Of a stretch of DNA of 64,000 nucleotides, positions 1-64,000 are shown in pieces. This DNA comes from Hymenobacter gelipurpurascens (GTDB taxonomy: Bacteria; Bacteroidota; Bacteroidia; Cytophagales; Hymenobacteraceae): assembly GCF_900187375.1 (NCBI RefSeq), contig NZ_FYEW01000001.1, forward strand, positions 2,542,001-2,606,000, in the 5' to 3' direction. The notes under the pieces are model-generated. The model had not been told where the DNA came from and ran no database searches. It saw only the letters and a program-made list of their open reading frames with translations. Within the stretch, counting starts at the first letter, position 1. Each line of letters opens with the position of its first letter. Both the position numbers and the translations under genes were made by a program.

Positions 1-2051
1 ACACCCTCACTATGTTCGGCTTCGTGCTGGCCATTGGTATTGTGGTCGATGACGCCATTGTGGTGGTAGAGGCCGTGGAACATAACATGAACGAGCGGGG
101 CCTGAGCCCCATGGAAGCCACGCTGCAGGCCATGCGCGAAATCTCGGCCCCGGTTATTGCCATTGCCCTGATTCTGGCGGCGGTATTCGTGCCAGTGGGC
201 TTTATTCCCGGCATCACTGGCCGCTTATATCAGCAGTTCGCTATCACCATTGCCATTTCGGTAATCATCTCGGCCTTCGTGGCACTTTCGCTTACGCCGG
301 CTTTGTGCGTGCTGCTGCTCAAGCCCCACAAACGCGACGAGAACTCCACTGGCCTAGACAAGCTGTTCTACAAGTTCAACACCTGGTTTGACAAGGTGAC
401 GGGCAAGTACGGCAACGGCGTACAGAGCGGCATCAAGCACTCACGCCTGGTCGTGATTATTCTGGTCTGCATTGTGGCCGGTACTGGCCTACTGTTCAAG
501 AATAAGGCCTCCGGCTTTATTCCGACCGAAGATGAAGGCCGCCTCATTGTGACCTTCAACTTGCCCGAAGCTTCCTCTACGGAGCGCACCGTGAGCACCC
601 TGAAGGAGGTCATGAAGGAGCTGAGCCAGGTGAAAGGCATCAAGCATTATGCTGGCCTAGGAGGTCTGAATGCCGTAAACTTCTCGTCTAAGTCGAACAG
701 CGGTACCGTATTCTGCCAGCTGCAGCCTTGGGAAGACCGCAAAAGCAAGGAAGAGCAGCTGCAGGGCCTGATTGCAACGGTGCAGAAACGCCTGAGCCGC
801 CTGCGGGAAGCTAATATTGTCGTGATTTCGCCGCCGGCTATTCCGGGCCTCGGCAACACGGGCGGTTTCTCGTTTGTACTGCAAGAGCGCGAAGCGGGCG
901 GCGATATCAAGAACTTTGATGCCCAGCTCCAGAACTTCCTCGGCGCCCTGCGCAAGCGGCCTGAAATTGCGGCGCCATTCTCGTTCTTCACCGCCAACAC
1001 ACCAGGTTACCAGCTCACTATTGATCGTGAGAAAGCCAAGAAGCTGGGCGTATCTATTGCCGACATTGGCACGGCGCTCCGCACCTACCTGGGCTCCTCC
1101 TACGTGAACGACTTTACGGTGTACGGCCGCAACTTCCGCGTCGTGACGCAGGCCGACTCCATGTACCGCGCTGATATCAGCAACCTAGGCCAGTACTACG
1201 TGCGCAACTCTTCGGGCGGCATGGTTCCCCTGAGCACGCTCACGAGCTACAAACGCTCCGAAAGCGCCCCGCTGATTTCGCACTACAACCTTTTCCGCTC
1301 CGCTGAAATCAACGGCAACGCGGCGCCCGGCTACAGCTCCGGCGACGCCATTAAGGCGCTGCAGGAAACGGCGGCGCAGTCGTTGCCGGCTGGTTACGGG
1401 TTTGAGTTTTCGGGCCTGACTAGAGAAGAGCTGCTGGCTGGCGGACAAACGGTGTACATCTTTGCCTTGTCTCTGGCCTTCGTGTTCCTGTTTTTGGCCG
1501 CGTTGTACGAAAGCTGGTCGGTGCCGTTCTCGGTGCTGCTGGCTGTGCCGCTGGGCGCGTTTGGGGCCATTCTGGCGCTTACGTTCCTGCCCAAGCTCAC
1601 CAACAACATCTACGCCCAGATTGGTCTGATTACGCTGATTGGTTTGTCGGCCAAAAACGCCATTCTGATTATCGAATTCGCCAAAGAACGGGTGGATAAA
1701 GGCATGCCGCTGGTAGATGCTACACTGGAGGCCGTGCGCCTGCGCCTGCGCCCTATCATTATGACGTCGTTGGCCTTTATTCTGGGCGTGCTGCCGCTGG
1801 TGTTTGCCTCCGGCGCCGGCGCCCAAAGCCGCCAGACCATCGGCTGGACGGTACTGGGCGGCATGCTCTCGGCTACCATCCTGGCCATCTTCATCGTGCC
1901 GGTGCTCTACGTGCTTATCACGCGCTTTGCCTACGGCAAGGAGAAACTGGCGGAGCTGGAAGCTAACTACAAGCCTGATGAAGAGCACGGTGGCCCCGCC
2001 CCCGATAAGCCCACCGACGAAGGCCAGCACCCCACTCCCAGCCCGGCGTAA
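1..2051 (+). CDS. RND multidrug efflux permease (AcrB/HAE1 family), 5' truncated by window edge
   Basis: C-terminal two thirds (about 680 residues) of an inner-membrane proton-driven drug exporter that works with a periplasmic adaptor and a TolC-like channel. The reading frame is open to base 3, so the true start lies outside the window. The visible part begins in TM4 with GIVVDDAIVVVE, which holds the two proton-relay aspartates (AcrB D407/D408). The relay lysine of TM10 is in GLSAKNAILIIEF. Two porter and docking blocks and the second set of membrane helices are intact. The C-terminus ends in a short hydrophilic tail. AcrB is about 1,050 residues, so roughly 390 are missing. Substrate cannot be told from sequence. 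The adaptor gene is presumably upstream, outside the window. Confidence 0.95.
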   Translation, partial: TLTMFGFVLAIGIVVDDAIVVVEAVEHNMNERGLSPMEATLQAMREISAPVIAIALILAAVFVPVGFIPGITGRLYQQFAITIAISVIISAFVALSLTPALCVLLLKPHKRDENSTGLDKLFYKFNTWFDKVTGKYGNGVQSGIKHSRLVVIILVCIVAGTGLLFKNKASGFIPTEDEGRLIVTFNLPEASSTERTVSTLKEVMKELSQVKGIKHYAGLGGLNAVNFSSKSNSGTVFCQLQPWEDRKSKEEQLQGLIATVQKRLSRLREANIVVISPPAIPGLGNTGGFSFVLQEREAGGDIKNFDAQLQNFLGALRKRPEIAAPFSFFTANTPGYQLTIDREKAKKLGVSIADIGTALRTYLGSSYVNDFTVYGRNFRVVTQADSMYRADISNLGQYYVRNSSGGMVPLSTLTSYKRSESAPLISHYNLFRSAEINGNAAPGYSSGDAIKALQETAAQSLPAGYGFEFSGLTREELLAGGQTVYIFALSLAFVFLFLAALYESWSVPFSVLLAVPLGAFGAILALTFLPKLTNNIYAQIGLITLIGLSAKNAILIIEFAKERVDKGMPLVDATLEAVRLRLRPIIMTSLAFILGVLPLVFASGAGAQSRQTIGWTVLGGMLSATILAIFIVPVLYVLITRFAYGKEKLAELEANYKPDEEHGGPAPDKPTDEGQHPTPSPA

Positions 2052-2078
2052 TAGGTCGATGACTTCAGCTTAAGTCAG

Positions 2079-2172
2079 ACGTCATGCTGAACGGAGCCGA
2101 AGCATCTCTACCATGACTAATCAAATGATTTAGCCAGCGGTAGTGATGTTTCGGCTCCGCTCAGCATGACGT
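2079..2172. repeat. Large palindromic intergenic repeat, subfamily A
   Basis: Two roughly 34-base arms (2079-2112 and 2139-2172) are near-perfect inverted copies around a 26-base AT-richer loop. The outer ends read ACGTCATGCTGA and the inner ends GCATCTCTACC. The same arm sequence recurs at 5270-5365 and 10510-10615. It lies just after the RND pump stop and may also end its transcript. Confidence 0.85.
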
Positions 2173-2220
2173 TCTTTTTTACCTTATGCCGTCCTACTCT
2201 ATTCCTACTACCTACCCATT

Positions 2221-3141
2221 ATGCGCAAACTCCTCTCCTTCCTCTTCTGTCTTACTATCGTGACAACTGCTCTGGCTCAAACTCCCTCTGTGATTCCATT
2301 GTACGCTGGCCTCGTTCCGGATTCCAAGCCCAGCAAAGTGCAGGAAACAATAGTCAACGAAAAGGGCAAAATCCGCATATCCAACGTGGTACAGCCCACA
2401 CTCACGGTATACCGCGCGGCACCAGACAAGGCCAATGGCACGGCCGTTATCATTTGCCCGGGTGGGGGCTACGCGCGCCTCGCTGTAGACCATGAAGGCT
2501 ACGATGTAGCCAAGCGCTTCAACGAAATGGGCATTACAGCCTTCGTGCTGAAATACCGCTTGCCCAATGCGCAAAGCCAAACAGATAAATCCATTGCGCC
2601 GCTACTCGATGCCCAGCAGGCCATCCGGCTGGTGCGGCAGCGGGCCAAGGAGTTTGGCATCAACCAGGCCCGGGTAGGCCTCATGGGTTTTTCGGCGGGC
2701 GGGCACCTGGCCTCTACAGCCGGTACACACTTCGCTAGGCCAGTCGGCGACACAAAAGACCAGACCTCCGTTCGGCCCGATTTTCTGATGCTGCTGTATC
2801 CGGTCATCAGCTTTTCAGATAGCCTCATGCACGCGGGCTCACGCAACAACCTCATTGGCGAGAAACCCACGGTAGAGCAAACGCGCCAGTATTCCAACGA
2901 ACTACAGGTATCGGGGCAAACCCCTCCCACCTTCCTGGTGCATGCCCAGGATGATGCCACGGTGCCGGTACAGAACAGCTTAGTATTCTACGAAGCCTGC
3001 CTCAAACATAAAGTGCCCGTTGAAATGCATTTGTACCCGAAAGGCGGCCACGGCTTCGGGATGAACAATGCCACCACCAAAGACAACTGGACCGACCGCC
3101 TGCAGAACTGGCTGGATGCCGCCGGCTGGCTAGCGAAGTAA
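2221..3141 (+). CDS. Secreted alpha/beta-hydrolase (acetyl-xylan-esterase-like, BD-FAE type)
   Basis: A 306-residue exported esterase. Residues 1-20 form a signal peptide ending in ALAQ. The oxyanion region is CPGGGY. The serine nucleophile sits in GLMGFSAGGHLAS, the acid in HAQDDATVPV and the histidine in KGGHGFGMN, so the triad is complete. Family members deacetylate xylan or cleave feruloyl or other acyl esters on plant polysaccharides; the substrate here is unknown. It stands alone between a palindromic repeat and a convergent small gene, with no polysaccharide-utilisation neighbours. Assignment to the hydrolase family is firm; the exact ester is not. Confidence 0.85.
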   Translation: MRKLLSFLFCLTIVTTALAQTPSVIPLYAGLVPDSKPSKVQETIVNEKGKIRISNVVQPTLTVYRAAPDKANGTAVIICPGGGYARLAVDHEGYDVAKRFNEMGITAFVLKYRLPNAQSQTDKSIAPLLDAQQAIRLVRQRAKEFGINQARVGLMGFSAGGHLASTAGTHFARPVGDTKDQTSVRPDFLMLLYPVISFSDSLMHAGSRNNLIGEKPTVEQTRQYSNELQVSGQTPPTFLVHAQDDATVPVQNSLVFYEACLKHKVPVEMHLYPKGGHGFGMNNATTKDNWTDRLQNWLDAAGWLAK

Positions 3142-3158
3142 GCAGTGACCTAGCGGCA

Positions 3159-3455
3159 CTATTCCCACCCAGGCTCCTCCCCAGTCCACCACACTTCCGT
3201 ACCGGGCGGCACAGGTCCTGCGCCTTCCTGGGTGAGTAGCAAGGCGCGCATGTCGGCCACTTCCGGGCGCGATACTTCTTCCACGCTGGCAATTGCGGGC
3301 TCCTCCTGCCCGTTGGGGAAGCGCAGCGTAAGGGCTAGGCCAGTATGCAGGGCATAGCCGGCCAGCGCAGGCAGCGGAATAGATGGTAGCAACAGTACGC
3401 CTAGGCCAGTTAGGGGCACGCTCTCTGCCACATGCATCAGCAAGAGTTTTTTCAT
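3159..3455 (-). CDS. Hypothetical small protein, 98 aa
   Basis: No function recognised. The frame is open further upstream, but ATG at 3455 gives a natural MKKLLLMH start followed by a hydrophobic, Pro/Leu-rich stretch (residues 10-35) that may anchor it in the membrane. The C-terminal half is acidic, with ADMRALLLTQEG and a Trp/Glu-rich tail. It converges on the esterase gene with a 17-base gap. Coding is supported by frame length and by the lack of any competing frame; no homologue comes to mind. Confidence 0.55.
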   Translation of the reverse strand: MKKLLLMHVAESVPLTGLGVLLLPSIPLPALAGYALHTGLALTLRFPNGQEEPAIASVEEVSRPEVADMRALLLTQEGAGPVPPGTEVWWTGEEPGWE

Positions 3456-3649
3456 GGACAGACTTACGCAAAAATTCAGTTGAGAAGTGATGGAGAGTGT
3501 TTTTGCGTAAAATAACTCTCCATCATTGTTGTAGAGCCGGATAATTGTCGGGCTAAACCTAGCTCCCATCTGGTGCGTATTGGCATGGTGCTTGCAAAAG
3601 CCTACTCACCTAGTTAAATACAAGCACTCTGAACCCTAAAATTTTAGTC

Positions 3650-4183
3650 ATGAAAAAGGTCAGCTTGATTTTCGCCTTTGTGATTCTGTTCTCCACTGTT
3701 TTCAGTGGTTTCGCCCAAGCGCAAAATAAAATTAGCTCCAGTGCCAAAGGTGCCGTTATTGGTGGCCTAGGCGGTGCTGCAGCCGGTGCACTTATCAACA
3801 AGAAAAACCGCGTAGTAGGTGGTGCCGTGGGTGGTGTTGCCGGGGGTGGCCTAGGCTACGCCATCGGTCGGAACGCCGACAACAAGCGCCGGGCCGAAGC
3901 TGCCCGCGTAGCTGCTGCTCGTCGGGCCGAAGCTAACCGCGCCGCTGCTTACCGCCAGGGCATTGCCCGTGGTGAAGCTAAGAGCCGCGCCAACGCAAAC
4001 AACTCGGCTCTGGCAGCTGCCGCTGCCGCCCCTGCCGCTGCTCCTGCCATGATGAACAGCTTTGCCGGTGCAGGTGCTCCTGCCGGTAACTTCGCCATGA
4101 GCTCGGCTTATTTGCCTAACCAGCAGTACGGTCAGCGCGATGCTGCTTATCCTTCTTCGGAAGTACGTCGCAAGAGCTGGTAA
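3650..4183 (+). CDS. Secreted glycine-zipper protein
   Basis: A 177-residue exported protein. The signal peptide (residues 1-24) ends in GFAQAQ. A glycine-zipper segment at about residues 33-75 has repeated GxxxG spacing (VIGGLGGAAAGALI and GGAVGGVAGGGLGYAIG), which resembles YMGG-like or OmpA-like Gly-zipper domains that insert in or pack against membranes. An Arg/Ala-rich helix follows (RRAEAARVAAARRAEANRAA), then an Ala/Pro-rich low-complexity tail. It probably resides in the envelope. A strong hairpin terminator follows at 4201-4238. The function is unknown. Confidence 0.75.
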   Translation: MKKVSLIFAFVILFSTVFSGFAQAQNKISSSAKGAVIGGLGGAAAGALINKKNRVVGGAVGGVAGGGLGYAIGRNADNKRRAEAARVAAARRAEANRAAAYRQGIARGEAKSRANANNSALAAAAAAPAAAPAMMNSFAGAGAPAGNFAMSSAYLPNQQYGQRDAAYPSSEVRRKSW

Positions 4184-4200
4184 TCTGCTTTTTTGCTTCT

Positions 4201-4238
4201 AACACAAAGCCCAGGTCATTGTACCTGGGCTTTGTGTT
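4201..4238 (+). terminator. Hairpin terminator
   Basis: A perfect 16-bp stem (4201-4216 with 4223-4238) and a 6-base loop lie 17 bases after the glycine-zipper gene. There is no long T-tract, but the stem is very stable. Confidence 0.7.
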
Positions 4239-4287
4239 ACTTCGCATTTCGTTTCTTCGTTCTTCTCTCTACCAAAACCTTGTTTCC

Positions 4288-4755
4288 ATGAAATCCTTTC
4301 TTGGCCTCCTGATGGGAGGCGCCTTGCTGGCCTCCTGCTCAAGCCCCAAAACTGATGCGGCTACGGCCGTGAATGTGCAAACGCTCAACCAGCAATTCAT
4401 TGGGGCCTGGAACGCCAAAAATACAGCCGCGCTCGATACGCTGCTGGCCGACGACGTGCAGTACGCCCAGGGCGAGTCGCGCTTCAATGGCAAATCGGAG
4501 GTGGCTGACAAGTGGGTACGCGCTACCATGGGCACTATTTCCGACTTGAAAACCTACACCACAAGCACGGGTGCTGGCGACAACATCGCCTACGAGGCCG
4601 GCACGTTCTCTACGGACGTTCTGCCCGAAACGCCCGGCCAGCCCCACGGCGAAGGCGAAGGCAACTTTGTGCTGCTCTGGAAAAAGCAAAAGAACAACAG
4701 CTGGAAGCTGAGCTATGTGCAGCTGGAAGGCCTACCCGTAAAGGTTCGCAACTAA
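4288..4755 (+). CDS. Lipoprotein with NTF2/SnoaL-like (DUF4440-type) domain
   Basis: A 155-residue lipoprotein. ATG 4288 is chosen over the longer frame because it gives a clean lipoprotein signal with lipobox LLASC (Cys17). Residues about 40-150 have the NTF2-like pattern: helix FIGAWNAKNTAALDTLLADD, then a strand pair ending in GNFVLLWKK and WKLSYVQLEG. Such domains bind small molecules or act as ketosteroid-isomerase-like enzymes; many in Bacteroidota are uncharacterised. It converges on the DUF779 gene and is separated from it by a perfect bidirectional hairpin. Confidence 0.75.
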   Translation: MKSFLGLLMGGALLASCSSPKTDAATAVNVQTLNQQFIGAWNAKNTAALDTLLADDVQYAQGESRFNGKSEVADKWVRATMGTISDLKTYTTSTGAGDNIAYEAGTFSTDVLPETPGQPHGEGEGNFVLLWKKQKNNSWKLSYVQLEGLPVKVRN

Positions 4756-4776
4756 TATACATTCTCCCTATTCCAG

Positions 4777-4810
4777 AAAAAGCCTCGTCTGCTAGCAGAC
4801 GAGGCTTTTT
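4777..4810. terminator. Bidirectional terminator
   Basis: A 34-base perfect palindrome begins AAAAAGCCTCG and ends CGAGGCTTTTT. The A/T tracts on both ends suit termination of the convergent lipoprotein (+) and DUF779 (-) genes. Confidence 0.85.
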
Positions 4811-4835
4811 CATGCCCATTCGGGTTTGTAGTGGC

Positions 4836-5243
4836 CTACTGCGTTTGTCCGGCCAGATATTCTTCGCCTTCCAATACCGGCGCCATATTCCGTGATTCTT
4901 CCTCCGTGAACAGCCTGGACCGAATCAGGAACCGCACGCCCAATGGTATTTCCAGCGAGAAGCTGGCGCCCCGGCCCTTAGTTACATCTACGGTGAGCTG
5001 GGTGTGTTGCCAGTACTCAAACTGACTGGTGCTCATGAAGAAGTCGCAGCCATGAATCTGGCCTAGCCACACATCGTTGCCTCCAATTCGAAATTCACCT
5101 TTGGTAAAGCACATGGGCGAAGAGCCATCGCAGCAGCCGCCGCTTTGGTGAAACATCAGGGGGCCATGCTCTTCCCGGAGCACATCAATGGTGGCTTCGG
5201 CAGCAGGCGTTATCAGGACACGTGGAGTGGGCTTGGAGGACAT
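4836..5243 (-). CDS. DUF779 domain protein, aldehyde-dehydrogenase partner
   Basis: A 135-residue cytosolic protein of the DUF779 family. The signature HQSGGCCDGSSPMC (about residues 33-46) is present, followed by the conserved IGGNDVWLGQIHGCDF. The three cysteines could bind a metal. Start ATG 5243 is used because residues upstream of it are encoded by a dispersed repeat. DUF779 genes are typically found directly beside acetaldehyde/aldehyde dehydrogenase genes, as here, but the molecular role is not established. It is downstream of the aldehyde dehydrogenase on the same strand, with palindromic repeat 5270-5365 in between. Confidence 0.85.
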   Translation of the reverse strand: MSSKPTPRVLITPAAEATIDVLREEHGPLMFHQSGGCCDGSSPMCFTKGEFRIGGNDVWLGQIHGCDFFMSTSQFEYWQHTQLTVDVTKGRGASFSLEIPLGVRFLIRSRLFTEEESRNMAPVLEGEEYLAGQTQ

Positions 5244-5269
5244 ATGCAGGCAAGTTTCTGAAAATAGTA

Positions 5270-5365
5270 GAACGTCATGCCGCGCCTCGCGAAGCATCTC
5301 TACCCCAGATATAATCAAAGTTATTCTGGCGACAGAGATGCTCCGGCAAGCCCGGCATGACGTTC
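5270..5365. repeat. Large palindromic intergenic repeat, subfamily A
   Basis: Inverted arms start GAACGTCATGC and end GCATGACGTTC. The left arm holds the GAAGCATCTCTACC segment shared with 2079-2172 and 10510-10615; the right arm is more degenerate. It lies between the aldehyde dehydrogenase and DUF779 genes and could act as an intra-operon attenuator or mRNA-stability element. Confidence 0.75.
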
Positions 5366-5385
5366 TGTTTCGGCTACTTACTGGC

Positions 5386-6915
5386 CTAGAAGAAACCGAG
5401 TTTCTGCTGGCTGTAAGAAATCAGCATGTTTTTGGTCTGGCGGTAATGGGCCAGCATCATCTTATGGTTTTCGCGGCCGAAACCGGAGGCCTTATAGCCG
5501 CCGAAGGGCGCGCCGGCGGGGTAATCGTGGTAGCAGTTCACCCACACGCGGCCGGCCTGGATGGCACGGGGCATCTGGTACAGCTCGTGTGCATCGCGCG
5601 ACCATAGGCCGGCGCCTAGGCCATACAGCGTATCATTGGCCAGTTCAATGGCTTCTTCGTTGTCTTTGAATGTGGTGACGGACAGCACCGGACCGAAGAT
5701 TTCCTCCTGGAAAATCCGCATTTTGTTGTGGCCCCGGAAAATGGTGGGCTGGATGTAATAGCCTTCGTTCAGCTCATCGTGGGCATGGTCGCGGTGGGCT
5801 TCACCACCCACCAGCACTTCGGCACCTTCCGCTTTCCCGATTTCCAGGTAGCTCAGGATTTTCTCGTACTGGTCGTTGCTGGCCTGGGCGCCCATCATGG
5901 TTTCCATGTCCAGGGGGTGGCCTAGCTTGATGGCTTTCACGCGCTCAATCAGGCGCGGCATAAACTCATCGTAAATATCCTCATGGATGAGCAGGCGCGA
6001 GGGGCAGGTGCAGATTTCGCCTTGGTTGAGGGCAAACATGGCGGCTCCTTCCAGGCACTTATCCAGGAAATCGTCGTCGTGGTCCATCACCGATTTGCAG
6101 AAGATATTCGGCGACTTACCGCCCAGCTCCATGGTTACGGGAATGATGTTTTCGGCAGCGTATTGCAGAATGAGGCGGCCCGTGGTGGTTTCGCCCGTGA
6201 ACGATACCTTTTGCACGCGCTTGTTGCTGGCCAGCGGCTTGCCTGCTTCCAGCCCGAAACCGTTCACCACGTTCACCACGCCGGCAGGCAGCACGTCCTG
6301 AATCAGCTCCATAAGTACCATAATGCTGGCGGGCGTCTGTTCGGCGGGCTTCATCACGACGCAGCAGCCAGCGGCCAGGGCAGGCGCCAGCTTCCAGGTA
6401 GCCATCAGCAGCGGGAAGTTCCAGGGGATGATCTGGCCAACAACCCCCAGCGGCTCCTGAATCACGAGCGATAAGGTGGTTTCATTCAGTTCCGTAGCCG
6501 AGCCTTCTTCGGCCCGAATAACGCCGGCAAAGTACCGGAAGTGGTCGATGCACAGGGGCAGATCGGCGGCCATGGTTTCCCGAATGGCTTTGCCGTTTTC
6601 CACGGTTTCAACCGCCGCCAAGTGGGCCAGATTGGCCTCCATGATGTCGGCAATTTTCAGGAGCACGTTGCTGCGCGTAGTGGCCGAGGCTTTGCTCCAG
6701 GATTTAAAGGCTTCGTGGGCGGCGTCTAGGGCCAGCTCAATATCTTCTTTAGTAGAGCGGGCTACTTTGGTAAAGGCTTTACCATCAATGGGTGAGGGGT
6801 TTTCGAAGTACTGGCCCTTCACTGGCGCCACCCATTTGCCCCCGATAAAATTATCGTAGTGAGATTTAAACTTAGGCCGTTCAACGAGAGTGGTGGGTTT
6901 TTCTAGGGTTTCCAT
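5386..6915 (-). CDS. NAD(P)-dependent aldehyde dehydrogenase (AldB/ExaC type)
   Basis: A 509-residue cytosolic enzyme oxidising an aldehyde, probably acetaldehyde, to the acid. Rossmann-type coenzyme residues lie in [12 protein letters not shown] and VMKPAEQTP. The general base is E263 in MELGGKSPN and the nucleophile is C302 in [11 protein letters not shown]. The family-typical [10 protein letters not shown] and [13 protein letters not shown] are present. Full length agrees with AldB/ExaC (about 506-512 residues). It is paired with DUF779 downstream and a divergent AraC-type regulator upstream, the usual layout for inducible aldehyde or ethanol oxidation. The symbol is withheld because aldB, exaC and acoD cannot be separated by eye. 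Confidence 0.92.
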
Positions 6916-6980
6916 TGTAGGTCTGGGATGTGAGGTTTGGATAACCCAAGCTACCTTTCTTCCAGACCAGAATGGTTCTA

Positions 6981-7012
6981 CTATCGTCGCACAAAAGCGG
7001 TCTATTGTCGCA
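6981..7012. promoter_or_regulatory. Candidate AraC-type operator: two direct repeats 21 bp apart
   Basis: CTATCGTCGCA (6981-6991) and CTATTGTCGCA (7002-7012) match at 10 of 11 bases in the same orientation, start to start 21 bp, two helical turns. That is the geometry of half-sites bound by AraC-family dimers. They sit in the divergent spacer between the aldehyde dehydrogenase and the AraC-type regulator gene. Confidence 0.55.
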
Positions 7013-7083
7013 AGTTGCTAGTGCCATAAGTGAGGACTCACTATCTTAGGTGCTGCGCCATCTGCGCCGTTCAGTTGTTTAGC

Positions 7084-8034
7084 ATGAAAGTTACCCAACC
7101 GCCCATGCCGCACGCCCATCTGCCTGCTCCTATTGCCCTGCATCAGCAGCACCAACTCAGCACCTTGGTGGAAAACCGCACGGTGTATACGCTGGAAGCG
7201 TTTGAGCTCAATGTATTTGAAACCCACCAGACGGCTCACCAAGTACCCCTAAGCATGGGCAACCTGGTTCTGACAACCATGTTGCGTGGGCGCAAAGTCA
7301 TGCACCTCGCCGGTCAGCCAGCCTTTGACTATTTGCCCGGCGAGTCGGTGATAGTGGGCGAGAACCAGACGATGGTTATCGATTTCCCGGAAGCTGATGA
7401 AGCACATCCCACGCAGTGCTTGGCCGTGGCCATCCCGACGGATACCATCCGGCAAACGGTGGATCTGCTCAACGAAAAACACCCGCGCGCCGAGGAGCAC
7501 CTGCCCTGGCACCTCGATACCACCGACCACGCCCATTTCCAGAATACGCCGGAGCTGACGGGCACGTTGGAGCGCCTCGTGCAGCTCTCCCGCGACACAG
7601 GCCGCGTGAAGGACGTGCTGGCCAATTTCACGATTCAGGAAATGCTGGTGCGCCTGATGCAGACCCAGGCCCGGCAGCTGCTATTCCACAACTACCGCCA
7701 GCACCTGACTACTCACCGCTTTGCGCACGTGGTGCAATACATCAAGCAGCACCTCACGGAGCAGCTCACGGTGGAAAAGCTCAGCGAGCTGGCCTGCATG
7801 AGCAAGGCGACGTTCTTCCGGGTGTTTAAGCGCGAGTTGGGCCTCACTCCGGTCGAGTACATCATTCAGGAGCGGCTGGCCGAAGCCAAGCGCCTGCTGC
7901 AAAACCCACTTACCACCGTGGCGGATGTGTGTTTTCGGGCGGGCTTCAACAACACCGCCTACTTCCAGAAGCTGTTTAAGCAATATGAAGGCGTGACGCC
8001 GGGGCTGTACAAGAAGCAGTGTGCGGGCTGCTAA
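7084..8034 (+). CDS. AraC-family transcriptional regulator (AraC_N type), likely aldehyde-responsive
   Basis: A 316-residue regulator. Start ATG 7084 gives MKVTQPPMPHAH; longer forms are unlikely because they would run into the operator region. The N-terminal half (about 20-190) resembles the AraC_N cupin-like sensing domain, with LPGESVIVGENQTMVIDFP. The C-terminal half (about 215-310) has two HTH motifs: LSELACMSKATFFRVFKRE and VADVCFRAGFNNTAYFQKL. AraC_N members such as YqhC control aldehyde-handling enzymes. Transcribed divergently from the aldehyde dehydrogenase, it probably activates that gene through the direct repeats at 6981-7012 (inference). Confidence 0.88.
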   Translation: MKVTQPPMPHAHLPAPIALHQQHQLSTLVENRTVYTLEAFELNVFETHQTAHQVPLSMGNLVLTTMLRGRKVMHLAGQPAFDYLPGESVIVGENQTMVIDFPEADEAHPTQCLAVAIPTDTIRQTVDLLNEKHPRAEEHLPWHLDTTDHAHFQNTPELTGTLERLVQLSRDTGRVKDVLANFTIQEMLVRLMQTQARQLLFHNYRQHLTTHRFAHVVQYIKQHLTEQLTVEKLSELACMSKATFFRVFKRELGLTPVEYIIQERLAEAKRLLQNPLTTVADVCFRAGFNNTAYFQKLFKQYEGVTPGLYKKQCAGC

Positions 8035-8181
8035 CTGCTGAGATTATCCGGTGAGGGAAGCTAGTGGCCTAGGCCGTTCAGGCTAGGCTTGCTATGTCAA
8101 TTTCACAACCTTATCTCTCCAAAACCTGTTACCAGAGGCCATTCGGAAAGCCACGTGCGCGCGGCGTCCATTACTTGCCTC

Positions 8182-9408
8182 ATGAAAGAAGTAACAACGG
8201 CTGAGCTTCAGCCCGTGACAGAGAACGTACGTTCTACCCCCTCTACCCCACATCTTGCACCCGCCCTGGTGTGGCTGATGGCCATTACCTGCGGCCTGGT
8301 AGTCGCTAATATCTATTACAACCAGCCATTGCTGGCCGAAATCGGGCGCACGTTTGGCCTGACGGAAAGCCGGGTGAGCCTAGTAGCCACCATCACGCAG
8401 GTAGGCTACACGCTAGGCCTCTTGTTTGTGGTGCCGCTCGGCGACAAGCGTGAACGAAAAGGCCTGATCCTAATGCTGCTCCTGTGTGCGGCCGTGTGTA
8501 TGGCCGGCGCCGCGTTTGCCCCTTCGTTCGCACTGCTCGCGGCGGCCAGTCTGCTTATCGGTATCTTCTCATCGGTGCCGCAGCTCCTGATTCCGATGGC
8601 TGCTTCCCTGGCCAGCGACGAAGACCGGGGCCGCGTAGTGGGCAAGGTGATGAGTGGCCTACTGATCGGGATTCTGCTTTCGCGCACCATTAGTGGCTAT
8701 GTGGGGGCGCATTTTGGGTGGCGTACCATCTTCTGGGCCGGGGCGGCGCTGATGGTGATTCTTACGGGCATTCTGGCCCGCATGCTGCCGCGCAACCAGC
8801 CTTCTTTTGCAGGTAGCTATGGTAGCTTACTCGGCTCTTTGGGCACCTTGGTGCGCGACTTACCCATTTTGCGCCGCTCGGCGCTGGTGGGCGCGTGCAT
8901 GTTCGCGGGCTTCAGTGCCTTCTGGACTACGCTGGTGTTCTTTCTGGAAAAGGAGTATCACTACGGCAGCGAAGTGGCCGGTCTGTTTGGCCTCATTGGG
9001 GCCAGCGGCGCATTTGCAGCTTCCTTCGCCGGCAAATCGGCAGACAAGAAAGGGGCCGACTACGCTCTGAACCTAGGGATTCTGCTGTTCCTGGGAGCCT
9101 ATGTTCTGCTGGCATTTGGCGGCTACTACTTGCTAGGCCTCATTGTGAGCGTGGTAATTCTGGATGTAGGCCAGCAGATGGCCCACATTTCCAACCAGGC
9201 CCGCATTTTCACGCTGCTGCCCGAAGCCCGCAGCCGCCTGAACACCGTGTATATGACGGCTTGCTTTATTGGGGCGTCGGCAGGCTCATTCGTGGGTGGC
9301 CTAGCCTGGTCGCATTTTCAGTGGTTGGGCGTGTGCGGTGTCGGGCTGGCGTTTGTGAGTGCGGCTTATCTATTGAACCGCTTCTACGGGCGCCGGGCAC
9401 TGGCCTAG
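8182..9408 (+). CDS. MFS transporter (DHA1-like)
   Basis: A 408-residue inner-membrane transporter with 12 predicted helices. ATG 8182 (MKEVTTAELQ) is chosen over an upstream in-frame ATG because the extra residues are not membrane-like. Helix 1 carries CGLVVANIYYNQPLLAEIG, typical of the subfamily annotated as arabinose efflux permease-like. The loop 2-3 motif A is present as PLGDKRERKGL. The substrate is not predictable. It follows the AraC gene but has its own spacer, so co-regulation is uncertain. Confidence 0.88.
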   Translation: MKEVTTAELQPVTENVRSTPSTPHLAPALVWLMAITCGLVVANIYYNQPLLAEIGRTFGLTESRVSLVATITQVGYTLGLLFVVPLGDKRERKGLILMLLLCAAVCMAGAAFAPSFALLAAASLLIGIFSSVPQLLIPMAASLASDEDRGRVVGKVMSGLLIGILLSRTISGYVGAHFGWRTIFWAGAALMVILTGILARMLPRNQPSFAGSYGSLLGSLGTLVRDLPILRRSALVGACMFAGFSAFWTTLVFFLEKEYHYGSEVAGLFGLIGASGAFAASFAGKSADKKGADYALNLGILLFLGAYVLLAFGGYYLLGLIVSVVILDVGQQMAHISNQARIFTLLPEARSRLNTVYMTACFIGASAGSFVGGLAWSHFQWLGVCGVGLAFVSAAYLLNRFYGRRALA

Positions 9409-9425
9409 CGGCATCTCATAAACCA

Positions 9426-9461
9426 CAAAGAGCCGGATTCAGGATTGAATCCGGCTCTTTG
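9426..9461. terminator. Bidirectional hairpin terminator
   Basis: A 16-bp perfect stem (9426-9441 with 9446-9461) and a 4-base loop, between the convergent MFS and rmlD genes. Confidence 0.8.
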
Positions 9462-9481
9462 CGTTTCTATATTATAGTAGC

Positions 9482-10333
9482 CTACAGGCGGCTCATGCAC
9501 TTTTGCAGGCTGTCTTTCCAATACGGAATTTCCACGTTCAACTGCGTCTTGGCCTTGGTCTTATCCATCACCGAGTACGTTGGGCGGGTGGCTTTGGTCA
9601 CGTATTCGGCTGTGCGCACCGGCACTACTTTCACATCTACTTTCCCCAGCTCGAAAATCACCTTGGCAAAGTCGTACCATGATGTAACGCCTTCGTTGCT
9701 GTAGTGATAGATGCCGAAGTTCTGATTACGGGTTTCGGTGATGGACAGGATGCAGCCCGCCAAGTCGATGGCATAGGTGGGCGTCCCGATTTGGTCCCAA
9801 ATAACGCGCAGCTCATCTCGCTCCCGCCCAAACTTGAGCATCGTTTTCACGAAGTTGTTGGCGTATTCGGAGTACAGCCAGCTGGTGCGCAGAATGAAAA
9901 ACTTCTCGGTGTAGGCCGGTATCACCTGTTCGCCTTCCAGCTTGGTCAGGCCATACACACTGATAGGAGCCGCTTCGTCGGTTTCTACGAGCGGCTGGTT
10001 GCCGGTGCCCGCAAACACGAAATCGGTGGAAATATGGATCAGCGTGGTGTCATACGCTTTGCACAGCTTGCTCAGGTTAGCTACCCCGTCTTTGTTCACT
10101 TTCCGGGCAATGTCTACCTCATCTTCTGCTTTGTCGACGGCCGTATAGGCGGCGCAGTTGATGCAATAGGTGGGCTTGTACTCCGCGAATACTGCCTCCA
10201 GAATGTCCGGATTCAAAATATTGGCCTGCTCTTCGGGCAGGAACTCTATCTCCGTTATGTTCTTCTCCTTCGCGACCTGCTGCAAACACTGGCCTAGCTG
10301 GCCAGACCCACCAAAAACGATTATTTTACTCAT
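9482..10333 (-). CDS. rmlD: dTDP-4-dehydrorhamnose reductase
   Basis: A 283-residue extended-SDR enzyme that reduces dTDP-4-keto-L-rhamnose to dTDP-L-rhamnose with NAD(P)H, the last step of rhamnose donor synthesis. Start ATG 10333 gives MSKIIVFGGSGQLGQ with the GxxGxxG nucleotide motif. HISTDFVFAGTG and catalytic YGLTKLEGE (YxxxK) follow, then substrate-side residues in RTSWLYSEYANNFVKTML. No other rml genes are in the window, so the pathway is split or the remaining genes lie elsewhere. Confidence 0.9.
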   Translation of the reverse strand: MSKIIVFGGSGQLGQCLQQVAKEKNITEIEFLPEEQANILNPDILEAVFAEYKPTYCINCAAYTAVDKAEDEVDIARKVNKDGVANLSKLCKAYDTTLIHISTDFVFAGTGNQPLVETDEAAPISVYGLTKLEGEQVIPAYTEKFFILRTSWLYSEYANNFVKTMLKFGRERDELRVIWDQIGTPTYAIDLAGCILSITETRNQNFGIYHYSNEGVTSWYDFAKVIFELGKVDVKVVPVRTAEYVTKATRPTYSVMDKTKAKTQLNVEIPYWKDSLQKCMSRL

Positions 10334-10509
10334 GAAGCAACGCTGTATAATGATTGTGCAGGCTCTCTTACGTGGCCTAGCAGCAAGTGGCAACCGATCT
10401 GTTATGGCCGCAATTTAGCGTTTTCGGCGGGGCCAATGATGTGCAGAGACACAAGCAAACTCATTTACTACTAAGCGTGCCGAGCCTCTTCCATCATGTA
10501 GCCCAAGCC

Positions 10510-10615
10510 CCAGACCGTCATGCTGAGCTTGTCGAAGCATCTCTACCGCTTCGTTGTAGGCAAGTTGTTTAACCAGAGGTAGAGATGCTTCGACAAGCTC
10601 AGCATGACGGTCTGG
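10510..10615. repeat. Large perfect palindromic repeat, subfamily A
   Basis: Two perfect 38-base arms (10510-10547 and 10578-10615) flank a 30-base loop. Arms run from CCAGACCGTCATGCTGAG to GCATCTCTACC. It is the best-preserved copy of the subfamily in the window. It occupies most of the otherwise gene-free stretch 10334-10635 between rmlD and the TIGR03915 gene; nothing else is evident there. Confidence 0.92.
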
Positions 10616-10635
10616 GAGGCACACACTGTTTATCT

Positions 10636-11565
10636 TCAACTACCCTGTTCCAAACAGGCTTGCCCAGGTGGGCGCTTGTTTTTGATGGGCTCGAAACGTT
10701 GCTCGCGGGGCTGCTTTTCGCTGAGGTAGCGCCAGTAGCGCAGGGGCATGTGGCGCCGGTGCAGCTTGATATTTTTGCGCTCCGGGATATTTACATGGTC
10801 GAAATACGACTGCCAGAGCAGCTTGAACAACGGCTCCCGCTCATCGAGCACCGTGGCCGATATATCAGTATTGCGCTGCGGGGCACTGGTTTCAAACTCC
10901 ACTACATCGGTGCGGGTCAGGTCGTAGTAGAGGCCGTAGCGGCGGCGCTTGTCGAAGATCAGCCACCGCTGATCAGCATAACGCTTAGTGAAGTGGGGCG
11001 CGATGAGGGGCAGGACATCAAAGTCGGGCTCAATAGTGGCATGAAACAGCTCGTCGGAAGTTTTTTCGAAGCGCACGAAGGCTTCCATCCGGTGTTTTTC
11101 GCGGTACATCTGCTGCGCGATGTGCGCAATGCGGCGCACATTATCGTCAGCATAGTTCTCGGAGATGTCGCGGCCGGCGCGCATGGCCAGATCGGCGTAG
11201 CGAAACACCAGCAGCTCCCGGTCGGGCTGCTCACTCAGGAATACGTGAAACAGCCGCGTGCGCGCTTCCTGGTCCATGTAGCGGCGCAGGCCTTCCCACA
11301 CCCGGGCAGCGGCCGCCTCGTCGGTATCAATTTGCACAGGCTGCGCAAACAGGCCGCCCTGCATGGTGCCTAGCGGCTGAATAGTATTGGGCGCGGCTTT
11401 GCGGGCATACACGGCAAACAGCACCGTCAGCAGGCCCTCAAAGGAGCCATCATAAACGTAATCCAGCGGCGGGTTCGTCAGCTGCGTTACGTGGGGAGCC
11501 GCTGCGCGGCTTCCGGCTACTTCCGTATTCCGGCGCCGATGGAGGGGCGTGAGAGAACGACTCAT
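10636..11565 (-). CDS. TIGR03915-family protein (DUF4130), putative DNA metabolism/repair
   Basis: A 309-residue protein of a family known only by association with DNA repair. The diagnostic N-terminal block VYDGSFEGLLTVLFAVYA lies at about residues 37-54, and FVRFEKTSDELFHATIEPDFDVLPL with HFTKRYADQRWLIFDKRR in the middle. The family normally partners a TIGR03916 radical-SAM protein (here 12813-14078), and in many bacteria a uracil-DNA-glycosylase-like domain is fused to it. No such domain is present here: the protein ends in a basic tail. The start ATG overlaps the stop of the upstream hydrolase (ATGA), so the two are probably translationally coupled. Confidence 0.85.
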   Translation of the reverse strand: MSRSLTPLHRRRNTEVAGSRAAAPHVTQLTNPPLDYVYDGSFEGLLTVLFAVYARKAAPNTIQPLGTMQGGLFAQPVQIDTDEAAAARVWEGLRRYMDQEARTRLFHVFLSEQPDRELLVFRYADLAMRAGRDISENYADDNVRRIAHIAQQMYREKHRMEAFVRFEKTSDELFHATIEPDFDVLPLIAPHFTKRYADQRWLIFDKRRRYGLYYDLTRTDVVEFETSAPQRNTDISATVLDEREPLFKLLWQSYFDHVNIPERKNIKLHRRHMPLRYWRYLSEKQPREQRFEPIKNKRPPGQACLEQGS

Positions 11566-12458
11566 GCAGTTGGGTTTAGGAGAGAAGCAACCGGCTCAGC
11601 GGCCAAAAATTCCAGTAGCAGCTTATTGATGGCGGCTGGTTCTTCCTGGTGCAGCCAGTGCGTTGCTTGATCAAAATAGGTCAGCTCGGCGTTGTCGCAT
11701 AGGCCTACGCTAAGTGCCGCAAGCTGGGGTTCCAGAAAAGCATCCTGGCGGCCCCACAGCAGCCGAACCGGCACTGTAATGCGCCCTATCTTGCCTACGC
11801 GCCGCGCATTTCGGAAGGCAGCCCGATACCAATTAATCATGCCCGTCAGAGCACCAGGCTGCGACCAAGCTGCTACGTATTGCTTTAAGTCTTCGGAAGT
11901 AAAAGTGCCCGGCCGGCTGGTGCCGCGCAGAGAGCCGCGGCCAAATCGGTACTGATTTCGCCGAAATAACTGCTCCGGCAACCACGGCAGCTGAAAGAAG
12001 AAGATGTACCAGCTTTTCCGCAGTTGTCGGGTAGGCCGGCTTAGCGCCTGGCCTAGCACCGCCGGATGCGGCACATTTAAAATGGCCACCCGCTTTAGCC
12101 GCTCCGGATGATTGGCGGCCAGCCACCACGTAACGGCCGCGCCCCAATCGTGCCCAATCACGTAGGCCACTTGTTGGCCCGCCGCATCCAAAAGGCCCAG
12201 AATATCGGCGCCCAGCTGGTCAATCCGATAATCGGATACGCGGCGCGGTTTGTCGCTGAGGTTATAGCCGCGTTGGTCGGGCGCCCATACGCGGTAGCCG
12301 GCGTCGGCCAAGGCCTTTATCTGATGGCGCCAACCGTACCAGAATTCCGGAAAGCCGTGCAATAGCACTACCAATGGCCCTTGCGCGGGGCCGCACTGCA
12401 CTACATGCAGGGTAATGCCGTTGGTCCGGATGAAGTGGTGTTCGAGCTCATACGCCAT
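11562..12458 (-). CDS. Epoxide-hydrolase-like alpha/beta-hydrolase
   Basis: A 298-residue alpha/beta-hydrolase. It has the HGFPEFWYGWRHQ oxyanion motif, an aspartate nucleophile in IGHDWGAAV (rather than serine, as in epoxide hydrolases and haloalkane dehalogenases), acid Asp in LLWGRQDAFLEP and His in ATHWLHQEEP. The cap domain has EH-like tyrosines. It sits between the two members of a DNA-repair-associated pair and overlaps TIGR03915 by 4 bases. Whether it serves that pathway or was simply inserted is unknown. The substrate is unknown. Confidence 0.85.
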   Translation of the reverse strand: MAYELEHHFIRTNGITLHVVQCGPAQGPLVVLLHGFPEFWYGWRHQIKALADAGYRVWAPDQRGYNLSDKPRRVSDYRIDQLGADILGLLDAAGQQVAYVIGHDWGAAVTWWLAANHPERLKRVAILNVPHPAVLGQALSRPTRQLRKSWYIFFFQLPWLPEQLFRRNQYRFGRGSLRGTSRPGTFTSEDLKQYVAAWSQPGALTGMINWYRAAFRNARRVGKIGRITVPVRLLWGRQDAFLEPQLAALSVGLCDNAELTYFDQATHWLHQEEPAAINKLLLEFLAAEPVASLLNPTA

Positions 12459-12515
12459 GCCTGCTCTACCCCTTCCTGGGCCGCAGGGTTGCCGCCGCCA
12501 GTGGCCTAGGCCACC

Positions 12516-12701
12516 CTAGGCCGCTTCGGAGCGCTGCCGGACGCGCGTAGCATGTGCCCGGGCCGCCTCGCGGTGCAACTGCTGCACCACCGGAAGCAAA
12601 TCGGCGAGCTTGCAGCAACAAGCTATACGGGCTACTTTCAAAGACTTAAGCTCTTCGGAAGACACAGTAGAGGATTCGGTGGCACGATGTGAGATGGTCA
12701 T
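12516..12701 (-). CDS. Hypothetical small protein, 61 aa
   Basis: A possible small gene in the 354-base gap between the radical-SAM and hydrolase genes. It has ATG at 12701 and the same orientation as its neighbours. The product is helical and basic, with a Cys triplet in ARIACCCKLADLLPVVQQL. No family is recognised. The rest of the gap (12702-12812) shows nothing but a pyrimidine-rich leader. It could be spurious. Confidence 0.35.
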   Translation of the reverse strand: MTISHRATESSTVSSEELKSLKVARIACCCKLADLLPVVQQLHREAARAHATRVRQRSEAA

Positions 12702-12812
12702 GGCGGAGGTTCTTGGGGTGCGGATAGATGGATGACGTGATTTGCTATTACTACTGATGTTATTCCTGTGTGCCTTCCTTCTCCCTATCTCTCCTCATAG
12801 CACATCGGCTCT

Positions 12813-14078
12813 CTAACTGGCCTGCGCGAACAAATCCAGCTGCTGCGTCACTAGGGCTGAGCGAACCGAACCGGCGCCGAACAGAATCTGCCGGCGGATG
12901 GTCTGCTCGTCGAAGTCGCGTTTTTCCAGCGCTTGGCCGCGGCACGTGAGGAAGTAGCGAGCCCGTTTCAGCACCACGCCAAACTTCTGCAGATGATCCA
13001 GTGTGATGGGCGCAAACCGGCGGGCCGCCACAATACGCTTAGCGGAGCGGGCTCCTACACCCGGAATGCGCAAGATCATTTCGTAGTCGGCGGAGTTCAC
13101 GTCAACCGGAAACACGTGGCGGTTGCGCAGGGCCCAGGCCAGCTTGGGGTCCACTTCCAGATCGAGAAACGGGTGCGCCGGGTCCAGGATTTCATCGGCC
13201 TGAAAGCCGTAGAAGCGCATCAGCCAGTCGGTCTGGTAGAGGCGGTGCTCCCGGATAAGCGGCGGCTGCGTGAGCTGCGGTAGGCGGGCATCATCCGTAA
13301 TCGGGATGTAGCCGGAGTAGTACACCCGCTTCAGGCCGTAGCCTTTGTAAAGCGAATCGGTGAGCTGAATAATCTGATGGTCGTTTTCGGCAGATGCGCC
13401 CACAATCAACTGAGTGCTTTGGCCAGCCGTAGCAAACTGCGGCACCTTCTTGAATAGGGCCTTTTCTTCCTTGTTCTGCTGAATTCCGTCCCGAATCTGC
13501 GCCATCGGCGTCAGAATCTCGGCGTAATTTTTCTCCGGCGCCAGGTTCTGCAGGCTCATCTCCGAAGGCAGCTCAATATTTACACTCAGACGGTCGGCAT
13601 AAAGAGCCGCTTCCTGAATCAGTTCCTCAGAAGCACCCGGAATGGCTTTCACATGGATGTAGCCATTGAATTTGTGTTCCGTGCGCAGCTTTTTTACGAT
13701 GCGCACCAGGCGCTCCATCGTGTAATCGGGCGAGGAAAAGATGCCGCTGCTCAGGAACAGTCCTTCTATGTAATTGCGGCGGTAGAAGTTCATGGTCAGA
13801 TCTACCACTTCATCTACCGTGAAGGCGGCGCGCTTCACGTCGTTGGAGCGGCGCGAAACGCAGTAGGCGCAATCAAAAATGCAGTGGTTGGTGAGCAGAA
13901 TTTTCAGCAAACTCACGCACCGGCCATCCTCCGTGTAGCTGTGGCAGATGCCCATGCCTTCTGCATTGCCCAGGCCTTTGTTTTCGTTTTTGCGCTTTCC
14001 ACCGCTGCTGGAGCACGATACATCGTACTTCGCGGCATCTGCCAAAATACTTAGCTTTTCCTGGATACGCTCGTTCAT
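12813..14078 (-). CDS. TIGR03916-family radical-SAM protein, putative DNA modification/repair
   Basis: A 421-residue radical-SAM enzyme. The CX3CX2C cluster motif is C66-C70-C73 in NHCIFDCAYC, and extra cysteines (C22, C45, C54) could hold a second cluster. The barrel segment LFLSSGIFSSPDYTMERLV is family-typical. The C-terminal third has a helix-hairpin-helix DNA-binding motif, ILRIPGVGARSAKRIVAA. The family is annotated as a DNA modification/repair protein linked to uracil-DNA glycosylases and to TIGR03915, but its reaction is not established. It is the first gene of a minus-strand group with the hydrolase and TIGR03915. Confidence 0.9.
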   Translation of the reverse strand: MNERIQEKLSILADAAKYDVSCSSSGGKRKNENKGLGNAEGMGICHSYTEDGRCVSLLKILLTNHCIFDCAYCVSRRSNDVKRAAFTVDEVVDLTMNFYRRNYIEGLFLSSGIFSSPDYTMERLVRIVKKLRTEHKFNGYIHVKAIPGASEELIQEAALYADRLSVNIELPSEMSLQNLAPEKNYAEILTPMAQIRDGIQQNKEEKALFKKVPQFATAGQSTQLIVGASAENDHQIIQLTDSLYKGYGLKRVYYSGYIPITDDARLPQLTQPPLIREHRLYQTDWLMRFYGFQADEILDPAHPFLDLEVDPKLAWALRNRHVFPVDVNSADYEMILRIPGVGARSAKRIVAARRFAPITLDHLQKFGVVLKRARYFLTCRGQALEKRDFDEQTIRRQILFGAGSVRSALVTQQLDLFAQAS

Positions 14079-14283
14079 GAAGGGCGGTTTGATGGCTTAA
14101 AAATAGCAGCTTGTGCTGAATTACGCACCATACTTAAAGACTAATTTCATTAGAATTGTTCCCCTGCATTTCGAAATTAGTTGTTGGATAATCTGAAACT
14201 TTTAGCACCTATCTTCACCTCTCCCCTTACAGAGAACATCCCGAAAAAGCGTGTTAAGCTGTACCTTGCAAGGAGGCCTGGCG

Positions 14284-16236
14284 ATGAGCGGCAATAGAAA
14301 TATGAAGTACTGGGTGCTAGTGGTGGGAATATGGTGGCTGACTGGCCTAGGCCTGCCCGTGCCCGTAGCGGCCCAGGTTATTCCAGCGCCTTCTCCCGAC
14401 ACGCTAAGCTCTACCGTGCGCCGCGACTCTCTGCGCCTGGTGGTCCGCCGCGACTCGCTTCGTCGCCGCTTCGATGAGGAGCGCATGCTCAACAGCCTCA
14501 AGGCCTATACCAAGCGCAAAACCATTGCGGGCAAGGTCGCTTCCGCGCTGTTCAATTTTACGGAACGCCGCGAAGACCGCGCCGGCCTGGATGCCGTACT
14601 GCTGGACCGGCAGTTTGATAAGCACAGCTACAAAGTGGTGCGCAGCATCAACATTCGCACGCTTGATGCCTTTGGCTTCAGCATTACCGATTCTACCCGT
14701 ATTCCGCGCAACATCCTGGAAAAGAGCGGCAACGCGCTCCACATCAAAACCACCCGCTCCCGGATCCGGCAGGTGCTGCTGTTTCGGGTGGGCGAAGAGT
14801 TGGAGCCCCAGGATTTGTCGGAATCGGAACGTTTGCTGCGCCAAACCTCCGAGATTCTGGATGCACGCGTATTCGTGAACGAGCGCACCTCCTCCACCGA
14901 CAGCGTTGATATACAAGTTATTACCAAAGACGTATTTAGCATCAGCGGCTCTTTCCAGCTGCGCGATGTGGGAGCCGGCGTAATAGGCCTACGCGACGTG
15001 AACTTCCTGGGCCAGGGCCACCAGATTCGGAACCGGTTTGAGTACGGCCGCTCCGATACGGGCCCCGGCGCCCAAACCTGGCGGTACTCCGGCAACTACC
15101 AGGTGCCGTTTCGCAACTTCATCTATGCCCAGGCTTCCTACCTGAAGGAGACGCGCAACGAGGAAACCGTCGTTCGGCTCACGCGCGACTTTTACTCCGT
15201 CAATACCCGCTATGCTGGTTCCGTGAGTTTCCGGCAGGTAAACGGCATAGTGGCTACTCAAGGCGATGGAACGGCGGAGTCGCCGTACCTCTTTGCGCCG
15301 CAGCGTTACAATGTGCAGGATGCCTGGCTGGGCCGGTCTTTCCAACTGACGAGCTACGACCTTGGCCACGAAAACCCTGGGCGCCTGATTGTATCGGCCA
15401 GAAGCATCGGGACCAACTTCTCCCGGCGCGCCTACCCCAACGACTACAACGCCAACCTACTGCTGGGCACCATTGGCTACAGTGTACGGCGCTACTATAA
15501 GGATAAATACCTGTTTGGCTTCGGCCGCACCGAGGACATCCCGACGGGCACCATCGCCAGCCTGACCACGGGCTACGAGCTGAACGAGCGCAGCAACCGC
15601 CGCTATTATGGTATGCGCCTGGCCTACGGCAGCTACAGCCCGCAGCGCGGCTACCTATATTTCAGCGGCGATTTTGGCAGCTACCAGCGCGTCCGCGACC
15701 AGGATTGGCAACAGGGCTCTTTGGGGCTAGAAATGCTGTATTTCACGCGGCTCTACCACACGGGCAACTACCAGTGGCGCCACTTCCTCTGGACGCGAAA
15801 CGTCATTGGCCTCAACCGCCAAACCGGCGAACGGCCGCTGAGCATTCAGGGAGAGCATGGCCTACGGGGGTTTCAGCCGGGCGAGTTGCTGCTGGGCTCC
15901 AGCCGCATGGTCCTGAACTACGAAACCACCATGTTCACGCCCGTTTCCTTTCTGGGTTTCCGGATGGCGGCCGTTGCGTTTGCCGATATCGCGTGGCTGA
16001 ATGCCAAAAATCCCAATCAGACTATTCCTTTGTTTGATTCTCCGTACACGGGCTTCGGGGTGGGTCTGCGGTTCCGCAACGAATACGCGGCCCTGCGCAC
16101 CTTCCAGATTTCCTTCGGGTTTTATCCGCGCGGTATGAGTGCCCCCAATGGCATTCGCATCTTTGAGAACTCCCGCCCCTACTACGATTTCAGCGACTTT
16201 AGCTTCAACCAGCCCGGCGTAGTTCGGTACCAATAA
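14284..16236 (+). CDS. BamA/TamA-like (Omp85 superfamily) outer-membrane protein
   Basis: A 650-residue outer-membrane protein. ATG 14284 is favoured because AAGGAGG lies 8 bases upstream, an unusual clear ribosome site here; ATG 14302 is the alternative. The signal peptide ends in PVAAQ. A POTRA-like unit spans about residues 120-215 (IRQVLLFRVGEELEPQDLSE, then ILDARVFVNE and DSVDIQVITKDVFSI). The rest is a beta barrel with alternating aromatic strands; HGLRGFQPGELLLGSSR resembles the Omp85 barrel signature. Such proteins insert or export outer-membrane substrates. It probably forms a single-gene unit with the hairpin 16243-16289 after it. Confidence 0.82.
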   Translation: MSGNRNMKYWVLVVGIWWLTGLGLPVPVAAQVIPAPSPDTLSSTVRRDSLRLVVRRDSLRRRFDEERMLNSLKAYTKRKTIAGKVASALFNFTERREDRAGLDAVLLDRQFDKHSYKVVRSINIRTLDAFGFSITDSTRIPRNILEKSGNALHIKTTRSRIRQVLLFRVGEELEPQDLSESERLLRQTSEILDARVFVNERTSSTDSVDIQVITKDVFSISGSFQLRDVGAGVIGLRDVNFLGQGHQIRNRFEYGRSDTGPGAQTWRYSGNYQVPFRNFIYAQASYLKETRNEETVVRLTRDFYSVNTRYAGSVSFRQVNGIVATQGDGTAESPYLFAPQRYNVQDAWLGRSFQLTSYDLGHENPGRLIVSARSIGTNFSRRAYPNDYNANLLLGTIGYSVRRYYKDKYLFGFGRTEDIPTGTIASLTTGYELNERSNRRYYGMRLAYGSYSPQRGYLYFSGDFGSYQRVRDQDWQQGSLGLEMLYFTRLYHTGNYQWRHFLWTRNVIGLNRQTGERPLSIQGEHGLRGFQPGELLLGSSRMVLNYETTMFTPVSFLGFRMAAVAFADIAWLNAKNPNQTIPLFDSPYTGFGVGLRFRNEYAALRTFQISFGFYPRGMSAPNGIRIFENSRPYYDFSDFSFNQPGVVRYQ

Positions 16237-16242
16237 CCATCA

Positions 16243-16289
16243 CAGAAGTGGCCTAGCGCTTACGTCCGGCAAGTGCTAGGCCACTTCTG
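16243..16289 (+). terminator. Hairpin terminator with GGCCTA motifs in both arms
   Basis: A 19-bp stem (16243-16261 with 16271-16289) with one mismatch and a 9-base loop, just after the BamA-like gene. Both arms carry the window-wide word AGTGGCCTAG. Confidence 0.65.
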
Positions 16290-16303
16290 TGCTATTTCAA
16301 AAG

Positions 16304-16311
16304 TACCTTTG
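16304..16311 (+). promoter_or_regulatory. Candidate -7 promoter element of cvfB
   Basis: TACCTTTG matches the Bacteroidota TAnnTTTG element and lies 58 bases before the cvfB start. No good -33 TTTG is seen at the usual distance. Confidence 0.35.
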
Positions 16312-16368
16312 CCCCTGGTTCTTTGCGTAAACAACGGAATCAGGCCACTCAGCGAAACACCCGCACCC

Positions 16369-17202
16369 ATGCAACTAGGCGATTTTAACGATTTGGAAGT
16401 AGCCCGCGAGGTAGACTTCGGCATGTACCTGACCTCCGATGACGGCGATCTGCTGTTGCCGCGCAAGTACATTCCGGAAGGCACCCGCGTGGGCGATGTG
16501 GTACGTGTGTTTGTGTACCGCGACTCCGAAGACCGCCTGATTGCGACCAATCTGGAGCCCTTCGTCCGCGTAGGCCAGTTCGCGGCCCTTACTGTGCGCG
16601 ATGTGACATCAACGGGCGCATTCCTGGACTGGGGCCTGGAAAAAGACCTGTTGCTGCCCTACAGCAACTTGCGGCGCAACCTGCGCCCCGGCGAGCGGGC
16701 CACGGTGTTTGTATATCTCGATGATGCCTCTGACCGCATAGTGGCTTCCGCCAAATGGGAGTGGTTCCTGAGTGATACCCCCTACCCCGGTAAAGTAGGT
16801 GACGCTGCCGAGCTGTTCATTGCTGAAGAAACCGACCTGGGCTACAAAGTCATTGTGGATGGCACTCACCAGGGCCTGCTTTACCACAACGAGGTATTCA
16901 AACCGCTCCGCCTCGGTGATGTGCACACCGGCTACGTACGCCAGATTCGTCCCGACGGTAAGCTCGACCTGAACCTGCAACGCATTGGCTACGATGAAGC
17001 CCTGGCGGCGGCCGAGTTGCTGCTAGAAGCCCTGCGCCAAGCTGGCGGTACCCTTCCCATCGGCGATAAAAGTGAGCCCGATGATATTTACCGGCGCGTG
17101 GGCATGAGCAAGAAAGTATTCAAGAAAGCCCTCGGCACGCTCTACAAACGCGGACAAGTACAGCTAGAACCCGAGCAAACACGGCTGGTGACCAGCGAGT
17201 AA
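16369..17202 (+). CDS. cvfB: CvfB/YitL-family S1 RNA-binding protein
   Basis: A 277-residue cytosolic RNA-binding protein. Start ATG 16369 gives MQLGDFNDLEVAREVDFGMYL, the family N-terminus. S1-type OB folds fill residues 1-210 (VTSTGAFLDWGLEKDLLLPYS and HQGLLYHNEVFKPLRLGD). A C-terminal winged-helix domain (IYRRVGMSKKVFKKALGTLY) lies at about 235-275. CvfB homologues affect virulence gene expression and RNA metabolism in Staphylococcus; the role here is unknown. The start 6 bases before the next gene suggests co-transcription. Confidence 0.88.
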   Translation: MQLGDFNDLEVAREVDFGMYLTSDDGDLLLPRKYIPEGTRVGDVVRVFVYRDSEDRLIATNLEPFVRVGQFAALTVRDVTSTGAFLDWGLEKDLLLPYSNLRRNLRPGERATVFVYLDDASDRIVASAKWEWFLSDTPYPGKVGDAAELFIAEETDLGYKVIVDGTHQGLLYHNEVFKPLRLGDVHTGYVRQIRPDGKLDLNLQRIGYDEALAAAELLLEALRQAGGTLPIGDKSEPDDIYRRVGMSKKVFKKALGTLYKRGQVQLEPEQTRLVTSE

Positions 17203-17208
17203 TTCCGG

Positions 17209-17721
17209 ATGCCTGTTCTGTTAGAACCTTGTGACAATACCCACTTACTCTTCCGAACATTCTTCGATCTGGTGCAGCGCTTTGCTGGAGTAAGTCTAGT
17301 ATTTGTTCCCATGCTACTGGTAACACTCAAAGCGTTTTTAAATAGAAACGATGGACGTTATGCACCAGAATGGGGCAATGGGTTCTTTGGGTTGCTGTTT
17401 CTTGGATTCCTCTCTGTTCTCAGCTTTTTATACATCTGGCAGCCTTACCAGAAGTCCGTTGATATTCAGGCGCATCAACAGATTACTACTGCCCTAGTAG
17501 ACCGAATTTCATCCGAAGCCAGCAAGCGCACCATGTATTATGCTGAATATCAGTACATGTTTGCCGGTCAGCACTTCCGAGGAAAAGCACTTCTCCCTGA
17601 AACCCAGGCCGCTGATGCTATGACCTTTAATACTCAGATGTTCAGGGGTCGCAAGTTCCTGCTTCTGTTATCCACAGTACATCCTGAGAACTCGCTCATG
17701 GACGTTAACTGCCCACAATAG
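17209..17721 (+). CDS. Hypothetical membrane protein, 170 aa
   Basis: No family recognised. Two hydrophobic segments, about residues 27-44 (GVSLVFVPMLLVTLKAFL) and 58-78 (GFFGLLFLGFLSVLSFLYIW), suggest a two-pass membrane protein with a soluble C-terminal half (AEYQYMFAGQHFRGKALLPE). It starts 6 bases after cvfB. Base composition is visibly more AT-rich and codon use less GC-biased than its neighbours, so it may be a recent arrival or a poorly expressed gene. Confidence 0.6.
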   Translation: MPVLLEPCDNTHLLFRTFFDLVQRFAGVSLVFVPMLLVTLKAFLNRNDGRYAPEWGNGFFGLLFLGFLSVLSFLYIWQPYQKSVDIQAHQQITTALVDRISSEASKRTMYYAEYQYMFAGQHFRGKALLPETQAADAMTFNTQMFRGRKFLLLLSTVHPENSLMDVNCPQ

Positions 17722-17876
17722 CTTTCACACCTCTGCTATTATTAGTGCTCAGGCAACACTATCAGGGTTTGCCACATCTGGCCTAGGAGCGGCGCACCGT
17801 TCGGGGCAAGTTTTCCGTACTCCCCAAACGCGCCGGTTGTTTCCTCTCCCTTTAGTCCGCCGTGCGCGGGTTGTCC

Positions 17877-18542
17877 ATGCAGAAAACCGCACTTATTGCC
17901 GGGGCCAGTGGCCTAGTCGGCAGCCAGCTCCTGCCTTTGTTGCTGGCCTCAGAACGCTACATCCGCGTGATTGCGGTAGGCCGGCGCCCCCTGCCGATGG
18001 TGCACCCCAAGCTGGAGCAGCGCATCTTGGATTTCGACCATCTTGAAGACCACCGCCTCGAGCTGATTGCAGATGATGTGTACTGCTGCCTGGGCACCAC
18101 GCTGCGGCAGGCCGGCAGCAAAGAGGCTTTCTATAAAGTAGATTATTTGTACGTAGTGAAGCTGGCGGCTCTTACGGCTAGCAACTTTGCCGCCCAATTT
18201 ATGCTGGTGTCGGCTATGGGTGCCGATGCTGCTTCGCGCTTCTACTACAACAAAGTGAAGGGCGAAATGGAGGACGCGGTGCGCCAGACTCCCTTCCGGG
18301 CCATTCATATTTTCCGCCCTTCCTTACTACTAGGTCAACGCGCCGAAAAGCGCACTGGCGAACAGATTGGCGCCGTATTGCTGCGCCTGCTCCGGCCCGT
18401 TTTGCTGGGGCCACTTCGGCCCTACCGGGCCATTGAGGCTGGGGTAGTAGCCCGTGCCATGTTGAGCGCCGCCGAGGACGACGGCGGTGGCCTACGCATT
18501 CATACCTCAGCCGCCATTGCGCAGGAAGGACAGCTTCGTTAA
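17877..18542 (+). CDS. TIP30-like atypical SDR, NAD(P)-binding protein
   Basis: A 221-residue Rossmann-fold protein. ATG 17877 gives MQKTALIAGASGLVGSQLL with the GxxGxxG motif. LLASERYIRVIAVGRRPL, DVYCCLGTTLRQAGSKEAFYKVD and the YYNKVKGEME segment (YxxxK-like) match the HTATIP2/TIP30-like oxidoreductases widespread in Bacteroidota. The pattern HIFRPSLLLGQR follows. The substrate is unknown. It probably has its own promoter in the 155-base spacer before it. Confidence 0.82.
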   Translation: MQKTALIAGASGLVGSQLLPLLLASERYIRVIAVGRRPLPMVHPKLEQRILDFDHLEDHRLELIADDVYCCLGTTLRQAGSKEAFYKVDYLYVVKLAALTASNFAAQFMLVSAMGADAASRFYYNKVKGEMEDAVRQTPFRAIHIFRPSLLLGQRAEKRTGEQIGAVLLRLLRPVLLGPLRPYRAIEAGVVARAMLSAAEDDGGGLRIHTSAAIAQEGQLR

Positions 18543-18573
18543 AAAGAAGTCAGGAATATTTGGAGGCAGGTTG

Positions 18574-18581
18574 TACTTTTG
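18574..18581 (+). promoter_or_regulatory. Candidate -7 promoter element
   Basis: TACTTTTG fits TAnnTTTG and lies 37 bases before the barrel gene at 18619. The -33 element is not convincing. Confidence 0.35.
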
Positions 18582-18618
18582 CTGGAAGTCTACTTTCCTC
18601 ACTTATTTCGATTTACGC

Positions 18619-19188
18619 ATGAAGCGTCTGTTTTTTGTTTTGTTGTTCCTGGGGTTGCTGGGTTCTGTTGGAGGGGCGCATGCGCAGAGCAAGAAGAAAA
18701 GCAGCGGTGGCGGCGCTGGCTACACTACCGCCATAGGCCTACGCGGCGGTGGCTATTCCTCGGGCCTCACCGTGAAGCATTTCCTGAGCGGCAAGAATAA
18801 TGTCGCCTTCGAAGGCCTCCTGACGCGTGAGTACGCAGCCCGTGGCGGCCGCCTGACGCTGCTTCTGGAAAAACACCTGCCCGTTTCCGACTTTAAAGGA
18901 CTGCAGTTTTACTATGGTGCTGGCGCGCACATCGGCTCCTATCAGGGCCGCTACTACTTCGAGGACGTGCGCTTCCGCCGGGGTAAGAAGTACGATTACT
19001 ACCGCACCTACTGGTATGATGATACCAGCTACATTGTGGGTGGTGCCGACCTGATCGTGGGCCTAGAATACAAGATGGAAGACCTACCCTTCGTAATTGG
19101 GGTAGACTACAAGCCTTTCTTTGAGGTATTCGATGGCTATACCGGCTTCTACAACGATGCTGCTGTAAGCTTGCGCTTCGCGTTCTAG
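18619..19188 (+). CDS. Secreted outer-membrane beta-barrel protein, 189 aa
   Basis: A small porin-like protein of unknown role. ATG 18619 is chosen because it produces a signal peptide (MKRLFFVLLFLGLLGSVGGA, cleavage after AHAQ). The mature part alternates Gly and aromatic residues in short strands (IGLRGGGYSSGLTVKHFL, GLQFYYGAGAHIGSYQG) and ends in LRFAF, a C-terminal aromatic typical of outer-membrane barrels. The family is common in Bacteroidota as an unassigned barrel. A strong terminator follows at 19202-19242. Confidence 0.75.
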   Translation: MKRLFFVLLFLGLLGSVGGAHAQSKKKSSGGGAGYTTAIGLRGGGYSSGLTVKHFLSGKNNVAFEGLLTREYAARGGRLTLLLEKHLPVSDFKGLQFYYGAGAHIGSYQGRYYFEDVRFRRGKKYDYYRTYWYDDTSYIVGGADLIVGLEYKMEDLPFVIGVDYKPFFEVFDGYTGFYNDAAVSLRFAF

Positions 19189-19201
19189 TTTGTTTATCAC
19201 C

Positions 19202-19242
19202 ATAAAAAAAGCCCTCCTGCTAGATCAGGAGGGCTTTTTTTA
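19202..19242. terminator. Bidirectional terminator
   Basis: A palindrome with a GCCCTCCTG stem and A7/T7 tracts on either side, between a plus-strand barrel gene and a minus-strand lipoprotein gene that converge. Confidence 0.88.
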
Positions 19243-19256
19243 TGGCTGATTGACAA

Positions 19257-19550
19257 TTAGTGCATGCGGTGGACGCGTGGCGGACGTGCGTTGTAGCCGT
19301 TGTAGTAAGGCCTTGGGGCGTACCCTGGCCTACGCGGCTCTACCACCACTACACGAGTCGGGCGAGGACGGTAGTAGGGCCTGGGGCGGTAGTAAGCCCG
19401 GGGCGGATACGGACGCCCATAATAGACGGGTGGCGGGGTGCCAACACCAACTACTACACCTGGCTGGGCCGTAGTAGCACACCCCGTGAGAGAGGCGGCT
19501 GACAGCACCAGAGCAACTAATAAAGCGGGAAATTTCAGAAGGTTTTTCAT
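19257..19550 (-). CDS. Pro/Tyr/Arg-rich lipoprotein, 97 aa
   Basis: ATG 19550 gives a lipoprotein signal with lipobox SLTGC (Cys24). The mature protein is low complexity: a short GVVVGVGTPPP linker, then repeats such as YYRPRPYYRPRP and PGYAPRPYYNGY, strongly basic and aromatic. Such tails are often cell-wall or outer-membrane associated, but no function can be assigned. It is a stand-alone gene between two strong hairpins. Confidence 0.65.
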   Translation of the reverse strand: MKNLLKFPALLVALVLSAASLTGCATTAQPGVVVGVGTPPPVYYGRPYPPRAYYRPRPYYRPRPTRVVVVEPRRPGYAPRPYYNGYNARPPRVHRMH

Positions 19551-19676
19551 AGAGCAGCGTGTCCTTTCGTTAACCAAGGACTTCCTTTCTTTGACACCTT
19601 TATACGCTGCTGGTTTAAAGCCTCCCTACAAAAAAATCAGTAATTGCCTTGAGTAAGCATTTCGCCGTTAAGCTAT

Positions 19677-19733
19677 TAACGCAGAACCGGCCGGCATTTC
19701 CTCTAGGTGGAAATGCCGGCCGGTTCTGCGTTA
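19677..19733. terminator. Long perfect hairpin
   Basis: A 25-bp perfect stem (19677-19701 with 19709-19733) with a 7-base loop, placed between the lipoprotein start and the OmpH-like stop. It most likely ends the OmpH-like (minus) transcript. Confidence 0.8.
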
Positions 19734-19748
19734 CGTGGGTTTCGGAAG

Positions 19749-20405
19749 CTATTTCTTCCTGCTGGCGTATTCTGTATTCAGGTGCTTAAGCACCTTCGAA
19801 GTGATATCCAGGTCTTTGCGCCCGTAGGCGATGGTGCCGCTGGGAGCCGCAATCAGGATAAGGCGGTAGCCGTTTTGCTTGCCGTAGACTTCCATCTGCT
19901 TATTCATGCGCTCCAGCACTTGCTGGGTCATTTTGGCTTCTTCTTCCTGCGCCTGGCGCTGCAGTTTCTCCTGCTCCTGGCCTACCTGCTGCTGCCGGCC
20001 CTGTAGCTGCTGCTCGGTGCTGGCGCGCTGCTCAACGGTGAGGCTGGCGGCTTGCTGCTGATATTTCTGTACGGCGTTCTGGAAACCCTGTACCAGGGTT
20101 TTATTCTGTGCTTCCCAGCGCTTGGCCTTGGCCTCGAAGTTGCGGCGGGCGTCTTTCATACCTTGGTAGCCATCCAGAAGCTTGCCCGATTCTACGTAGC
20201 CCACCTTATCCGTATCGGCTACGGCCGTTAGGTCGGCGGGCTCCTCGGTCGTAACGGCGGTGCTGGTTGAGTCTGCGGTTTTTACGGTAGCGATGGGTTT
20301 GCGGGCAGGTGTGGCAGCAGGCTTATTGGCGAAATGCAGGTAAAACAGGACCGCTACGGCCAGAACTAGTATGGCATTTATAGCCAGTTGAAGAGAGTTT
20401 TTCAT
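19749..20405 (-). CDS. OmpH/Skp-family periplasmic chaperone-like protein
   Basis: A 218-residue membrane-anchored protein: N-terminal helix AINAILVLAVAVLFYLHF, a Pro/Thr-rich linker, then the OmpH domain. DKVGYVESGKLLDGYQGMKDA begins the domain. A long Gln/Glu-rich coiled coil follows (about 90-170), then YGKQNGYRLILIAAPSGTIAYG and KDLDITSKVLKHLN, the conserved head. Skp/OmpH proteins hold unfolded outer-membrane proteins in the periplasm. This copy is anchored rather than cleaved, and the classic bamA neighbour is absent. Confidence 0.85.
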   Translation of the reverse strand: MKNSLQLAINAILVLAVAVLFYLHFANKPAATPARKPIATVKTADSTSTAVTTEEPADLTAVADTDKVGYVESGKLLDGYQGMKDARRNFEAKAKRWEAQNKTLVQGFQNAVQKYQQQAASLTVEQRASTEQQLQGRQQQVGQEQEKLQRQAQEEEAKMTQQVLERMNKQMEVYGKQNGYRLILIAAPSGTIAYGRKDLDITSKVLKHLNTEYASRKK

Positions 20406-20547
20406 TCGAAGAATAAGAGGGAAATAAAGCAGCCTTTTGCGCGGCGCCGGCCAAAGAAACGAAAAAAGACCCGGCCCTGGTACTCTACTGTTCGGTTTAC
20501 AGCGACGGGAAGTGGCCTACCAAGCCTGTTTTGGCGAAGGCACTGGC

Positions 20548-21609
20548 CTACAGCTCGTCTTCATCCGACTCGTCTACCTCCAGGGGCTTCATAGGTTTTT
20601 CCTCAAAAGGGGTGGCCAGATCGGCGCGGCTCGGCGACAGGTCCGTGCGGCCCACGTGCACCAGCGCATCACCCTGGTTCACGACCGGCATATGGTTCAG
20701 ACCAATGATATACCCCGCTACCGGCGACTCTAAGCGCACAGCGTGCTCACCATACGGGTCAGCTACCGAGCCATATACCTGGCCCTTCTCAATATAGTCG
20801 CCCAAGTGGACATCGGTGCGGAAAAGGCCGGCGTAGCGAGCCCGCAGCCACGTAGAGCGCATGCACACCACGCTGGATGCGGCGGCGGGCACGGCCGTTT
20901 CTACCATGCCCAGGTGGTGCAACACCCGAAACGTGCCCGCAATAGCCAGCTCAATGCCGTTTTCATCGAGCCGCAACGATTCGCCGGTTTCGTACACGAT
21001 AATGCGGCGCCCTTCCTGCATGGCTGTTTCGCGCAAAGAGCCGGACCGCAACGCCGCATGCAGCGTGAACGGAGCGGCAAAAGCAGCGGCCAGCGCATCG
21101 GTCTCGGCATCCTGGTGCAGCAGGCAGCGCACCTGTGAGATGTTGGCCCGGGCAGCGCCGCCCGTATGAAAATCAATACCATAGTCGATAAGCGGCATGA
21201 TTTCCCGCATGAACCGGTGCGCTACCCTACTGGCCAGGGAACCGCGCGGGTTGCCCGGAAACGACCGGTTTACATCTTTCCCGTCTGGCACTTCCCGCGA
21301 AAAATTCAGGAACCCATAGATGTTCAGGATAGGAATAGCAATGATGGTTCCGCGTAAGGGCCGCAGCTGGTCGCGCCGAACCATGCGCCGGATGGTTTCA
21401 ATACCGTTTACCTCATCTCCGTGCATGCCCGCCAGCAACAGCACCGTCGGCCCCGGCTCCGTGGAGCGGAATACGTGTACTGGAATATCAATAACGGTAC
21501 CCGATGGCAGCCTTGAAATCACCAGGCGGGTAAGCACGCGTTGGCCGGGCTTAATCACCAGGCCATTGAGAACCAGGTCGGCAGGAGCAGCGGAAAAATC
21601 TGTCAGCAA
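20548..21609 (-). CDS. Succinylglutamate desuccinylase/aspartoacylase (AstE-like) family protein
   Basis: A 353-residue zinc amidase-like protein. Zinc ligands are in AGMHGDEVNG (HxxE) and DFHTGGAAR (His). The candidate catalytic Glu is in YETGES. The C-terminal domain has a lipoyl-like beta fold (GDYIEKGQVYGSVADPYG) and ends in an acidic tail. No ATG or GTG lies between the upstream in-frame stop and the conserved region, so TTG 21609 is the likely start. It sits downstream of rimK and a retropepsin-like gene, a recurrent trio. It may remove acyl or glutamyl groups, but the substrate is inferred only from neighbours. Confidence 0.82.
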   Translation of the reverse strand: MLTDFSAAPADLVLNGLVIKPGQRVLTRLVISRLPSGTVIDIPVHVFRSTEPGPTVLLLAGMHGDEVNGIETIRRMVRRDQLRPLRGTIIAIPILNIYGFLNFSREVPDGKDVNRSFPGNPRGSLASRVAHRFMREIMPLIDYGIDFHTGGAARANISQVRCLLHQDAETDALAAAFAAPFTLHAALRSGSLRETAMQEGRRIIVYETGESLRLDENGIELAIAGTFRVLHHLGMVETAVPAAASSVVCMRSTWLRARYAGLFRTDVHLGDYIEKGQVYGSVADPYGEHAVRLESPVAGYIIGLNHMPVVNQGDALVHVGRTDLSPSRADLATPFEEKPMKPLEVDESDEDEL

Positions 21610-21789
21610 AGCAGTACGGAGCTAAGGCGTGGCACAACGGTTCAAGCCCGGCGCAACTACCAGCAGGAAGCTGAGCGACGGCAACAGTGGGCGGCGTCAA
21701 TTATCATTCCAACGAAAAAAGCCTTCTAGGCCACTTCGCCTACCATAAAACAGGCGGGCTCACTTGCTGAAGCGACCTGCTAGGCGGAG

Positions 21790-22734
21790 TTAGTCAGGCT
21801 GAGAATCGGGCATTACTTCCGATGAAACCTGCTTCACCGTTTTGGCTTTGGTTTTTTTCTTCTGCGAAAGCTGCTCGGTGTACTCAATGATTTTGCCGGC
21901 AATATCAAGGCCTGTAGCCTTCTCAATTCCTTCTAGGCCAGGTGAGGAGTTAACCTCCAGCACCAATGGGCCGCGCTTGCTTTGCAGCATATCCACGCCC
22001 GCAATGCCCAGACCCAGGGCCTTGGTGGCCAGCAGGGCAGCGGCTTTTTCAGCGCGTGTGAGCTTTACCAAGGTGCCCGAGCCGCCGCGGTGCAGGTTGG
22101 AGCGAAACTCGCCTTCCTTGCCCTGGCGCTTCATGGCGCCTACCACTTCACCATTTACTACAAAGGCCCGCAAATCGGCACCCTTGCTTTCCGCAATGAA
22201 TTCCTGCACAATGATGCGCGCCTTCAGGTTGTGGAACGCCTCAATTACCGATTGGGCTGCTTTGGCACTTTCGGCCAGCACCACGCCCAAGCCTTGAGTT
22301 CCTTCTAGAAGCTTGATAATGACGGGGGCCCCTCCTACCTGCTGAATCATGGCGGGCACCTCATCGGAATAGTTGGTGAAGGCGGTTTTGGGCATTCCAA
22401 CGCCCGCCCGGCTCAGAATCTGCATGGAGCGGAGCTTGTCGCGGCTGCGCACAATGGCCTGGCTTTCTACGGCCGTGCGCACCTTCATCATCTCAAACTG
22501 GCGCACCACAGCGCAGCCATAAAACGTCACAGAGGCCCCAATGCGGGGAATTATGGCATCAAAGCCTTCCAGCTTCTTGCCTTGGTATATGATACCTGGG
22601 TGGCCTTTTTCCAGTACCAGGTTACAATGCAAATGGTCCAGAACTATTGCCTCGTGGCCGCGCTGCTCAGCGGCCTCCACGAGACGAGTAGTCGAATATA
22701 GCTTCGGCTCACGCGAGAGAATCGCCAGTTTCAT
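21790..22734 (-). CDS. rimK: RimK-family ATP-grasp alpha-L-glutamate ligase
   Basis: A 314-residue ATP-grasp enzyme. It starts [21 protein letters not shown]. The ATP-grasp core has [51 protein letters not shown] and the Mg-binding [15 protein letters not shown]. RimK adds glutamates to the C-terminus of ribosomal protein S6 in Proteobacteria, and relatives ligate glutamate to other carriers. A Lys-rich C-terminal extension (about 285-314) is beyond the usual length. It is central in a minus-strand trio with a retropepsin-like gene upstream and an AstE-like gene downstream. Confidence 0.88.
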
Positions 22735-22777
22735 CGGATAGGGTGCTTGGAGGAAGATAGTAGAGCAGAAGCGCGCT

Positions 22778-22785
22778 CAAAGATA
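22778..22785 (-). promoter_or_regulatory. Candidate -7 promoter element of rimK
   Basis: On the minus strand this reads TATCTTTG, 43 bases before the rimK start and after the stop of the upstream protease gene, so rimK may have its own promoter. No matching -33 element is seen. Confidence 0.3.
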
Positions 22786-22812
22786 CGGGGCCGCCCGCAA
22801 GCCGCGCGGCCC

Positions 22813-23277
22813 TCAGCTCGTAGTCAGCTGACTTTTGTACGATACGTTGCGACGGGATACGTCTACCAACAGACGGGCCTCGCGCAACAATACCCGGCCA
22901 ATGAGCACGGGATATTTCATGTCGGAGCGGTCGGAAAGCGAGAATTCGGTCTCGAAATCTTCGCCGAAAAGCCGGATTGTTGTCCGGATAACATACCGTT
23001 CCTGCACCTCGCCGTTGGAGCTCCGAATATCGCGCAAAGAAAATTGCGCGAATTTCATGGGCATGCCGTCGAAGTTGGGGTGCGAGGTATCCAGCAGCTG
23101 CACATGCAGAAATGCCAGTCCGCTTGCGTGGGTTTCTACATGAATGTTGGAACAGTGGATAGCTCCGGTGTACGCACCGGTATCAACTTTGGCTTCCACG
23201 CCCCAAAGCTGAAAATCAGGGAAATCTACTAGCTCCCGCCGGCCTACCGTCCGCTTCGGCATACGCTGCTTTTTCAT
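22813..23277 (-). CDS. RimK-associated retropepsin-like protease (PF05618 family)
   Basis: A 154-residue protein of the family once called ATP-dependent zinc protease and now viewed as retropepsin-like. The active-site motif is KVDTGAYTGAIHCSNI (DTGA, about residues 32-47); MKYPVLIGRVLLREARLLVDV is the conserved C-terminal block. ATG 23277 is preferred over a TTG 9 bases upstream. The family is typically next to rimK, as here, and may process glutamylated proteins or peptides (inference). It is the first gene of the trio. Confidence 0.85.
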   Translation of the reverse strand: MKKQRMPKRTVGRRELVDFPDFQLWGVEAKVDTGAYTGAIHCSNIHVETHASGLAFLHVQLLDTSHPNFDGMPMKFAQFSLRDIRSSNGEVQERYVIRTTIRLFGEDFETEFSLSDRSDMKYPVLIGRVLLREARLLVDVSRRNVSYKSQLTTS

Positions 23278-23333
23278 GGGCGGCAAGTAAGGGGGAAATA
23301 GTGAGATAGTGAAGGAGGTGAGATGAGGAAGGG

Positions 23334-23411
23334 GTGAAATGGTGAGTTTGGCGTTCTACTGGCCTAGGCTGCGCAAGTTGCGCCGACACAACGTCAAACG
23401 CACCATTTCAC
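23334..23411. repeat. Inverted repeat with 22-base arms
   Basis: Arms 23334-23355 and 23390-23411 match at 20 of 22 positions around a 34-base loop that holds GGCCTAGG. It lies between the PQQ-dehydrogenase stop and the protease start on the minus strand and could terminate the former. Confidence 0.65.
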
Positions 23412-23427
23412 CACTTCCCCATTTCCT

Positions 23428-24564
<1,137 letters not shown>

Positions 24565-24637
24565 ACTGCCCCAACTGCCAGCCCGGTGGTAAGGTTGCAG
24601 GAAAGCGCAGGTTTATGCGCCGGGTCGCCCATAAAAA

Positions 24638-24667
24638 AGGCCTGCCCCGAGTGCTCGGAACAGGCCT
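24638..24667 (-). terminator. Rho-independent terminator
   Basis: A 14-bp stem with two mismatches (24638-24651 with 24654-24667), followed on the minus strand by a T-rich run; it ends the 2TM-domain gene. Confidence 0.75.
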
Positions 24668-24688
24668 AGGCCAGTCGGCGGAATGCCG

Positions 24689-24973
24689 TTAGAGCTGGTC
24701 GGTGCGCTGCCGCAGGAGCTTATCATACTCCCGCTCCGAGAGGTTCTCGCGGCCCAATATTCCGTAGGTTCCGAGGCCCTGAATAGCCACACCGATTCCC
24801 CAGAACACCGTTGACCAAATGGGCCACGGAATGGTCGAATAGCTCCTATCGGTAAGGGCCCAGATGGTCCACAATAGCGCATTCACGGCGAAGTAGGTAA
24901 ACAGATGCGACTTGAACTTAGCGCGCCGTTTTGCCATACGCCACAGTTGGGGGTCACGAGCAGGAGTTTCCAT
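24689..24973 (-). CDS. 2TM-domain membrane protein, 94 aa
   Basis: A small protein with the 2TM domain (PF13239-like): an amphipathic lead-in (MAKRRAKFKSHLFTYFAVN), two helices (LFTYFAVNALLWTIWAL and WSTVFWGIGVAIQGLGTYGIL), then the typical cytosolic RENLSEREYDKLLRQ. ATG 24973 (METPARDPQ) is chosen because the further-upstream residues are AT-rich and not conserved-looking. In other Bacteroidota this domain accompanies LytTR regulators or histidine kinases; none is adjacent here. The molecular role is unknown. Confidence 0.8.
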   Translation of the reverse strand: METPARDPQLWRMAKRRAKFKSHLFTYFAVNALLWTIWALTDRSYSTIPWPIWSTVFWGIGVAIQGLGTYGILGRENLSEREYDKLLRQRTDQL

Positions 24974-25150
24974 GACGAAGGGAGTTTTGGTAGTGATTGA
25001 ATACTCAAACCTATGACTTTCATCAATATATAAAAATCCTAATTTACCCAAGCAGCTATACCTCATTCTGAACCGTAAAAAAAGAGCACTGAGCCGTTGT
25101 AGGCCACCACCGGCAACGGCTGCTCAAATACAGTAATACACCTACATACT

Positions 25151-25720
25151 ATGCCCAATCCCTCCCCCGCCGTTAACTGGCGCGAGCAAGCTCGCGCTTT
25201 CGGCCGCATCCTGCTCTACCGCGGCGACATCACTCGTCTGGATACCGATGCCATTGTGAATGCGGCCAACTCCAGCTTATTGGGTGGCGGCGGTGTTGAT
25301 GGAGCCATTCACCGGGCCGGTGGCCCCGAGATTCTGGCCGCCTGCCGCCGCTTACGTGCCGGGCACTACGGCAGTGGCCTACGCACCGGTGAGGCCGTTA
25401 TCACAACGGGTGGGCAGCTACCGGCACGCCACGTTATTCATACGGTGGGACCTGTCTGGAACGGTGGACACAAGCACGAGCCGGAGCTGCTGGCCAACTG
25501 CTACCGCAACAGCCTGCGGTTAGCGCATGAGAATGGCTTAGCGAGCGTGGCATTTCCGGGAATCAGCACGGGCATTTATGGATATCCCAAACAGGAGGCC
25601 ACAGCCATTGCCGTACGCGAGGTGAGAGCGTTTTTGGCGCACCACGAGCAACCCCAGTACATCGTGTTTGTGGCATTTGATGAGGAGAGCTTTCGGCTGT
25701 ATGAGCAGGAGCTGCAATAG
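25151..25720 (+). CDS. Macro-domain protein (O-acetyl-ADP-ribose deacetylase type)
   Basis: A 189-residue single macro domain. The ADP-ribose pocket is visible: [26 protein letters not shown] (residues about 37-62, shown by key residues N, N, G-rich loop) and [12 protein letters not shown] (about 136-147). [12 protein letters not shown] is the typical third strand. Relatives (YmdB, MacroD) hydrolyse O-acetyl-ADP-ribose or remove ADP-ribose from proteins. It is a stand-alone gene. The substrate among ADP-ribosyl compounds is not determinable. Confidence 0.9.
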
Positions 25721-25819
25721 CCTGATAGCATGGAGAATAGAACGTGTAATTATTCGGATTAAAAGTGGTAAATTAGATAAGTATCCGTTCTTACCATCCC
25801 CTCTAAACCCCACCTTGCC

Positions 25820-26278
25820 ATGGAACTCTCCCACCGCATTCCGTTGGCCGAACGTAAAGACAGAACCAGCGCCAATAACCCCGTCTGGATGGATGCTTTA
25901 CGGATTCTGCTAGGCCTCTTCCTCTTTATAAAAGGTGTTACGTTTTTGGATAAATCCACCGACGTGTACTACCTCCTGACTCAGCAGCAGACGCTAGGCC
26001 ACCTCAGCAAAGCCTCTTTCTTCTTCAGCATATTTCAGATGATTGGCGGCCTCATGATTGCCTTCGGAGCCCTGACGCGGTTCGCCTTTCTCTGCCAAAT
26101 CCCGATCATGCTGGGCGCCATCTTCATCGTGAATCTGCGCAACGGCCTGAGCCTCCACAATATGGAGCTGTGGGTATCTGTAGTGGTGCTGGTGCTGTGC
26201 GTCGTCTTTATGATAGTAGGGCCAGGCAGGTTTTCCGTCGACAACAAAATATTCCGGCAACCCGCCAAACGCTCCTAA
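25820..26278 (+). CDS. DoxX-like four-helix membrane protein
   Basis: A 152-residue inner-membrane protein with four hydrophobic segments: ALRILLGLFLFIKGVTFL, FFFSIFQMIGGLMIAFGAL, IPIMLGAIFIVNL and ELWVSVVVLVLCVVFMIVG. The order and the FLDKSTDVYYL loop fit the DoxX family, whose members have been linked to sulfur oxidation or oxidative-stress resistance, mostly without direct proof. It follows the macrodomain gene by 100 bases. The next gene is convergent. Confidence 0.75.
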   Translation: MELSHRIPLAERKDRTSANNPVWMDALRILLGLFLFIKGVTFLDKSTDVYYLLTQQQTLGHLSKASFFFSIFQMIGGLMIAFGALTRFAFLCQIPIMLGAIFIVNLRNGLSLHNMELWVSVVVLVLCVVFMIVGPGRFSVDNKIFRQPAKRS

Positions 26279-26293
26279 CCCGCCGCCCTCCCG

Positions 26294-27100
26294 CTAGGTC
26301 ACCTGCGTCTGCGGCAGCACTTCGGGGTGTCGGCGCAAGTAGGCCGTCACATCGTAGATCAGGCCGGCGTGGCCAGTATCCAGCAGAATCGTGCGGGCAT
26401 TGGTGAGCGTAGCCGCAAACTGCTGAATTCCGGCAGGCGCAATAACCCGGTCGTGGCGACCCAGGAAAAAAGTAAACGGAATCGGCCGCTGGTTGAGCAG
26501 CCGCGCCAGCCGTTTCAGGTCAAAAGTCAGCCCCCGGAAGGCCGTCCAGCTACGGTACACGCGCAGGCGTTTTTCGCGGCTATCCAGCTGCCACTGCGCA
26601 AACCGTACGAGGTTGCCGTCTACCAAGCGGCGCTGCTGCAAGGTATCCAGAAACCCCAGCAGCCGCTGCGGGCGCAATACCGCGCGGCCCAGCAAGGCAC
26701 GCATCCAGGGTGGCCTAGTGGCCAAGGTGTACCACAACTGCGAGCCGATACCATCAGGCGCAATCAGCCATAGGCTCATCACGCGCTCGGGAAACCGTTC
26801 GGCCGCTGTGAGGGCAAATTTAGCGCCCATGCTGAAGGCTAGCAGGCTAAACTTATCAATCTGGTTTTCCGTGAGGAAAACCTGCAGCAGCTCACCGAGG
26901 CGCTGTTTGGTGAGGGGCGAGTCAGCTTTGGCCAGGCGGCTACGGCCGTGGTAAAACAGATCAAAGGCGTACACTTTCACGTCGGCGCCTAGCAGCTGAA
27001 TCAGGCTGCGCCAGTGTCCTTCGCCTTGTCCGTAGCCATGAAAGGCCAGTAGAACCTTTGAGCCGGAGCCGTAAGTGCGGTAATGCAGGTGCGTTTTCAA
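26294..27100 (-). CDS. Alpha/beta-hydrolase
   Basis: A 268-residue serine hydrolase-like protein. HGYGQGEGHWRSL gives the oxyanion loop, LLAFSMGAKFAL the serine elbow, FFLGRHDRVIAP the acid and LDTGHAGL the histidine. No ATG is available: TTG 27100 gives MKTHLHYRTYGSG and is preferred; another TTG at 27121 is possible. The region between the two core halves forms a cap (ATRPPWMRALLGRAVLRPQ). The substrate is unknown. It is downstream of the DUF502 gene on the same strand, so possibly co-transcribed. Confidence 0.8.
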   Translation of the reverse strand: MKTHLHYRTYGSGSKVLLAFHGYGQGEGHWRSLIQLLGADVKVYAFDLFYHGRSRLAKADSPLTKQRLGELLQVFLTENQIDKFSLLAFSMGAKFALTAAERFPERVMSLWLIAPDGIGSQLWYTLATRPPWMRALLGRAVLRPQRLLGFLDTLQQRRLVDGNLVRFAQWQLDSREKRLRVYRSWTAFRGLTFDLKRLARLLNQRPIPFTFFLGRHDRVIAPAGIQQFAATLTNARTILLDTGHAGLIYDVTAYLRRHPEVLPQTQVT

Positions 27101-27157
27101 TGCTATCAGAACAACGAACAACTGCTGAAAAGTGCCTACTACGCTGCACCTACTGGC

Positions 27158-27712
27158 CTAGGACAAGCGCGACACGCCGCCCGACACAATGAACTTCATC
27201 ACCTCACTGCTGGGCAGATCCAGATACGTGACGTGGGTGGGCGGCACCAGCACCAGTTCGCCAGAGAAGTTGTAGGAGTGCGGGAAATACACGGCCAGCA
27301 GGTCGTCGCGGTGAATAGCAGCCATAGTGGCCTGTGTCACGAAGCCCATTTTGTATGTTTGCTCGGTGGCGCTTGTGCGCACCAGCACTGGGCGGTTGAA
27401 CTTTTGATTGTCGCCCACGAAGGCATCAAACAGGTCCTTGAGGCTAGAATAGATGATGCTCACCAGCGGCGTGCGGTGCAAGAGCCGCTCCATGATGATG
27501 AGAAACGGCCGCACCAGGAAGGATTTCGCCACGTAGCCCACCAACGTAATCAGCACAATGGCCACTAACAGGCCTAGGCCAGGTATATCGAAGCTCAGCC
27601 CTGCAAACAGGTCATTGAGCCAGCGCAGCAGCGCGAAAAGGATGTAGAGGGTAAGACCAACCGGCGCAACGACCAGAAAACCGTTGAGGAAGTAATTGAA
27701 AAGACGACGCAT
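27158..27712 (-). CDS. DUF502-family membrane protein
   Basis: A 184-residue protein. ATG 27712 begins MRRLFNYFLNGFLVVAPVGLT, the family's conserved first helix with its PVGLT motif; a second helix is LGLLVAIVLITLVGYVAKSF. The soluble part contains RTPLVSIIYSSLKDLFDAF and VYFPHSYNFSGELVLVP, both typical of DUF502 (P-x-x-S-x-x-Y and the Pro-Thr turn PPTHVTYLD). The function is unknown; the family is widespread and sometimes linked to membrane or chloroplast biogenesis. Confidence 0.88.
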   Translation of the reverse strand: MRRLFNYFLNGFLVVAPVGLTLYILFALLRWLNDLFAGLSFDIPGLGLLVAIVLITLVGYVAKSFLVRPFLIIMERLLHRTPLVSIIYSSLKDLFDAFVGDNQKFNRPVLVRTSATEQTYKMGFVTQATMAAIHRDDLLAVYFPHSYNFSGELVLVPPTHVTYLDLPSSEVMKFIVSGGVSRLS

Positions 27713-27784
27713 GAGCACAGCAAGTGGCCTACGCAACCCGCGCAAGCCAAGAGCCGCAAGATACCGGAGCCCATGGAAAACAGT

Positions 27785-27815
27785 GCGGCCCGTCCGGAAA
27801 AACCGAACGGGCCGC
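27785..27815 (-). terminator. GC-rich hairpin after ispH
   Basis: A 13-bp stem (27785-27797 with 27803-27815), one mismatch, A5 loop. It lies between the ispH stop and the DUF502 start and separates the two transcription units. Confidence 0.7.
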
Positions 27816-27846
27816 TTATGTATCGAGCTTCGTTCTGACAGTAGCG

Positions 27847-28734
27847 CTAGGCTACGTGCATTTCTGCTACACCTTCAATGCGCTCTTTCACGCGCTGCAT
27901 GAGCCACATGGGCGTGCTGGTAGCGCCGCAAATACCCACGGATTCAGCACCCTGGAACCACTCTTCGTCCAGTTCCTGCTCGTTTTCCACGAAGTAGCTG
28001 CGCGGATTGGTTTTATTCACAACGGAGAACAGCGCCTTGCCATTGGAGCTTTTACGTCCACTCACAAAGATGATGACATCGTGCTGCACGGCAAATTTGG
28101 CCAACGCCGGCTCTCGGTTGCTCACCTGTCGGCAGATGCTGTCATTGGCATCAAACGACTCTAGGGAGCCGCCAGCGGCGGCAATGCGCTCCTCTATCAC
28201 CTGCTTCATGTGGTAGAAGCCGGCGGTGCTTTTAGTGGTCTGGCTGAACAGCGTGACAGGCCTGGTGAAGTCGATCTGGTCGAGGTCCGCCTCCGTCATC
28301 ACAATAAGAGCCTCATTGCGCGTCTGTCCTGTCAGGCCGATTACCTCAGCGTGGCCCGGCTGACCGTAAATTACTACTTGCCCGTTTTGGCGGGTAGTGG
28401 CATCGAAGGCGTGCTTTACACGGTTTTGGAGCTTGAGCACTACCGGACAGGAGGCATCAATCAGCTCGATATTGTTGCGCAAAGCTAGCGCATAGGTCTC
28501 GGGCGGCTCGCCGTGGGCCCTGATGAGCACCTTGGCATCGTGCAGTTGCTCCAGCTGCTCCCGCTCAATGATGCGCAGGCCCAGGCCATGCAGGCGTTCC
28601 ACCTCCATGCGGTTGTGCACAATATCGCCTAGGCAATATAAAGTCTCGTCGTGGGCCAGCTCGTCTTCGGCCATCTGAATGGCAAACTCAACGCCGAAAC
28701 AATAGCCGGAATTCTTATCGATGGTGACGTTCAT
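27847..28734 (-). CDS. ispH: 4-hydroxy-3-methylbut-2-enyl diphosphate reductase
   Basis: A 295-residue [4Fe-4S] enzyme making IPP and DMAPP in the last step of the MEP isoprenoid pathway. ATG 28734 gives MNVTIDKNSGYCFGVEFAIQ. Cluster cysteines are C12 (GYCFGV), C96 (DASCPVV) and the third in DSICRQVSNREP. Substrate histidines are in DIVHNRMEV and GQPGHAEVIG, and the C-terminal GATSTPMWLM is conserved. It is transcribed after cmk with a 53-base gap, a common cmk-ispH pairing. Confidence 0.96.
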   Translation of the reverse strand: MNVTIDKNSGYCFGVEFAIQMAEDELAHDETLYCLGDIVHNRMEVERLHGLGLRIIEREQLEQLHDAKVLIRAHGEPPETYALALRNNIELIDASCPVVLKLQNRVKHAFDATTRQNGQVVIYGQPGHAEVIGLTGQTRNEALIVMTEADLDQIDFTRPVTLFSQTTKSTAGFYHMKQVIEERIAAAGGSLESFDANDSICRQVSNREPALAKFAVQHDVIIFVSGRKSSNGKALFSVVNKTNPRSYFVENEQELDEEWFQGAESVGICGATSTPMWLMQRVKERIEGVAEMHVA

Positions 28735-28787
28735 GTCTTCTCTCAACAATACTAACGCGCTGCAGGTGCAATTATCGGGCCTACCGA

Positions 28788-29528
28788 TTAAATAACCGCT
28801 TCGCCGCTATTCCGTTCGCCGCTACCAAAATCGGAGCCAGCAACTGCGAGCGAGAACAAGGTAGCCGACACGCGCTCCAGTACAAAATCTACCTGCTCAT
28901 CGATCATCATGTGCGTGGTATCGAGCAAAACCGCATCAGCGGCACGACGCAGTGGGCTTTCGGCGCGGGTAGAGTCAATGTGGTCGCGCTTGCGCAGATT
29001 TTCCACAATTTCCTCTACGGCCACGTGCTCGTTCTTCAGGGCTAGTTCCTCCTGCCGGCGTTCAGCACGCGTAATCACGTCGGCGGTCATGAACACCTTT
29101 ACCTCGGCATCGGGGAACACGGTGGTTCCGATGTCGCGGCCATCCATCACTACACCGCGCTTGCGGCCCATGCGCTGCTGCTGGCGCACCAGAGCGTGGC
29201 GCACGGCCGGAATCACGGAAACCTCGCTTACGGAGTTGGAAATACGCATCTGCCGGATTTCATCTTCCCGAATCTCGCCATCAAGGCAAAGCTCATTGCG
29301 GCCGGTTTTGCGGTTGCGCTTGAACGTGATGTGCATGTCGTGCAGAGCCTGCTCGATGCGGGGAAGATCATCAAAACTGATGTTTTGCTCCAGCAGATAT
29401 AGCGTCACGGCGCGGTACATGGCTCCGGTATCAATGTAGGCGTAACCCAGCTCAGCGGCTACGGCCTTGGCCGTGGTGCTTTTGCCGCACGAAGAGTAGC
29501 CATCAATGGCAATGACGATTTTTCGCAT
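28788..29528 (-). CDS. cmk: Cytidylate kinase
   Basis: A 246-residue cytosolic kinase phosphorylating CMP/dCMP with ATP. ATG 29528 gives MRKIVIAIDGYSSCGKSTTA with the P-loop; an in-frame GTG at 29567 would add 13 residues and overlap the previous stop (GTGA), so the longer form cannot be excluded. IDTGAMYRAVTLYLL, GVVMDGRDIGTTVFPDA and RDHIDSTRAESPLRRA are the family blocks. A C-terminal tail of about 20 residues (DFGSGERNSGEAVI) extends beyond the usual length. Confidence 0.94.
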   Translation of the reverse strand: MRKIVIAIDGYSSCGKSTTAKAVAAELGYAYIDTGAMYRAVTLYLLEQNISFDDLPRIEQALHDMHITFKRNRKTGRNELCLDGEIREDEIRQMRISNSVSEVSVIPAVRHALVRQQQRMGRKRGVVMDGRDIGTTVFPDAEVKVFMTADVITRAERRQEELALKNEHVAVEEIVENLRKRDHIDSTRAESPLRRAADAVLLDTTHMMIDEQVDFVLERVSATLFSLAVAGSDFGSGERNSGEAVI

Positions 29529-29563
29529 GACAAAGTCGTTGGGAACGGAAAAACTTAAAGGAC

Positions 29564-29959
29564 TCACGAAATCCAGGTTTTGCGCACGGGAGTAGCGGTC
29601 AGCCGGTCCGGAATACCGGCAAAGAACTTCACGACCGACTCGGCTTCTCCTTTGGCTAATTGCTCGCTTACGCGGAAAAACGGGTTGAAGAAATGAGCAC
29701 GGTTGATACCGACGCCCGTAGTTTTATCGGGGCCCTGCGCCCAGGTACCGCCATACGTATCCACTAAGCACTGGCCTAAAAAGCAGCCCAGGGCCATAAC
29801 CACACCTTGCTTCTCCGAGTCTTTGACAATAGGGCGCTGTTCCTCAATAAATTCCGACAGGCGCTGCACGGCGGCGGCATCGAAGGCATTTACCTGAAGT
29901 TGCTGCCGTACCGCTTCGGCAGCGGCGCGCAGGGAGGCAAGGGGCGATTCAGTGGGCAT
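29564..29959 (-). CDS. Hypothetical protein, 131 aa
   Basis: A soluble protein starting MPTESPLASLRAAAEAV at ATG 29959. It has a helical N-terminal half (RLSEFIEEQRPIVKDSEKQG), then VVMALGCFLGQCLVDTYGGTW and FFNPFFRVSEQLAKG. The layout of a GxxLGxxLV-type helix followed by a Trp and an NPF turn resembles small DUF3806-like or immunity-type domains, but I do not recognise it firmly. Its stop overlaps the alternative cmk GTG start, so it probably leads the cmk-ispH operon. Confidence 0.7.
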   Translation of the reverse strand: MPTESPLASLRAAAEAVRQQLQVNAFDAAAVQRLSEFIEEQRPIVKDSEKQGVVMALGCFLGQCLVDTYGGTWAQGPDKTTGVGINRAHFFNPFFRVSEQLAKGEAESVVKFFAGIPDRLTATPVRKTWIS

Positions 29960-30078
29960 AGGCAAAAGGTAAGGTAGAGCTAGTAAGCTAATCCGGGGCA
30001 GGCGGCGCACGTACTACAGCAGGTACGTTCATAGAAAAGGCTTTTCAGCCGATTTCCACAGACACGCATGGCCACCGC

Positions 30079-30237
30079 CTAATGACTATCACAGGGGCAA
30101 GGCGTTTTGCCAAATTTGGCTTTGCGCTTAAATGACGAGGTTTTTTTCTGCTGCGGGGTGCGGCTGGCGCAGCCCGTGGAAGCTAGGCCAGTGCCTCCGA
30201 TGAGGGCAGCTAATAGCAAAGTCACAATCTTTCTCAC
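30079..30237 (-). CDS. Small lipoprotein, 52 aa, C-terminal CPC motif
   Basis: A short gene in the 362-base gap between the cmk operon and adenine deaminase. GTG 30237 opens a frame MRKIVTLLLAALIGGTG with a lipoprotein-like signal and Cys23 after LASTG. A Lys/Arg-rich segment (SSFKRKAKFGKT) follows, and the protein ends PCPCDSH. The basic linker and final Cys-Pro-Cys pair are reminiscent of small Bacteroidota lipoproteins with metal-binding tails; this is a guess. The lipobox -3 residue is Ser rather than Leu, which lowers confidence. The rest of the gap has no other feature. Confidence 0.55.
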   Translation of the reverse strand: MRKIVTLLLAALIGGTGLASTGCASRTPQQKKTSSFKRKAKFGKTPCPCDSH

Positions 30238-30321
30238 AGCGCAGATTTTCGGCAAATATACGGTTCTTTACCCGTTAGCCGCTGGCCAATCTCAACTTTA
30301 CCTTCGCCTCGTCCCTACCCT

Positions 30322-31977
30322 ATGTCCGCCGAATTTCAATTCCAGGCCAACGTCATCAACCTGTTTTCCAATACGATAACGCCCGCCACGGTGCGCGTTG
30401 CCAACCGCCGCATTCAGTCCATTGAGCCCACCGGCGCTACTGCCCCCGATCCGGCGCTGCCGTACGCGCTGCCTGGTTTTGTGGATGCGCACGTGCACGT
30501 GGAGAGCTCCCTGCTAGTACCCTCCGAGTTTGCGCGCCTGGCCGTGGTGCACGGTACCGTAGCCACGGTTTCCGACCCACACGAAATTGGGAACGTGCTG
30601 GGCGTGGCCGGCGTGAAGTATATGTTGGACAATGGCCGGCAGGTACCGTTCAAGTTCTGCTTCGGGGCACCCTCGTGCGTGCCGGCCACCGCGTTTGAAA
30701 CAGCCGGCGCCGAAATTACGGCCGCCGATATTGAGCTGTTGTTTAAACAACACCCCGAAATCGGCTACCTGGCCGAGATGATGAATTGGCCCGGCATCCT
30801 GAACCGCGACGAGGTAGTAATGGAGAAAATCCGGCTGGCCCAGCAGTACGGCCGCCCCGTAGATGGGCACGCCCCTGGCCTACGCGGCGAGGATGCCCGC
30901 CAGTACGCTTCCGCCGGCATCAGCACCGACCATGAGTGTTTTACGGCCGAGGAGGCGCTGGACAAGCTGGCCGTGGGCATGAATATTTTGGTGCGCGAAG
31001 GCTCGGCGGCCCGCAACTTCGAGGCGCTGATTGATTTGCTGCCGGAGCATTACGAGCACATGATGTTCTGCTCCGACGATAAGCACCCCGATACCCTCGT
31101 ACTAGGCCACATCAACCAGCTGGTGCAGCGTGCCGTGGCCCGCGGACAGGATGTGCTAAAGGTGCTGCGCGTAGCCTGCCGTAACCCCGTGGAGCACTAC
31201 AAGCTACCCGTAGGCCTGTTGCGCGAAGGCGATGCGGCTGATTTCATTCTGGTAGATAACCTCACCGATTTCCGGATTCAGCAAACCTATATCAACGGAG
31301 AGCTGGTAGCCGAACACGGCCAGACGCTGATTCCAGCCGTGCCCGTAGCGGTGGTTAATAACTTCCACACCACGCCCGTAGAGGCCGCCGACTTCCAGCT
31401 GCCTGCCCCCCAGGCTGCCGCTACCGTGCGCGTTATTGAGTGCTTCGATGGTCAGCTCATCACGGCCCGCCATGATTTGCCGGCGCGCGTGGAAGGAGGC
31501 CTAGTACTGCCCGATGTAGCGCAGGATGTCCTGAAGCTGACTGTGGTAAATCGTTACCAACCCGCTGCTCCTGCCGTGGCCTTCATTCAGGGTTTCGGGC
31601 TGAAGCGCGGTGCTCTGGCCAGCAGCGTAGGCCACGACTCGCACAATATCACGGCCGTTGGCTGCGATGACGAGAGCCTAGCCCGCGCCGTAAACCTGGT
31701 TATTGCCGCGCAAGGTGGCCTAGCGGTCGTTTCGCCGGAGGGCGAAGAGTTGGTGCTGCCGTTGCCCGTGGCTGGTCTCATGTCGGATCAGGAAGGCTAC
31801 CACGTGGCCGAAGCTTATGCCGCCGTTGATGCGCTGTCGAAACAGCTTGGCTCTCCACTGCAAGCCCCATTCATGACGCTTTCCTTTATGGCCTTGCTCG
31901 TAATTCCCAGCCTTAAGCTTAGTGATAAAGGTTTATTTGATGGCGAGGCCTTCCGGTTTGTGGAGGCAGTGGTGTAG
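30322..31977 (+). CDS. ade: Adenine deaminase
   Basis: A 551-residue metal-dependent amidohydrolase converting adenine to hypoxanthine and ammonia in purine salvage. PGFVDAHVHVESSLLVPSEF holds the HxH metal pair. HGTVATVSDPHEIGNVLG, DGHAPGLRGEDARQYASAGI and DHECFTAEEALDKL follow, with FCSDDKHPDTL carrying the catalytic Asp. The C-terminal domain includes VGHDSHNITAVGCDDESL and GGLAVVS, specific to AdeC. Length agrees with the family. It is transcribed alone and followed by a palindromic repeat. Confidence 0.94.
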   Translation: MSAEFQFQANVINLFSNTITPATVRVANRRIQSIEPTGATAPDPALPYALPGFVDAHVHVESSLLVPSEFARLAVVHGTVATVSDPHEIGNVLGVAGVKYMLDNGRQVPFKFCFGAPSCVPATAFETAGAEITAADIELLFKQHPEIGYLAEMMNWPGILNRDEVVMEKIRLAQQYGRPVDGHAPGLRGEDARQYASAGISTDHECFTAEEALDKLAVGMNILVREGSAARNFEALIDLLPEHYEHMMFCSDDKHPDTLVLGHINQLVQRAVARGQDVLKVLRVACRNPVEHYKLPVGLLREGDAADFILVDNLTDFRIQQTYINGELVAEHGQTLIPAVPVAVVNNFHTTPVEAADFQLPAPQAAATVRVIECFDGQLITARHDLPARVEGGLVLPDVAQDVLKLTVVNRYQPAAPAVAFIQGFGLKRGALASSVGHDSHNITAVGCDDESLARAVNLVIAAQGGLAVVSPEGEELVLPLPVAGLMSDQEGYHVAEAYAAVDALSKQLGSPLQAPFMTLSFMALLVIPSLKLSDKGLFDGEAFRFVEAVV

Positions 31978-32031
31978 GCCAGTAGCTGACATTCTTCAGA
32001 CACTGGTGCATGAGCAATCAACCGCTCCCCT

Positions 32032-32142
32032 TTTGCACGTCATCCTGAGCGGAGCGAAGGATCTTCTCACGATAGCACAAGGCGCTAGGCCAATTGTTCA
32101 CGCGTGAGAAGATCCTTCGCTCTGCTCAGGATGACGTGCAAA
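32032..32142. repeat. Large palindromic intergenic repeat, subfamily B
   Basis: Arms of 40 bases (32032-32071 with 32103-32142) with a single mismatch begin TTTGCACGTCATCCTGAG. The loop contains GGCGCTAGGCCA, the reverse complement of the loop in 45195-45303, and resembles that of 41726-41830. Confidence 0.92.
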
Positions 32143-32187
32143 GAGGAAAACAGCTCTGCCTTACACATAGCCAGGCCACACCAAAGC

Positions 32188-32225
32188 AAAAAGCCCCACT
32201 ACCTAATCCGGTAGTGGGGCTTTTT
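32188..32225. terminator. Bidirectional terminator
   Basis: A perfect 16-bp stem (32188-32203 with 32210-32225) with A5/T5 ends, between the convergent adenine deaminase and response-regulator genes. Confidence 0.88.
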
Positions 32226-32245
32226 ATGCTAAAATCCGAAGGAAA

Positions 32246-32665
32246 TTAGTTGTTCACGAAGCGCTTTTCCAGCAGCTTCTGCATCTTTTCCTCCGTGAGA
32301 GGTTTCGCGAGGTACTCTACGCCCTCATACTGCGCTACACGGGCGGTGTCGGCGGCGTGCATGGAGGTGGTGAGCACCGCCATAACGGTTTTCTCACGGG
32401 AGCTGGCGGGCAGCTCGTTGTAGAGCTTCAGGAACTCGAAGCCATCCATGCCGGGCATCTTCAGATCGACGAATACCAGCTCGGGTACGTCTTTCGTTGG
32501 GTTGCTGGCGGGGTCTTCGCCCCACAGAAACTGAAAAGCCTGGTCCGCTTTGGAAAACGTGTGTACCTGATCGGCTACGTTGAGCCGGCTCAGCAAGCGG
32601 TTATTCAAGAAGCTAGTAGTTTCGTTATCGTCTACCAGTACCACATTACGCAGTTTGCGAGCCAT
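32246..32665 (-). CDS. Single-domain (receiver-only) response regulator
   Basis: A 139-residue CheY-like receiver without output domain. The acidic pocket is VVLVDDNETT, the phospho-acceptor Asp is in VFVDLKMPGMDG, the Thr/Ser switch is in VLTTSMHAAD and the conserved Lys in YLAKPLTEEK. An insertion of about 10 residues (WGEDPASNPTKDVPE) before the phospho-Asp strand is common in Bacteroidota receiver-only proteins. No kinase gene is adjacent, so its input is orphan. It lies 39 bases downstream of the CBS-like gene on the same strand. Confidence 0.92.
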   Translation of the reverse strand: MARKLRNVVLVDDNETTSFLNNRLLSRLNVADQVHTFSKADQAFQFLWGEDPASNPTKDVPELVFVDLKMPGMDGFEFLKLYNELPASSREKTVMAVLTTSMHAADTARVAQYEGVEYLAKPLTEEKMQKLLEKRFVNN

Positions 32666-32703
32666 AGCTTTCAGAGGTTAAAGAGACACAAGCGGTGAGT
32701 GGC

Positions 32704-33681
32704 CTAGAGCCAGCCCTGCTCGCGCATCCAGTCGTCGTTATAAATTTTACCGAGGTAGCGCGTGCCATGGTCGGGTAAGATAATGACCATCGTATCGCCT
32801 TCCTTCAGGTGCTCCCTGGCATATTCCAGGGCTCCGAATACGGCCGATCCGCAGGACCATCCCACGAACAAGCCTTCTTCCTTAGCCAGCCGCCGAGTCA
32901 TGACAGCGGCGTCTTTATCCGTCACTTTGATAAAAAGGTCAATCAGGTCAAAGTTAACATTCTTAGGCAGAATGTCTTCGCCAATGCCCTCAGTTTTATA
33001 AGGATAGATTTCGTTTTCGTCGAAAATACCCGTCTCCTTATACTTCTTGAATACGGAGCCGTAGGTATCGAGGCCTACCGCAACCACGGCCGGGTTTTGC
33101 TCCTTCAGGTACTGGGCCGTGCCGCAGATGGTGCCGCCCGTGCCCACGCCGCACGCCAAGTGCGTGATGGTGCCATGGGTCTGGGCCCACAGCTCGGGGC
33201 CGGTGCCCTCGTAGTGCGCCGCCGTGTTCGACATATTGTCGTACTGGTTGGGATAGAAGGAGTTCGGGGTTTCCTCGCTCAGGCGCTTCGCCACGGAGTA
33301 GTAGGAACGCGGGTCTTCGGGAGCCACATCCACGGGGCACACCACTACCTGCGCGCCCACGGCCCGCAGAATATCCTGCTTCTCCTTGCTTTGCTTGTCG
33401 CTCATCACGAAGATGCACTTATAACCCTTCGAGATGGCCGCCAGCGCCAGGCCCATGCCGGTGTTGCCGCTGGTGCCTTCGATGATGGTTCCGCCGGGCT
33501 TCAGCAGGCCCGCCTTTTCCGCATCTTCTATCATTCTTACGGCCATCCGGTCTTTCACGGAGTTGCCGGGGTTGAAGTATTCTACCTTGGCGAGTACCGT
33601 GCCTTTGATGCCGGCAGCCACGCTATTGAGCTTTACCAACGGCGTATTGCCAATGGCCTCAATGATGTTATTCAAGTACAT
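32704..33681 (-). CDS. PLP-dependent cysteine synthase/cystathionine beta-synthase-like enzyme
   Basis: A 325-residue fold-type II PLP enzyme. ATG 33681 gives MYLNNIIEAIGNTPLVKLN. The Schiff-base Lys is in FNPGNSVKDRMA, the substrate loop in EGTSGNTGMGLALA and the phosphate loop in GVGTGGTICG. The stretch YPYKTEGIGEDILPKNVNFDLIDL is more like cystathionine beta-synthase than CysK, but no CBS domains follow. It therefore makes cysteine or cystathionine from O-acetylserine/serine and sulfide/homocysteine. Minus-strand promoter element at 33715-33722. Confidence 0.88.
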   Translation of the reverse strand: MYLNNIIEAIGNTPLVKLNSVAAGIKGTVLAKVEYFNPGNSVKDRMAVRMIEDAEKAGLLKPGGTIIEGTSGNTGMGLALAAISKGYKCIFVMSDKQSKEKQDILRAVGAQVVVCPVDVAPEDPRSYYSVAKRLSEETPNSFYPNQYDNMSNTAAHYEGTGPELWAQTHGTITHLACGVGTGGTICGTAQYLKEQNPAVVAVGLDTYGSVFKKYKETGIFDENEIYPYKTEGIGEDILPKNVNFDLIDLFIKVTDKDAAVMTRRLAKEEGLFVGWSCGSAVFGALEYAREHLKEGDTMVIILPDHGTRYLGKIYNDDWMREQGWL

Positions 33682-33714
33682 GGGTGGGGGTGTGCGGTTT
33701 GTGAGAGAGGACCA

Positions 33715-33722
33715 CAAAGGTA
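33715..33722 (-). promoter_or_regulatory. Candidate -7 promoter element of the PLP enzyme gene
   Basis: Minus strand TACCTTTG, 33 bases before the start codon; fits TAnnTTTG. No clear -33 partner. Confidence 0.35.
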
Positions 33723-33879
33723 CGAATTCCAAGCGGGAGGTTTTATGCACTTGCCATCTGGAGCGGAATGTAGGCACTGCTTTGGCAGGAGCAACTGGCC
33801 TACAACAGCGGGCTCAGGTATGCGTAGGGCGCTTTGTTCCGCCTCGGATACCAGCCTTTGCTGATTGACACCGTATGCC

Positions 33880-33909
33880 TTGCCTCCGCCCCAAAAAAGC
33901 CTACTTTTG
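33880..33909 (+). promoter_or_regulatory. Bacteroidota-type promoter of sucD
   Basis: TTG at 33880-33882, then 19 bases, then TACTTTTG at 33902-33909. Both elements and the spacing fit the Bacteroidota sigma-A consensus (TTTG-N19-TAnnTTTG). It predicts a leader of about 60 bases before the sucD ATG at 33978. Confidence 0.65.
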
Positions 33910-33977
33910 CACACCGCTGGCGTAGGCTGGCGCGTATACCCCACCCTCAACCCGCATCTTCCTCTAACTCTTTTTCT

Positions 33978-34859
33978 ATGAGTGTTCTGGTCAACAAGAA
34001 TTCCAAAGTGATTGTGCAGGGCTTTACCGGCTCGGAAGGGTCGTTTCACGCCCAGCAGATGATTGAGTACGGCACCAACGTGGTAGGCGGCGTAACGCCC
34101 GGCAAAGGCGGCACCCAGCACCTCGACCGTCCCGTGTTCAACACCGTAGCCGAAGCCGTAGAGCAGGCCGGTGCTGATACCAGCATCATTTTCGTGCCCC
34201 CGGCTTTCGCTGCCGACGCTATTATGGAAGCTGCTGACGCAGGCATTAAAGTTATCGTAACCATCACCGAAGGCATCCCAACCAAGGATATGATTGCGGT
34301 GAAGGAGTACCTGAAAGGCCGCGAGGGTCTGCGCATGATCGGGCCAAACTGCCCCGGCGTAATGACTGCCGGCGAGTGCAAAGTGGGCATCATGCCCGGC
34401 TTCATCTTCCAGAAAGGCAAAATCGGTATCGTTTCGAAGTCGGGTACCCTGACCTACGAAGCCGTTGACCAGCTCACTAAAGCAGGCCTAGGCCAGACCA
34501 CCGCTATTGGTATCGGCGGCGACCCGATCATCGGCACTACTACCAAGGAAGCCGTTGAGATGCTCATGAACGACCCCGAAACCGAAGGCATCGTGATGAT
34601 CGGTGAAATCGGTGGCGGCATGGAAGCTGAGGCTGCTCGCTGGATCAAGGAAACCGGCAATAAGAAACCCGTTGTTGGTTTCATTGCGGGCCAAACGGCG
34701 CCTCCCGGCCGCCGCATGGGCCACGCCGGTGCTATTGTAGGTGGCGCTGATGATACGGCTGCTGCTAAAATGGCCATCATGCGCGAGTGCGGTATACACG
34801 TAGTTGACTCTCCCGCCGAAATCGGCGACACCATGCTGCGCGTATTGGGCGGTAAGTAA
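33978..34859 (+). CDS. sucD: Succinate--CoA ligase subunit alpha
   Basis: A 293-residue TCA-cycle enzyme subunit that forms succinyl phosphate on a His. ATG 33978 gives [21 protein letters not shown]. CoA-binding [52 protein letters not shown] and the active-site His in [12 protein letters not shown] (near residue 249) are present. The beta subunit gene (sucC) is not adjacent; separate location of sucC and sucD occurs in this phylum. A strong promoter precedes it and a strong terminator follows. Confidence 0.95.
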
Positions 34860-34883
34860 TTTCTGCTCTCTCTTAAGTATTAG

Positions 34884-34917
34884 AAAAGGCGGCTCCCGAT
34901 ATCGGGAGCCGCCTTTT
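34884..34917. terminator. Bidirectional terminator after sucD
   Basis: A perfect 34-base palindrome with AAAAGGCGGCTCCCGAT as its left half and a T-rich end. Confidence 0.88.
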
Positions 34918-34975
34918 TTATTGGGATGATGGTATTCTAGCAACCATTGTTCGCTTTTACTGCTCTCAATCCCAC

Positions 34976-35878
34976 ATGCGACTCTCATTCCTCCTGCCTG
35001 GCCTAGCGCTCCTGCTGCTAACCCGCCTAGGCTACTCCCAACAGCTGCCAGATAGCACGGCACGCGTTGTGGCATTGCCTGATGTGACAGTGCGGGCCCA
35101 TACCCAAATACAGACGCTGAGCCCTCCCGGAAAATCCCGAGGGCTACATACAGCGTTCGGCCGAGAACTGCCGCCTGGCGCGGGCGTAGCCGTCTGGCAC
35201 GGCCCGCCTGATATAACTCGGCTGTACATGGTACGCGCCGTACGCCTGCGGCTGGGCTCGCGCTTACCGGAAGGCTTTGCTGATTTGCCCAAGCACCGTC
35301 GGAATTTTTCGGAGGGTGGCCTACGCATCCAGCTATGTTCCGGCACCCTGGCCACAGGACCTATGGAGCAGCAGCTTTTGACCAACCCTCTGCTGCTAAC
35401 GCCTGCTGCCGCCGAGAACCGTACCGGCTGGCTGCGTTTGGATGTGGCGGCGCAACACCTCGTGCTTCCTGCTCAAGGATGCTTTGTGATTGCGGAAGGA
35501 ACTGCCGGACCTCAGGAAACTTTCGTGCGCCGTCGCAGTCTGGTGCGCCCGCCTGATGGTCAGCAGCCACCCGAAGATTTCCTTTTCAGCAAGCACGACC
35601 GGCCTACGGGCAAGGGTACGCGGGTTTTTCGCTATGAGGAGCTTCAGCAGGCGGATGGCACTCTCCGGCTTGCCGCCACAAACCTGTTTCCGGCACTGGC
35701 CTACCTTGTGGTGGCCGCGCCCAGCGCGTGCCACTCCTGGCTGCGCGTGTCCACAGGCAAGCAGACACAAATCTGGCGGGCCGTTACGGAGCAGCAGGCC
35801 TCTACTCGTCAGCATCTGCCCGATAGTACTATCTACGATTATAACTACGAACTGGAATTAGAAGTGGAGGAGTTGTAG
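34976..35878 (+). CDS. Secreted hypothetical protein, 300 aa
   Basis: Exported protein of unknown role. The signal peptide is MRLSFLLPGLALLLLTRLG with cleavage near GYSQQ. The mature part has a beta-rich pattern (VALPDVTVRAHTQIQTL, ITRLYMVRAVRLRLGS, RTGWLRLDVAAQHLVLPAQG) and ends in an acidic tail ELELEVEEL. It looks like a jelly-roll or CBM-like wall protein (inference). It converges on the lipoprotein at 35884 with 5 bases between stops. Confidence 0.6.
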   Translation: MRLSFLLPGLALLLLTRLGYSQQLPDSTARVVALPDVTVRAHTQIQTLSPPGKSRGLHTAFGRELPPGAGVAVWHGPPDITRLYMVRAVRLRLGSRLPEGFADLPKHRRNFSEGGLRIQLCSGTLATGPMEQQLLTNPLLLTPAAAENRTGWLRLDVAAQHLVLPAQGCFVIAEGTAGPQETFVRRRSLVRPPDGQQPPEDFLFSKHDRPTGKGTRVFRYEELQQADGTLRLAATNLFPALAYLVVAAPSACHSWLRVSTGKQTQIWRAVTEQQASTRQHLPDSTIYDYNYELELEVEEL

Positions 35879-35883
35879 GCCAC

Positions 35884-36621
35884 TCACCTCTTCCCATCCT
35901 GGCCGCCCACGTTTACAATCAGCCCAAACTGGAATACAGAGTTGGCCGCCTTCAGGTATTTGCGATGGCGCAATCCGAAGTTGCTGCCGCTGATAAGCTG
36001 GAACTGCACCGGCCCGATGAGTTCAATCCGTGTATAAGTGATAGGCTCCAGAAATACGTTGTCTTCGGGAGCATGCGGCAGGCCATCCAGCCGGAACTTA
36101 TCGAGCTGCATGTAGCTCACCCGCAGAGCCGTACCATAGTTCACGGGCCAGTCGCGGCCGAATACGTGGAAGCTTTTGTGGTCTTTGGAGGTATAGTTGG
36201 CCTGCACGAAATACTTGGTCAGGTTGCCCTCCAGAGTACGCGTAACCCCTTCGGAAGGAGTGCGTTCCACGCGCTTGGTTTTGCCAATACCATAGCCGCC
36301 ATACAGCTCCAGCACCCGCGTATCGCGGATGCGGGTGTAGTAGCCTAGGCCTACTTCCCCGAAATCGTGGTCTTCGGCGCGCTTCTTTTTATCGGTATGC
36401 AGGAAAGATACGGACCCCATCACGCCCAGGTGGTTGGTGGGTGAGTAAGCGCCCTGCACGCTGGTATTCTGGCTGAAGTTGGTTTGCAGGGTTCCGCTCC
36501 ACTCGCCCTCCTGCGTCAGCAGGGGCACCTGCGGCGGCGGCGGAAAATACAACGAAGAACAGCTGGCCAGCAGGGGCAGCAACATCAGCAGCAAGAGACG
36601 CGCACAACGCAAAACAGGCAT
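35884..36621 (-). CDS. Barrel-like lipoprotein, 245 aa (paralogue of the 38181 gene)
   Basis: ATG 36621 gives lipobox LLASC (Cys21). The mature protein starts SSLYFPPPPQVPLLTQEGEW and has a beta-strand pattern: NTSVQGAYSPTNHLGVMGSVSF, FGEVGLGYYTRIRDTRVLELYGGYG, YTRIELIGPVQFQLISG. It shares its N-terminal layout and the xxGAYSPTNHLxV/TYSPLRHVLV block with the lipoprotein at 38181-38963, on the other side of a flavoprotein gene. The function is unknown; likely surface- or outer-membrane-associated. Confidence 0.7.
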   Translation of the reverse strand: MPVLRCARLLLLMLLPLLASCSSLYFPPPPQVPLLTQEGEWSGTLQTNFSQNTSVQGAYSPTNHLGVMGSVSFLHTDKKKRAEDHDFGEVGLGYYTRIRDTRVLELYGGYGIGKTKRVERTPSEGVTRTLEGNLTKYFVQANYTSKDHKSFHVFGRDWPVNYGTALRVSYMQLDKFRLDGLPHAPEDNVFLEPITYTRIELIGPVQFQLISGSNFGLRHRKYLKAANSVFQFGLIVNVGGQDGKR

Positions 36622-36769
36622 AGACAGAAAAAACAGCAGTAATCTGGGGCAGAACGACAAGCAGACGGTTTCGTTGTATGGTCATCGGCGCAAATGCACC
36701 GTATAGCCAGTACCTGTTCAGCTTTGATTGCCGGACAGGCCTACTCAAGCGCCTTAAGTTCTGCTTTTT

Positions 36770-38161
36770 ATGCCTACTTCCTACGACGCCCTCATTATTG
36801 GCTCCGGCCAGGCCGGAAACCCCTTGGCTACTGCCCTGGCCAAAGCCGGCCGCAAGGTAGCACTGGTGGAGAAATACTTACTCGGCGGCTCGTGCATCAA
36901 CTACGGCTGCTCGCCGGTAAAGGCTATGCTGGCCTCCGCCGAGCGTATGCACCAGGTTGCTACCTCCCAGGAGTATGGCGTGCTGAGTGAGCCTCCTGCC
37001 GTCGATTTTAAGGCGGTTGTGGCCCGCAAGGATACGATCATCCAGGAAATGCGCGACGGAGTGCGCAAGAACCTCACCAAGGAGGATTCCGGTATCACGG
37101 TCCTGATGGGACATGCCACTTTCACTGGCCCAAAATCAGTGCGCGTAACGGCTCTCGATGGCAGCACGCAGGACATCAAGGCGCCACTTATCTTCATCAA
37201 TACGGGTACCAGTTCGGCCATTCCGCCCATTGAAGGCCTGGCCGAAACGCATTTCCTGACCAACAAAAGCATTTTGGAGCTGCAGGAGCTACCTGAGCAT
37301 TTGCTCATTTTGGGCGGCGGCTACATTGGGCTGGAATTTGCCCAGATGTTCCGCCGCTTCGGGAGCCGCGTCACCATCATTGAGCACGCCAAAAACCTTC
37401 TGGAACGCGAAGACGACGACGTGTGTGAAGCTATGCAGCAGCAACTGGGTGCCGATGGCGTAGAGTTTGTGCTGGGCGCAGAAGTCCGGCGCGTGTCGCA
37501 CAACCCGGAAGGCGAATACACGCTCACAGCCCACACCGCAGAAGGCGAACGGCGCCTACGCGGCTCTCACCTGCTGGTGGCGGTAGGCCGCCAGCCCAAC
37601 ACCGATGACCTGGGCCTGGAGGCGGCCGGTATCGAAACCAACGAGAAAGGCTACATCCTGGTGAATGAACGCCTGCAAACCAACGTGCGCGGCGTATATG
37701 CCCTCGGTGATGTGCACCCCGGCCCGCAGTTCACGCACCTGGCCTACGATGATTACCGCGTGGTGCGCGATAATATTCTGCACCGCAAGCGCCGCTCCGC
37801 CAAAGACCGACCGCTGCCATACGTGGTATTCACGCAGCCCCAGCTCGGCCGCATAGGCCTATCAGAAAACCAGGCCCGCGAGCAAGGGCTCGATTACCGG
37901 GTGGCGACGATGCCCGTGCAGTACGTAGGCCGCGCCCGCGAAACCGGCAATAAAGAAGGCTTCATGAAGGTGCTGGTTGATGAGCGCAACCACATCATCG
38001 GGGCCACTATTTTCTCGGAGCAAGGCGGCGAAATCATGGCGATGATTCAGCTGGCTATGGCCGGGAAGCTCACCTGCGACCAGTTGCAGAACATGGTATT
38101 CGCGCATCCGACCTGGGCCGAGTCACTGAACAACCTGTTTGCGAAGCTGGTCAAGGCGTGA
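36770..38161 (+). CDS. FAD-dependent pyridine nucleotide-disulfide oxidoreductase (mercuric-reductase/dihydrolipoyl-dehydrogenase-like)
   Basis: A 463-residue cytosolic flavoprotein. The FAD-binding N-terminus is YDALIIGSGQAGNPLATALA. The redox-active disulfide is GGSCINYGCSPVKAM (CX4C). The NAD(P) site is LILGGGYIGLEFAQMF, the second FAD site GVYALGDVHPGPQFTHLAYDD. The C-terminal dimer block ends FAHPTWAESLNN, which supplies the catalytic His/Glu. The mercury-binding C-terminal Cys pair of true MerA is lacking, and no mer genes are adjacent. The substrate (a disulfide, quinone or other electron acceptor) is unknown. Confidence 0.88.
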   Translation: MPTSYDALIIGSGQAGNPLATALAKAGRKVALVEKYLLGGSCINYGCSPVKAMLASAERMHQVATSQEYGVLSEPPAVDFKAVVARKDTIIQEMRDGVRKNLTKEDSGITVLMGHATFTGPKSVRVTALDGSTQDIKAPLIFINTGTSSAIPPIEGLAETHFLTNKSILELQELPEHLLILGGGYIGLEFAQMFRRFGSRVTIIEHAKNLLEREDDDVCEAMQQQLGADGVEFVLGAEVRRVSHNPEGEYTLTAHTAEGERRLRGSHLLVAVGRQPNTDDLGLEAAGIETNEKGYILVNERLQTNVRGVYALGDVHPGPQFTHLAYDDYRVVRDNILHRKRRSAKDRPLPYVVFTQPQLGRIGLSENQAREQGLDYRVATMPVQYVGRARETGNKEGFMKVLVDERNHIIGATIFSEQGGEIMAMIQLAMAGKLTCDQLQNMVFAHPTWAESLNNLFAKLVKA

Positions 38162-38180
38162 GTAAGCGCTTGGCTTTTGC

Positions 38181-38963
38181 TTACGGCACAGGCATTATTG
38201 GCGGCTGCGGTTTGAACAGGTGAGGTAATAGAATAAGACTGATGGCAATGAATGTTCGGCTTTCCTTTACCCGGCCATATTCATAAGGTTCTGGAGTTAC
38301 GGAGCTAGCACTGTATCCTGGAACACTGGTGATGCCCCAGGAAGTTTGCACCTGCAGCCAATGCAACGGCCCATCCGGCCCACCGAACCGAACGAATAAC
38401 ATCGGTTCTGAGCGCAGCATATGGCGTAGGGTCGAGGGGGCGCCGTTGTACGTCAGGTACTCAAAGTTGACCCGTGAAAGTCGGTAGGCCGCACCCAGCG
38501 CTATCCAGCCCGATTCTGGCCGATACGTGGCAGCCACTTCCCCGAAAACTTTATGGTAGCGGCTTTGTAAATCGACCAACTCGCCACTGCTAGAAAAGAA
38601 ATGCGGCTCATAATAGCCTCGGGCGCTACGGGCGCGGCCGTACCCCGCTAGGCCACTTATCAGCCACTGCTCCGAGGGAACCCAGTAACTACCTGCTGCC
38701 ACCTCAAACTGGCGGATACGAAAGAAGGACGTATCCTGTGAGTCGTTTTTCCAGTCGCCTGCAGCCCGCACCAGCACATGTCGCAACGGCGAGTATGTCG
38801 CGCTGCCTTCCCAACGCCCATTTAAGAAGGTACTTCCCTGCACTTCCAACTGGCCTTTATCCCGAATCTGGGGCGTGGAAGGCAGTATGGGCGCATACAC
38901 GGAACAGCTGGCCATGCAAACGCCGATTCCGATACTAAATAAGACACGTAGTAGTTTAATCAT
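38181..38963 (-). CDS. Barrel-like lipoprotein, 260 aa (paralogue of the 35884 gene)
   Basis: ATG 38963; lipobox CMASC (Cys20). The mature part begins SVYAPILPSTPQIRDKGQLE and shows repeated antiparallel strands (WEGSATYSPLRHVLVRAAGDW, WLISGLAGYGRARSARGYYEP, VFGEVAATYRPESGWIALG). It is similar in organisation to the lipoprotein at 35884-36621, with a shared SxxYxPxxPxxP opening. The two flank a flavoprotein gene on opposite sides. A terminator-like hairpin at 39040-39077 is upstream of its start, so it does not end this gene. Confidence 0.7.
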   Translation of the reverse strand: MIKLLRVLFSIGIGVCMASCSVYAPILPSTPQIRDKGQLEVQGSTFLNGRWEGSATYSPLRHVLVRAAGDWKNDSQDTSFFRIRQFEVAAGSYWVPSEQWLISGLAGYGRARSARGYYEPHFFSSSGELVDLQSRYHKVFGEVAATYRPESGWIALGAAYRLSRVNFEYLTYNGAPSTLRHMLRSEPMLFVRFGGPDGPLHWLQVQTSWGITSVPGYSASSVTPEPYEYGRVKESRTFIAISLILLPHLFKPQPPIMPVP

Positions 38964-39039
38964 ATAAAGACATCAAGCCAGAAAGAGGAGCAGCCTGTCT
39001 CCGGTTTGGTTGCAGACTGGCAGTTAAAGCTTGCGCAAA

Positions 39040-39077
39040 AAAAGCGCCCCCGCAACTTTCGTCGCGGGGGCGCTTTT
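39040..39077 (-). terminator. Rho-independent terminator after rny
   Basis: A 14-bp stem (39040-39053 with 39064-39077) with a T-tract on the minus strand, 22 bases past the rny stop. Confidence 0.82.
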
Positions 39078-39098
39078 CATGGAAGTGGGTTAGCCTAA

Positions 39099-40796
39099 TT
39101 ACTTGGCGTAGGCCACTGCGCGCATCTCCCGGATAACCGTGATTTTGATCTGGCCGGGGTACTGCATTTCCTTCTCGATTTTCTGCGAAATCTCGTAGCT
39201 CAGCTCGGCGGCGCGCTCGTCGGTTACGTTCTCCGCATCCACCATTACGCGCAGCTCGCGGCCGGCCTGAATGGCGAAGCACTGGTTCACGCCCTTGAAG
39301 CCGTTGGCAGTTTCTTCCAACTGCTTGAGGCGCTTGATGTAGCTTTCCATCATCTCGCGGCGGGCACCTGGCCTAGAGCCCGAAATGGCGTCGCAGGCCT
39401 GCACTAGGGGCGAAATCATGGCCGTCATTTCCATCTCGTCGTGGTGGGCGCCGATGGCGTTTACCACGTCGGGGTGCTCCTTGTACTTCTTGGCCATCTC
39501 CATGCCTAGTATGGCGTGGGGCAGCTCCGGCTCCTCGGTACTTACTTTTCCGATGTCGTGGAGCAAGCCGGCGCGCTTCGCGTGCTTCACGTTAAGGCCT
39601 AGTTCGGCAGCCATAGTGGCGCAGAGGTTGGCTACTTCGCGGGAGTGTTGGAGCAGGTTCTGGCCGTAGCTGGAGCGGAAGCGCATCCGGCCTACCATCT
39701 TAATCAGCTCAGGGTGGAGGCCATGAATACCGAGGTCGATGATGGTTTTCTCCCCGATTTCCACGATTTCCTCATCGATGTTCTTGCGGGTTTTGGCCAC
39801 AATCTCCTCAATGCGGGCCGGGTGAATCCGACCATCCTTCACCAGCAAGTGCAAGCTCAGGCGAGCTACCTCGCGGCGAACTGGGTCGAAGCCCGAAATG
39901 ATGATGGCTTCGGGGGTGTCGTCTACAATAATTTCCACGCCCGTAGCGGCTTCCAGCGCTCGGATGTTGCGGCCCTCGCGGCCAATAATCTTGCCTTTTA
40001 CGTCGTCCGACTCGATGTTGAACACCGATACGCAGTTCTCAATAGCGTGCTCGGCGGCCGTGCGCTGAATAGTTTCCAGCACTACCTTTTTGGCGTCTTT
40101 GGTAGCCGTGAGCTTGGCCTGGGCCACTACATCTTTGATGTAAGAAGAGGCCTGAATCTGGGCTTCGTTCTTGAGCGACTCTACCAATTGCTCGCGGGCT
40201 TCCGCGGCGGTCAGGCCCGAAATCGACTCTAGCTGTGTCGTTACCTGCTGGATCTTCTCGCCCAGGCTCTGGCGGGTTTCTTCCAGCTCCTGCTCTACTT
40301 CCTGCTCGCGCTGCTCCAGCTTAGCCAGTTGGTTTTCCAGCACCGTGCGACGCTTTTCTTCCTGCGCTTCCAGCTTTTCGCGCTGCTGCTGGGCCTGTGT
40401 TTCTACTTTTTCGCGAATAGCTTCGAGGTCTTTCTCCTTGCGCTGAATCTGCTCCAGCTGCTTTTGGGTAGTGAGGGTAAGCTGCTTGATGCTCTGCTCC
40501 TGCTCTACTACGGCGGCGCGGCGGTCGGTCAGTTCCTGCTCCAGGGCCTGCTTTTGGCGGCGACTCTCCTGCTCGAATTCCTGCTTGAGGTTGCGGAATT
40601 TATCCTTCGATTGCTGAATCCGCTCGTCGCGGGTACGGGTGGCTTGCGCTTCGGCGTCTTGCAGAATCTGCTGGGCGCGGGCTTTGGCGTCGGCTTCGTG
40701 GTCCTGCCGGGCCTTTCCGGCCAGCAGGCGCCCCACCACGATGCCGACCACAAGGGCCAGCACAGCGGCAAGAGCAATATAAACAGAGGTGGACAT
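39099..40796 (-). CDS. rny: Ribonuclease Y
   Basis: A 565-residue membrane-anchored endoribonuclease that starts bulk mRNA decay. TM anchor: residues about 4-24 ([19 protein letters not shown]). A long Glu/Gln-rich coiled coil follows (about 30-215), a KH domain ([21 protein letters not shown]), then an HD domain with the metal motif in [15 protein letters not shown] and [15 protein letters not shown]-terminal [14 protein letters not shown] is family-typical. It is transcribed after zapA in the pheT-coiled-coil-zapA-rny block. Confidence 0.95.
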
Positions 40797-40924
40797 GGGC
40801 TATGGTTTTTGGGAAAGTGAAACCCATAGCATGAAAGCACCGCCAACGCCCGCGCGGCCGGCAGAGCCGATTGCCCTGCCCCGCTTCGGGCTCATTCTTC
40901 GCGCTGGCCCTGACCAAGTTGGGG

Positions 40925-41215
40925 TCAGACCAGCACCACTCCCGACAGTAGCTCGTCTAAGCGCGCGAGGCGCTCAGTCAGGGCCGCGTCGGTCCCGTCC
41001 TTTTCCTTGCTGACCTTCAATTGGTCAGCCATTGTTGATAGGGCAATCATGGCCAGCAGATCCTGCTTGTCCTGAATGCCGTACTGGTCCCGAAATTCCT
41101 TTATCCGCTCACTGAGCAGTCGGCCTGCCATACGCAGACGTTCCTCGTCCTGGGGGCTTACCCGCATGGGGTAATCCCGGTCAGCCACGCGGATTTTAAT
41201 GGATAGTTCGGACAT
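40925..41215 (-). CDS. zapA: Cell-division protein ZapA
   Basis: A 96-residue FtsZ-ring accessory protein. The N-terminal SIKIRVADRDYPMRVSPQDEE is the ZapA head domain; the C-terminal half is a coiled coil (MIALSTMADQLKVSKEK, ERLARLDELL) that makes the dimer/tetramer. It crosslinks FtsZ filaments at midcell. Spacing of 30 bases to the preceding coiled-coil gene suggests one mRNA. The 128-base gap to rny holds an imperfect hairpin at about 40907-40925 only. Confidence 0.9.
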   Translation of the reverse strand: MSELSIKIRVADRDYPMRVSPQDEERLRMAGRLLSERIKEFRDQYGIQDKQDLLAMIALSTMADQLKVSKEKDGTDAALTERLARLDELLSGVVLV

Positions 41216-41245
41216 CAGTAGCTAGGGATGCGGTGGGTAAGGTGG

Positions 41246-41542
41246 TTACTCCCTCAAATAGGCAAGGCACTTATCTATTTCCCGGATGTATTCGTTAAGG
41301 CGAAGTTTCAGCTCGTTGGTGTTGGCAGGTTCTCCTGCTATGGTATTGACAAGTTTAACAATATTCTCCTGATTCTGGAAATCCTTCAACTGCCGCTCCC
41401 GGTCGCGCACATCAGCACGCAGATGCTGAATGGTGGTCTGGGCATCGGCTAGCTCCTCACGCAACTGCTGATAGGCAGCCACTAAGGTGGTCACCTGCCG
41501 CTCCATGCGGTCTAGTTGCGCAAGCTGCTTCGAAGAGGCCAT
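41246..41542 (-). CDS. Small coiled-coil protein, 98 aa (possible ZapB-like)
   Basis: ATG 41542 gives MASSKQLAQLDRMERQVTTLV. Almost the whole protein is a heptad coiled coil (LREELADAQTTIQHLRADVRDRERQLKDF), ending in VNTIAGEPANTNELKLRLNEYIREIDKCLAYL. Its place between pheT and zapA, and its length, recall a ZapB-type partner of ZapA in the division ring, but no direct homology is claimed. Widely conserved next to zapA in this phylum in my recollection. Confidence 0.75.
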   Translation of the reverse strand: MASSKQLAQLDRMERQVTTLVAAYQQLREELADAQTTIQHLRADVRDRERQLKDFQNQENIVKLVNTIAGEPANTNELKLRLNEYIREIDKCLAYLRE

Positions 41543-41725
41543 TGGCAGAGAGAATATTTTTGGTGAAGGTAACAAACCGCATCCTCACAAACACTCTCCC
41601 CTACTCTGCTCGTTTCCATCAGGAGAAACGTCGGAGCCGAGGAGAGTGTTCAGGTGGCGTAGAGTTTCTTAAGGTTGCAGAAAGAAGTTTATTAGAGTAG
41701 TTGACCACTCCCAAACAGCTTCCAC

Positions 41726-41830
41726 AAGCACGTCATCCTGACGAAGGAAGGATCTTATTATGAAGGAACGAGGCGCTAGGCCAGTTGTTCAGACGTGATA
41801 AGATCCTTCCTTCGTCAGGATAACGTGCTT
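41726..41830. repeat. Large palindromic repeat, subfamily B, directly after pheT
   Basis: Arms of 32 bases (41726-41757 with 41799-41830), one mismatch, starting AAGCACGTCATCCTGACG. It begins one base past the pheT stop (41832-41834 on the minus strand). Loop carries AGGCGCTAGGCCAGTTGTTCA, near-identical to that of 32032-32142. Confidence 0.92.
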
Positions 41831-41831
41831 T

Positions 41832-44267
41832 TTACCGCCGGATAACCGCGCCGGCCTGCTTCTCAAACTGTTGTATCAGGCGCTGCATTACGCCATCAAT
41901 GGCCTGGTCGGTGAGCGTCTGGGTGGGGTCCTGGAGCAGGAAGCTGACGGAGTATGACTTCTTGTCGGCGCCGAGATTTTCGCCTTCGTATACATCGAAC
42001 ACGTTGAGGCTTTGCAGGAGCTTCTTCTCGGTGCGGCGGGCAATCTGCTGGAGCTGGTCGAAGGTGATGGTTTTATCCACCACCAAAGACAAGTCGCGGC
42101 GCACTTCCGGGAACTTGGGCATCTCGCGGCCGACCAGGGTGTTCTTGTACTTACGCATCAGCCAGTCCCAATCCAGCTCGGCATACCACACGGGCTGCGA
42201 TACATCGAGGCGCTTCAGCACGGCGTTGGAAACGGCGCCCAAGTGGCCTACGGGCTGATTCTGGGCCAGCAGCGTGAGGCCACACGCCAGGTATGGGTGC
42301 TGCACCGGCTGCGACGCCGGGGCTGGGAAGCCCAGTGAGGCCAGCACCTGCTGCACCGCACCAGCCAGCTGATGATACGTGGCCTTTTCCGACTTCTGCT
42401 GCCAGGTTTCGGGGGCGGTATTGCCGGTGATGTAGATGACAAGTTGGTTCTTCTCCTGGTACGCACCATCGGAGAGGCGGTGGTAGGTCTTGCCGAACTC
42501 GTAGAGCTTCAGGTCGCGCTGGCGGCGGTTCACGTTGTAACGAATCACCTCTAGGCCACTCTGCAGCATGCTGGGGCGCATCACGTTCAGGTCGGCGCTG
42601 TTGAAGTTTAGCAGCGGCACCAGCGTTTCGTCCGTTTCGCCTTCCTTCTGGAAGTAGAGCGAGTTGGTGATGGAGTTGGTAATGATTTCGGAGAAGCCCT
42701 GGCCGCTGAGCAAGCGCGCGGTATTCTGGCGGATGATTTCCGGATCGGGGTTCGGGAATTTCGCCAAGAAGGAGGCCGAGTTGTGAGGGCGCAGGGCTAC
42801 GTGGTTGTATCCGTAAATGCGCAGGATTTCCTCAATTACGTCGGCCTCGCGGGTCACGTCTACCTTGTGCGGCGGGACCGACAGAATCCATTCGGCGTGG
42901 CCGGCTTCGTCCTGCAGCTCTTCGGCAATCAGAATATCAAGATCGGTGAGGATCTGGCGAATACGCTCTGGCGCAATGAACTGGCCTACAAGCTTCTCCA
43001 CGCGGGGCAGCCGGAGCCGCACAGCCATGTGGCCGATATACGTGGGGTACTCATCTACAATGGGCGCCGCCACAGTCGCGCCGGCTACTTCCTGCAGCAG
43101 CAAGGCCGCGCGCTTCAGGGCTATCGGCACCATGTGCGGATCGGTACCGCGCTCGAAACGGAACGAGGCATCGGTTTTGAGCTGGTGCACCTGCCCGGTT
43201 TTGCGCACAGCAGCAGGCTGGAAATAAGCGCTTTCCAGGAAGATGCGGGTGGTTTGGTCGGATACGCCCGAGGTTTTGCCCCCGAACACACCGGCCAGCG
43301 CCATAGGCGCGCCGTTAGCGTCGGCAATAACCAAGTCCTCGGGCTTCAGGGTGCGCTCTAGGCCATCCAGTGTGATGAATTTCTCACCGGCTGCAGCGCG
43401 CTTCACCCGAATTTTGCCTCCAGTAATCTGGGCGGCATCGAAGGCGTGCAGGGGCTGTCCTAGCTCGTGCAGCACGTAGTTGGTTACGTCCACCACATTG
43501 TTGATGGGCGAAAGGCCAATGCTGCGCAGGCGGCGCTGCAGCCACTCCGGCGAGGGGCCTACGTGTACATTCTCCAGCAGCAAACCAGCGTAGCGTGGGC
43601 TGGCTTCAGCATCTTCCAGCTCTACCGTAATATTCTGCGCTGCCTCAGCGGGTGCGTGGAACTGGCTGATATCGGGCAGATGGCAGGGCTGGCGCAAGAG
43701 GGCGCGCAGCTCCCGCGCCACGCCGTAGTGCGAGGCGGCATCGGCGCGGTTTGGCGTCAGGCCGATTTCGAACACTGAGTCGGAGCCCAGACCGAAGTAT
43801 TCGGCGGCCGGCGTGCCATTGGGCAGTTCGGTATCCAGCTCCATGATACCAGCGTGCGAGGTGCCTAGCCCTATTTCATCCTCGGCGCAAATCATGCCTT
43901 CGGAAGCCGCGCCCCGAATTTTTGATTTCTTGATTTTGAATGGCTCGCCGCCGGTGGGGTGCAGCTCGGCACCCTCCAGGGCCACCACCACCTTCAAGCC
44001 GGCGCGCACGTTGGCAGCACCGCACACAATCTGGCGGGGCACAGCGTCGCCTACATCTACGGTGGTGAGGCTCAACTTGTCGGCGTCGGGGTGCTTTTCG
44101 CAGGTAAGCACAGTGCCGAGCACCAAGCCGCGTAGGCCACCCGGTACGCTTTCCAACTCCTCAATGCCTTCCACTTCAAGCCCAGAGCCAGTGAGCAGCT
44201 TACCGATTTCCTCGGCGGGTTTATCAGTAGGAATGAGGGTACGAAGCCAGTCGAGGGATATTTTCAT
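41832..44267 (-). CDS. pheT: Phenylalanine--tRNA ligase beta subunit
   Basis: An 811-residue subunit of the (alpha-beta)2 synthetase that charges tRNA-Phe. ATG 44267 gives MKISLDWLRTLIPTDKPAEEIG. Domains in order: tRNA-binding OB fold (about 40-155, GLVLGTVLTCEKHPDADKLS), B3/B4 editing core (VHVGPSPEWLQRRLRSIGLS), B5 (YIGHMAVRLRLPRVEKLVG), catalytic-like core, and ferredoxin-like FDX-ACB (about 715-811, FPEVRRDLSLVVDKTITFDQL). The alpha subunit (pheS) is not adjacent. Promoter element at 44316-44323. Confidence 0.95.
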   Translation of the reverse strand: MKISLDWLRTLIPTDKPAEEIGKLLTGSGLEVEGIEELESVPGGLRGLVLGTVLTCEKHPDADKLSLTTVDVGDAVPRQIVCGAANVRAGLKVVVALEGAELHPTGGEPFKIKKSKIRGAASEGMICAEDEIGLGTSHAGIMELDTELPNGTPAAEYFGLGSDSVFEIGLTPNRADAASHYGVARELRALLRQPCHLPDISQFHAPAEAAQNITVELEDAEASPRYAGLLLENVHVGPSPEWLQRRLRSIGLSPINNVVDVTNYVLHELGQPLHAFDAAQITGGKIRVKRAAAGEKFITLDGLERTLKPEDLVIADANGAPMALAGVFGGKTSGVSDQTTRIFLESAYFQPAAVRKTGQVHQLKTDASFRFERGTDPHMVPIALKRAALLLQEVAGATVAAPIVDEYPTYIGHMAVRLRLPRVEKLVGQFIAPERIRQILTDLDILIAEELQDEAGHAEWILSVPPHKVDVTREADVIEEILRIYGYNHVALRPHNSASFLAKFPNPDPEIIRQNTARLLSGQGFSEIITNSITNSLYFQKEGETDETLVPLLNFNSADLNVMRPSMLQSGLEVIRYNVNRRQRDLKLYEFGKTYHRLSDGAYQEKNQLVIYITGNTAPETWQQKSEKATYHQLAGAVQQVLASLGFPAPASQPVQHPYLACGLTLLAQNQPVGHLGAVSNAVLKRLDVSQPVWYAELDWDWLMRKYKNTLVGREMPKFPEVRRDLSLVVDKTITFDQLQQIARRTEKKLLQSLNVFDVYEGENLGADKKSYSVSFLLQDPTQTLTDQAIDGVMQRLIQQFEKQAGAVIRR

Positions 44268-44272
44268 GGGGA

Positions 44273-44310
44273 AGTTGCCAGTTATCAATTGCCAGTTGCC
44301 GGTTGCCCGG
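44273..44310. repeat. Short tandem-like repeat in the pheT leader
   Basis: Three near-copies of TTGCCAGTT/TTGCCGGTT in a row, upstream of the pheT start on the minus strand. It adds a degenerate structured leader. A shorter version of this unit is common as dispersed low-complexity DNA. Confidence 0.4.
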
Positions 44311-44315
44311 CGCGG

Positions 44316-44323
44316 CAAAGGTA
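44316..44323 (-). promoter_or_regulatory. Candidate -7 promoter element of pheT
   Basis: Minus strand TACCTTTG, 48 bases before the start; a T-rich stretch about 19 bases further up could be a weak -33 element. Confidence 0.4.
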
Positions 44324-44396
44324 CGGATTTGGGTTGGCGGCCTAAAAGTTGGCCTAGGGCAGTATAATAAGCAGACCCGGAGAGGTATAGGCCACT

Positions 44397-44477
44397 CTGT
44401 CATTCCAACCGCAGGGAGGAATCTGGGTTAGCCTCTAGGCCAGTTTACCAGATTCCTCGCGCTGCTCGGAATGACAG
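44397..44477. repeat. Palindromic intergenic repeat, subfamily C
   Basis: Arms of 30 bases (44397-44426 with 44448-44477), 24 matches, flanked by CTGTCATTCC. The loop has CTCTAGGCCAG. It lies between pheT and the DUF1684 gene. Confidence 0.75.
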
Positions 44478-44483
44478 TTCTTC

Positions 44484-45131
44484 TTAGTGCCCTTCACCTT
44501 CCGCGTGGGCGGCGTGGTCGTGGAATTCCTGCTCTCCGGCCCTTATTTCAATGGGCAGGCGGTTGTCGGCGGGCGGCACGGGGCAGGCGTAGCTGTTGTT
44601 GTAGGCGCAGTATGGGTTGTAAGCCTCGTTGAAATCGAGCACGATTTCGGTGGCGCCGTTCTGCGGCTTGACGGCATCGAGGTAGCGGCCACCGCCGTAG
44701 GTCGTGAAGCCGTTGGTGCGGTCGGTAAAGGGAACAAACAGCGTAGAATCCTGGCCGTCGGCCTTCAGAAACAACGTGAGCTTGTGCTCCTGCTTGTTCA
44801 CGATAAAGGAGGCTCGGCCCCAGCGCAGGTATTTTTCGGCCTTGCCATCCGTGAGGGCCATCGGCACAGTATCGCGCTGGGAAAAAGCCTCCAGCTGCGC
44901 TTCAAACCGGTAGCCTTTATCCGGCGCGAAGTAGCGCAGGCTGTCGAAGGCCTGGCGCTGCTCCGAGCTGAGCGGGGAGCCTTGCACGCGGCGGTATCCA
45001 TCATTTTTCTCCTTACGAGCCTTGCGCAGCCGAGCCGCATACTGGTCGTCGTTGAAGACCAGATCCTTGAAGAAATAGCCGAATACAATCAGCAGCCCGA
45101 TGCCGATGAGAAGTTTGGGATTGATGCGCAT
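44484..45131 (-). CDS. DUF1684 protein, membrane-anchored
   Basis: A 215-residue protein with an N-terminal helix (LLIGIGLLIVFGYFFKDLV) and then the DUF1684 domain. Conserved blocks are TYGGGRYLD, VLDFNEAYNPYCAYNNSY and ACPVPPADNRLPIEIRAGE; the Cys pair and His residues could be catalytic or metal-binding. The family is widespread in Bacteroidota and actinomycetes with no agreed role. The last residues are His/Glu-rich (HDHAAHAEGEGH). Minus-strand CAAAGGTA at 45137-45144 puts a -7 element only a few bases before the start. Confidence 0.88.
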   Translation of the reverse strand: MRINPKLLIGIGLLIVFGYFFKDLVFNDDQYAARLRKARKEKNDGYRRVQGSPLSSEQRQAFDSLRYFAPDKGYRFEAQLEAFSQRDTVPMALTDGKAEKYLRWGRASFIVNKQEHKLTLFLKADGQDSTLFVPFTDRTNGFTTYGGGRYLDAVKPQNGATEIVLDFNEAYNPYCAYNNSYACPVPPADNRLPIEIRAGEQEFHDHAAHAEGEGH

Positions 45132-45136
45132 GCGGG

Positions 45137-45144
45137 CAAAGGTA
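45137..45144 (-). promoter_or_regulatory. Candidate -7 element very close to the DUF1684 start
   Basis: Minus strand TACCTTTG ends 5 bases before the ATG at 45131. If it is used, the message would be nearly leaderless. Confidence 0.3.
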
Positions 45145-45194
45145 CGCCAGCGCAGTTGTTGGTTGCTAGCTATCCATCGTCAGAGTGGCCTACA

Positions 45195-45303
45195 CCCACA
45201 CGTCATCCTGAGCTTGCGAAGGATCTTGTTACGCGTGACCGGCTGGCCTAGCGTCTTGTGCTGACGTGACAAGATCCTTCGCAAGCTCAGGATGACGTGC
45301 GGG
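45195..45303. repeat. Large palindromic repeat, subfamily B, inverted orientation
   Basis: Arms of 39 bases (45195-45233 with 45265-45303), 2 mismatches. Loop holds CTGGCCTAGCGTCTTGTGCT, the reverse complement of the loop in 32032-32142 apart from few changes, so this copy is inserted the other way round. The remaining gap 45304-45406 contains nothing recognisable. Confidence 0.92.
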
Positions 45304-45406
45304 TATGCTTCGTTATGAGACAGCTAGTTTGACCAAGATTATAAACTCAGCACGCGAGATGCTTCGCCTACGGTGCTGCGTGAGGTTCTATTTCCACTCA
45401 AGTGGC

Positions 45407-46171
45407 CTACAGCATTCCTTCATCAGCGAAGCTGAAGTAGCCTTGATCGGTGTAGATCAGGTGGTCGAGGACGGGCAGGTCTAGGAACTGGCCGGCTTCT
45501 TTGAGCTTGCGGGTGAGGGCGATGTCGGCGGCGGAGGGGTTGCGGTTGCCGCTGGGGTGGTTGTGCACCAGAATAATGGACGAGGCCAGCTGCTCCAACG
45601 CCTCCTTGAAAATCAGCTTCGGGTCGGCGACGGTGCCGGCTACCCCGCCCCTGCTGATGCTCACGCTGCGCATCACTACATTGGCCCGGTTGAGCAGAAT
45701 CACCCAGAACTCCTCGTGCGGCAAATCCTGCAGGTGGGGCCGGATGAGGTTATGAATATCACGCGAGCTGGTGATAGTGACGCGGGCGGCGGCATCGGCT
45801 TCTTTGCGGCGGCGGCCCAGCTCCAGCGCCGCCACAATGGTAATGGCTTTGGCCTCGCCAATGCCTTTTTGGCGCATTAGCTCCTTAATGGAAAAGCGGG
45901 CCAGCGTGTTCAGATCGTTGTTGGCGGCATTGAGTACCAGCTTGGCTACATCTACGGCGGAGAGCTTGGCGGTGCCGGAGCCCAGCAGTATCGCCATCAA
46001 TTCGGCGTCGGAAAGGGCCGCACGGCCTTTTTGCATGAGCTTTTCGCGGGGGCGGTCTTCCTCGGCCCAGCTCTTGATTCCGAAGGCCGTGGGGGTTTCG
46101 TAGCGTATTGGTGCGGAAGGCTCCTCAGCGTTATCCGATAGATTTTCGGTCAGATTGTCAAACTCTTGCAT
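45407..46171 (-). CDS. radC: RadC-family DNA repair/JAB-domain protein
   Basis: A 254-residue protein. Helix-hairpin-helix-like N-terminal part (LMQKGRAALSDAELMAILLGSG, IKELMRQKGIGEAKAITIVAALEL) followed by a JAMM/MPN metal site HNHPSGNRNPSAADIALT. RadC is named for a disputed recombination role; the JAMM motif suggests a peptidase-like or DNA-processing activity. Single gene. A 36-residue N-terminal extension (NLTENLSDNAEEPSA) beyond the family's usual start is low complexity. Confidence 0.92.
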   Translation of the reverse strand: MQEFDNLTENLSDNAEEPSAPIRYETPTAFGIKSWAEEDRPREKLMQKGRAALSDAELMAILLGSGTAKLSAVDVAKLVLNAANNDLNTLARFSIKELMRQKGIGEAKAITIVAALELGRRRKEADAAARVTITSSRDIHNLIRPHLQDLPHEEFWVILLNRANVVMRSVSISRGGVAGTVADPKLIFKEALEQLASSIILVHNHPSGNRNPSAADIALTRKLKEAGQFLDLPVLDHLIYTDQGYFSFADEGML

Positions 46172-46285
46172 AGGGCACTCTTGTTGTAACGTCCGGAAAA
46201 TAAAGCAAAAACCCGACTCCCGCGTCTGCGTTCGTACGCCCGGCCACTCAAACTACTGGTCGTTTACGGAGTTTCTACCCTCACT

Positions 46286-47536
46286 ATGTCTCGTTCTTTT
46301 TCTGGTATTGTATTTCTGCTGCTGATTGTAGTAGCCGAATGGTATGGCCTACAGGCCGTTCGCACGGCGCTACAGAGCGCTACTCCGCTGGCCCGCCGTA
46401 GCGCCAGCATCTTCTACTGGCTGCTCACGCTCACCATCTGGGGCCTAGGCATCTGGGCTCTCATGAACCGCACGCAGCACGCCTCGTTCCGCTCCTATTT
46501 CGGGGGCGTATTGCTGGCCCTGATTGCGGCTAAAATCGTGATTATGCTGCCGCTTCTGCTGGAAGACGTGGTGCGCGTGGTGCGCTGGGCCGCACAGGCC
46601 CTGGGCAACAGGCCTAGCGGTTCTTCTGAGAGCAACGCCATTTCCCGCAGCGAGTTTATCAGCCGACTGGCGCTGGTGCTGGGCGCCATCCCGTTCGTGT
46701 CCCTGATATGGGGCATGGTGCGGGGCGGCACCGACTACACGGTGAAGCGCGTAACGCTGCGTTTCCCTAACCTGCCGGCTTCATTTGATGGCTTTAAGGT
46801 GCTGCAGATTTCCGATTTGCACACGGGCTCGTTCCAATCAAAAGAGCCGCTGCAGCGCGCCGTGGCCATGATTAACAAGCAGAACGCTGACCTTGTGTTC
46901 ATGACCGGCGACCTGGTGAACAACTACGCCCACGAGGTTGAGGAGCACATCGAGACGCTGGCCGGCATCCAATCAAAACTCCCGATTTACTCCATTCTCG
47001 GCAACCACGATTATGCCGATTACATCAACTGGACCGAGCAAGGTGGCCTAGCGGCCAAACAAGCCAACCTGGACCGCCTGAAGCAGAACCACGCCAAAAT
47101 TGGCTGGCGCCTGATGCTCGATGAAAGTCATCATGTGGAGCGCAATGGCGAAAAAATTGCCATCATCGGGGTGCAGAACTGGGGCGCGCGCATGGGCTTC
47201 CCCAAGTACGGCGACCTGGCCAAGGCCCACGCCCAGTCCGATGCGCCCTTCAAGATTCTGCTCTCCCATGACCCCTCCCACTGGGATGGCGAAGTGCATC
47301 AGTACAACGACATCGACCTGACACTTTCCGGGCACACCCACGGCATGCAGTTCGGCGTGAACCTGCCGTTTCTGAAGTGGAGCCCGGTGCAGTATGCGTA
47401 CCGGCAGTGGGCGGGCCTGTATCAGCGGGGCAAGCAGTATTTATACGTAAATGCTGGCCTTGGCTTTATCGGCTACCCAGGCCGGGTGGGCTTTCTGCCT
47501 GAAATCACGGTGTTTGAACTGCGCCGGGAGGCCTAG
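46286..47536 (+). CDS. Membrane-anchored metallophosphoesterase
   Basis: A 416-residue protein. Four N-terminal hydrophobic helices (about 1-150) are followed by a calcineurin-like domain: ISDLHTGSF (D, H), VFMTGDLVNN (D), SILGNHDYADY (N, H), ILLSHDPSHW (H) and LSGHTHGMQFG (H, H). The fold suits a phosphodiesterase, with UDP-sugar or nucleotide substrates known in relatives (LpxH, YkuE-like), but this one resembles the YaeI-type membrane form more. A terminator follows at 47574-47607. Confidence 0.88.
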   Translation: MSRSFSGIVFLLLIVVAEWYGLQAVRTALQSATPLARRSASIFYWLLTLTIWGLGIWALMNRTQHASFRSYFGGVLLALIAAKIVIMLPLLLEDVVRVVRWAAQALGNRPSGSSESNAISRSEFISRLALVLGAIPFVSLIWGMVRGGTDYTVKRVTLRFPNLPASFDGFKVLQISDLHTGSFQSKEPLQRAVAMINKQNADLVFMTGDLVNNYAHEVEEHIETLAGIQSKLPIYSILGNHDYADYINWTEQGGLAAKQANLDRLKQNHAKIGWRLMLDESHHVERNGEKIAIIGVQNWGARMGFPKYGDLAKAHAQSDAPFKILLSHDPSHWDGEVHQYNDIDLTLSGHTHGMQFGVNLPFLKWSPVQYAYRQWAGLYQRGKQYLYVNAGLGFIGYPGRVGFLPEITVFELRREA

Positions 47537-47573
47537 GCCAGTCTGTAGTGGCCTAGCAGCCTAATGTCATCAT

Positions 47574-47607
47574 AAAAAGCCCGCACCTTTCTGGAAGTGC
47601 GGGCTTT
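47574..47607 (+). terminator. Rho-independent terminator
   Basis: A stem AAAAAGCCCGCAC with AAGTGCGGGCTTTTT (one bulge) and a T-run, 38 bases after the phosphoesterase. Confidence 0.85.
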
Positions 47608-47714
47608 TTTTGGATTTATCGGGGTCTGTAGTAACCGCAACAGAACCGTAGGCGTATAGCCGCCATCAGGAATTTTTCCTGCCACTCTCTCCCTCTCTCA
47701 ACTCCCTCATTCCC

Positions 47715-48371
47715 ATGAAAAAGACCCTGTTTTTGCTTTCGTGCGCCGTAGGCCTCACGATGGCTTCCTGCTCGCAGGATAAGACCACTGACACCACCAC
47801 GAGTGCCGATGGTACGACTACCACTACCACCACGACTACGACCACATCGTACTCGGAAGATGCTATCCAGCGCCGCGCCGACCGTATGGCGGCCGATATG
47901 GCAGCCAAAATGAAGCTCGACGATGCTACCCGCACCAAAATCCGGACGGTATACGTGACCCGCGGTCAGCGCATCGGTGAGCTGCAGCAGAAGTACGCTA
48001 CCGACACCACCGGCATGGCCGCCGCTATGCGCGACGTGTACACGTCTTCTGATGCTGAAATGAAGTCGGTCTTCACAGACCCCGCTCAGTACACGGCCTA
48101 CGAGTCGAGCCGCATGGAGTACATGGATGACCGCTACATGGACGATGACGCTATGTCGTCTTCCAACATGGATTCGTCTTCGATGGATAACTCGGCTACC
48201 AGCAGCACGCAGTCGTCGGATATGCCCGTGGGCACCGATGGCAAAGTGAAAGTGAAGCGCGACGGCGACGTGAAACTGAAAGACAGCGAAGGCAACAAGG
48301 CCAAGATTGACGCCGATGATGCCACGATGAAAGTGAAGCCCGAAGAAGGCGGCAAAACGGTTATTAAGTAA
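47715..48371 (+). CDS. Lipoprotein with poly-Thr linker, 218 aa
   Basis: Lipobox TMASC (Cys19), then a threonine-only run of 11 (about residues 34-44) encoded by repeated ACN codons. The helical middle (about 48-120, IQRRADRMAADMAAKMKLDDATRTKIRTVY) resembles small periplasmic stress or Spy-like chaperone domains. An Asp/Ser/Met-rich segment (MEYMDDRYMDDDAMSSSNM) and a Lys/Asp-rich repeat tail (KVKVKRDGDVKLKDSEGNK) follow. The role is unknown; the poly-Thr tract may vary in length between strains. Confidence 0.7.
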   Translation: MKKTLFLLSCAVGLTMASCSQDKTTDTTTSADGTTTTTTTTTTTSYSEDAIQRRADRMAADMAAKMKLDDATRTKIRTVYVTRGQRIGELQQKYATDTTGMAAAMRDVYTSSDAEMKSVFTDPAQYTAYESSRMEYMDDRYMDDDAMSSSNMDSSSMDNSATSSTQSSDMPVGTDGKVKVKRDGDVKLKDSEGNKAKIDADDATMKVKPEEGGKTVIK

Positions 48372-48414
48372 CTGTTGCGCTAGGCCACTTTTTACTGGCC
48401 TAACCATATTTAAG

Positions 48415-48447
48415 AGCCCGCACCTGCAACGGTGTGGGCTTTTTTTG
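48415..48447 (+). terminator. Rho-independent terminator
   Basis: A 10-bp stem AGCCCGCACC / GGTGTGGGCT with one G-T pair, 6-base loop and a T7 tract. Confidence 0.85.
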
Positions 48448-48561
48448 TCTCCATTGGACATTGATCGGTCGATTCATTTGCGTCCCTGGTAGGTTTAAGT
48501 GAATTTTCCCGATTGGTCTGCGTTAGTTTGTGCGTTGATGATAGTTGGCTTATTTAGTTCT

Positions 48562-49203
48562 ATGTTTCGCTGCTGGCTGCTGCCACTTGTGTTTTTGCTG
48601 CTGAGTGTGGGCTTGGCCACGGCCCAGGTGCGTGTAACAGGCTCCGTATCGGATGCCAGCACCCGCAAGCCTATTCCGGGCGCCTCGGTGGTGGTGCAGC
48701 GCACTCGTATGGGCGTAATAGCCAACTTCGAGGGCGACTTCAGCATCTCCGCCGCTTCCACCGATACGCTTATTTTCCGGGCTGTCGGCTTCAAAGCGCA
48801 ACGTATGCCCCTGGGCGGCACCGGCCTCTCGCAGCTGATTGTGCAGATAAAGCTCCGGCAAGACACCGTGCTGCTGGGCGAAGTGCGCGTAACGGAAGGC
48901 CGCCCCGACCGCGCCGCTATCAACAAGGCCTTGCGCAATATCCGGCGGCCCAGCACCGCGCCTACCAGCGCCGTGAAGCGCCCGCCAGCCCCCAAACCAC
49001 TTTTCGCCGTAGATTCTGCGGCGCCCAAAGCCCCCACGCCCAGCCTGGCCAGCCCCGTGAGCCTGATCTATGAGCAGTTTTCCAGAGAAGGCAAGCAGCG
49101 CCAGAAGATGATGGAAATTCAGGCCCAGGAAAACGCCGAAAAAGCCCGCCAGGCCCGCCAGAAGTACAACAAGAACTTCAAAGACAACCACGGCTACGAA
49201 TAA
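48562..49203 (+). CDS. Secreted CarboxypepD_reg-like protein, 213 aa
   Basis: ATG 48562 gives signal peptide MFRCWLLPLVFLLLSVGLATAQ. The mature start VRVTGSVSDASTRKPIPGASVVVQ is the CarboxypepD_reg-like beta-sandwich, the domain that opens many TonB-dependent transporters, followed by a plug-like region ending in LLGEVRVTEGRPDRAAINKAL. Unlike a transporter there is no barrel; a basic coiled tail (RQKMMEIQAQENAEKARQARQ) closes the protein. It probably acts at the envelope. An upstream ATG at 48538 is a possible longer start. Confidence 0.75.
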   Translation: MFRCWLLPLVFLLLSVGLATAQVRVTGSVSDASTRKPIPGASVVVQRTRMGVIANFEGDFSISAASTDTLIFRAVGFKAQRMPLGGTGLSQLIVQIKLRQDTVLLGEVRVTEGRPDRAAINKALRNIRRPSTAPTSAVKRPPAPKPLFAVDSAAPKAPTPSLASPVSLIYEQFSREGKQRQKMMEIQAQENAEKARQARQKYNKNFKDNHGYE

Positions 49204-49222
49204 GGTGAAGTGGTGATTCAGT

Positions 49223-49449
49223 GAGTTCAATGTGCTGGCGGAGCTAGGCCTATTTGTCATTGCGAGCAGAGCGAAGGAATCTTTCCTTGTCGTAAGCAGT
49301 GCATCTGATAAAACTAAGAGCCCTTACTTCCCTAGCGGTGGTAAGGGCTTTTGAATAGGCCATTAGTTGGCGCTAGTGGAAGGAAAGGTTGCTTCGTCCT
49401 TCGTCCTCGCAATGACAGATAGGCCTAGCTCCGTCAGCACATCGAACTC
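49223..49449. repeat. Composite long palindrome, about 230 bp
   Basis: Outer arms of 44 bases (49223-49266 with 49406-49449) differ at 3 positions. The core of each (TGTCATTGCGAG) resembles subfamily C. An inner terminator-like hairpin AGCCCTTACTTCC/GGTAAGGGCT is nested in the middle. It fills most of the gene-free stretch 49204-49514, between a secreted protein and uvsE. Confidence 0.85.
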
Positions 49450-49514
49450 ACAAACTCGTCATTTCACTACATCACCTGTTTACCTCTTCACCACTTTTCT
49501 CGTACAGCCGGTAT

Positions 49515-50429
49515 ATGAAAATCGGCTATCCTTGCGTAAACGAGTCTTTGGACTGCACTTCTACCAGCACGTTCCGGCTGGCGTCTTACTCCGATGAGCG
49601 GCTGGAGCTCACGGTGCGCAACAACCTCAACTGCCTGCTGCGCATCCTGGAGTTTAATGTGGCCCAGGGCATGCTGTTCTTCCGCATTGGCTCGGGCGTG
49701 GTACCGTTCGGCTCCCACCCTATCAACGGGTTTCCCTGGCAAACGCACTTTGCGGCGGAGTTTCGGGCCGTCGGCGACTATATCAAGGCCCACAACATGC
49801 GGGTGTCCTTCCACCCCGATCAGTTTGTGGTGCTGAACTCGCCCGATGCCGGCATTGTGGAACGTAGCATTTCGGAGCTGGTGTACCAGGGCTCGATGCT
49901 GGATCTGATGGGCCTCGACAGCACGCACAAGCTGCAAATCCACGTCGGCGGCCTCTACAACGACCGGGAGCTGGCCATTTCGCGCTTTATCGACACCTAC
50001 CGCCGCCTGCCGGCCCCCGTTACGGCCCGCCTGGTTATTGAAAACGACGACCGGTTGTTTAGCCTGCAGGACTGCCTGCGCGTGCACGAGGCCGTGGGCA
50101 TCCCGATTCTGTTCGATAATTTCCACCACGAGTGCCTGAACCACGGCGAGCCAATGGCCGAAGCCCTGCGCCTAGCTGCTGGCACCTGGCATCCGGAGCG
50201 CGACGGCACCATGATGATGGACTACAGCTCTCAGGCGCCTGGCGAGCGGAAGGGTAAGCACACCACCTCTTTGGTAGAAGAGCTGTTTCGGGAGTTTCTT
50301 ACCCATTTGCAAGGCGTGAACCCCGATATCATGCTCGAAATCAAAGACAAGGAAATCAGTGCGCGGCGGGCCGTAGCCATCCTGCACGAGCTGGGCCTGG
50401 CTACACCGCAGCCGGTTTCTATTCAATAA
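49515..50429 (+). CDS. uvsE: UV damage endonuclease
   Basis: A 304-residue TIM-barrel nuclease that cuts 5' to UV photoproducts and other lesions, an alternative to nucleotide-excision repair. MKIGYPCVNESLDCTSTSTF is the N-terminal block. Metal ligands lie in RIGSGVVPFGSHP, RVSFHPDQFVVLNSPD, QIHVGGLYNDR, RLVIENDDRLFS, FDNFHHECLN, DYSSQAPGERKGKH and MLEIKDKE. The length is typical. Family match is strong. It is followed within 28 bases by a small gene of unknown role. Confidence 0.93.
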   Translation: MKIGYPCVNESLDCTSTSTFRLASYSDERLELTVRNNLNCLLRILEFNVAQGMLFFRIGSGVVPFGSHPINGFPWQTHFAAEFRAVGDYIKAHNMRVSFHPDQFVVLNSPDAGIVERSISELVYQGSMLDLMGLDSTHKLQIHVGGLYNDRELAISRFIDTYRRLPAPVTARLVIENDDRLFSLQDCLRVHEAVGIPILFDNFHHECLNHGEPMAEALRLAAGTWHPERDGTMMMDYSSQAPGERKGKHTTSLVEELFREFLTHLQGVNPDIMLEIKDKEISARRAVAILHELGLATPQPVSIQ

Positions 50430-50456
50430 TATCTCACCCGATTTCTACACTTCCTC

Positions 50457-50822
50457 ATGGCAAATCAATCGAATTCTGCTGACGCGAAACAGCTTACCGA
50501 GACCCTGCAAGCGTTGCAGGGTGGCCTAACCAGCATTCCAATCAGTACTGCCAGCACCACCATCGATCAGTGGCAGGAAGTGCTGCAGCAAAGCGGCATT
50601 CCAGCCCTGCAGGACATCGACCGGGAGCTTGGCAACCTGCAGTCGTTGCTCACGGTGGGCGCAAGTGGCCTAGATGGTCAGGCAATTGGCCGATCCCTCA
50701 GCATGCTCGGCAGCCAGACTTCGCAGGTAGCCGCTACCGCCGCCCCGGAGCTGCGGGCCTCTCTTACGCCTTTAGCTGATTTTCTGCTCAAAGCCGGCGG
50801 CAAGCTGGAAGACCAGAAGTAA
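50457..50822 (+). CDS. Hypothetical helical protein, 121 aa
   Basis: A soluble, all-helical protein with no transmembrane segment or signal: ADAKQLTETLQALQGG, STTIDQWQEVLQQSGI, LQDIDRELGNLQSLLTVGASG, ELRASLTPLADFLLKAGG. No domain is recognised. It follows uvsE by 28 bases, so it may share that transcript. A terminator-like hairpin lies just after it at 50838-50868. Confidence 0.6.
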   Translation: MANQSNSADAKQLTETLQALQGGLTSIPISTASTTIDQWQEVLQQSGIPALQDIDRELGNLQSLLTVGASGLDGQAIGRSLSMLGSQTSQVAATAAPELRASLTPLADFLLKAGGKLEDQK

Positions 50823-50837
50823 TTAATTGTCCCATAT

Positions 50838-50868
50838 AAAAAGGTCTAGTTTACGCTAGGCCTTTTTC
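50838..50868. terminator. Hairpin between convergent genes
   Basis: A stem AAAAAGGTCTA / TAGGCCTTTTT with one G-T pair. It overlaps the last codons of the minus-strand orphan gene ending at 50851. Confidence 0.6.
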
Positions 50869-51324
50869 GTGGAAATATGCGAACCAAAAGTCTACGACTT
50901 TATCTATTATCTGCAAATATGGTTCTGATTGGTTGTTGTCAAATTCAATTATTAATTCAGTTGCAACATAGCCATCTTGGACATATCCGTTTTGAACATA
51001 TCCAGAAGAATAACTCCTGACCATATTTGATCGCCCTTTACTAACAGTGAAGTGTTTACCACCAGTTATTATATCATGTAATACACTTAGCTCTGGACAT
51101 ATTTTCTCAAATGCCTGTCTTAGGTCATACAGACTCTGATAATTACTTTTCTCATTTGTATTAAAAACCCAATCTAACAAATGCCAACCTGACAGCGCAC
51201 AGTCTAAAGCTTTATAACCTAAAGCTTTATAACGTGAGCCACTATGGTTTTTGAATTCAGTATAATCATGAACTAACTTTTTGAATAAGTCAACGGATGA
51301 TTCTAAAAGGTTGTAATCATTCAT
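50851..51324 (-). CDS. AT-rich orphan gene, 157 aa
   Basis: Unrecognised protein. It is far more AT-rich than everything around it, with AT-ended codons. The protein is mostly helical with basic and acidic patches, plus two internal repeats: YKALGYKALD (from a perfect 15-base tandem duplication at 51204-51233) and YVQNGYVQDGYV. LHDIITGGKHFTVSKGRS and a C-terminal helix VDFWFAYFHEKG are distinctive. Likely horizontally acquired. No defence or toxin family is recognised, but small AT-rich genes of this kind often belong to such cargo. Confidence 0.65.
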   Translation of the reverse strand: MNDYNLLESSVDLFKKLVHDYTEFKNHSGSRYKALGYKALDCALSGWHLLDWVFNTNEKSNYQSLYDLRQAFEKICPELSVLHDIITGGKHFTVSKGRSNMVRSYSSGYVQNGYVQDGYVATELIIEFDNNQSEPYLQIIDKVVDFWFAYFHEKGLA

Positions 51325-51358
51325 ACAGAATCAATTCAATACGTTACAAATACATTTA

Positions 51359-52690
51359 TCAAACAAGGGCAACCTGTACAGGCGGGAAAGTGAGCAGGAA
51401 AGAGGTACCCAGCCCCATGATCGAGTTGACTTCTAGGCGAATGTGGTGCAGTTCGGCAATGGTGCGCACAATGGATAGGCCTAAGCCGTAGCTGTCGGTA
51501 TCAGCGGCGGCGCCTTTATCAAACCGATCAAACAGGCGCGGGAGCTGCTCTTTGCTGATGCCTAGGCCAGTATCCCGGATTTCCAGCACGTAGCCGGCTC
51601 CTGCGGGGTGGCCTAGCACATGAATCTGGCCCTCGGGGCGGTTGTACTTGATGGCATTGCTGACCAGGTTGAATAACAGCGTAAACAGCAGGCCGCGGTT
51701 GCAGTTCACCACCGCAAAATCGGGGGACACTTGCTGGTGTAGCGTGAGGTTATGCACTTGCAGGCGGTCTTGCAGCTCCTCGGCTACCTCCGCCACCAGC
51801 TGAGCCAATGAAACCGTTTCGGTGCGCGGGAACTGGTCGTTTTCGATTTTGGAAATCATCAGCAGCGACTTGATGATGGTGCGCAGCCGGTGCACTGTCC
51901 GCTGCGATTCTACCACGCGCAGCAGGTTCTCATCGGAGAGGCTCTCGTCGGCGAGCATATTATCAAAGCGGTACTGCAGGGCGGTGAGCGGCGTGAGCAG
52001 TTCGTGCGAGGCATCAGCAATAAACTTGCGCTCCTTCGTGAACGACTCCTGAATGGTCGTCATCATTTCCCGCAGGCTCTCATCGAGGTACCGGAAATCT
52101 GTGGTGCTGGTCGGGATGGGGTCGAAAGTGAAAGAGGCCGGGTTGTGCACGTTTTTCAGCCGCTTCCGGATGATGGTGTTCAGGGGTTCCAGTAGGTAGC
52201 GGAAGAAGGCCAGATCGGCCAGCGTGGTGAGGCCAATAGCTACCAGCAGAATGTAGAAGGCATAGCGGCGGAAGTTCTTCTCCGTTTCGCCAATGCTGCC
52301 CGTGCTCCGGCCAATTTCCAGCAGATACGGCTGCCCATCCTGCACAAAGGAGTAGCTGAGCACACGGTATTCCACAATCTCGTCCTCCACCGCCCGCTTC
52401 GAGTCCTCAATAACATCGATTTTAGGACCCGGCGGAATCTCTTCCAGGGAGATAAACTCCTCCTTCAGCAGGTTGTAGCTCCCATAAGACGACTGCTCGC
52501 CCTCGATAAAGGTAGAAATGCCTGTACGCCGGATGATGCGCAGCACTTTCTCTTTCTTTTGCTGCAGGCGCTGATCGGTGGAAAGCAGGGCCAGGCGGCT
52601 CATCACGGGCGGCAACACGCCCACCAGCAGCAGCAAAATCGCAATCCGCGACAAGGCATTGAACAGCGAAAATTTGGCCCCCAGCTTCAC
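51359..52690 (-). CDS. Sensor histidine kinase
   Basis: A 443-residue inner-membrane kinase. GTG 52690 is the start; helices are at about 10-31 (IAILLLLVGVLPPVM) and 143-163 (YILLVAIGLTTLADLAFF), with a periplasmic sensor of about 110 residues. The H-box is DASHELLTPLTALQY with phospho-His 229; the usual HELRTPL has Leu instead of Arg. HATPase motifs are NLVSNAIKYN, RDTGLGIS and YGLGLSIV. It is transcribed 7 bases after the response regulator, so the two form a classic pair. Confidence 0.92.
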   Translation of the reverse strand: MKLGAKFSLFNALSRIAILLLLVGVLPPVMSRLALLSTDQRLQQKKEKVLRIIRRTGISTFIEGEQSSYGSYNLLKEEFISLEEIPPGPKIDVIEDSKRAVEDEIVEYRVLSYSFVQDGQPYLLEIGRSTGSIGETEKNFRRYAFYILLVAIGLTTLADLAFFRYLLEPLNTIIRKRLKNVHNPASFTFDPIPTSTTDFRYLDESLREMMTTIQESFTKERKFIADASHELLTPLTALQYRFDNMLADESLSDENLLRVVESQRTVHRLRTIIKSLLMISKIENDQFPRTETVSLAQLVAEVAEELQDRLQVHNLTLHQQVSPDFAVVNCNRGLLFTLLFNLVSNAIKYNRPEGQIHVLGHPAGAGYVLEIRDTGLGISKEQLPRLFDRFDKGAAADTDSYGLGLSIVRTIAELHHIRLEVNSIMGLGTSFLLTFPPVQVALV

Positions 52691-52697
52691 AAGCGCA

Positions 52698-53378
52698 TTA
52701 TTTCGGTAATACGGCCCGGTAGCCCAGTCCGCGCACAGTTTCCAGCCAAGTTACGTCGGCGTACTGGCCTAGCTTCTTGCGCAGATTTTTGATGTGGGCG
52801 TCAATGTAGTTCGAGTCGAACCCCGATTCGGGCAAATTGCCCCAAATGTGCTCCGTAAGCTGCAGGCGCGTAAGCACGCGGTTGCGGTGGAGCACCAGGT
52901 AGCTCAGCACATCAAATTCCTTTACTGACAACGACACTTCCTGATGCTGATGCAGCAGCCGGCGGTTTTGCACGTCCAGCTCAAACTCTCCGCAGGCTAC
53001 CAGCGGCTTGTTCAGCCCGAAGCGGCGGCGCGTGATGGCGTGCATGCGGGCCAGCAGCTCCGGCAACGAAAACGGCTTGGCCAGGTAGTCATCGGCCCCC
53101 AATTCCAGGCCGCGGATGCGGTCTTCTACACTGCCGCGGGCTGTAAGAATGATAAAGGCCGCGGTGGAGTCGTTTTGCTTGGCTTCGGCCAGCACGTCCA
53201 GGCCGTCGCCGCCGGGCAGGCCTAGGTCTAGCAGCACAAAGTCGAACCCATTATCGGCCAGCTGCTCCGAGGCTTCCCGGGCGGTGCGGGCCACAGTACA
53301 AACAAAGCTTTGCTGGTGCAGAAAAATACCCAGCTCGCGCGCCATGGTGCGCTCATCCTCCACAATCAATACCGTCAT
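52698..53378 (-). CDS. OmpR-family response regulator
   Basis: A 226-residue regulator. ATG 53378 gives MTVLIVEDERTMARELG. Receiver: D8 in the acidic pair, phospho-acceptor D51 in LLDLGLPGGDG, Lys101 in YLAKPFSL. The DNA-binding winged helix (about 130-226) has ISLSVKEFDVLSYLVLHRN-like spacing, DSNYIDAHIKNLRKKLG and TVRGLGYRAVLP. It is followed 7 bases later by its kinase; the target genes are probably the neighbouring secreted proteins (inference). Confidence 0.93.
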   Translation of the reverse strand: MTVLIVEDERTMARELGIFLHQQSFVCTVARTAREASEQLADNGFDFVLLDLGLPGGDGLDVLAEAKQNDSTAAFIILTARGSVEDRIRGLELGADDYLAKPFSLPELLARMHAITRRRFGLNKPLVACGEFELDVQNRRLLHQHQEVSLSVKEFDVLSYLVLHRNRVLTRLQLTEHIWGNLPESGFDSNYIDAHIKNLRKKLGQYADVTWLETVRGLGYRAVLPK

Positions 53379-53389
53379 CAGCCGTCGTA

Positions 53390-54304
53390 CTAAAGGGTCA
53401 GGGAGATGCTGCTGGTGAAGTACGAGCGGGCCCGTGAGACATCTTCGGGCAGCAGATTGACGGGCACAGCATAGCGCCACGCGCCCTGCACAGCTACTTT
53501 CCCCAGGTGATAGGTAAGCGGCACGCGCAGCTCATAGTTCAGGATTCGGAACCGGGTGGTGCTGGTCGTGACGGTGGTTGTTCCGGAGCCAGTTCCGGGG
53601 TTTTTGCCTTTCCCATTGCCATTTCCGCGCTGCTGCTGTTGCACCAAGCTAGTTTCGGCAAAGCTCTGGGTACCGGCCGTCACGCTCACGCGTGGCTCAA
53701 TGGAGAGGTAGCCTTTCGGCGTAAAGAGCTTGTCTATTTCGAAATAGCGGGAGTTATCCAGAATCAGAAACAAGTCGTTGGAGCCCCCAAACAGATAGGC
53801 CACATTCAGGCGCGAGTACACGTAGCCCCAGTCCCAGCCGACATAGCCATCCAGCGAGTTATTGACGCTGGATTTCACTAGTGGGCTGTTGGCGGCAAAC
53901 AAAAACCGGGAGTAGCTCAGGGAGGCGTCTACGGTCTTGGACAGGTCGCCGTCCCAGCCTATGGAAAGGTCAGTTTCATCCACGAAGGTGGCCGTGTTCA
54001 GCAGGTTATAGCTCATCACCGAGCCCCACAGGCCTAATTTGCTGGTATACGTCAGCTCGCCGGCCGCGTAGGGGTAGCGGGTGGTTTGGGTGCGCCCGAA
54101 AAACGACGAGTTGTTGCCGTAGCTCAGGGCTGCCATAAGGCTGCTCTGTTTTGGGCTGGCCTCGGTGGGTGTGGAGAGGCCTACGCCAGTTTGGGCCTGC
54201 ACTTGGCCTACTGCCAGGCCACTCACCAGCCACACTGCCAGCACACGATGTAACAAGGATAGACGAGGTATAGTGAGTAAGTAAGCGTACTGCTGAAAGC
54301 TCAT
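53390..54304 (-). CDS. Secreted beta-barrel protein, 304 aa
   Basis: Signal peptide with a long n-region, ending near VGQVQAQ. Strands alternate aromatic/polar (GELTYTSKLGLWGSVMSYN, DASLSYSRFLFAANSP, VGWDWGYVYSRLNVAYLFGG), and the end is SYFTSSISLTL, typical of an outer-membrane barrel. A loop of about 25 residues is low complexity (QQQQRGNGNGKGKNPGTGSG). It lies directly upstream of the response regulator (11-base gap), so it likely shares its operon or regulon. No substrate known. Confidence 0.72.
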   Translation of the reverse strand: MSFQQYAYLLTIPRLSLLHRVLAVWLVSGLAVGQVQAQTGVGLSTPTEASPKQSSLMAALSYGNNSSFFGRTQTTRYPYAAGELTYTSKLGLWGSVMSYNLLNTATFVDETDLSIGWDGDLSKTVDASLSYSRFLFAANSPLVKSSVNNSLDGYVGWDWGYVYSRLNVAYLFGGSNDLFLILDNSRYFEIDKLFTPKGYLSIEPRVSVTAGTQSFAETSLVQQQQRGNGNGKGKNPGTGSGTTTVTTSTTRFRILNYELRVPLTYHLGKVAVQGAWRYAVPVNLLPEDVSRARSYFTSSISLTL

Positions 54305-54324
54305 CGGTAAAAGAAGGCGTAAGG

Positions 54325-54705
54325 CTATTGATGTCCGTGGCCGTGTCCGTTGCCTAGACCTCTTCCGCGGTTGGCGCTCCGGCTTTCGGCGCTGCCACGG
54401 GCACTCCGCGCGCTCCGCGGGCCACGCGCCGAGCGGGCACTGGATTTTTCGGTGCTTTCGCCCTGCTCATTTACGCGGGCGGGCTTGGTCTGCCGCCCCG
54501 CCAGCGGCACCGCTTTTACGGGGGCCTCCTGGGTTCCGGCAGCGGGCGGGGTAGTCTGTTTTTCGCCCTGGCCTAGCGCGGCCGCGGGGGCAACTACAGG
54601 CCTAGCAAGGGCCATCAGACCAGTTTCTGGGGCAGACTGCAGAGCTTCCGCTTGCACCTGGAAAGCGCCCAGCCAGAGGCTCAAGCAACACAAAAGAGGT
54701 TTCAT
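54325..54705 (-). CDS. Secreted Ser/Arg/Gly-rich protein, 126 aa
   Basis: Signal peptide MKPLLCCLSLWLGAFQVQA. The mature protein is disordered and basic: a Pro/Ala linker, then SARSARGPRSARSARGSA repeats and a terminal GLGNGHGHGHQ. It is likely a surface polyelectrolyte that could bind metal through the His tail or DNA/polysaccharide through the Arg repeats. It resembles the neighbouring 54855-55253 protein in design. It is 20 bases upstream of the barrel gene, in the same orientation. Confidence 0.6.
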   Translation of the reverse strand: MKPLLCCLSLWLGAFQVQAEALQSAPETGLMALARPVVAPAAALGQGEKQTTPPAAGTQEAPVKAVPLAGRQTKPARVNEQGESTEKSSARSARGPRSARSARGSAESRSANRGRGLGNGHGHGHQ

Positions 54706-54854
54706 ATAGATACGTAATGCTAGGTTTCAGCCTTGGCGCTGGCAACTTACGGGGTTTCGGCAACTCCGGGCCTTCCTATCGACCAACAGGCCCGGCCCGC
54801 CCCCACAGATGTTGGAAGGCAGACCGGGCTTGCTAGCCTATGCGCCGAAACGGC

Positions 54855-55253
54855 TTAGCGCTTGCCGTGACCAGCGCCCGATTTATCGTGGCCAGCGGCA
54901 TGCGTGCTGCCGGTCTGGCGGTTGCCGTGGCTCCGGTCGCCGCGGGCCGAGCGCTCTGGGCGGATTCCTTTGGCAGCTTTAGCATCAGAGCGAGCCACTG
55001 TGCTTACGGCTGCTCCTTTCGCAGCGCCTGTGAGCGTGGTGGTGGTGGCCACTGCGCTTACAGCCTGCCCATGATTTACGGGAGCCGCTTTCTGGACATC
55101 AGCATCGTCCTTATCCTCGTTGTGCTGCTTGGTTTTACCGTCGTGCTTAGCCTGCTTTGGAGCACGGCCGTCCTGAGCAACAGCAGTAGGAGTTTGAGCT
55201 AGGGCAGCAAAAGTGCACAACAGAGCAGCGGCCGAAAGAAGTGTCTTTTTCAT
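54855..55253 (-). CDS. Secreted Arg/Gly/His-rich protein, 132 aa
   Basis: Signal peptide MKKTLLSAAALLCTFAALAQ. The mature part is low complexity, first Lys/Asp/His (APKQAKHDGKTKQHNEDKDD), then an Ala/Thr segment, then RSARGDRSHGNRQTGS and a tail GHDKSGAGHGKR. It has the same design as the protein at 54325, so the two are likely duplicates. A GC-rich, imperfect hairpin in the spacer (about 54785-54835) probably ends its transcript. The function is unknown. Confidence 0.6.
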   Translation of the reverse strand: MKKTLLSAAALLCTFAALAQTPTAVAQDGRAPKQAKHDGKTKQHNEDKDDADVQKAAPVNHGQAVSAVATTTTLTGAAKGAAVSTVARSDAKAAKGIRPERSARGDRSHGNRQTGSTHAAGHDKSGAGHGKR

Positions 55254-55467
55254 GATGTGGGGAGTACAGTAGGTTGAAGAACACTACAAACCTATTTCTA
55301 CAAGATGATGCCAACATGATAAGGTACCTTCAGCCAAAGCCAACCTTTCCGGCCTCACTCTCGTGCTTGTTGCTGGCCGACTGAGCCAGCACCTTTTCTA
55401 TGCATGTGGGCCAGTAGCCAGCACAACTCTTTACTTTTCCGCTTCATACGCTCCGACGACGCCACTT

Positions 55468-56802
55468 ATGGAAAGCTTGACCAAAATTGAAGACCTGGGC
55501 AAACCGCGGGTGGTGATTGTAGGAGGCGGTTTTGGTGGCCTGGAGCTGGCTCAGGCTCTGCGCCACGCTCCCGTGCAGGTTGTGCTGATTGACCGGCAGA
55601 ACTACCACGCCTTTCAGCCCCTGCTCTACCAGGTAGCCACCGCCGGCCTCGCGCCCGATACCATTGTATCGCCGTTTCGGAAGATTCTGGACGAGCAAGA
55701 GAACTTCTACTTCCGGCTGGCTGAGGTGCAGGCCGTAGATACGGAGAAGCAACTGCTGGAAACCTCCATCGGGATGCTGCGCTACGACTATCTGGTGCTG
55801 GCCACCGGCGCCACCAGCAACTTCTTCGGCGACCAGCAGATGCAGCAGCACGCCATCACGCTCAAGAGCGTCTCGGATGCCATTGAGCTGCGCAACACAG
55901 TACTTTCCAACTTCGAGCAGGCCTTGCAGCTCGGCGATATGGAGAAAATCAATAGCCTGCTCGACTTCGTGATTGTGGGCGGCGGCCCCACGGGAGTGGA
56001 AATTGCGGGCGCCCTAAGCGAGCTGCGCACCCACGTATTTCCGCGCGACTACCGGGAGCTGAACTTCAAGGAAATGGACATTCACCTGATTCAGAGTGGC
56101 CCGGCCCTGCTGAAAGGCATGTCGAAGGAAGCTTCCGAAAAGTCGTTGGAGTACCTGAAGCAGTTTGGGGTACAGGTGTGGCTTGATCGGCGGGTGAAGT
56201 CCTACGACGGTTACACCGTCACGCTCAATACCGGCGAGCAGCTCGTAACCCGCACGCTCATTTGGGCAGCGGGCGTCACGGGCAGCCCCATCAGTGGCCT
56301 ACGCCCCGACTGCCTCCTACCCGGCAACCGGTATCAGGTAAATGAATTTAGCCAGGTGGCGGGCTACGAAAACATCTTCGCCATCGGCGACATTGCCGCC
56401 ATGAAAAGCGCGGAGTACCCCGAGGGCCACCCCATGGTAGCGCAGCCCGCGTTGCAGCAAGGCAAGCTCCTAGGTCACAATATCATCCAGCACTTGGCCG
56501 GCCGGCCCAAACAGCCCTTCCGCTACCATGACAAAGGCAGTATGGCCACCATCGGCCGCAACCACGCCGTAGCCGACATCAAGCTTTTTGGTCAGGACTT
56601 ACGCCTGAACGGTTTCGTGGCCTGGCTGGCCTGGAGTCTGGTGCACGTACTCTCGTTGGTGAGTTTCCGCAATCGCCTGCTGGTGCTCCTTAATTGGGGC
56701 TGGAGCTATCTGAGCTACGATAAAGGCCTGCGTTCCATCATTGGGAGTAGTAAACCGCTGGTACCGCTGGAGCAGCCCCACGAAGAAAAGGCAGTGACCT
56801 AA
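55468..56802 (+). CDS. ndh: Type II NADH dehydrogenase
   Basis: A 444-residue peripheral-membrane flavoprotein feeding electrons from NADH to quinone without pumping protons. ATG 55468 is used (MESLTKIEDLGKPRVVIVGGG). FAD site: GKPRVVIVGGGFGGLELAQAL; LATGATSNFFG; NAD site: DFVIVGGGPTGVEIAGALSEL; second FAD block: NIFAIGDIAAMKSAEYPEG and PMVAQPALQQGKLLG. The C-terminal helix segment (VAWLAWSLVHVLSLVSFRNRL) carries membrane-associating residues. The upstream spacer (55254-55467) shows no clear promoter. Confidence 0.92.
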   Translation: MESLTKIEDLGKPRVVIVGGGFGGLELAQALRHAPVQVVLIDRQNYHAFQPLLYQVATAGLAPDTIVSPFRKILDEQENFYFRLAEVQAVDTEKQLLETSIGMLRYDYLVLATGATSNFFGDQQMQQHAITLKSVSDAIELRNTVLSNFEQALQLGDMEKINSLLDFVIVGGGPTGVEIAGALSELRTHVFPRDYRELNFKEMDIHLIQSGPALLKGMSKEASEKSLEYLKQFGVQVWLDRRVKSYDGYTVTLNTGEQLVTRTLIWAAGVTGSPISGLRPDCLLPGNRYQVNEFSQVAGYENIFAIGDIAAMKSAEYPEGHPMVAQPALQQGKLLGHNIIQHLAGRPKQPFRYHDKGSMATIGRNHAVADIKLFGQDLRLNGFVAWLAWSLVHVLSLVSFRNRLLVLLNWGWSYLSYDKGLRSIIGSSKPLVPLEQPHEEKAVT

Positions 56803-56832
56803 CCTTTGGGCATACGTAGGGGCAGAAAATAA

Positions 56833-56864
56833 AAAAGGCCTTCCCAATTGTGGGAAGGCCTTTT
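56833..56864. terminator. Bidirectional terminator between ndh and tmRNA
   Basis: A perfect 32-base palindrome AAAAGGCCTTCCCA / TGGGAAGGCCTTTT with A/T ends, positioned exactly between the ndh stop and the 3' end of tmRNA. Confidence 0.88.
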
Positions 56865-56867
56865 CAG

Positions 56868-57234
56868 TGGAGCTGCAGGGATTCGAACCCTGGTCCAGAC
56901 AAGGAGAGCGTCGAGCTTTCTACGTGTGTATCTATGCTTAAATTTTCGAGACATTCCAGGCGCACATCAGGCCCTTGGTTTGTCCTTATCTGCTTGAGTT
57001 TCGCCGAAGGGTCGCAGCGCCCCCAGGACTATCCTACTACTTACGACGCCCCGAACTCACCCGTGAGAAGGAAGACGGGTGCGGGACGATGACAGTGCTT
57101 AGTACCTAGACTAGGCAGCCATGGCGTAGCTATACTCGCCGGTTGTTGTTTGGATGAATTTTTGGCGGGAGATTTATCCAACTCCCGACACGCTTACTCG
57201 CGACCTGCACAAGCTGTCAATTCCGGTCAGCCCC
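56868..57234 (-). ncRNA. ssrA: Transfer-messenger RNA (tmRNA)
   Basis: A 367-nt stable RNA that rescues stalled ribosomes and tags nascent chains. The 5' acceptor strand GGGGCUG begins at 57234 and pairs with CAGCTCC whose 3' end is at 56869 (discriminator A at 56868; CCA is not encoded). The T-arm contains GGTTCGAATCCC. The tag-reading frame lies at 57111-57140 (minus) and reads GEYSYAMAA then stop; the Ala-Ala end is the degradation signal and resembles tags known from this phylum (GEESYAMAA). Pseudoknots were not resolved by eye. Confidence 0.92.
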
Positions 57235-57459
57235 AATTTAGAAAGAACGAGACCCGCCACAAAGGACGGGGTGCGAATGTACGCACATCAGGGAGAAAAC
57301 GTTGTGAAAGCTCGAAATTGTTCCCGCTAGGCCAGTCAACAAAGCGTTGTTTTTGCCTTATAGGCTGCTGCTTTTTCTGGCTTGCTAAACCCACAATAAT
57401 TGTTCTGTTTCCTGTCTTCAACTTGGCCAAGAGCCCTTCCAAAGCCCGGGTTTTCGGGG

Positions 57460-57467
57460 TATCTTTG
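57460..57467 (+). promoter_or_regulatory. Candidate -7 promoter element of dnaX
   Basis: TATCTTTG ends 11 bases before the dnaX ATG at 57479, so the message could be nearly leaderless. The -33 element is weak (TTC). Confidence 0.4.
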
Positions 57468-57478
57468 TGGCTAGTCGT

Positions 57479-59650
57479 ATGGAGAATTTCGTTGTTTCAG
57501 CCCGCAAATATCGTCCCGCCACGTTTCGCAGCGTAGTTGGGCAGCAGCACGTTACCACCACGCTGCAGAACGCCATTGCCTCTCAGCATCTGGCGCAGGC
57601 GTTTCTGTTTTGCGGTCCGCGCGGGGTGGGCAAAACCACCTGCGCTCGGATTCTGGCCAAAACCATCAATTGCGAGTTTGTAGAGGAACATGTGCGTAAA
57701 GGACGCCCCGTTTCGGAGCTGCTGAAAACGCAGCCCGAGATTGTGCCCGATGCACTTCAGCAGTCTGCCGACCCCGATAACACACCTTTCGAGCTGGAAG
57801 CTTGCGGCAAGTGCAGCTCGTGCCGCGCCTTCCAGGAAAGCGCCTCTTTCAACGTACACGAGCTCGATGCCGCTTCCAACAACTCCGTAGAAGACATCCG
57901 CAGCCTCGTGGAGCAGGTGCGCTACGCCCCGCAGCAGGGCCGCTTCAAGGTGTACATCATCGACGAGGTGCACATGCTCTCGAATGCGGCCTTCAATGCC
58001 TTCCTCAAAACCCTGGAAGAGCCGCCGAGCTACGCCATTTTCATCTTGGCTACCACCGAGCGGCACAAGATCATCCCCACGATTCTCTCGCGCTGCCAGA
58101 TCTTCGATTTCAATCGGATTCGGGTTGATGATATTCGGGGCCATTTGCGCTACGTGGCTACCCAGGAGCAGATCAAGGCCGAGGACGATGCGCTGCACCT
58201 GTTGGCCCAAAAGGCCGATGGTGGCCTACGCGACGCCCTGAGCATGTTCGACCAGATGGTGACCTTCTCGGGCCACGATCTGCGCTATAAGGATGTGGTC
58301 CAGAACCTGCATATTCTGGACTATGAGTACTATTTCCGGCTGGTTGATGCTTTGCTGACGGAGAACCTGTCTCAGACGCTCCTGCTGCTGGAAGAGGTAG
58401 TCCAGAACGGCTTCGATTTGCACAACTTCGTGGTGGGTGCCGCCGAGCATTTGCGTGGCCTGCTGGTGTGCAAGGACCCCATTACGGTGCAGCTGCTGGA
58501 AGTGTCTGATAACATTCGGGCGCGCTATGTACAGCAGGCCCAGGCCGCACCGTTGGCCTTTCTGCTGTCGGGCCTAAACCTGGTAAGCCAGTGCGACCGG
58601 GAGTTCAAGCAAGCCAAAAACCAGCGCCTGCACGTAGAGCTGATGCTGATGAAGCTGGCCTACCTCAACGGCGCCGTGCAGTTTGCCCGCGACATGGGTG
58701 CTGGCCCCGCCGCCAACGCTCAAGCCGCGTCGCCACAAAACGGCGAGGCAAAAAAAAAAAGTAGCGTAGCTCCTGCAGTTCCCGCCCCCGATGGAATGCT
58801 GACCACCAACGGTACGGCAGAAACGGCCGCAGCTTATATTCCGGCAACTGGAAACAGCCCTGCACAACCTGCAGTAGCCACCGTGCCTGCCGCCGCTCCT
58901 ACCCCCGCTAGGCCACTTGCCCACGCTCCCGCTGACCCCGAGCCGATTGTGCCCATCGAGAGCGGTGTGGAGGAATTGCACAGCACGCCCAGCATTGAGG
59001 ATGAAGCCGCCACAGAGGTGCCCGCTACCCGGCAGGCTCGCGACACGGTGCCACACGTGGAAATCGGGAGGCCTAGTATTGCCGGCCACGAGCCCGGCCA
59101 AACGCCCGTAACGGCAGCCCCCCTGCCCCCACCCCGCCCCGGTTTGCCCACTAGCAAGCCGATAGGCCTAGGCAGCAAGATACCTGGCCTAGGTAGCCTG
59201 AGCGCCATGAAAGCGCAAATGGAGCAGCAGGCCGCGGGCAAGGCTGCCTTAGTCGATACGGAACCCAGCGGCCCTACTATGGGCCTGGCCCCCATCAACG
59301 ATGAGGTGCTGCAGCGGGTGTGGAAAGAGCTGCTGGAAGAGCGCAAGCAGCACAGCATGAGCGAGTACAGCGTGCTGAACCGCCCCGTGCAGGCTAATGA
59401 GCAGCACGTAGTAGTGCTCCGCGTGGACAATCCCGTGCAGGAAGACCAGTTCAACGAGTTCCGGGCCGGTTTCCTGGGCGAGCTGCGCCGCCGCACCGGC
59501 TACCCGCGCCTCAACGTGCAGGTGGAAGTAGTAGAGCGCGTAGATACCGGCCGCAAGCTCTACACCTCTACCGATAAGCTGGAATACCTGATGGAGAAGT
59601 ACCCCATGCTTTCTGAAATGAAGCAGAAGCTAGGCCTGGATACCGATTAG
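57479..59650 (+). CDS. dnaX: DNA polymerase III subunits tau/gamma, with slippery A11 run
   Basis: A 723-residue clamp-loader ATPase. ATG 57479 is used since a GTG 12 bases up overlaps the promoter. Walker A is GPRGVGKT (46-53), zinc cysteines lie in ACGKCSSCRAF plus an inserted segment unusual in length, Walker B is IIDEVHML, and the sensor is TILSRCQIF. Domains I-III end near residue 370; then a Pro/Ala linker, and a C-terminal tau-specific region (about 600-723). Codons 424-427 sit on a run of eleven A (58750-58760); both shifted frames stop within 3 codons, predicting a 428-429 residue gamma. Confidence 0.95.
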   Translation: MENFVVSARKYRPATFRSVVGQQHVTTTLQNAIASQHLAQAFLFCGPRGVGKTTCARILAKTINCEFVEEHVRKGRPVSELLKTQPEIVPDALQQSADPDNTPFELEACGKCSSCRAFQESASFNVHELDAASNNSVEDIRSLVEQVRYAPQQGRFKVYIIDEVHMLSNAAFNAFLKTLEEPPSYAIFILATTERHKIIPTILSRCQIFDFNRIRVDDIRGHLRYVATQEQIKAEDDALHLLAQKADGGLRDALSMFDQMVTFSGHDLRYKDVVQNLHILDYEYYFRLVDALLTENLSQTLLLLEEVVQNGFDLHNFVVGAAEHLRGLLVCKDPITVQLLEVSDNIRARYVQQAQAAPLAFLLSGLNLVSQCDREFKQAKNQRLHVELMLMKLAYLNGAVQFARDMGAGPAANAQAASPQNGEAKKKSSVAPAVPAPDGMLTTNGTAETAAAYIPATGNSPAQPAVATVPAAAPTPARPLAHAPADPEPIVPIESGVEELHSTPSIEDEAATEVPATRQARDTVPHVEIGRPSIAGHEPGQTPVTAAPLPPPRPGLPTSKPIGLGSKIPGLGSLSAMKAQMEQQAAGKAALVDTEPSGPTMGLAPINDEVLQRVWKELLEERKQHSMSEYSVLNRPVQANEQHVVVLRVDNPVQEDQFNEFRAGFLGELRRRTGYPRLNVQVEVVERVDTGRKLYTSTDKLEYLMEKYPMLSEMKQKLGLDTD
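58750..58760 (+). promoter_or_regulatory. Candidate programmed slippage site in dnaX
   Basis: Eleven A in a row (GCA AAA AAA AAA AGT in frame). Adding one A yields AAG TAG; removing one yields GTA GCG TAG. Either shift ends translation after the clamp-loader core, as in Thermus dnaX where transcriptional slippage on an A-run makes gamma. Confidence 0.65.
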
Positions 59651-59694
59651 GCCCTAGGCCAGTCGGCTGCTTTTTCCGCAGTGCCGCAACTCAC

Positions 59695-59764
59695 AAAAGG
59701 ACCGTGTGCCCCGAGAGCAAGCCGTTGTAGGCCAGTCGCTCGTAGGACACACGGTCCTTTTTTA
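59695..59764 (+). terminator. Terminator after dnaX
   Basis: A 14-bp outer stem (59695-59708 with 59748-59761) followed by T5, with a smaller inner stem in the loop. Confidence 0.75.
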
Positions 59765-59911
59765 TGCCTCCCGATGAGGGGCTGGCAAACTCAGCAGTAG
59801 GCCACTACGGAGCTTGAAACACCGGGGTAAATACGTGATTCTCATACGCAAATTTTCGCACTTCGCAGGCTGGAGGGCTAAAGCGGGCTTTTTATTCCAA
59901 TACAGGCCGCC

Positions 59912-59919
59912 TATCTTTG
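59912..59919 (+). promoter_or_regulatory. Candidate -7 promoter element of the M16 peptidase gene
   Basis: TATCTTTG, 42 bases before the GTG start at 59962. It rules out an earlier TTG start that lies inside it. Confidence 0.4.
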
Positions 59920-59961
59920 ATTCCTTTATTCCTCGCCCTGCCTGTTGCGTCTGCGTCTATC

Positions 59962-62925
59962 GTGAAAAAACCCTTTCTGCTTTTCCTCCCGGCTATTGCG
60001 GCGCTTAGCCTTACCCAGTGCCAGACCAGCAAGCCGGTAGCCGCCACCGATACTCCTTCGGCCACTACCAGTTCTGCTTCACAGAAGGAATACAAGTACC
60101 AGACCGTAGAAGGCGACCCGCTCAAAGCGCGCATCTACACCCTGGACAACGGCCTGACCGTTTACCTCTCCGATTACGACGACGCCCCTCGCATTCAGAC
60201 CTATATGGCGGTGCGCGCCGGCTCCAAGAACGATCCGCACAACGCCACTGGCCTGGCGCACTATCTGGAGCACATGGTGTTCAAGGGCACCTCCAAGCTA
60301 GGCACTCAGAACTGGGCCGCCGAGAAAGTAGAACTCGACAAGATTGAGGCTCTTTACGAGCAGTATCGTGCCCAGACTGATGTGGCCAGCCGCAAGAAGC
60401 TCTACCACCAGATTGACTCTGTATCGAGTGTGGCGGCCAAGTATGCCGTAGCCAATGAGTACGACAAGGTGATGGGTGCCATCGGGGCGAAAGGCTCCAA
60501 CGCTTACACCTCGGTGGAGCAGACGGTCTATCAGGAGGATATTCCAAGCAATCAGATTGAGAAGTGGGCCGCCATTCAGAGCGAGCGGCTGGGCGAGATG
60601 GTGCCGCGCCTGTTCCATACGGAGCTGGAGGCGGTGTATGAGGAGAAAAACCGGGGCCTCGACAGCGACTTCCGCAAGGAGTTGGAGATGCTCAACCGCA
60701 ACCTCTACCAGAAGCACGAGTACGGCACGCAGACCACCATCGGCACGATTGAGCACCTGCAGAACCCGTCTATCACCGAAATCAAAAAGTACTTCGGCCA
60801 GTATTACGTGCCGAACAACGTAGCCCTCTGCCTCTCCGGCGACCTAGACTACGACCAGACCATCCGCGTCATCAATCAATACTTTGGCAAGCTGCAAAGC
60901 AAGCCGGTACCGGCCTACACGCCTGCCAAAGAATCGCCCATTACGGCGCCTATCGTGAAGGAAGTAATCGGCCCAGATGCGGAGAACGTGATGCTCGGCT
61001 ACCGCTTCCCCGGCGTGGCGACCCGCGACGCGCTGGTGCTGCGCATGCTGGACAAGATCCTGACCAACGGTCAGGCCGGCCTCATCGACCTGAACCTGAA
61101 CCAGAAGCAGGCCGTGCTGAGCGCGGCTTCCTTCACGGATATCAACAACGACTACTCCTCGCACATTCTGTACGCTACGCCGCGCCAGGGCCAGAAGCTG
61201 GAGCAGGTGCGCGACCTGCTGCTAGGCCAGTTGGAGAAGGTGAAGAAAGGCGACTTCCCAGAGTGGCTGATTCCGGCCATCATCAACAACGAGCAACTGC
61301 AGCGCACCAAGAGCTACGAGAGCAACGAGGCTCGTGCTGGCGCCTTCGTGGAGGCCTTCGTGGCCCGCGAAGACTGGAAGGACTACCTGAAGCAATTCGA
61401 CGATTTCGCGACCATCACGAAGGAAGAAGTAGTGCGTGTGGCGAACCAGTACTACGGCCCTAGCTACGTAGCCGTGTACAAGCGCACCGGCCAGGACCCC
61501 AACAAGGTGAAAGTGGTGAAGCCCGCCATTACGCCCGTTCCCGTAAACCGCGAGGTAGCTTCGGAGTTCTACAAAGAAGTAACCAACAAATCTACGCCGG
61601 AGCTGCAGCCTGTTTTCCTCGATTACAAAAAGGACATCCAGGAAACCAAGCTGGCTTCGGGCGTGCCGGTGTTCTATACCCGCAACGCCGAGAACAACCT
61701 CTTCAACCTGTACTACGTGCTCGATATGGGCACGAACAACGACCCGCGTCTGGGCCTGGCTGCCGATTACCTACAGTACCTGGGCACCGGCAAGTACACG
61801 GCTGAGCAGCTGCAGCAGGAGTTCTACAAGCTGGGTTGTTCCTTCGCCGTGAGCAGCGGCCAAGACCGCATTTTTGTGAGCCTGAGTGGCCTAGACAGCA
61901 ATTTCGAGCCGGCATTGCAGCTGTTCGAGAGCCTGATTAACGCACCCAAGCCTGATGCCGCCGCGTTGCAGAACATGGTGGCCGGTGAGTTAAAGTCGCG
62001 CCAAGATGCCAAGCTGAACAAAGGCGTGATTCTGAATCAGGCCATGCTGAACTATGCTAAGTATGGCTCGAAAAACCCCTTCACCAGCCGCCTAAGCGAG
62101 AAAGAACTGAAGGCCCTGAAGCCCGAGCAGCTGACCACGCTCATCAAGCAGATTCCAACCTATCAGCACCGTGTGCTGTACTACGGTCCGCGCCCGGCTA
62201 CTGGCCTAGTAACTACCCTGAACACCGACCACAAGACGCCTGCCACGCTCAAAGCAGTTCCGGCCGCGAAGGACTTCGCGGAGCAGCCCATGAACGCACG
62301 GAAGGTGTATTGGGTGGACTACAACATGGTGCAGGCGGAAATCCTGTTCCTGACCAAGGGCGACATCTACGACAAGAACATTGTACCCACAGTAAGCCTC
62401 TACAACGAGTATTTCGGGGGCAGCATGGGCAGCATTGTGTTTCAGGAACTGCGCGAGTCGAAGGCACTGGCCTACTCCGCCTCTTCGCGTTACGCCAACG
62501 CCGACAAGCTGGGCCGCAGCAGCTACAACCTCAGCTACATCGGGACGCAGAGCGACAAGCTGCCTGAGGCTATGGCCGGTATGGAAGCTCTGCTGAACGA
62601 TATGCCGGTGGCCGAAGCCAACCTGCAGATTGCCAAGAACGCCATCCGCAACAGCATTGCCACGGAGCGCATCACCAAGTCGGATGTGCTGTTCAGCTAC
62701 GAGCGCGCCAAGCGCCTGGGCCTCGACTATGATGTGCGCCGCGACGTGTATGAGAAGACGCAGAACATGAGCTTCGCGGATCTGCAGAAGTTTCAGCAGG
62801 CGAAAGTGAAAGGCCAGAACCAAACGATTCTGGTTATCGGCTCGAAAGACCGCCTCAATTTCAAGGAGCTAGCCAAGTACGGCCAGGTCCAGCAACTCAC
62901 GCTGAAAGAGATTTTCGGCTATTAA
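59962..62925 (+). CDS. Lipoprotein M16-family zinc peptidase with two M16 domains, 987 aa
   Basis: A periplasmic or surface metalloprotease. GTG 59962 is preferred: it gives MKKPFLLFLPAIAALSLTQC with a lipoprotein signal (Cys20; -1 Gln is unusual). The zinc motif is H100-YLEH (HxxEH) and E227 in VYEEKNRG, spaced about 123 residues because of an inserted helical region. The first half is catalytic, the second (from about 530) is the inactive M16 partner (ETKLASGVPVFYTRNAENN). Such twin-domain proteins degrade peptides or process secreted proteins. Confidence 0.9.
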   Translation: MKKPFLLFLPAIAALSLTQCQTSKPVAATDTPSATTSSASQKEYKYQTVEGDPLKARIYTLDNGLTVYLSDYDDAPRIQTYMAVRAGSKNDPHNATGLAHYLEHMVFKGTSKLGTQNWAAEKVELDKIEALYEQYRAQTDVASRKKLYHQIDSVSSVAAKYAVANEYDKVMGAIGAKGSNAYTSVEQTVYQEDIPSNQIEKWAAIQSERLGEMVPRLFHTELEAVYEEKNRGLDSDFRKELEMLNRNLYQKHEYGTQTTIGTIEHLQNPSITEIKKYFGQYYVPNNVALCLSGDLDYDQTIRVINQYFGKLQSKPVPAYTPAKESPITAPIVKEVIGPDAENVMLGYRFPGVATRDALVLRMLDKILTNGQAGLIDLNLNQKQAVLSAASFTDINNDYSSHILYATPRQGQKLEQVRDLLLGQLEKVKKGDFPEWLIPAIINNEQLQRTKSYESNEARAGAFVEAFVAREDWKDYLKQFDDFATITKEEVVRVANQYYGPSYVAVYKRTGQDPNKVKVVKPAITPVPVNREVASEFYKEVTNKSTPELQPVFLDYKKDIQETKLASGVPVFYTRNAENNLFNLYYVLDMGTNNDPRLGLAADYLQYLGTGKYTAEQLQQEFYKLGCSFAVSSGQDRIFVSLSGLDSNFEPALQLFESLINAPKPDAAALQNMVAGELKSRQDAKLNKGVILNQAMLNYAKYGSKNPFTSRLSEKELKALKPEQLTTLIKQIPTYQHRVLYYGPRPATGLVTTLNTDHKTPATLKAVPAAKDFAEQPMNARKVYWVDYNMVQAEILFLTKGDIYDKNIVPTVSLYNEYFGGSMGSIVFQELRESKALAYSASSRYANADKLGRSSYNLSYIGTQSDKLPEAMAGMEALLNDMPVAEANLQIAKNAIRNSIATERITKSDVLFSYERAKRLGLDYDVRRDVYEKTQNMSFADLQKFQQAKVKGQNQTILVIGSKDRLNFKELAKYGQVQQLTLKEIFGY

Positions 62926-62930
62926 CCGGT

Positions 62931-62987
62931 AACCGTAGGCCACCTCTAGCCCGTCATGCTCTGACGGGCTAGAGGTGGCCTACGGTT
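62931..62987. terminator. 26-bp perfect hairpin before icd
   Basis: Arms 62931-62956 and 62962-62987 match fully with a 5-base loop. Both arms contain the GGCCTA word. It follows the M16 peptidase gene. Confidence 0.82.
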
Positions 62988-63049
62988 CTACTTCTACTAA
63001 CCCCACAACTCCTAAATAACTGTCACTTAACACCTGACATCTTTTTCCA

Positions 63050-64000
63050 ATGGCAGAGAAAATCACCATCAAAAACGGCAAGCTGAACGTACCTGACCAA
63101 CCCATCATTCCTTTTATTGAGGGCGATGGTACGGGTCCGGACATTTGGGCGGCTTCCGTACGAGTATTTGACGCGGCTGTGGCAAAGGCCTACGGCGGGT
63201 CGCGCAAGCTGATCTGGAAAGAGGTACTGGCTGGTGAGAAATCTTTCAAGCAGACGGGTAACTGGTTGCCCAATGAAACCCTCGACGCTTTCCGGGAATA
63301 CCTGGTGGGCATCAAAGGCCCCCTGACAACTCCCGTGGGCGGCGGTATCCGCTCTCTGAACGTGGCCCTGCGCCAGGAACTAGACCTGTACGCCTGCGTG
63401 CGCCCCGTGCGCTGGTTTGATGGCGTTCCTTCACCTGTGAAGCACCCCGAGCTGACGGATATGGTCATCTTCCGCGAGAACACGGAGGATATCTATGCCG
63501 GCATTGAGTACATGAACGGTACGCCCCAGGCTCAGAAAATGCTGGAATTCCTGCAGGACGAGATGGGCGTGAAGAAAATCCGCTTCCCCGAGACGTCTTC
63601 GTTCGGCATTAAGCCTGTGTCGAAAGAGGGCACCGAGCGTCTGGTGCGCGCAGCCATTGAGTACGCCATTTCGCACAACAAGCCTTCCGTGACCATCGTG
63701 CACAAGGGCAACATCATGAAGTTCACCGAGGGCGCCTTCAAAACCTGGGGCTACGAGCTGGCTGAGCGCGAGTTCGGCGACAAAATATACACCTGGGCTC
63801 AGTACGATAAAGTATTGGCTAAGCAGGGCCAGGAAGTAGCCGACGCGCAGCAGAAAGCCGCGCTGGATGGTGGCAAAATCCTCATCAAGGACAGCATTGC
63901 AGATGCCTTCCTGCAGCAGATTCTGCTCCGTCCCGCCGACTACTCCGTAGTGGCTACCCTAAACCTGAACGGCGACTATATCTCCGACGCGCTGGCCGCC
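63050..64000 (+). CDS. icd: NADP-dependent isocitrate dehydrogenase, 3' truncated by window edge
   Basis: First 317 residues of the TCA-cycle enzyme converting isocitrate to 2-oxoglutarate. ATG 63050 gives [51 protein letters not shown] (substrate Ser/Asn/Arg), [33 protein letters not shown] and [14 protein letters not shown] match E. coli Icd closely. About 110 C-terminal residues lie outside the window, including those that settle NADP preference, so NADP use is inferred from family membership. Confidence 0.95.

Follow-up and report, generated by a model that had tools for sequence, protein, structure and literature searches.

A probable programmed slippage site at the gamma/tau branch point of dnaX in Hymenobacter and other Bacteroidota

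Introduction

The dnaX gene of Hymenobacter gelipurpurascens contains an uninterrupted run of eleven A residues shortly past the part that encodes the clamp-loader core. Does this A11 run act as a programmed slip site, through which one gene gives clamp-loader proteins of two lengths? Transcriptional slippage was reportedly described for Thermus thermophilus dnaX by Larsen et al. in 2000. The gamma protein of E. coli has 431 residues, and tau is essential. The gene studied here lies in a stretch of 64,000 nucleotides of contig NZ_FYEW01000001.1, the whole of which is called the window. An earlier note on this DNA had proposed programmed slippage at the run, and the conservation of the run and the closed frames in relatives support that reading. 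As judged from these comparisons, the A11 run is very probably a programmed slip site for two clamp-loader proteins, one long and one short.

Results

The A11 run and its predicted products

dnaX is a single ORF for tau on the forward strand (57482..59650; 722 aa), which starts with an ATG at 57482 and ends with a TAG at 59648-59650. Its identity is given by NCBIfam PRK14971, which scores 742.9 bits (cut-off 685). Pfam matches are PF13177 (residues 105-212), PF22608 (218-264), and PF12169 (272-396), and the last of these was used to set the end of the core. The core common to gamma and tau (57482..58669, forward strand) consists of the AAA+ module, the lid, and the collar domain to residue 396. 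The fast-diverging tau linker (58770..59251), whose bounds are approximate and were drawn from divergence among relatives, is followed by the tau C-terminal segment (residues 591-722; 59252..59647), which served as the query for the tau frame in relatives; both are on the forward strand, and no Pfam match was found in the linker or in the C-terminal part of DnaX. As a separate observation, positions 57677-57787 (about residues 66-102 of DnaX) hold about 34 additional core residues. Seventeen of the 42 other genomes of the genus align straight through this part, and in the remaining DnaX proteins of the genus the match begins at about residue 101, the N-terminus appearing, where it is listed, as a piece of its own.

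The run occupies 58750..58760 on the forward strand, in the local reading GGC GAG GCA AAA AAA AAA AGT AGC GTA GCT, and GGCGAGGC stands upstream of it, on the side where an E. coli-type site has its internal Shine-Dalgarno sequence. One added A changes the reading to AAG TAG, so that the -1 frame is closed by a TAG at 58762..58764, 1 nt past the run, with a predicted gamma of 427 aa (47.8 kDa). One lost A gives GTA GCG TAG, and the +1 frame is closed by a TAG at 58767..58769, 6 nt past the run, with a predicted gamma of 428 aa (47.9 kDa). The predicted mass of tau is 79.3 kDa. Both stops are on the forward strand. The earlier note had given the run and a TAG in each shifted frame, and on re-reading these were exact. 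It was also right that the codons are GCA AAA AAA AAA and that either shift truncates the protein just past the core. Its numbering, however, was one too high: counted from the ATG at 57482, the GCA before the run is codon 423 and the four codons are 423-426 rather than 424-427, and the products have 427 and 428 residues rather than 428-429.

The locus was compared with the forms known for dnaX elsewhere. A Thermus-type site has a run of at least nine A or T residues at the gamma/tau boundary, and here A11 stands just past the core; it also has a single tau ORF whose two alternative frames soon meet stops, which here lie at 1 and 6 nt. The E. coli-type heptamer A_AAA_AAG is absent from the window gene, in which AGT follows the run and the only heptamer in frame is A_AAA_AAA. 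The gene does not have the two-ORF form, in which the zero frame ends at the run, since it is a single ORF of 722 aa.

The dnaX gene is 60% GC, and A11 is the sole homopolymer of at least eight nucleotides within the 64 kb window; no second A11 or T11 was found in the 5.06 Mb genome. Outside the run, from about residue 101, lysine is encoded by 4 AAA codons as compared to 18 AAG. When the linker codons of this gene were shuffled, both stops were as close in 35 of 5000 shuffles (the -1 stop alone in 1020 and the +1 stop alone in 357), and the single gene is therefore merely suggestive. The two near stops are unusual in this gene, not overwhelming, and the weight rests on the comparative evidence.

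Conservation in Hymenobacter and its family

The family survey read dnaX with the core protein from 110 of 120 genomes, and the ten left out belong to genus g6. Genera were coded g1 to g6; g1 is Hymenobacter by the named rows within its clade, and g6 is Rufibacter by a row identical to L004. All 43 genomes read from the genus of the window, its own included, carry A9-A11 at the same point. The gene is a single ORF in 41 of them (38 with A10 and three with A11), and in 41/41 of these a stop ends each shifted frame within 30 nt. The -1 stop lies 1 nt past the run in 36 of 43 genes and the +1 stop lies 6 or 9 nt past it, also in 36 of 43. The linker diverges quickly while the run and the stops stay. 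This was the check that the earlier note had asked for in related Hymenobacter genomes, and the proposal came through it with 43/43 runs and 41/41 closures. Further out in the family, A10 was present in all 22 loci read from g4, g5, and g6.

In the closest relative (L082, core 97% identical), A10 follows GCG where the window has GCA. The difference is a synonymous substitution and not an indel, by which the A10 of L082 corresponds to a run lengthened to A11 in the window. In two other genomes of the genus, L108 (A9) and L118 (A11), dnaX is split by one-base variants of run length in opposite directions, which are either real alleles or assembly errors.

RNA folding past the run was compared over 60 nt. 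No excess structure was found, with a mean z of -0.21 in the 43 same-genus loci, -0.12 in 22 loci of g4-g6, and -0.24 in 64 named loci, and no stimulatory stem-loop of the E. coli type was found in those 43 same-genus loci. The same test gave a mean z of -1.08 in 42 loci of the run-less sister genus g3. The 70 nt past the run in the window itself fold to -16.6 kcal/mol, a structure that is not conserved, judging by the divergent linkers.

Survey across Bacteroidota

Three sets of loci were pooled: 80 named loci, which are the best 80 of 594 matching stretches and not a random draw, 110 loci of the family, and 88 loci of a phylum survey. These sum to 278, or 276 with two identical pairs counted once. 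For the phylum survey, 90 of 128 genomes were read (L081, L110, 28 loci from the search, and 60 chosen to span families); the 38 left out include the weak matches G138 and G166 and the contig-end G214. A run of at least nine A residues was present in 65/80 named loci (best 80 of 594), 65/110 family loci, and 62/88 loci of the phylum survey. Among distinct loci, 190 of 276 have such a run near the core end, 188 of them within a 210-nt junction and two outside it. Elsewhere in the 276 loci, none was seen in 230 kb of core and three were seen in the 750 nt that come next in each gene. No run of nine or more T residues was found in the junction of the 278 loci. The junction carries the run in 85/139 genes of at least 50% GC as compared to 105/139 genes below 50% GC, duplicates included. 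A10 predominates (145/190), and the run occurs in all three phases (80, 64, and 46 of the 190 loci).

Exactly one frame is open for more than 300 nt and the other two are closed within 30 nt in 180 of the 190 run-bearing loci. In the ten exceptions, the second frame is closed within 61 nt in eight cases and at 182 and 258 nt in two. Shuffles of the linker codons reached the observed median stop distance in 0/500 trials, in either frame and in each of four sets; genes whose linker was too short were left out of these tests (one of 45 split genes). In the 45 split genes, the zero frame ends shortly past the run and the tau frame needs one added A (42 genes) or one lost A (three genes). The third frame of the split genes is closed too, at a median of 8 nt versus 26, with 0/500 shuffles reaching it (44 genes tested). 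The pattern that had been pointed out in a single gene extends in this sample to 190/276 Bacteroidota loci.

The site is common, not universal, as 86 of the 276 loci have no run of nine or more. These are 43 loci of g3, two of g2, three with a UAG cassette, and 38 without a recognized device (12 named and 26 from the phylum survey). The Bacteroidaceae-like named loci L023, L044, L076, and L080 are among those without a run. A side observation concerns L023, L044, and L080, which share a common GGGGCGTAGC at the same place that bears a -1-frame TAG after G_GGG.

A candidate frameshift cassette in sister genera

The 43 loci of g3 (L136, L137, L139, L142-L144, L146, L150, and L151-L185) lack a long run. 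They carry A7 as A_AAA_AAA in 42 cases and A6G as A_AAA_AAG in L150, and the heptamer is followed by GCTAA and then by a nearly invariant block. Within the block there is a possible stem, GGTAGCRGC/GCCGCTACC, with a loop GGCRCC complementary to GGTGC[CT], and the latter stands 9, 12, or 15 nt past the stem in 43/43 loci (38, 4, and 1, respectively) as compared to 4% of codon shuffles. The block may thus form an H-type pseudoknot 5 nt past the heptamer, as a possible model. In this model 92.4% of cells pair, as compared to at most 54.1% when the partners are slid, and two inner pairs of the stem are frequently broken (in 19 and 26 of 42 rows). Covariation in the g3 pseudoknot was not above that in shuffles, with one pair changed on both sides and an equally high value in 226/500 shuffles, since there is hardly any variation in the pairs. 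The -1 stop lies 2 nt past A7 in 42 g3 loci, so that a -1 shift would make gamma there.

L150 and the g2 loci L133 and L138 have A_AAA_AAG ahead of a zero-frame stop, with the tau C-terminus in the -1 frame. The split dnaX of the two g2 loci gives gamma in the zero frame and tau in the -1 frame, and a hairpin with an 8-bp outer stem directly follows the heptamer. The g3 cassette is a candidate for -1 ribosomal frameshifting in place of the A run. A FastTree phylogeny built from 124 core proteins places g2 and g3 together as sister groups (support 88) among run-bearing relatives. We read this as a single putative replacement of slippage by frameshifting, for which gain and loss are indistinguishable by the tree alone.

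An in-frame UAG in gut Bacteroidales

A different arrangement, first encountered in three loci among named gut MAGs, was found in 16 distinct Bacteroidales loci (L043, L059, L279-L284, L288-L291, L294, L296, L300, and L301). Fourteen of these are among the 30 survey loci, read from the 30 of 81 genomes most similar to L071 (L279 is L071 itself), and the others are L043 and L059. The zero frame ends at the core end with TAG AT[TA] GC[ATC] AG[GA], and tau continues beyond it, without a change of frame, over 186-254 codons. From 10 nt past the TAG, 16/16 loci have a stem of 3 bp or more, against 0.16 in codon shuffles, and these stems vary in sequence yet pair. The cassette pattern occurs once each in 13/81 genomes, in 12 of which it adjoins dnaX by coordinates; the reversed control occurs in 2/81. 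TAG terminates the tau frames of L300 and L301 and is therefore still a stop there. The IAR peptide past the TAG is conserved with synonymous changes, which indicates that selection at the peptide level also acts. Readthrough is the simplest candidate reading of these loci, though translation may instead restart at AUU or AUA. In a search of eight loci against Rfam, the sole match was a weak one to L296 (21.9 bits; gathering score 44).

Eight other loci of the same Bacteroidales family (L285-L287, L293, L295, and L297-L299) have A10 far down the linker, about 360-380 nt before the tau end and not at the core end. The 276-locus count takes in three of the 13 run-bearing loci of the Bacteroidales survey; other runs of nine or more A residues there are uncounted.

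Discussion

Which machine slips at the run

We consider it probable that the programmed slippage is performed mainly by RNA polymerase, giving gamma and tau as in Thermus. Nascent RNA would slip against the template on A11 and yield mRNAs with more or fewer A residues. Those with 11 or 11 +/- 3n A residues would be translated into tau, and those of other run lengths would meet a TAG at 1 or 6 nt and give gamma, predicted to be the clamp-loader core without the linker and the C-terminal segment. RNA polymerase as the main slipping machine rather than the ribosome, the gamma/tau ratio, and the joining of gamma to the replisome are what we infer in this scheme. Several points favor transcriptional slippage: the run is found in every phase, stops close the +1 as well as the -1 frame, and excess structure was not found downstream, whereas the sister genera without the run have a -1 frameshift heptamer with structure after it. 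A -1 frameshift needs a stop in the -1 frame only, so equal strictness in the +1 frame fits a machine that adds and removes A residues. E. coli RNA polymerase produces indels on A11, as stated in part of PMC6260861, and Thermus thermophilus dnaX slips transcriptionally on A9 (passages of PMC1088944 and PMC5009743).

The ribosome could make the same products from uniform mRNA, by a -1 shift of lysyl-tRNA on A_AAA_AAA or by sliding on poly(A), with termination at the near TAG. A_AAA_AAA does stand in frame, the sister genera carry a -1 frameshift heptamer, and robust sliding of E. coli ribosomes on A11 was seen in vitro, according to a portion of PMC4363877. The same portion describes little truncated product on A9 or A10, and A10 is the run in 145/190 loci. 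Tau is in the -1-reachable frame in 42/45 split genes, a bias that -1 shifting would also leave, but in the other three the shift must go the other way. Closure is no less strict in the +1 than in the -1 frame. A -1 shift would get by without a closed +1 frame, and the closed third frame of split genes would be superfluous for it; sliding, by contrast, could make use of both. The lack of excess structure past the run also speaks against the ribosome. The tRNA complement bears on this question as well. Two tRNA-Lys genes were found among 42 tRNA matches in the genome, both UUU, and a search for the tRNA-Lys anticodon-arm pattern gave one match, which is not a tRNA gene by ARAGORN. The Thermus case was argued from two lysine tRNAs, as an excerpt of PMC5009743 puts it. 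With tRNA-Lys(UUU) alone, that argument is inapplicable here, and A_AAA_AAA is readable by one slippery tRNA, which favors the ribosome. Taken together, these points make ribosomal slippage an unlikely account of the site.

It is very improbable that the protein selects only a patch of lysines, with the A run as a by-product of codon choice. At least nine A residues in frame necessarily encode two or three lysines, and basic residues recur at the same spot. However, AAA makes up 34% of lysine codons elsewhere in dnaX of the genus, yet the run is pure A in 43/43 genes; pure A extends past the lysine codons; only two lysines are kept in g3; and lysine choice leaves the two closed frames unexplained. 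This reading was rejected on the purity of the run, its extension past the lysine codons, and the closed frames. Least credible of all is phase variation, in which run length would change in the DNA and switch tau and gamma forms within a population: the one-base variants in opposite directions that split L108 (A9) and L118 (A11) would fit it but may be assembly errors, and the idea was rejected because 41/43 same-genus genes keep the tau frame and the A11 of the window differs from the A10 of its closest relative by the GCA/GCG substitution and not by an indel.

Meaning of the site

Since slippage is known from Thermus and from the two-ORF genes in the part of PMC3711429 that treats dnaX, polymerase slippage at the window site would add a member to a known kind. 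In one literature library, covered as listings and the starts of abstracts, nothing on these Bacteroidota sites came up in titles or abstracts besides PMC3711429 and PMC5009743. Within the same scope there was no account of the single-ORF form across Bacteroidota, of frame closure measured as a signature, of a frameshift cassette taking the place of a slip site inside a family, or of dnaX with an in-frame UAG.

We lean, by a modest degree, towards a broader reading in which the gamma/tau branch point of dnaX would be a recoding site over much of Bacteroidota. Selection would keep the product pair while the devices interchange at the same place: polymerase slippage on A9-A13 (190/276 loci), -1 frameshifting with a hairpin or H-type pseudoknot in the sister clade, and UAG readthrough or stop and restart with a 3' hairpin in gut Bacteroidales. 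The importance of gamma was disputed in E. coli, as noted in a passage of PMC5009743. A slip site in about two thirds of the sampled loci, together with the closure of the frames that are not wanted, speaks for a wide need for the gamma and tau pair in Bacteroidota. Within one family, a ribosomal signal seems to have taken over the making of this pair from polymerase slippage, so that the two levels of decoding may be compared in near relatives. There is also a warning for annotation, as dnaX of the split relatives resembles a truncated gene.

Comparison with known systems

The product pair is the same as that of E. coli dnaX, where it arises by -1 programmed ribosomal frameshifting. The E. 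coli signal consists of A_AAA_AAG, a stem-loop, and an internal Shine-Dalgarno sequence (according to passages of PMC5009743 and PMC3711429), whereas the Hymenobacter gene has a long run of pure A without excess structure. Closer in form are the 17 two-ORF dnaX genes found by GeneTack, with poly-A at the gamma/tau boundary and ten As in nine of them, for which transcriptional realignment was proposed (part of PMC3711429). The 45 split relatives share this two-ORF form as it appears in that part of the paper. The window gene is a single ORF, whereas in the genes of that paper the zero frame yields gamma and a shift is required for tau.

Thermus thermophilus dnaX is like the window gene in its one tau ORF, in an A run close to where gamma and tau part, in the nearby stops of the two alternative frames, and in a truncated gamma (passages of PMC1088944 and PMC5009743). 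The definition of a Thermus-type site also includes mRNAs with varied A-run lengths and a gamma:tau ratio of about 1:1. The run is A9 in Thermus but A11 here and A10 in most relatives. Two lysine tRNAs are ascribed to Thermus in an excerpt of PMC5009743, and this genome shows one. Slippage in Thermus is experimental, whereas in Hymenobacter it is deduced from comparison of sequences.
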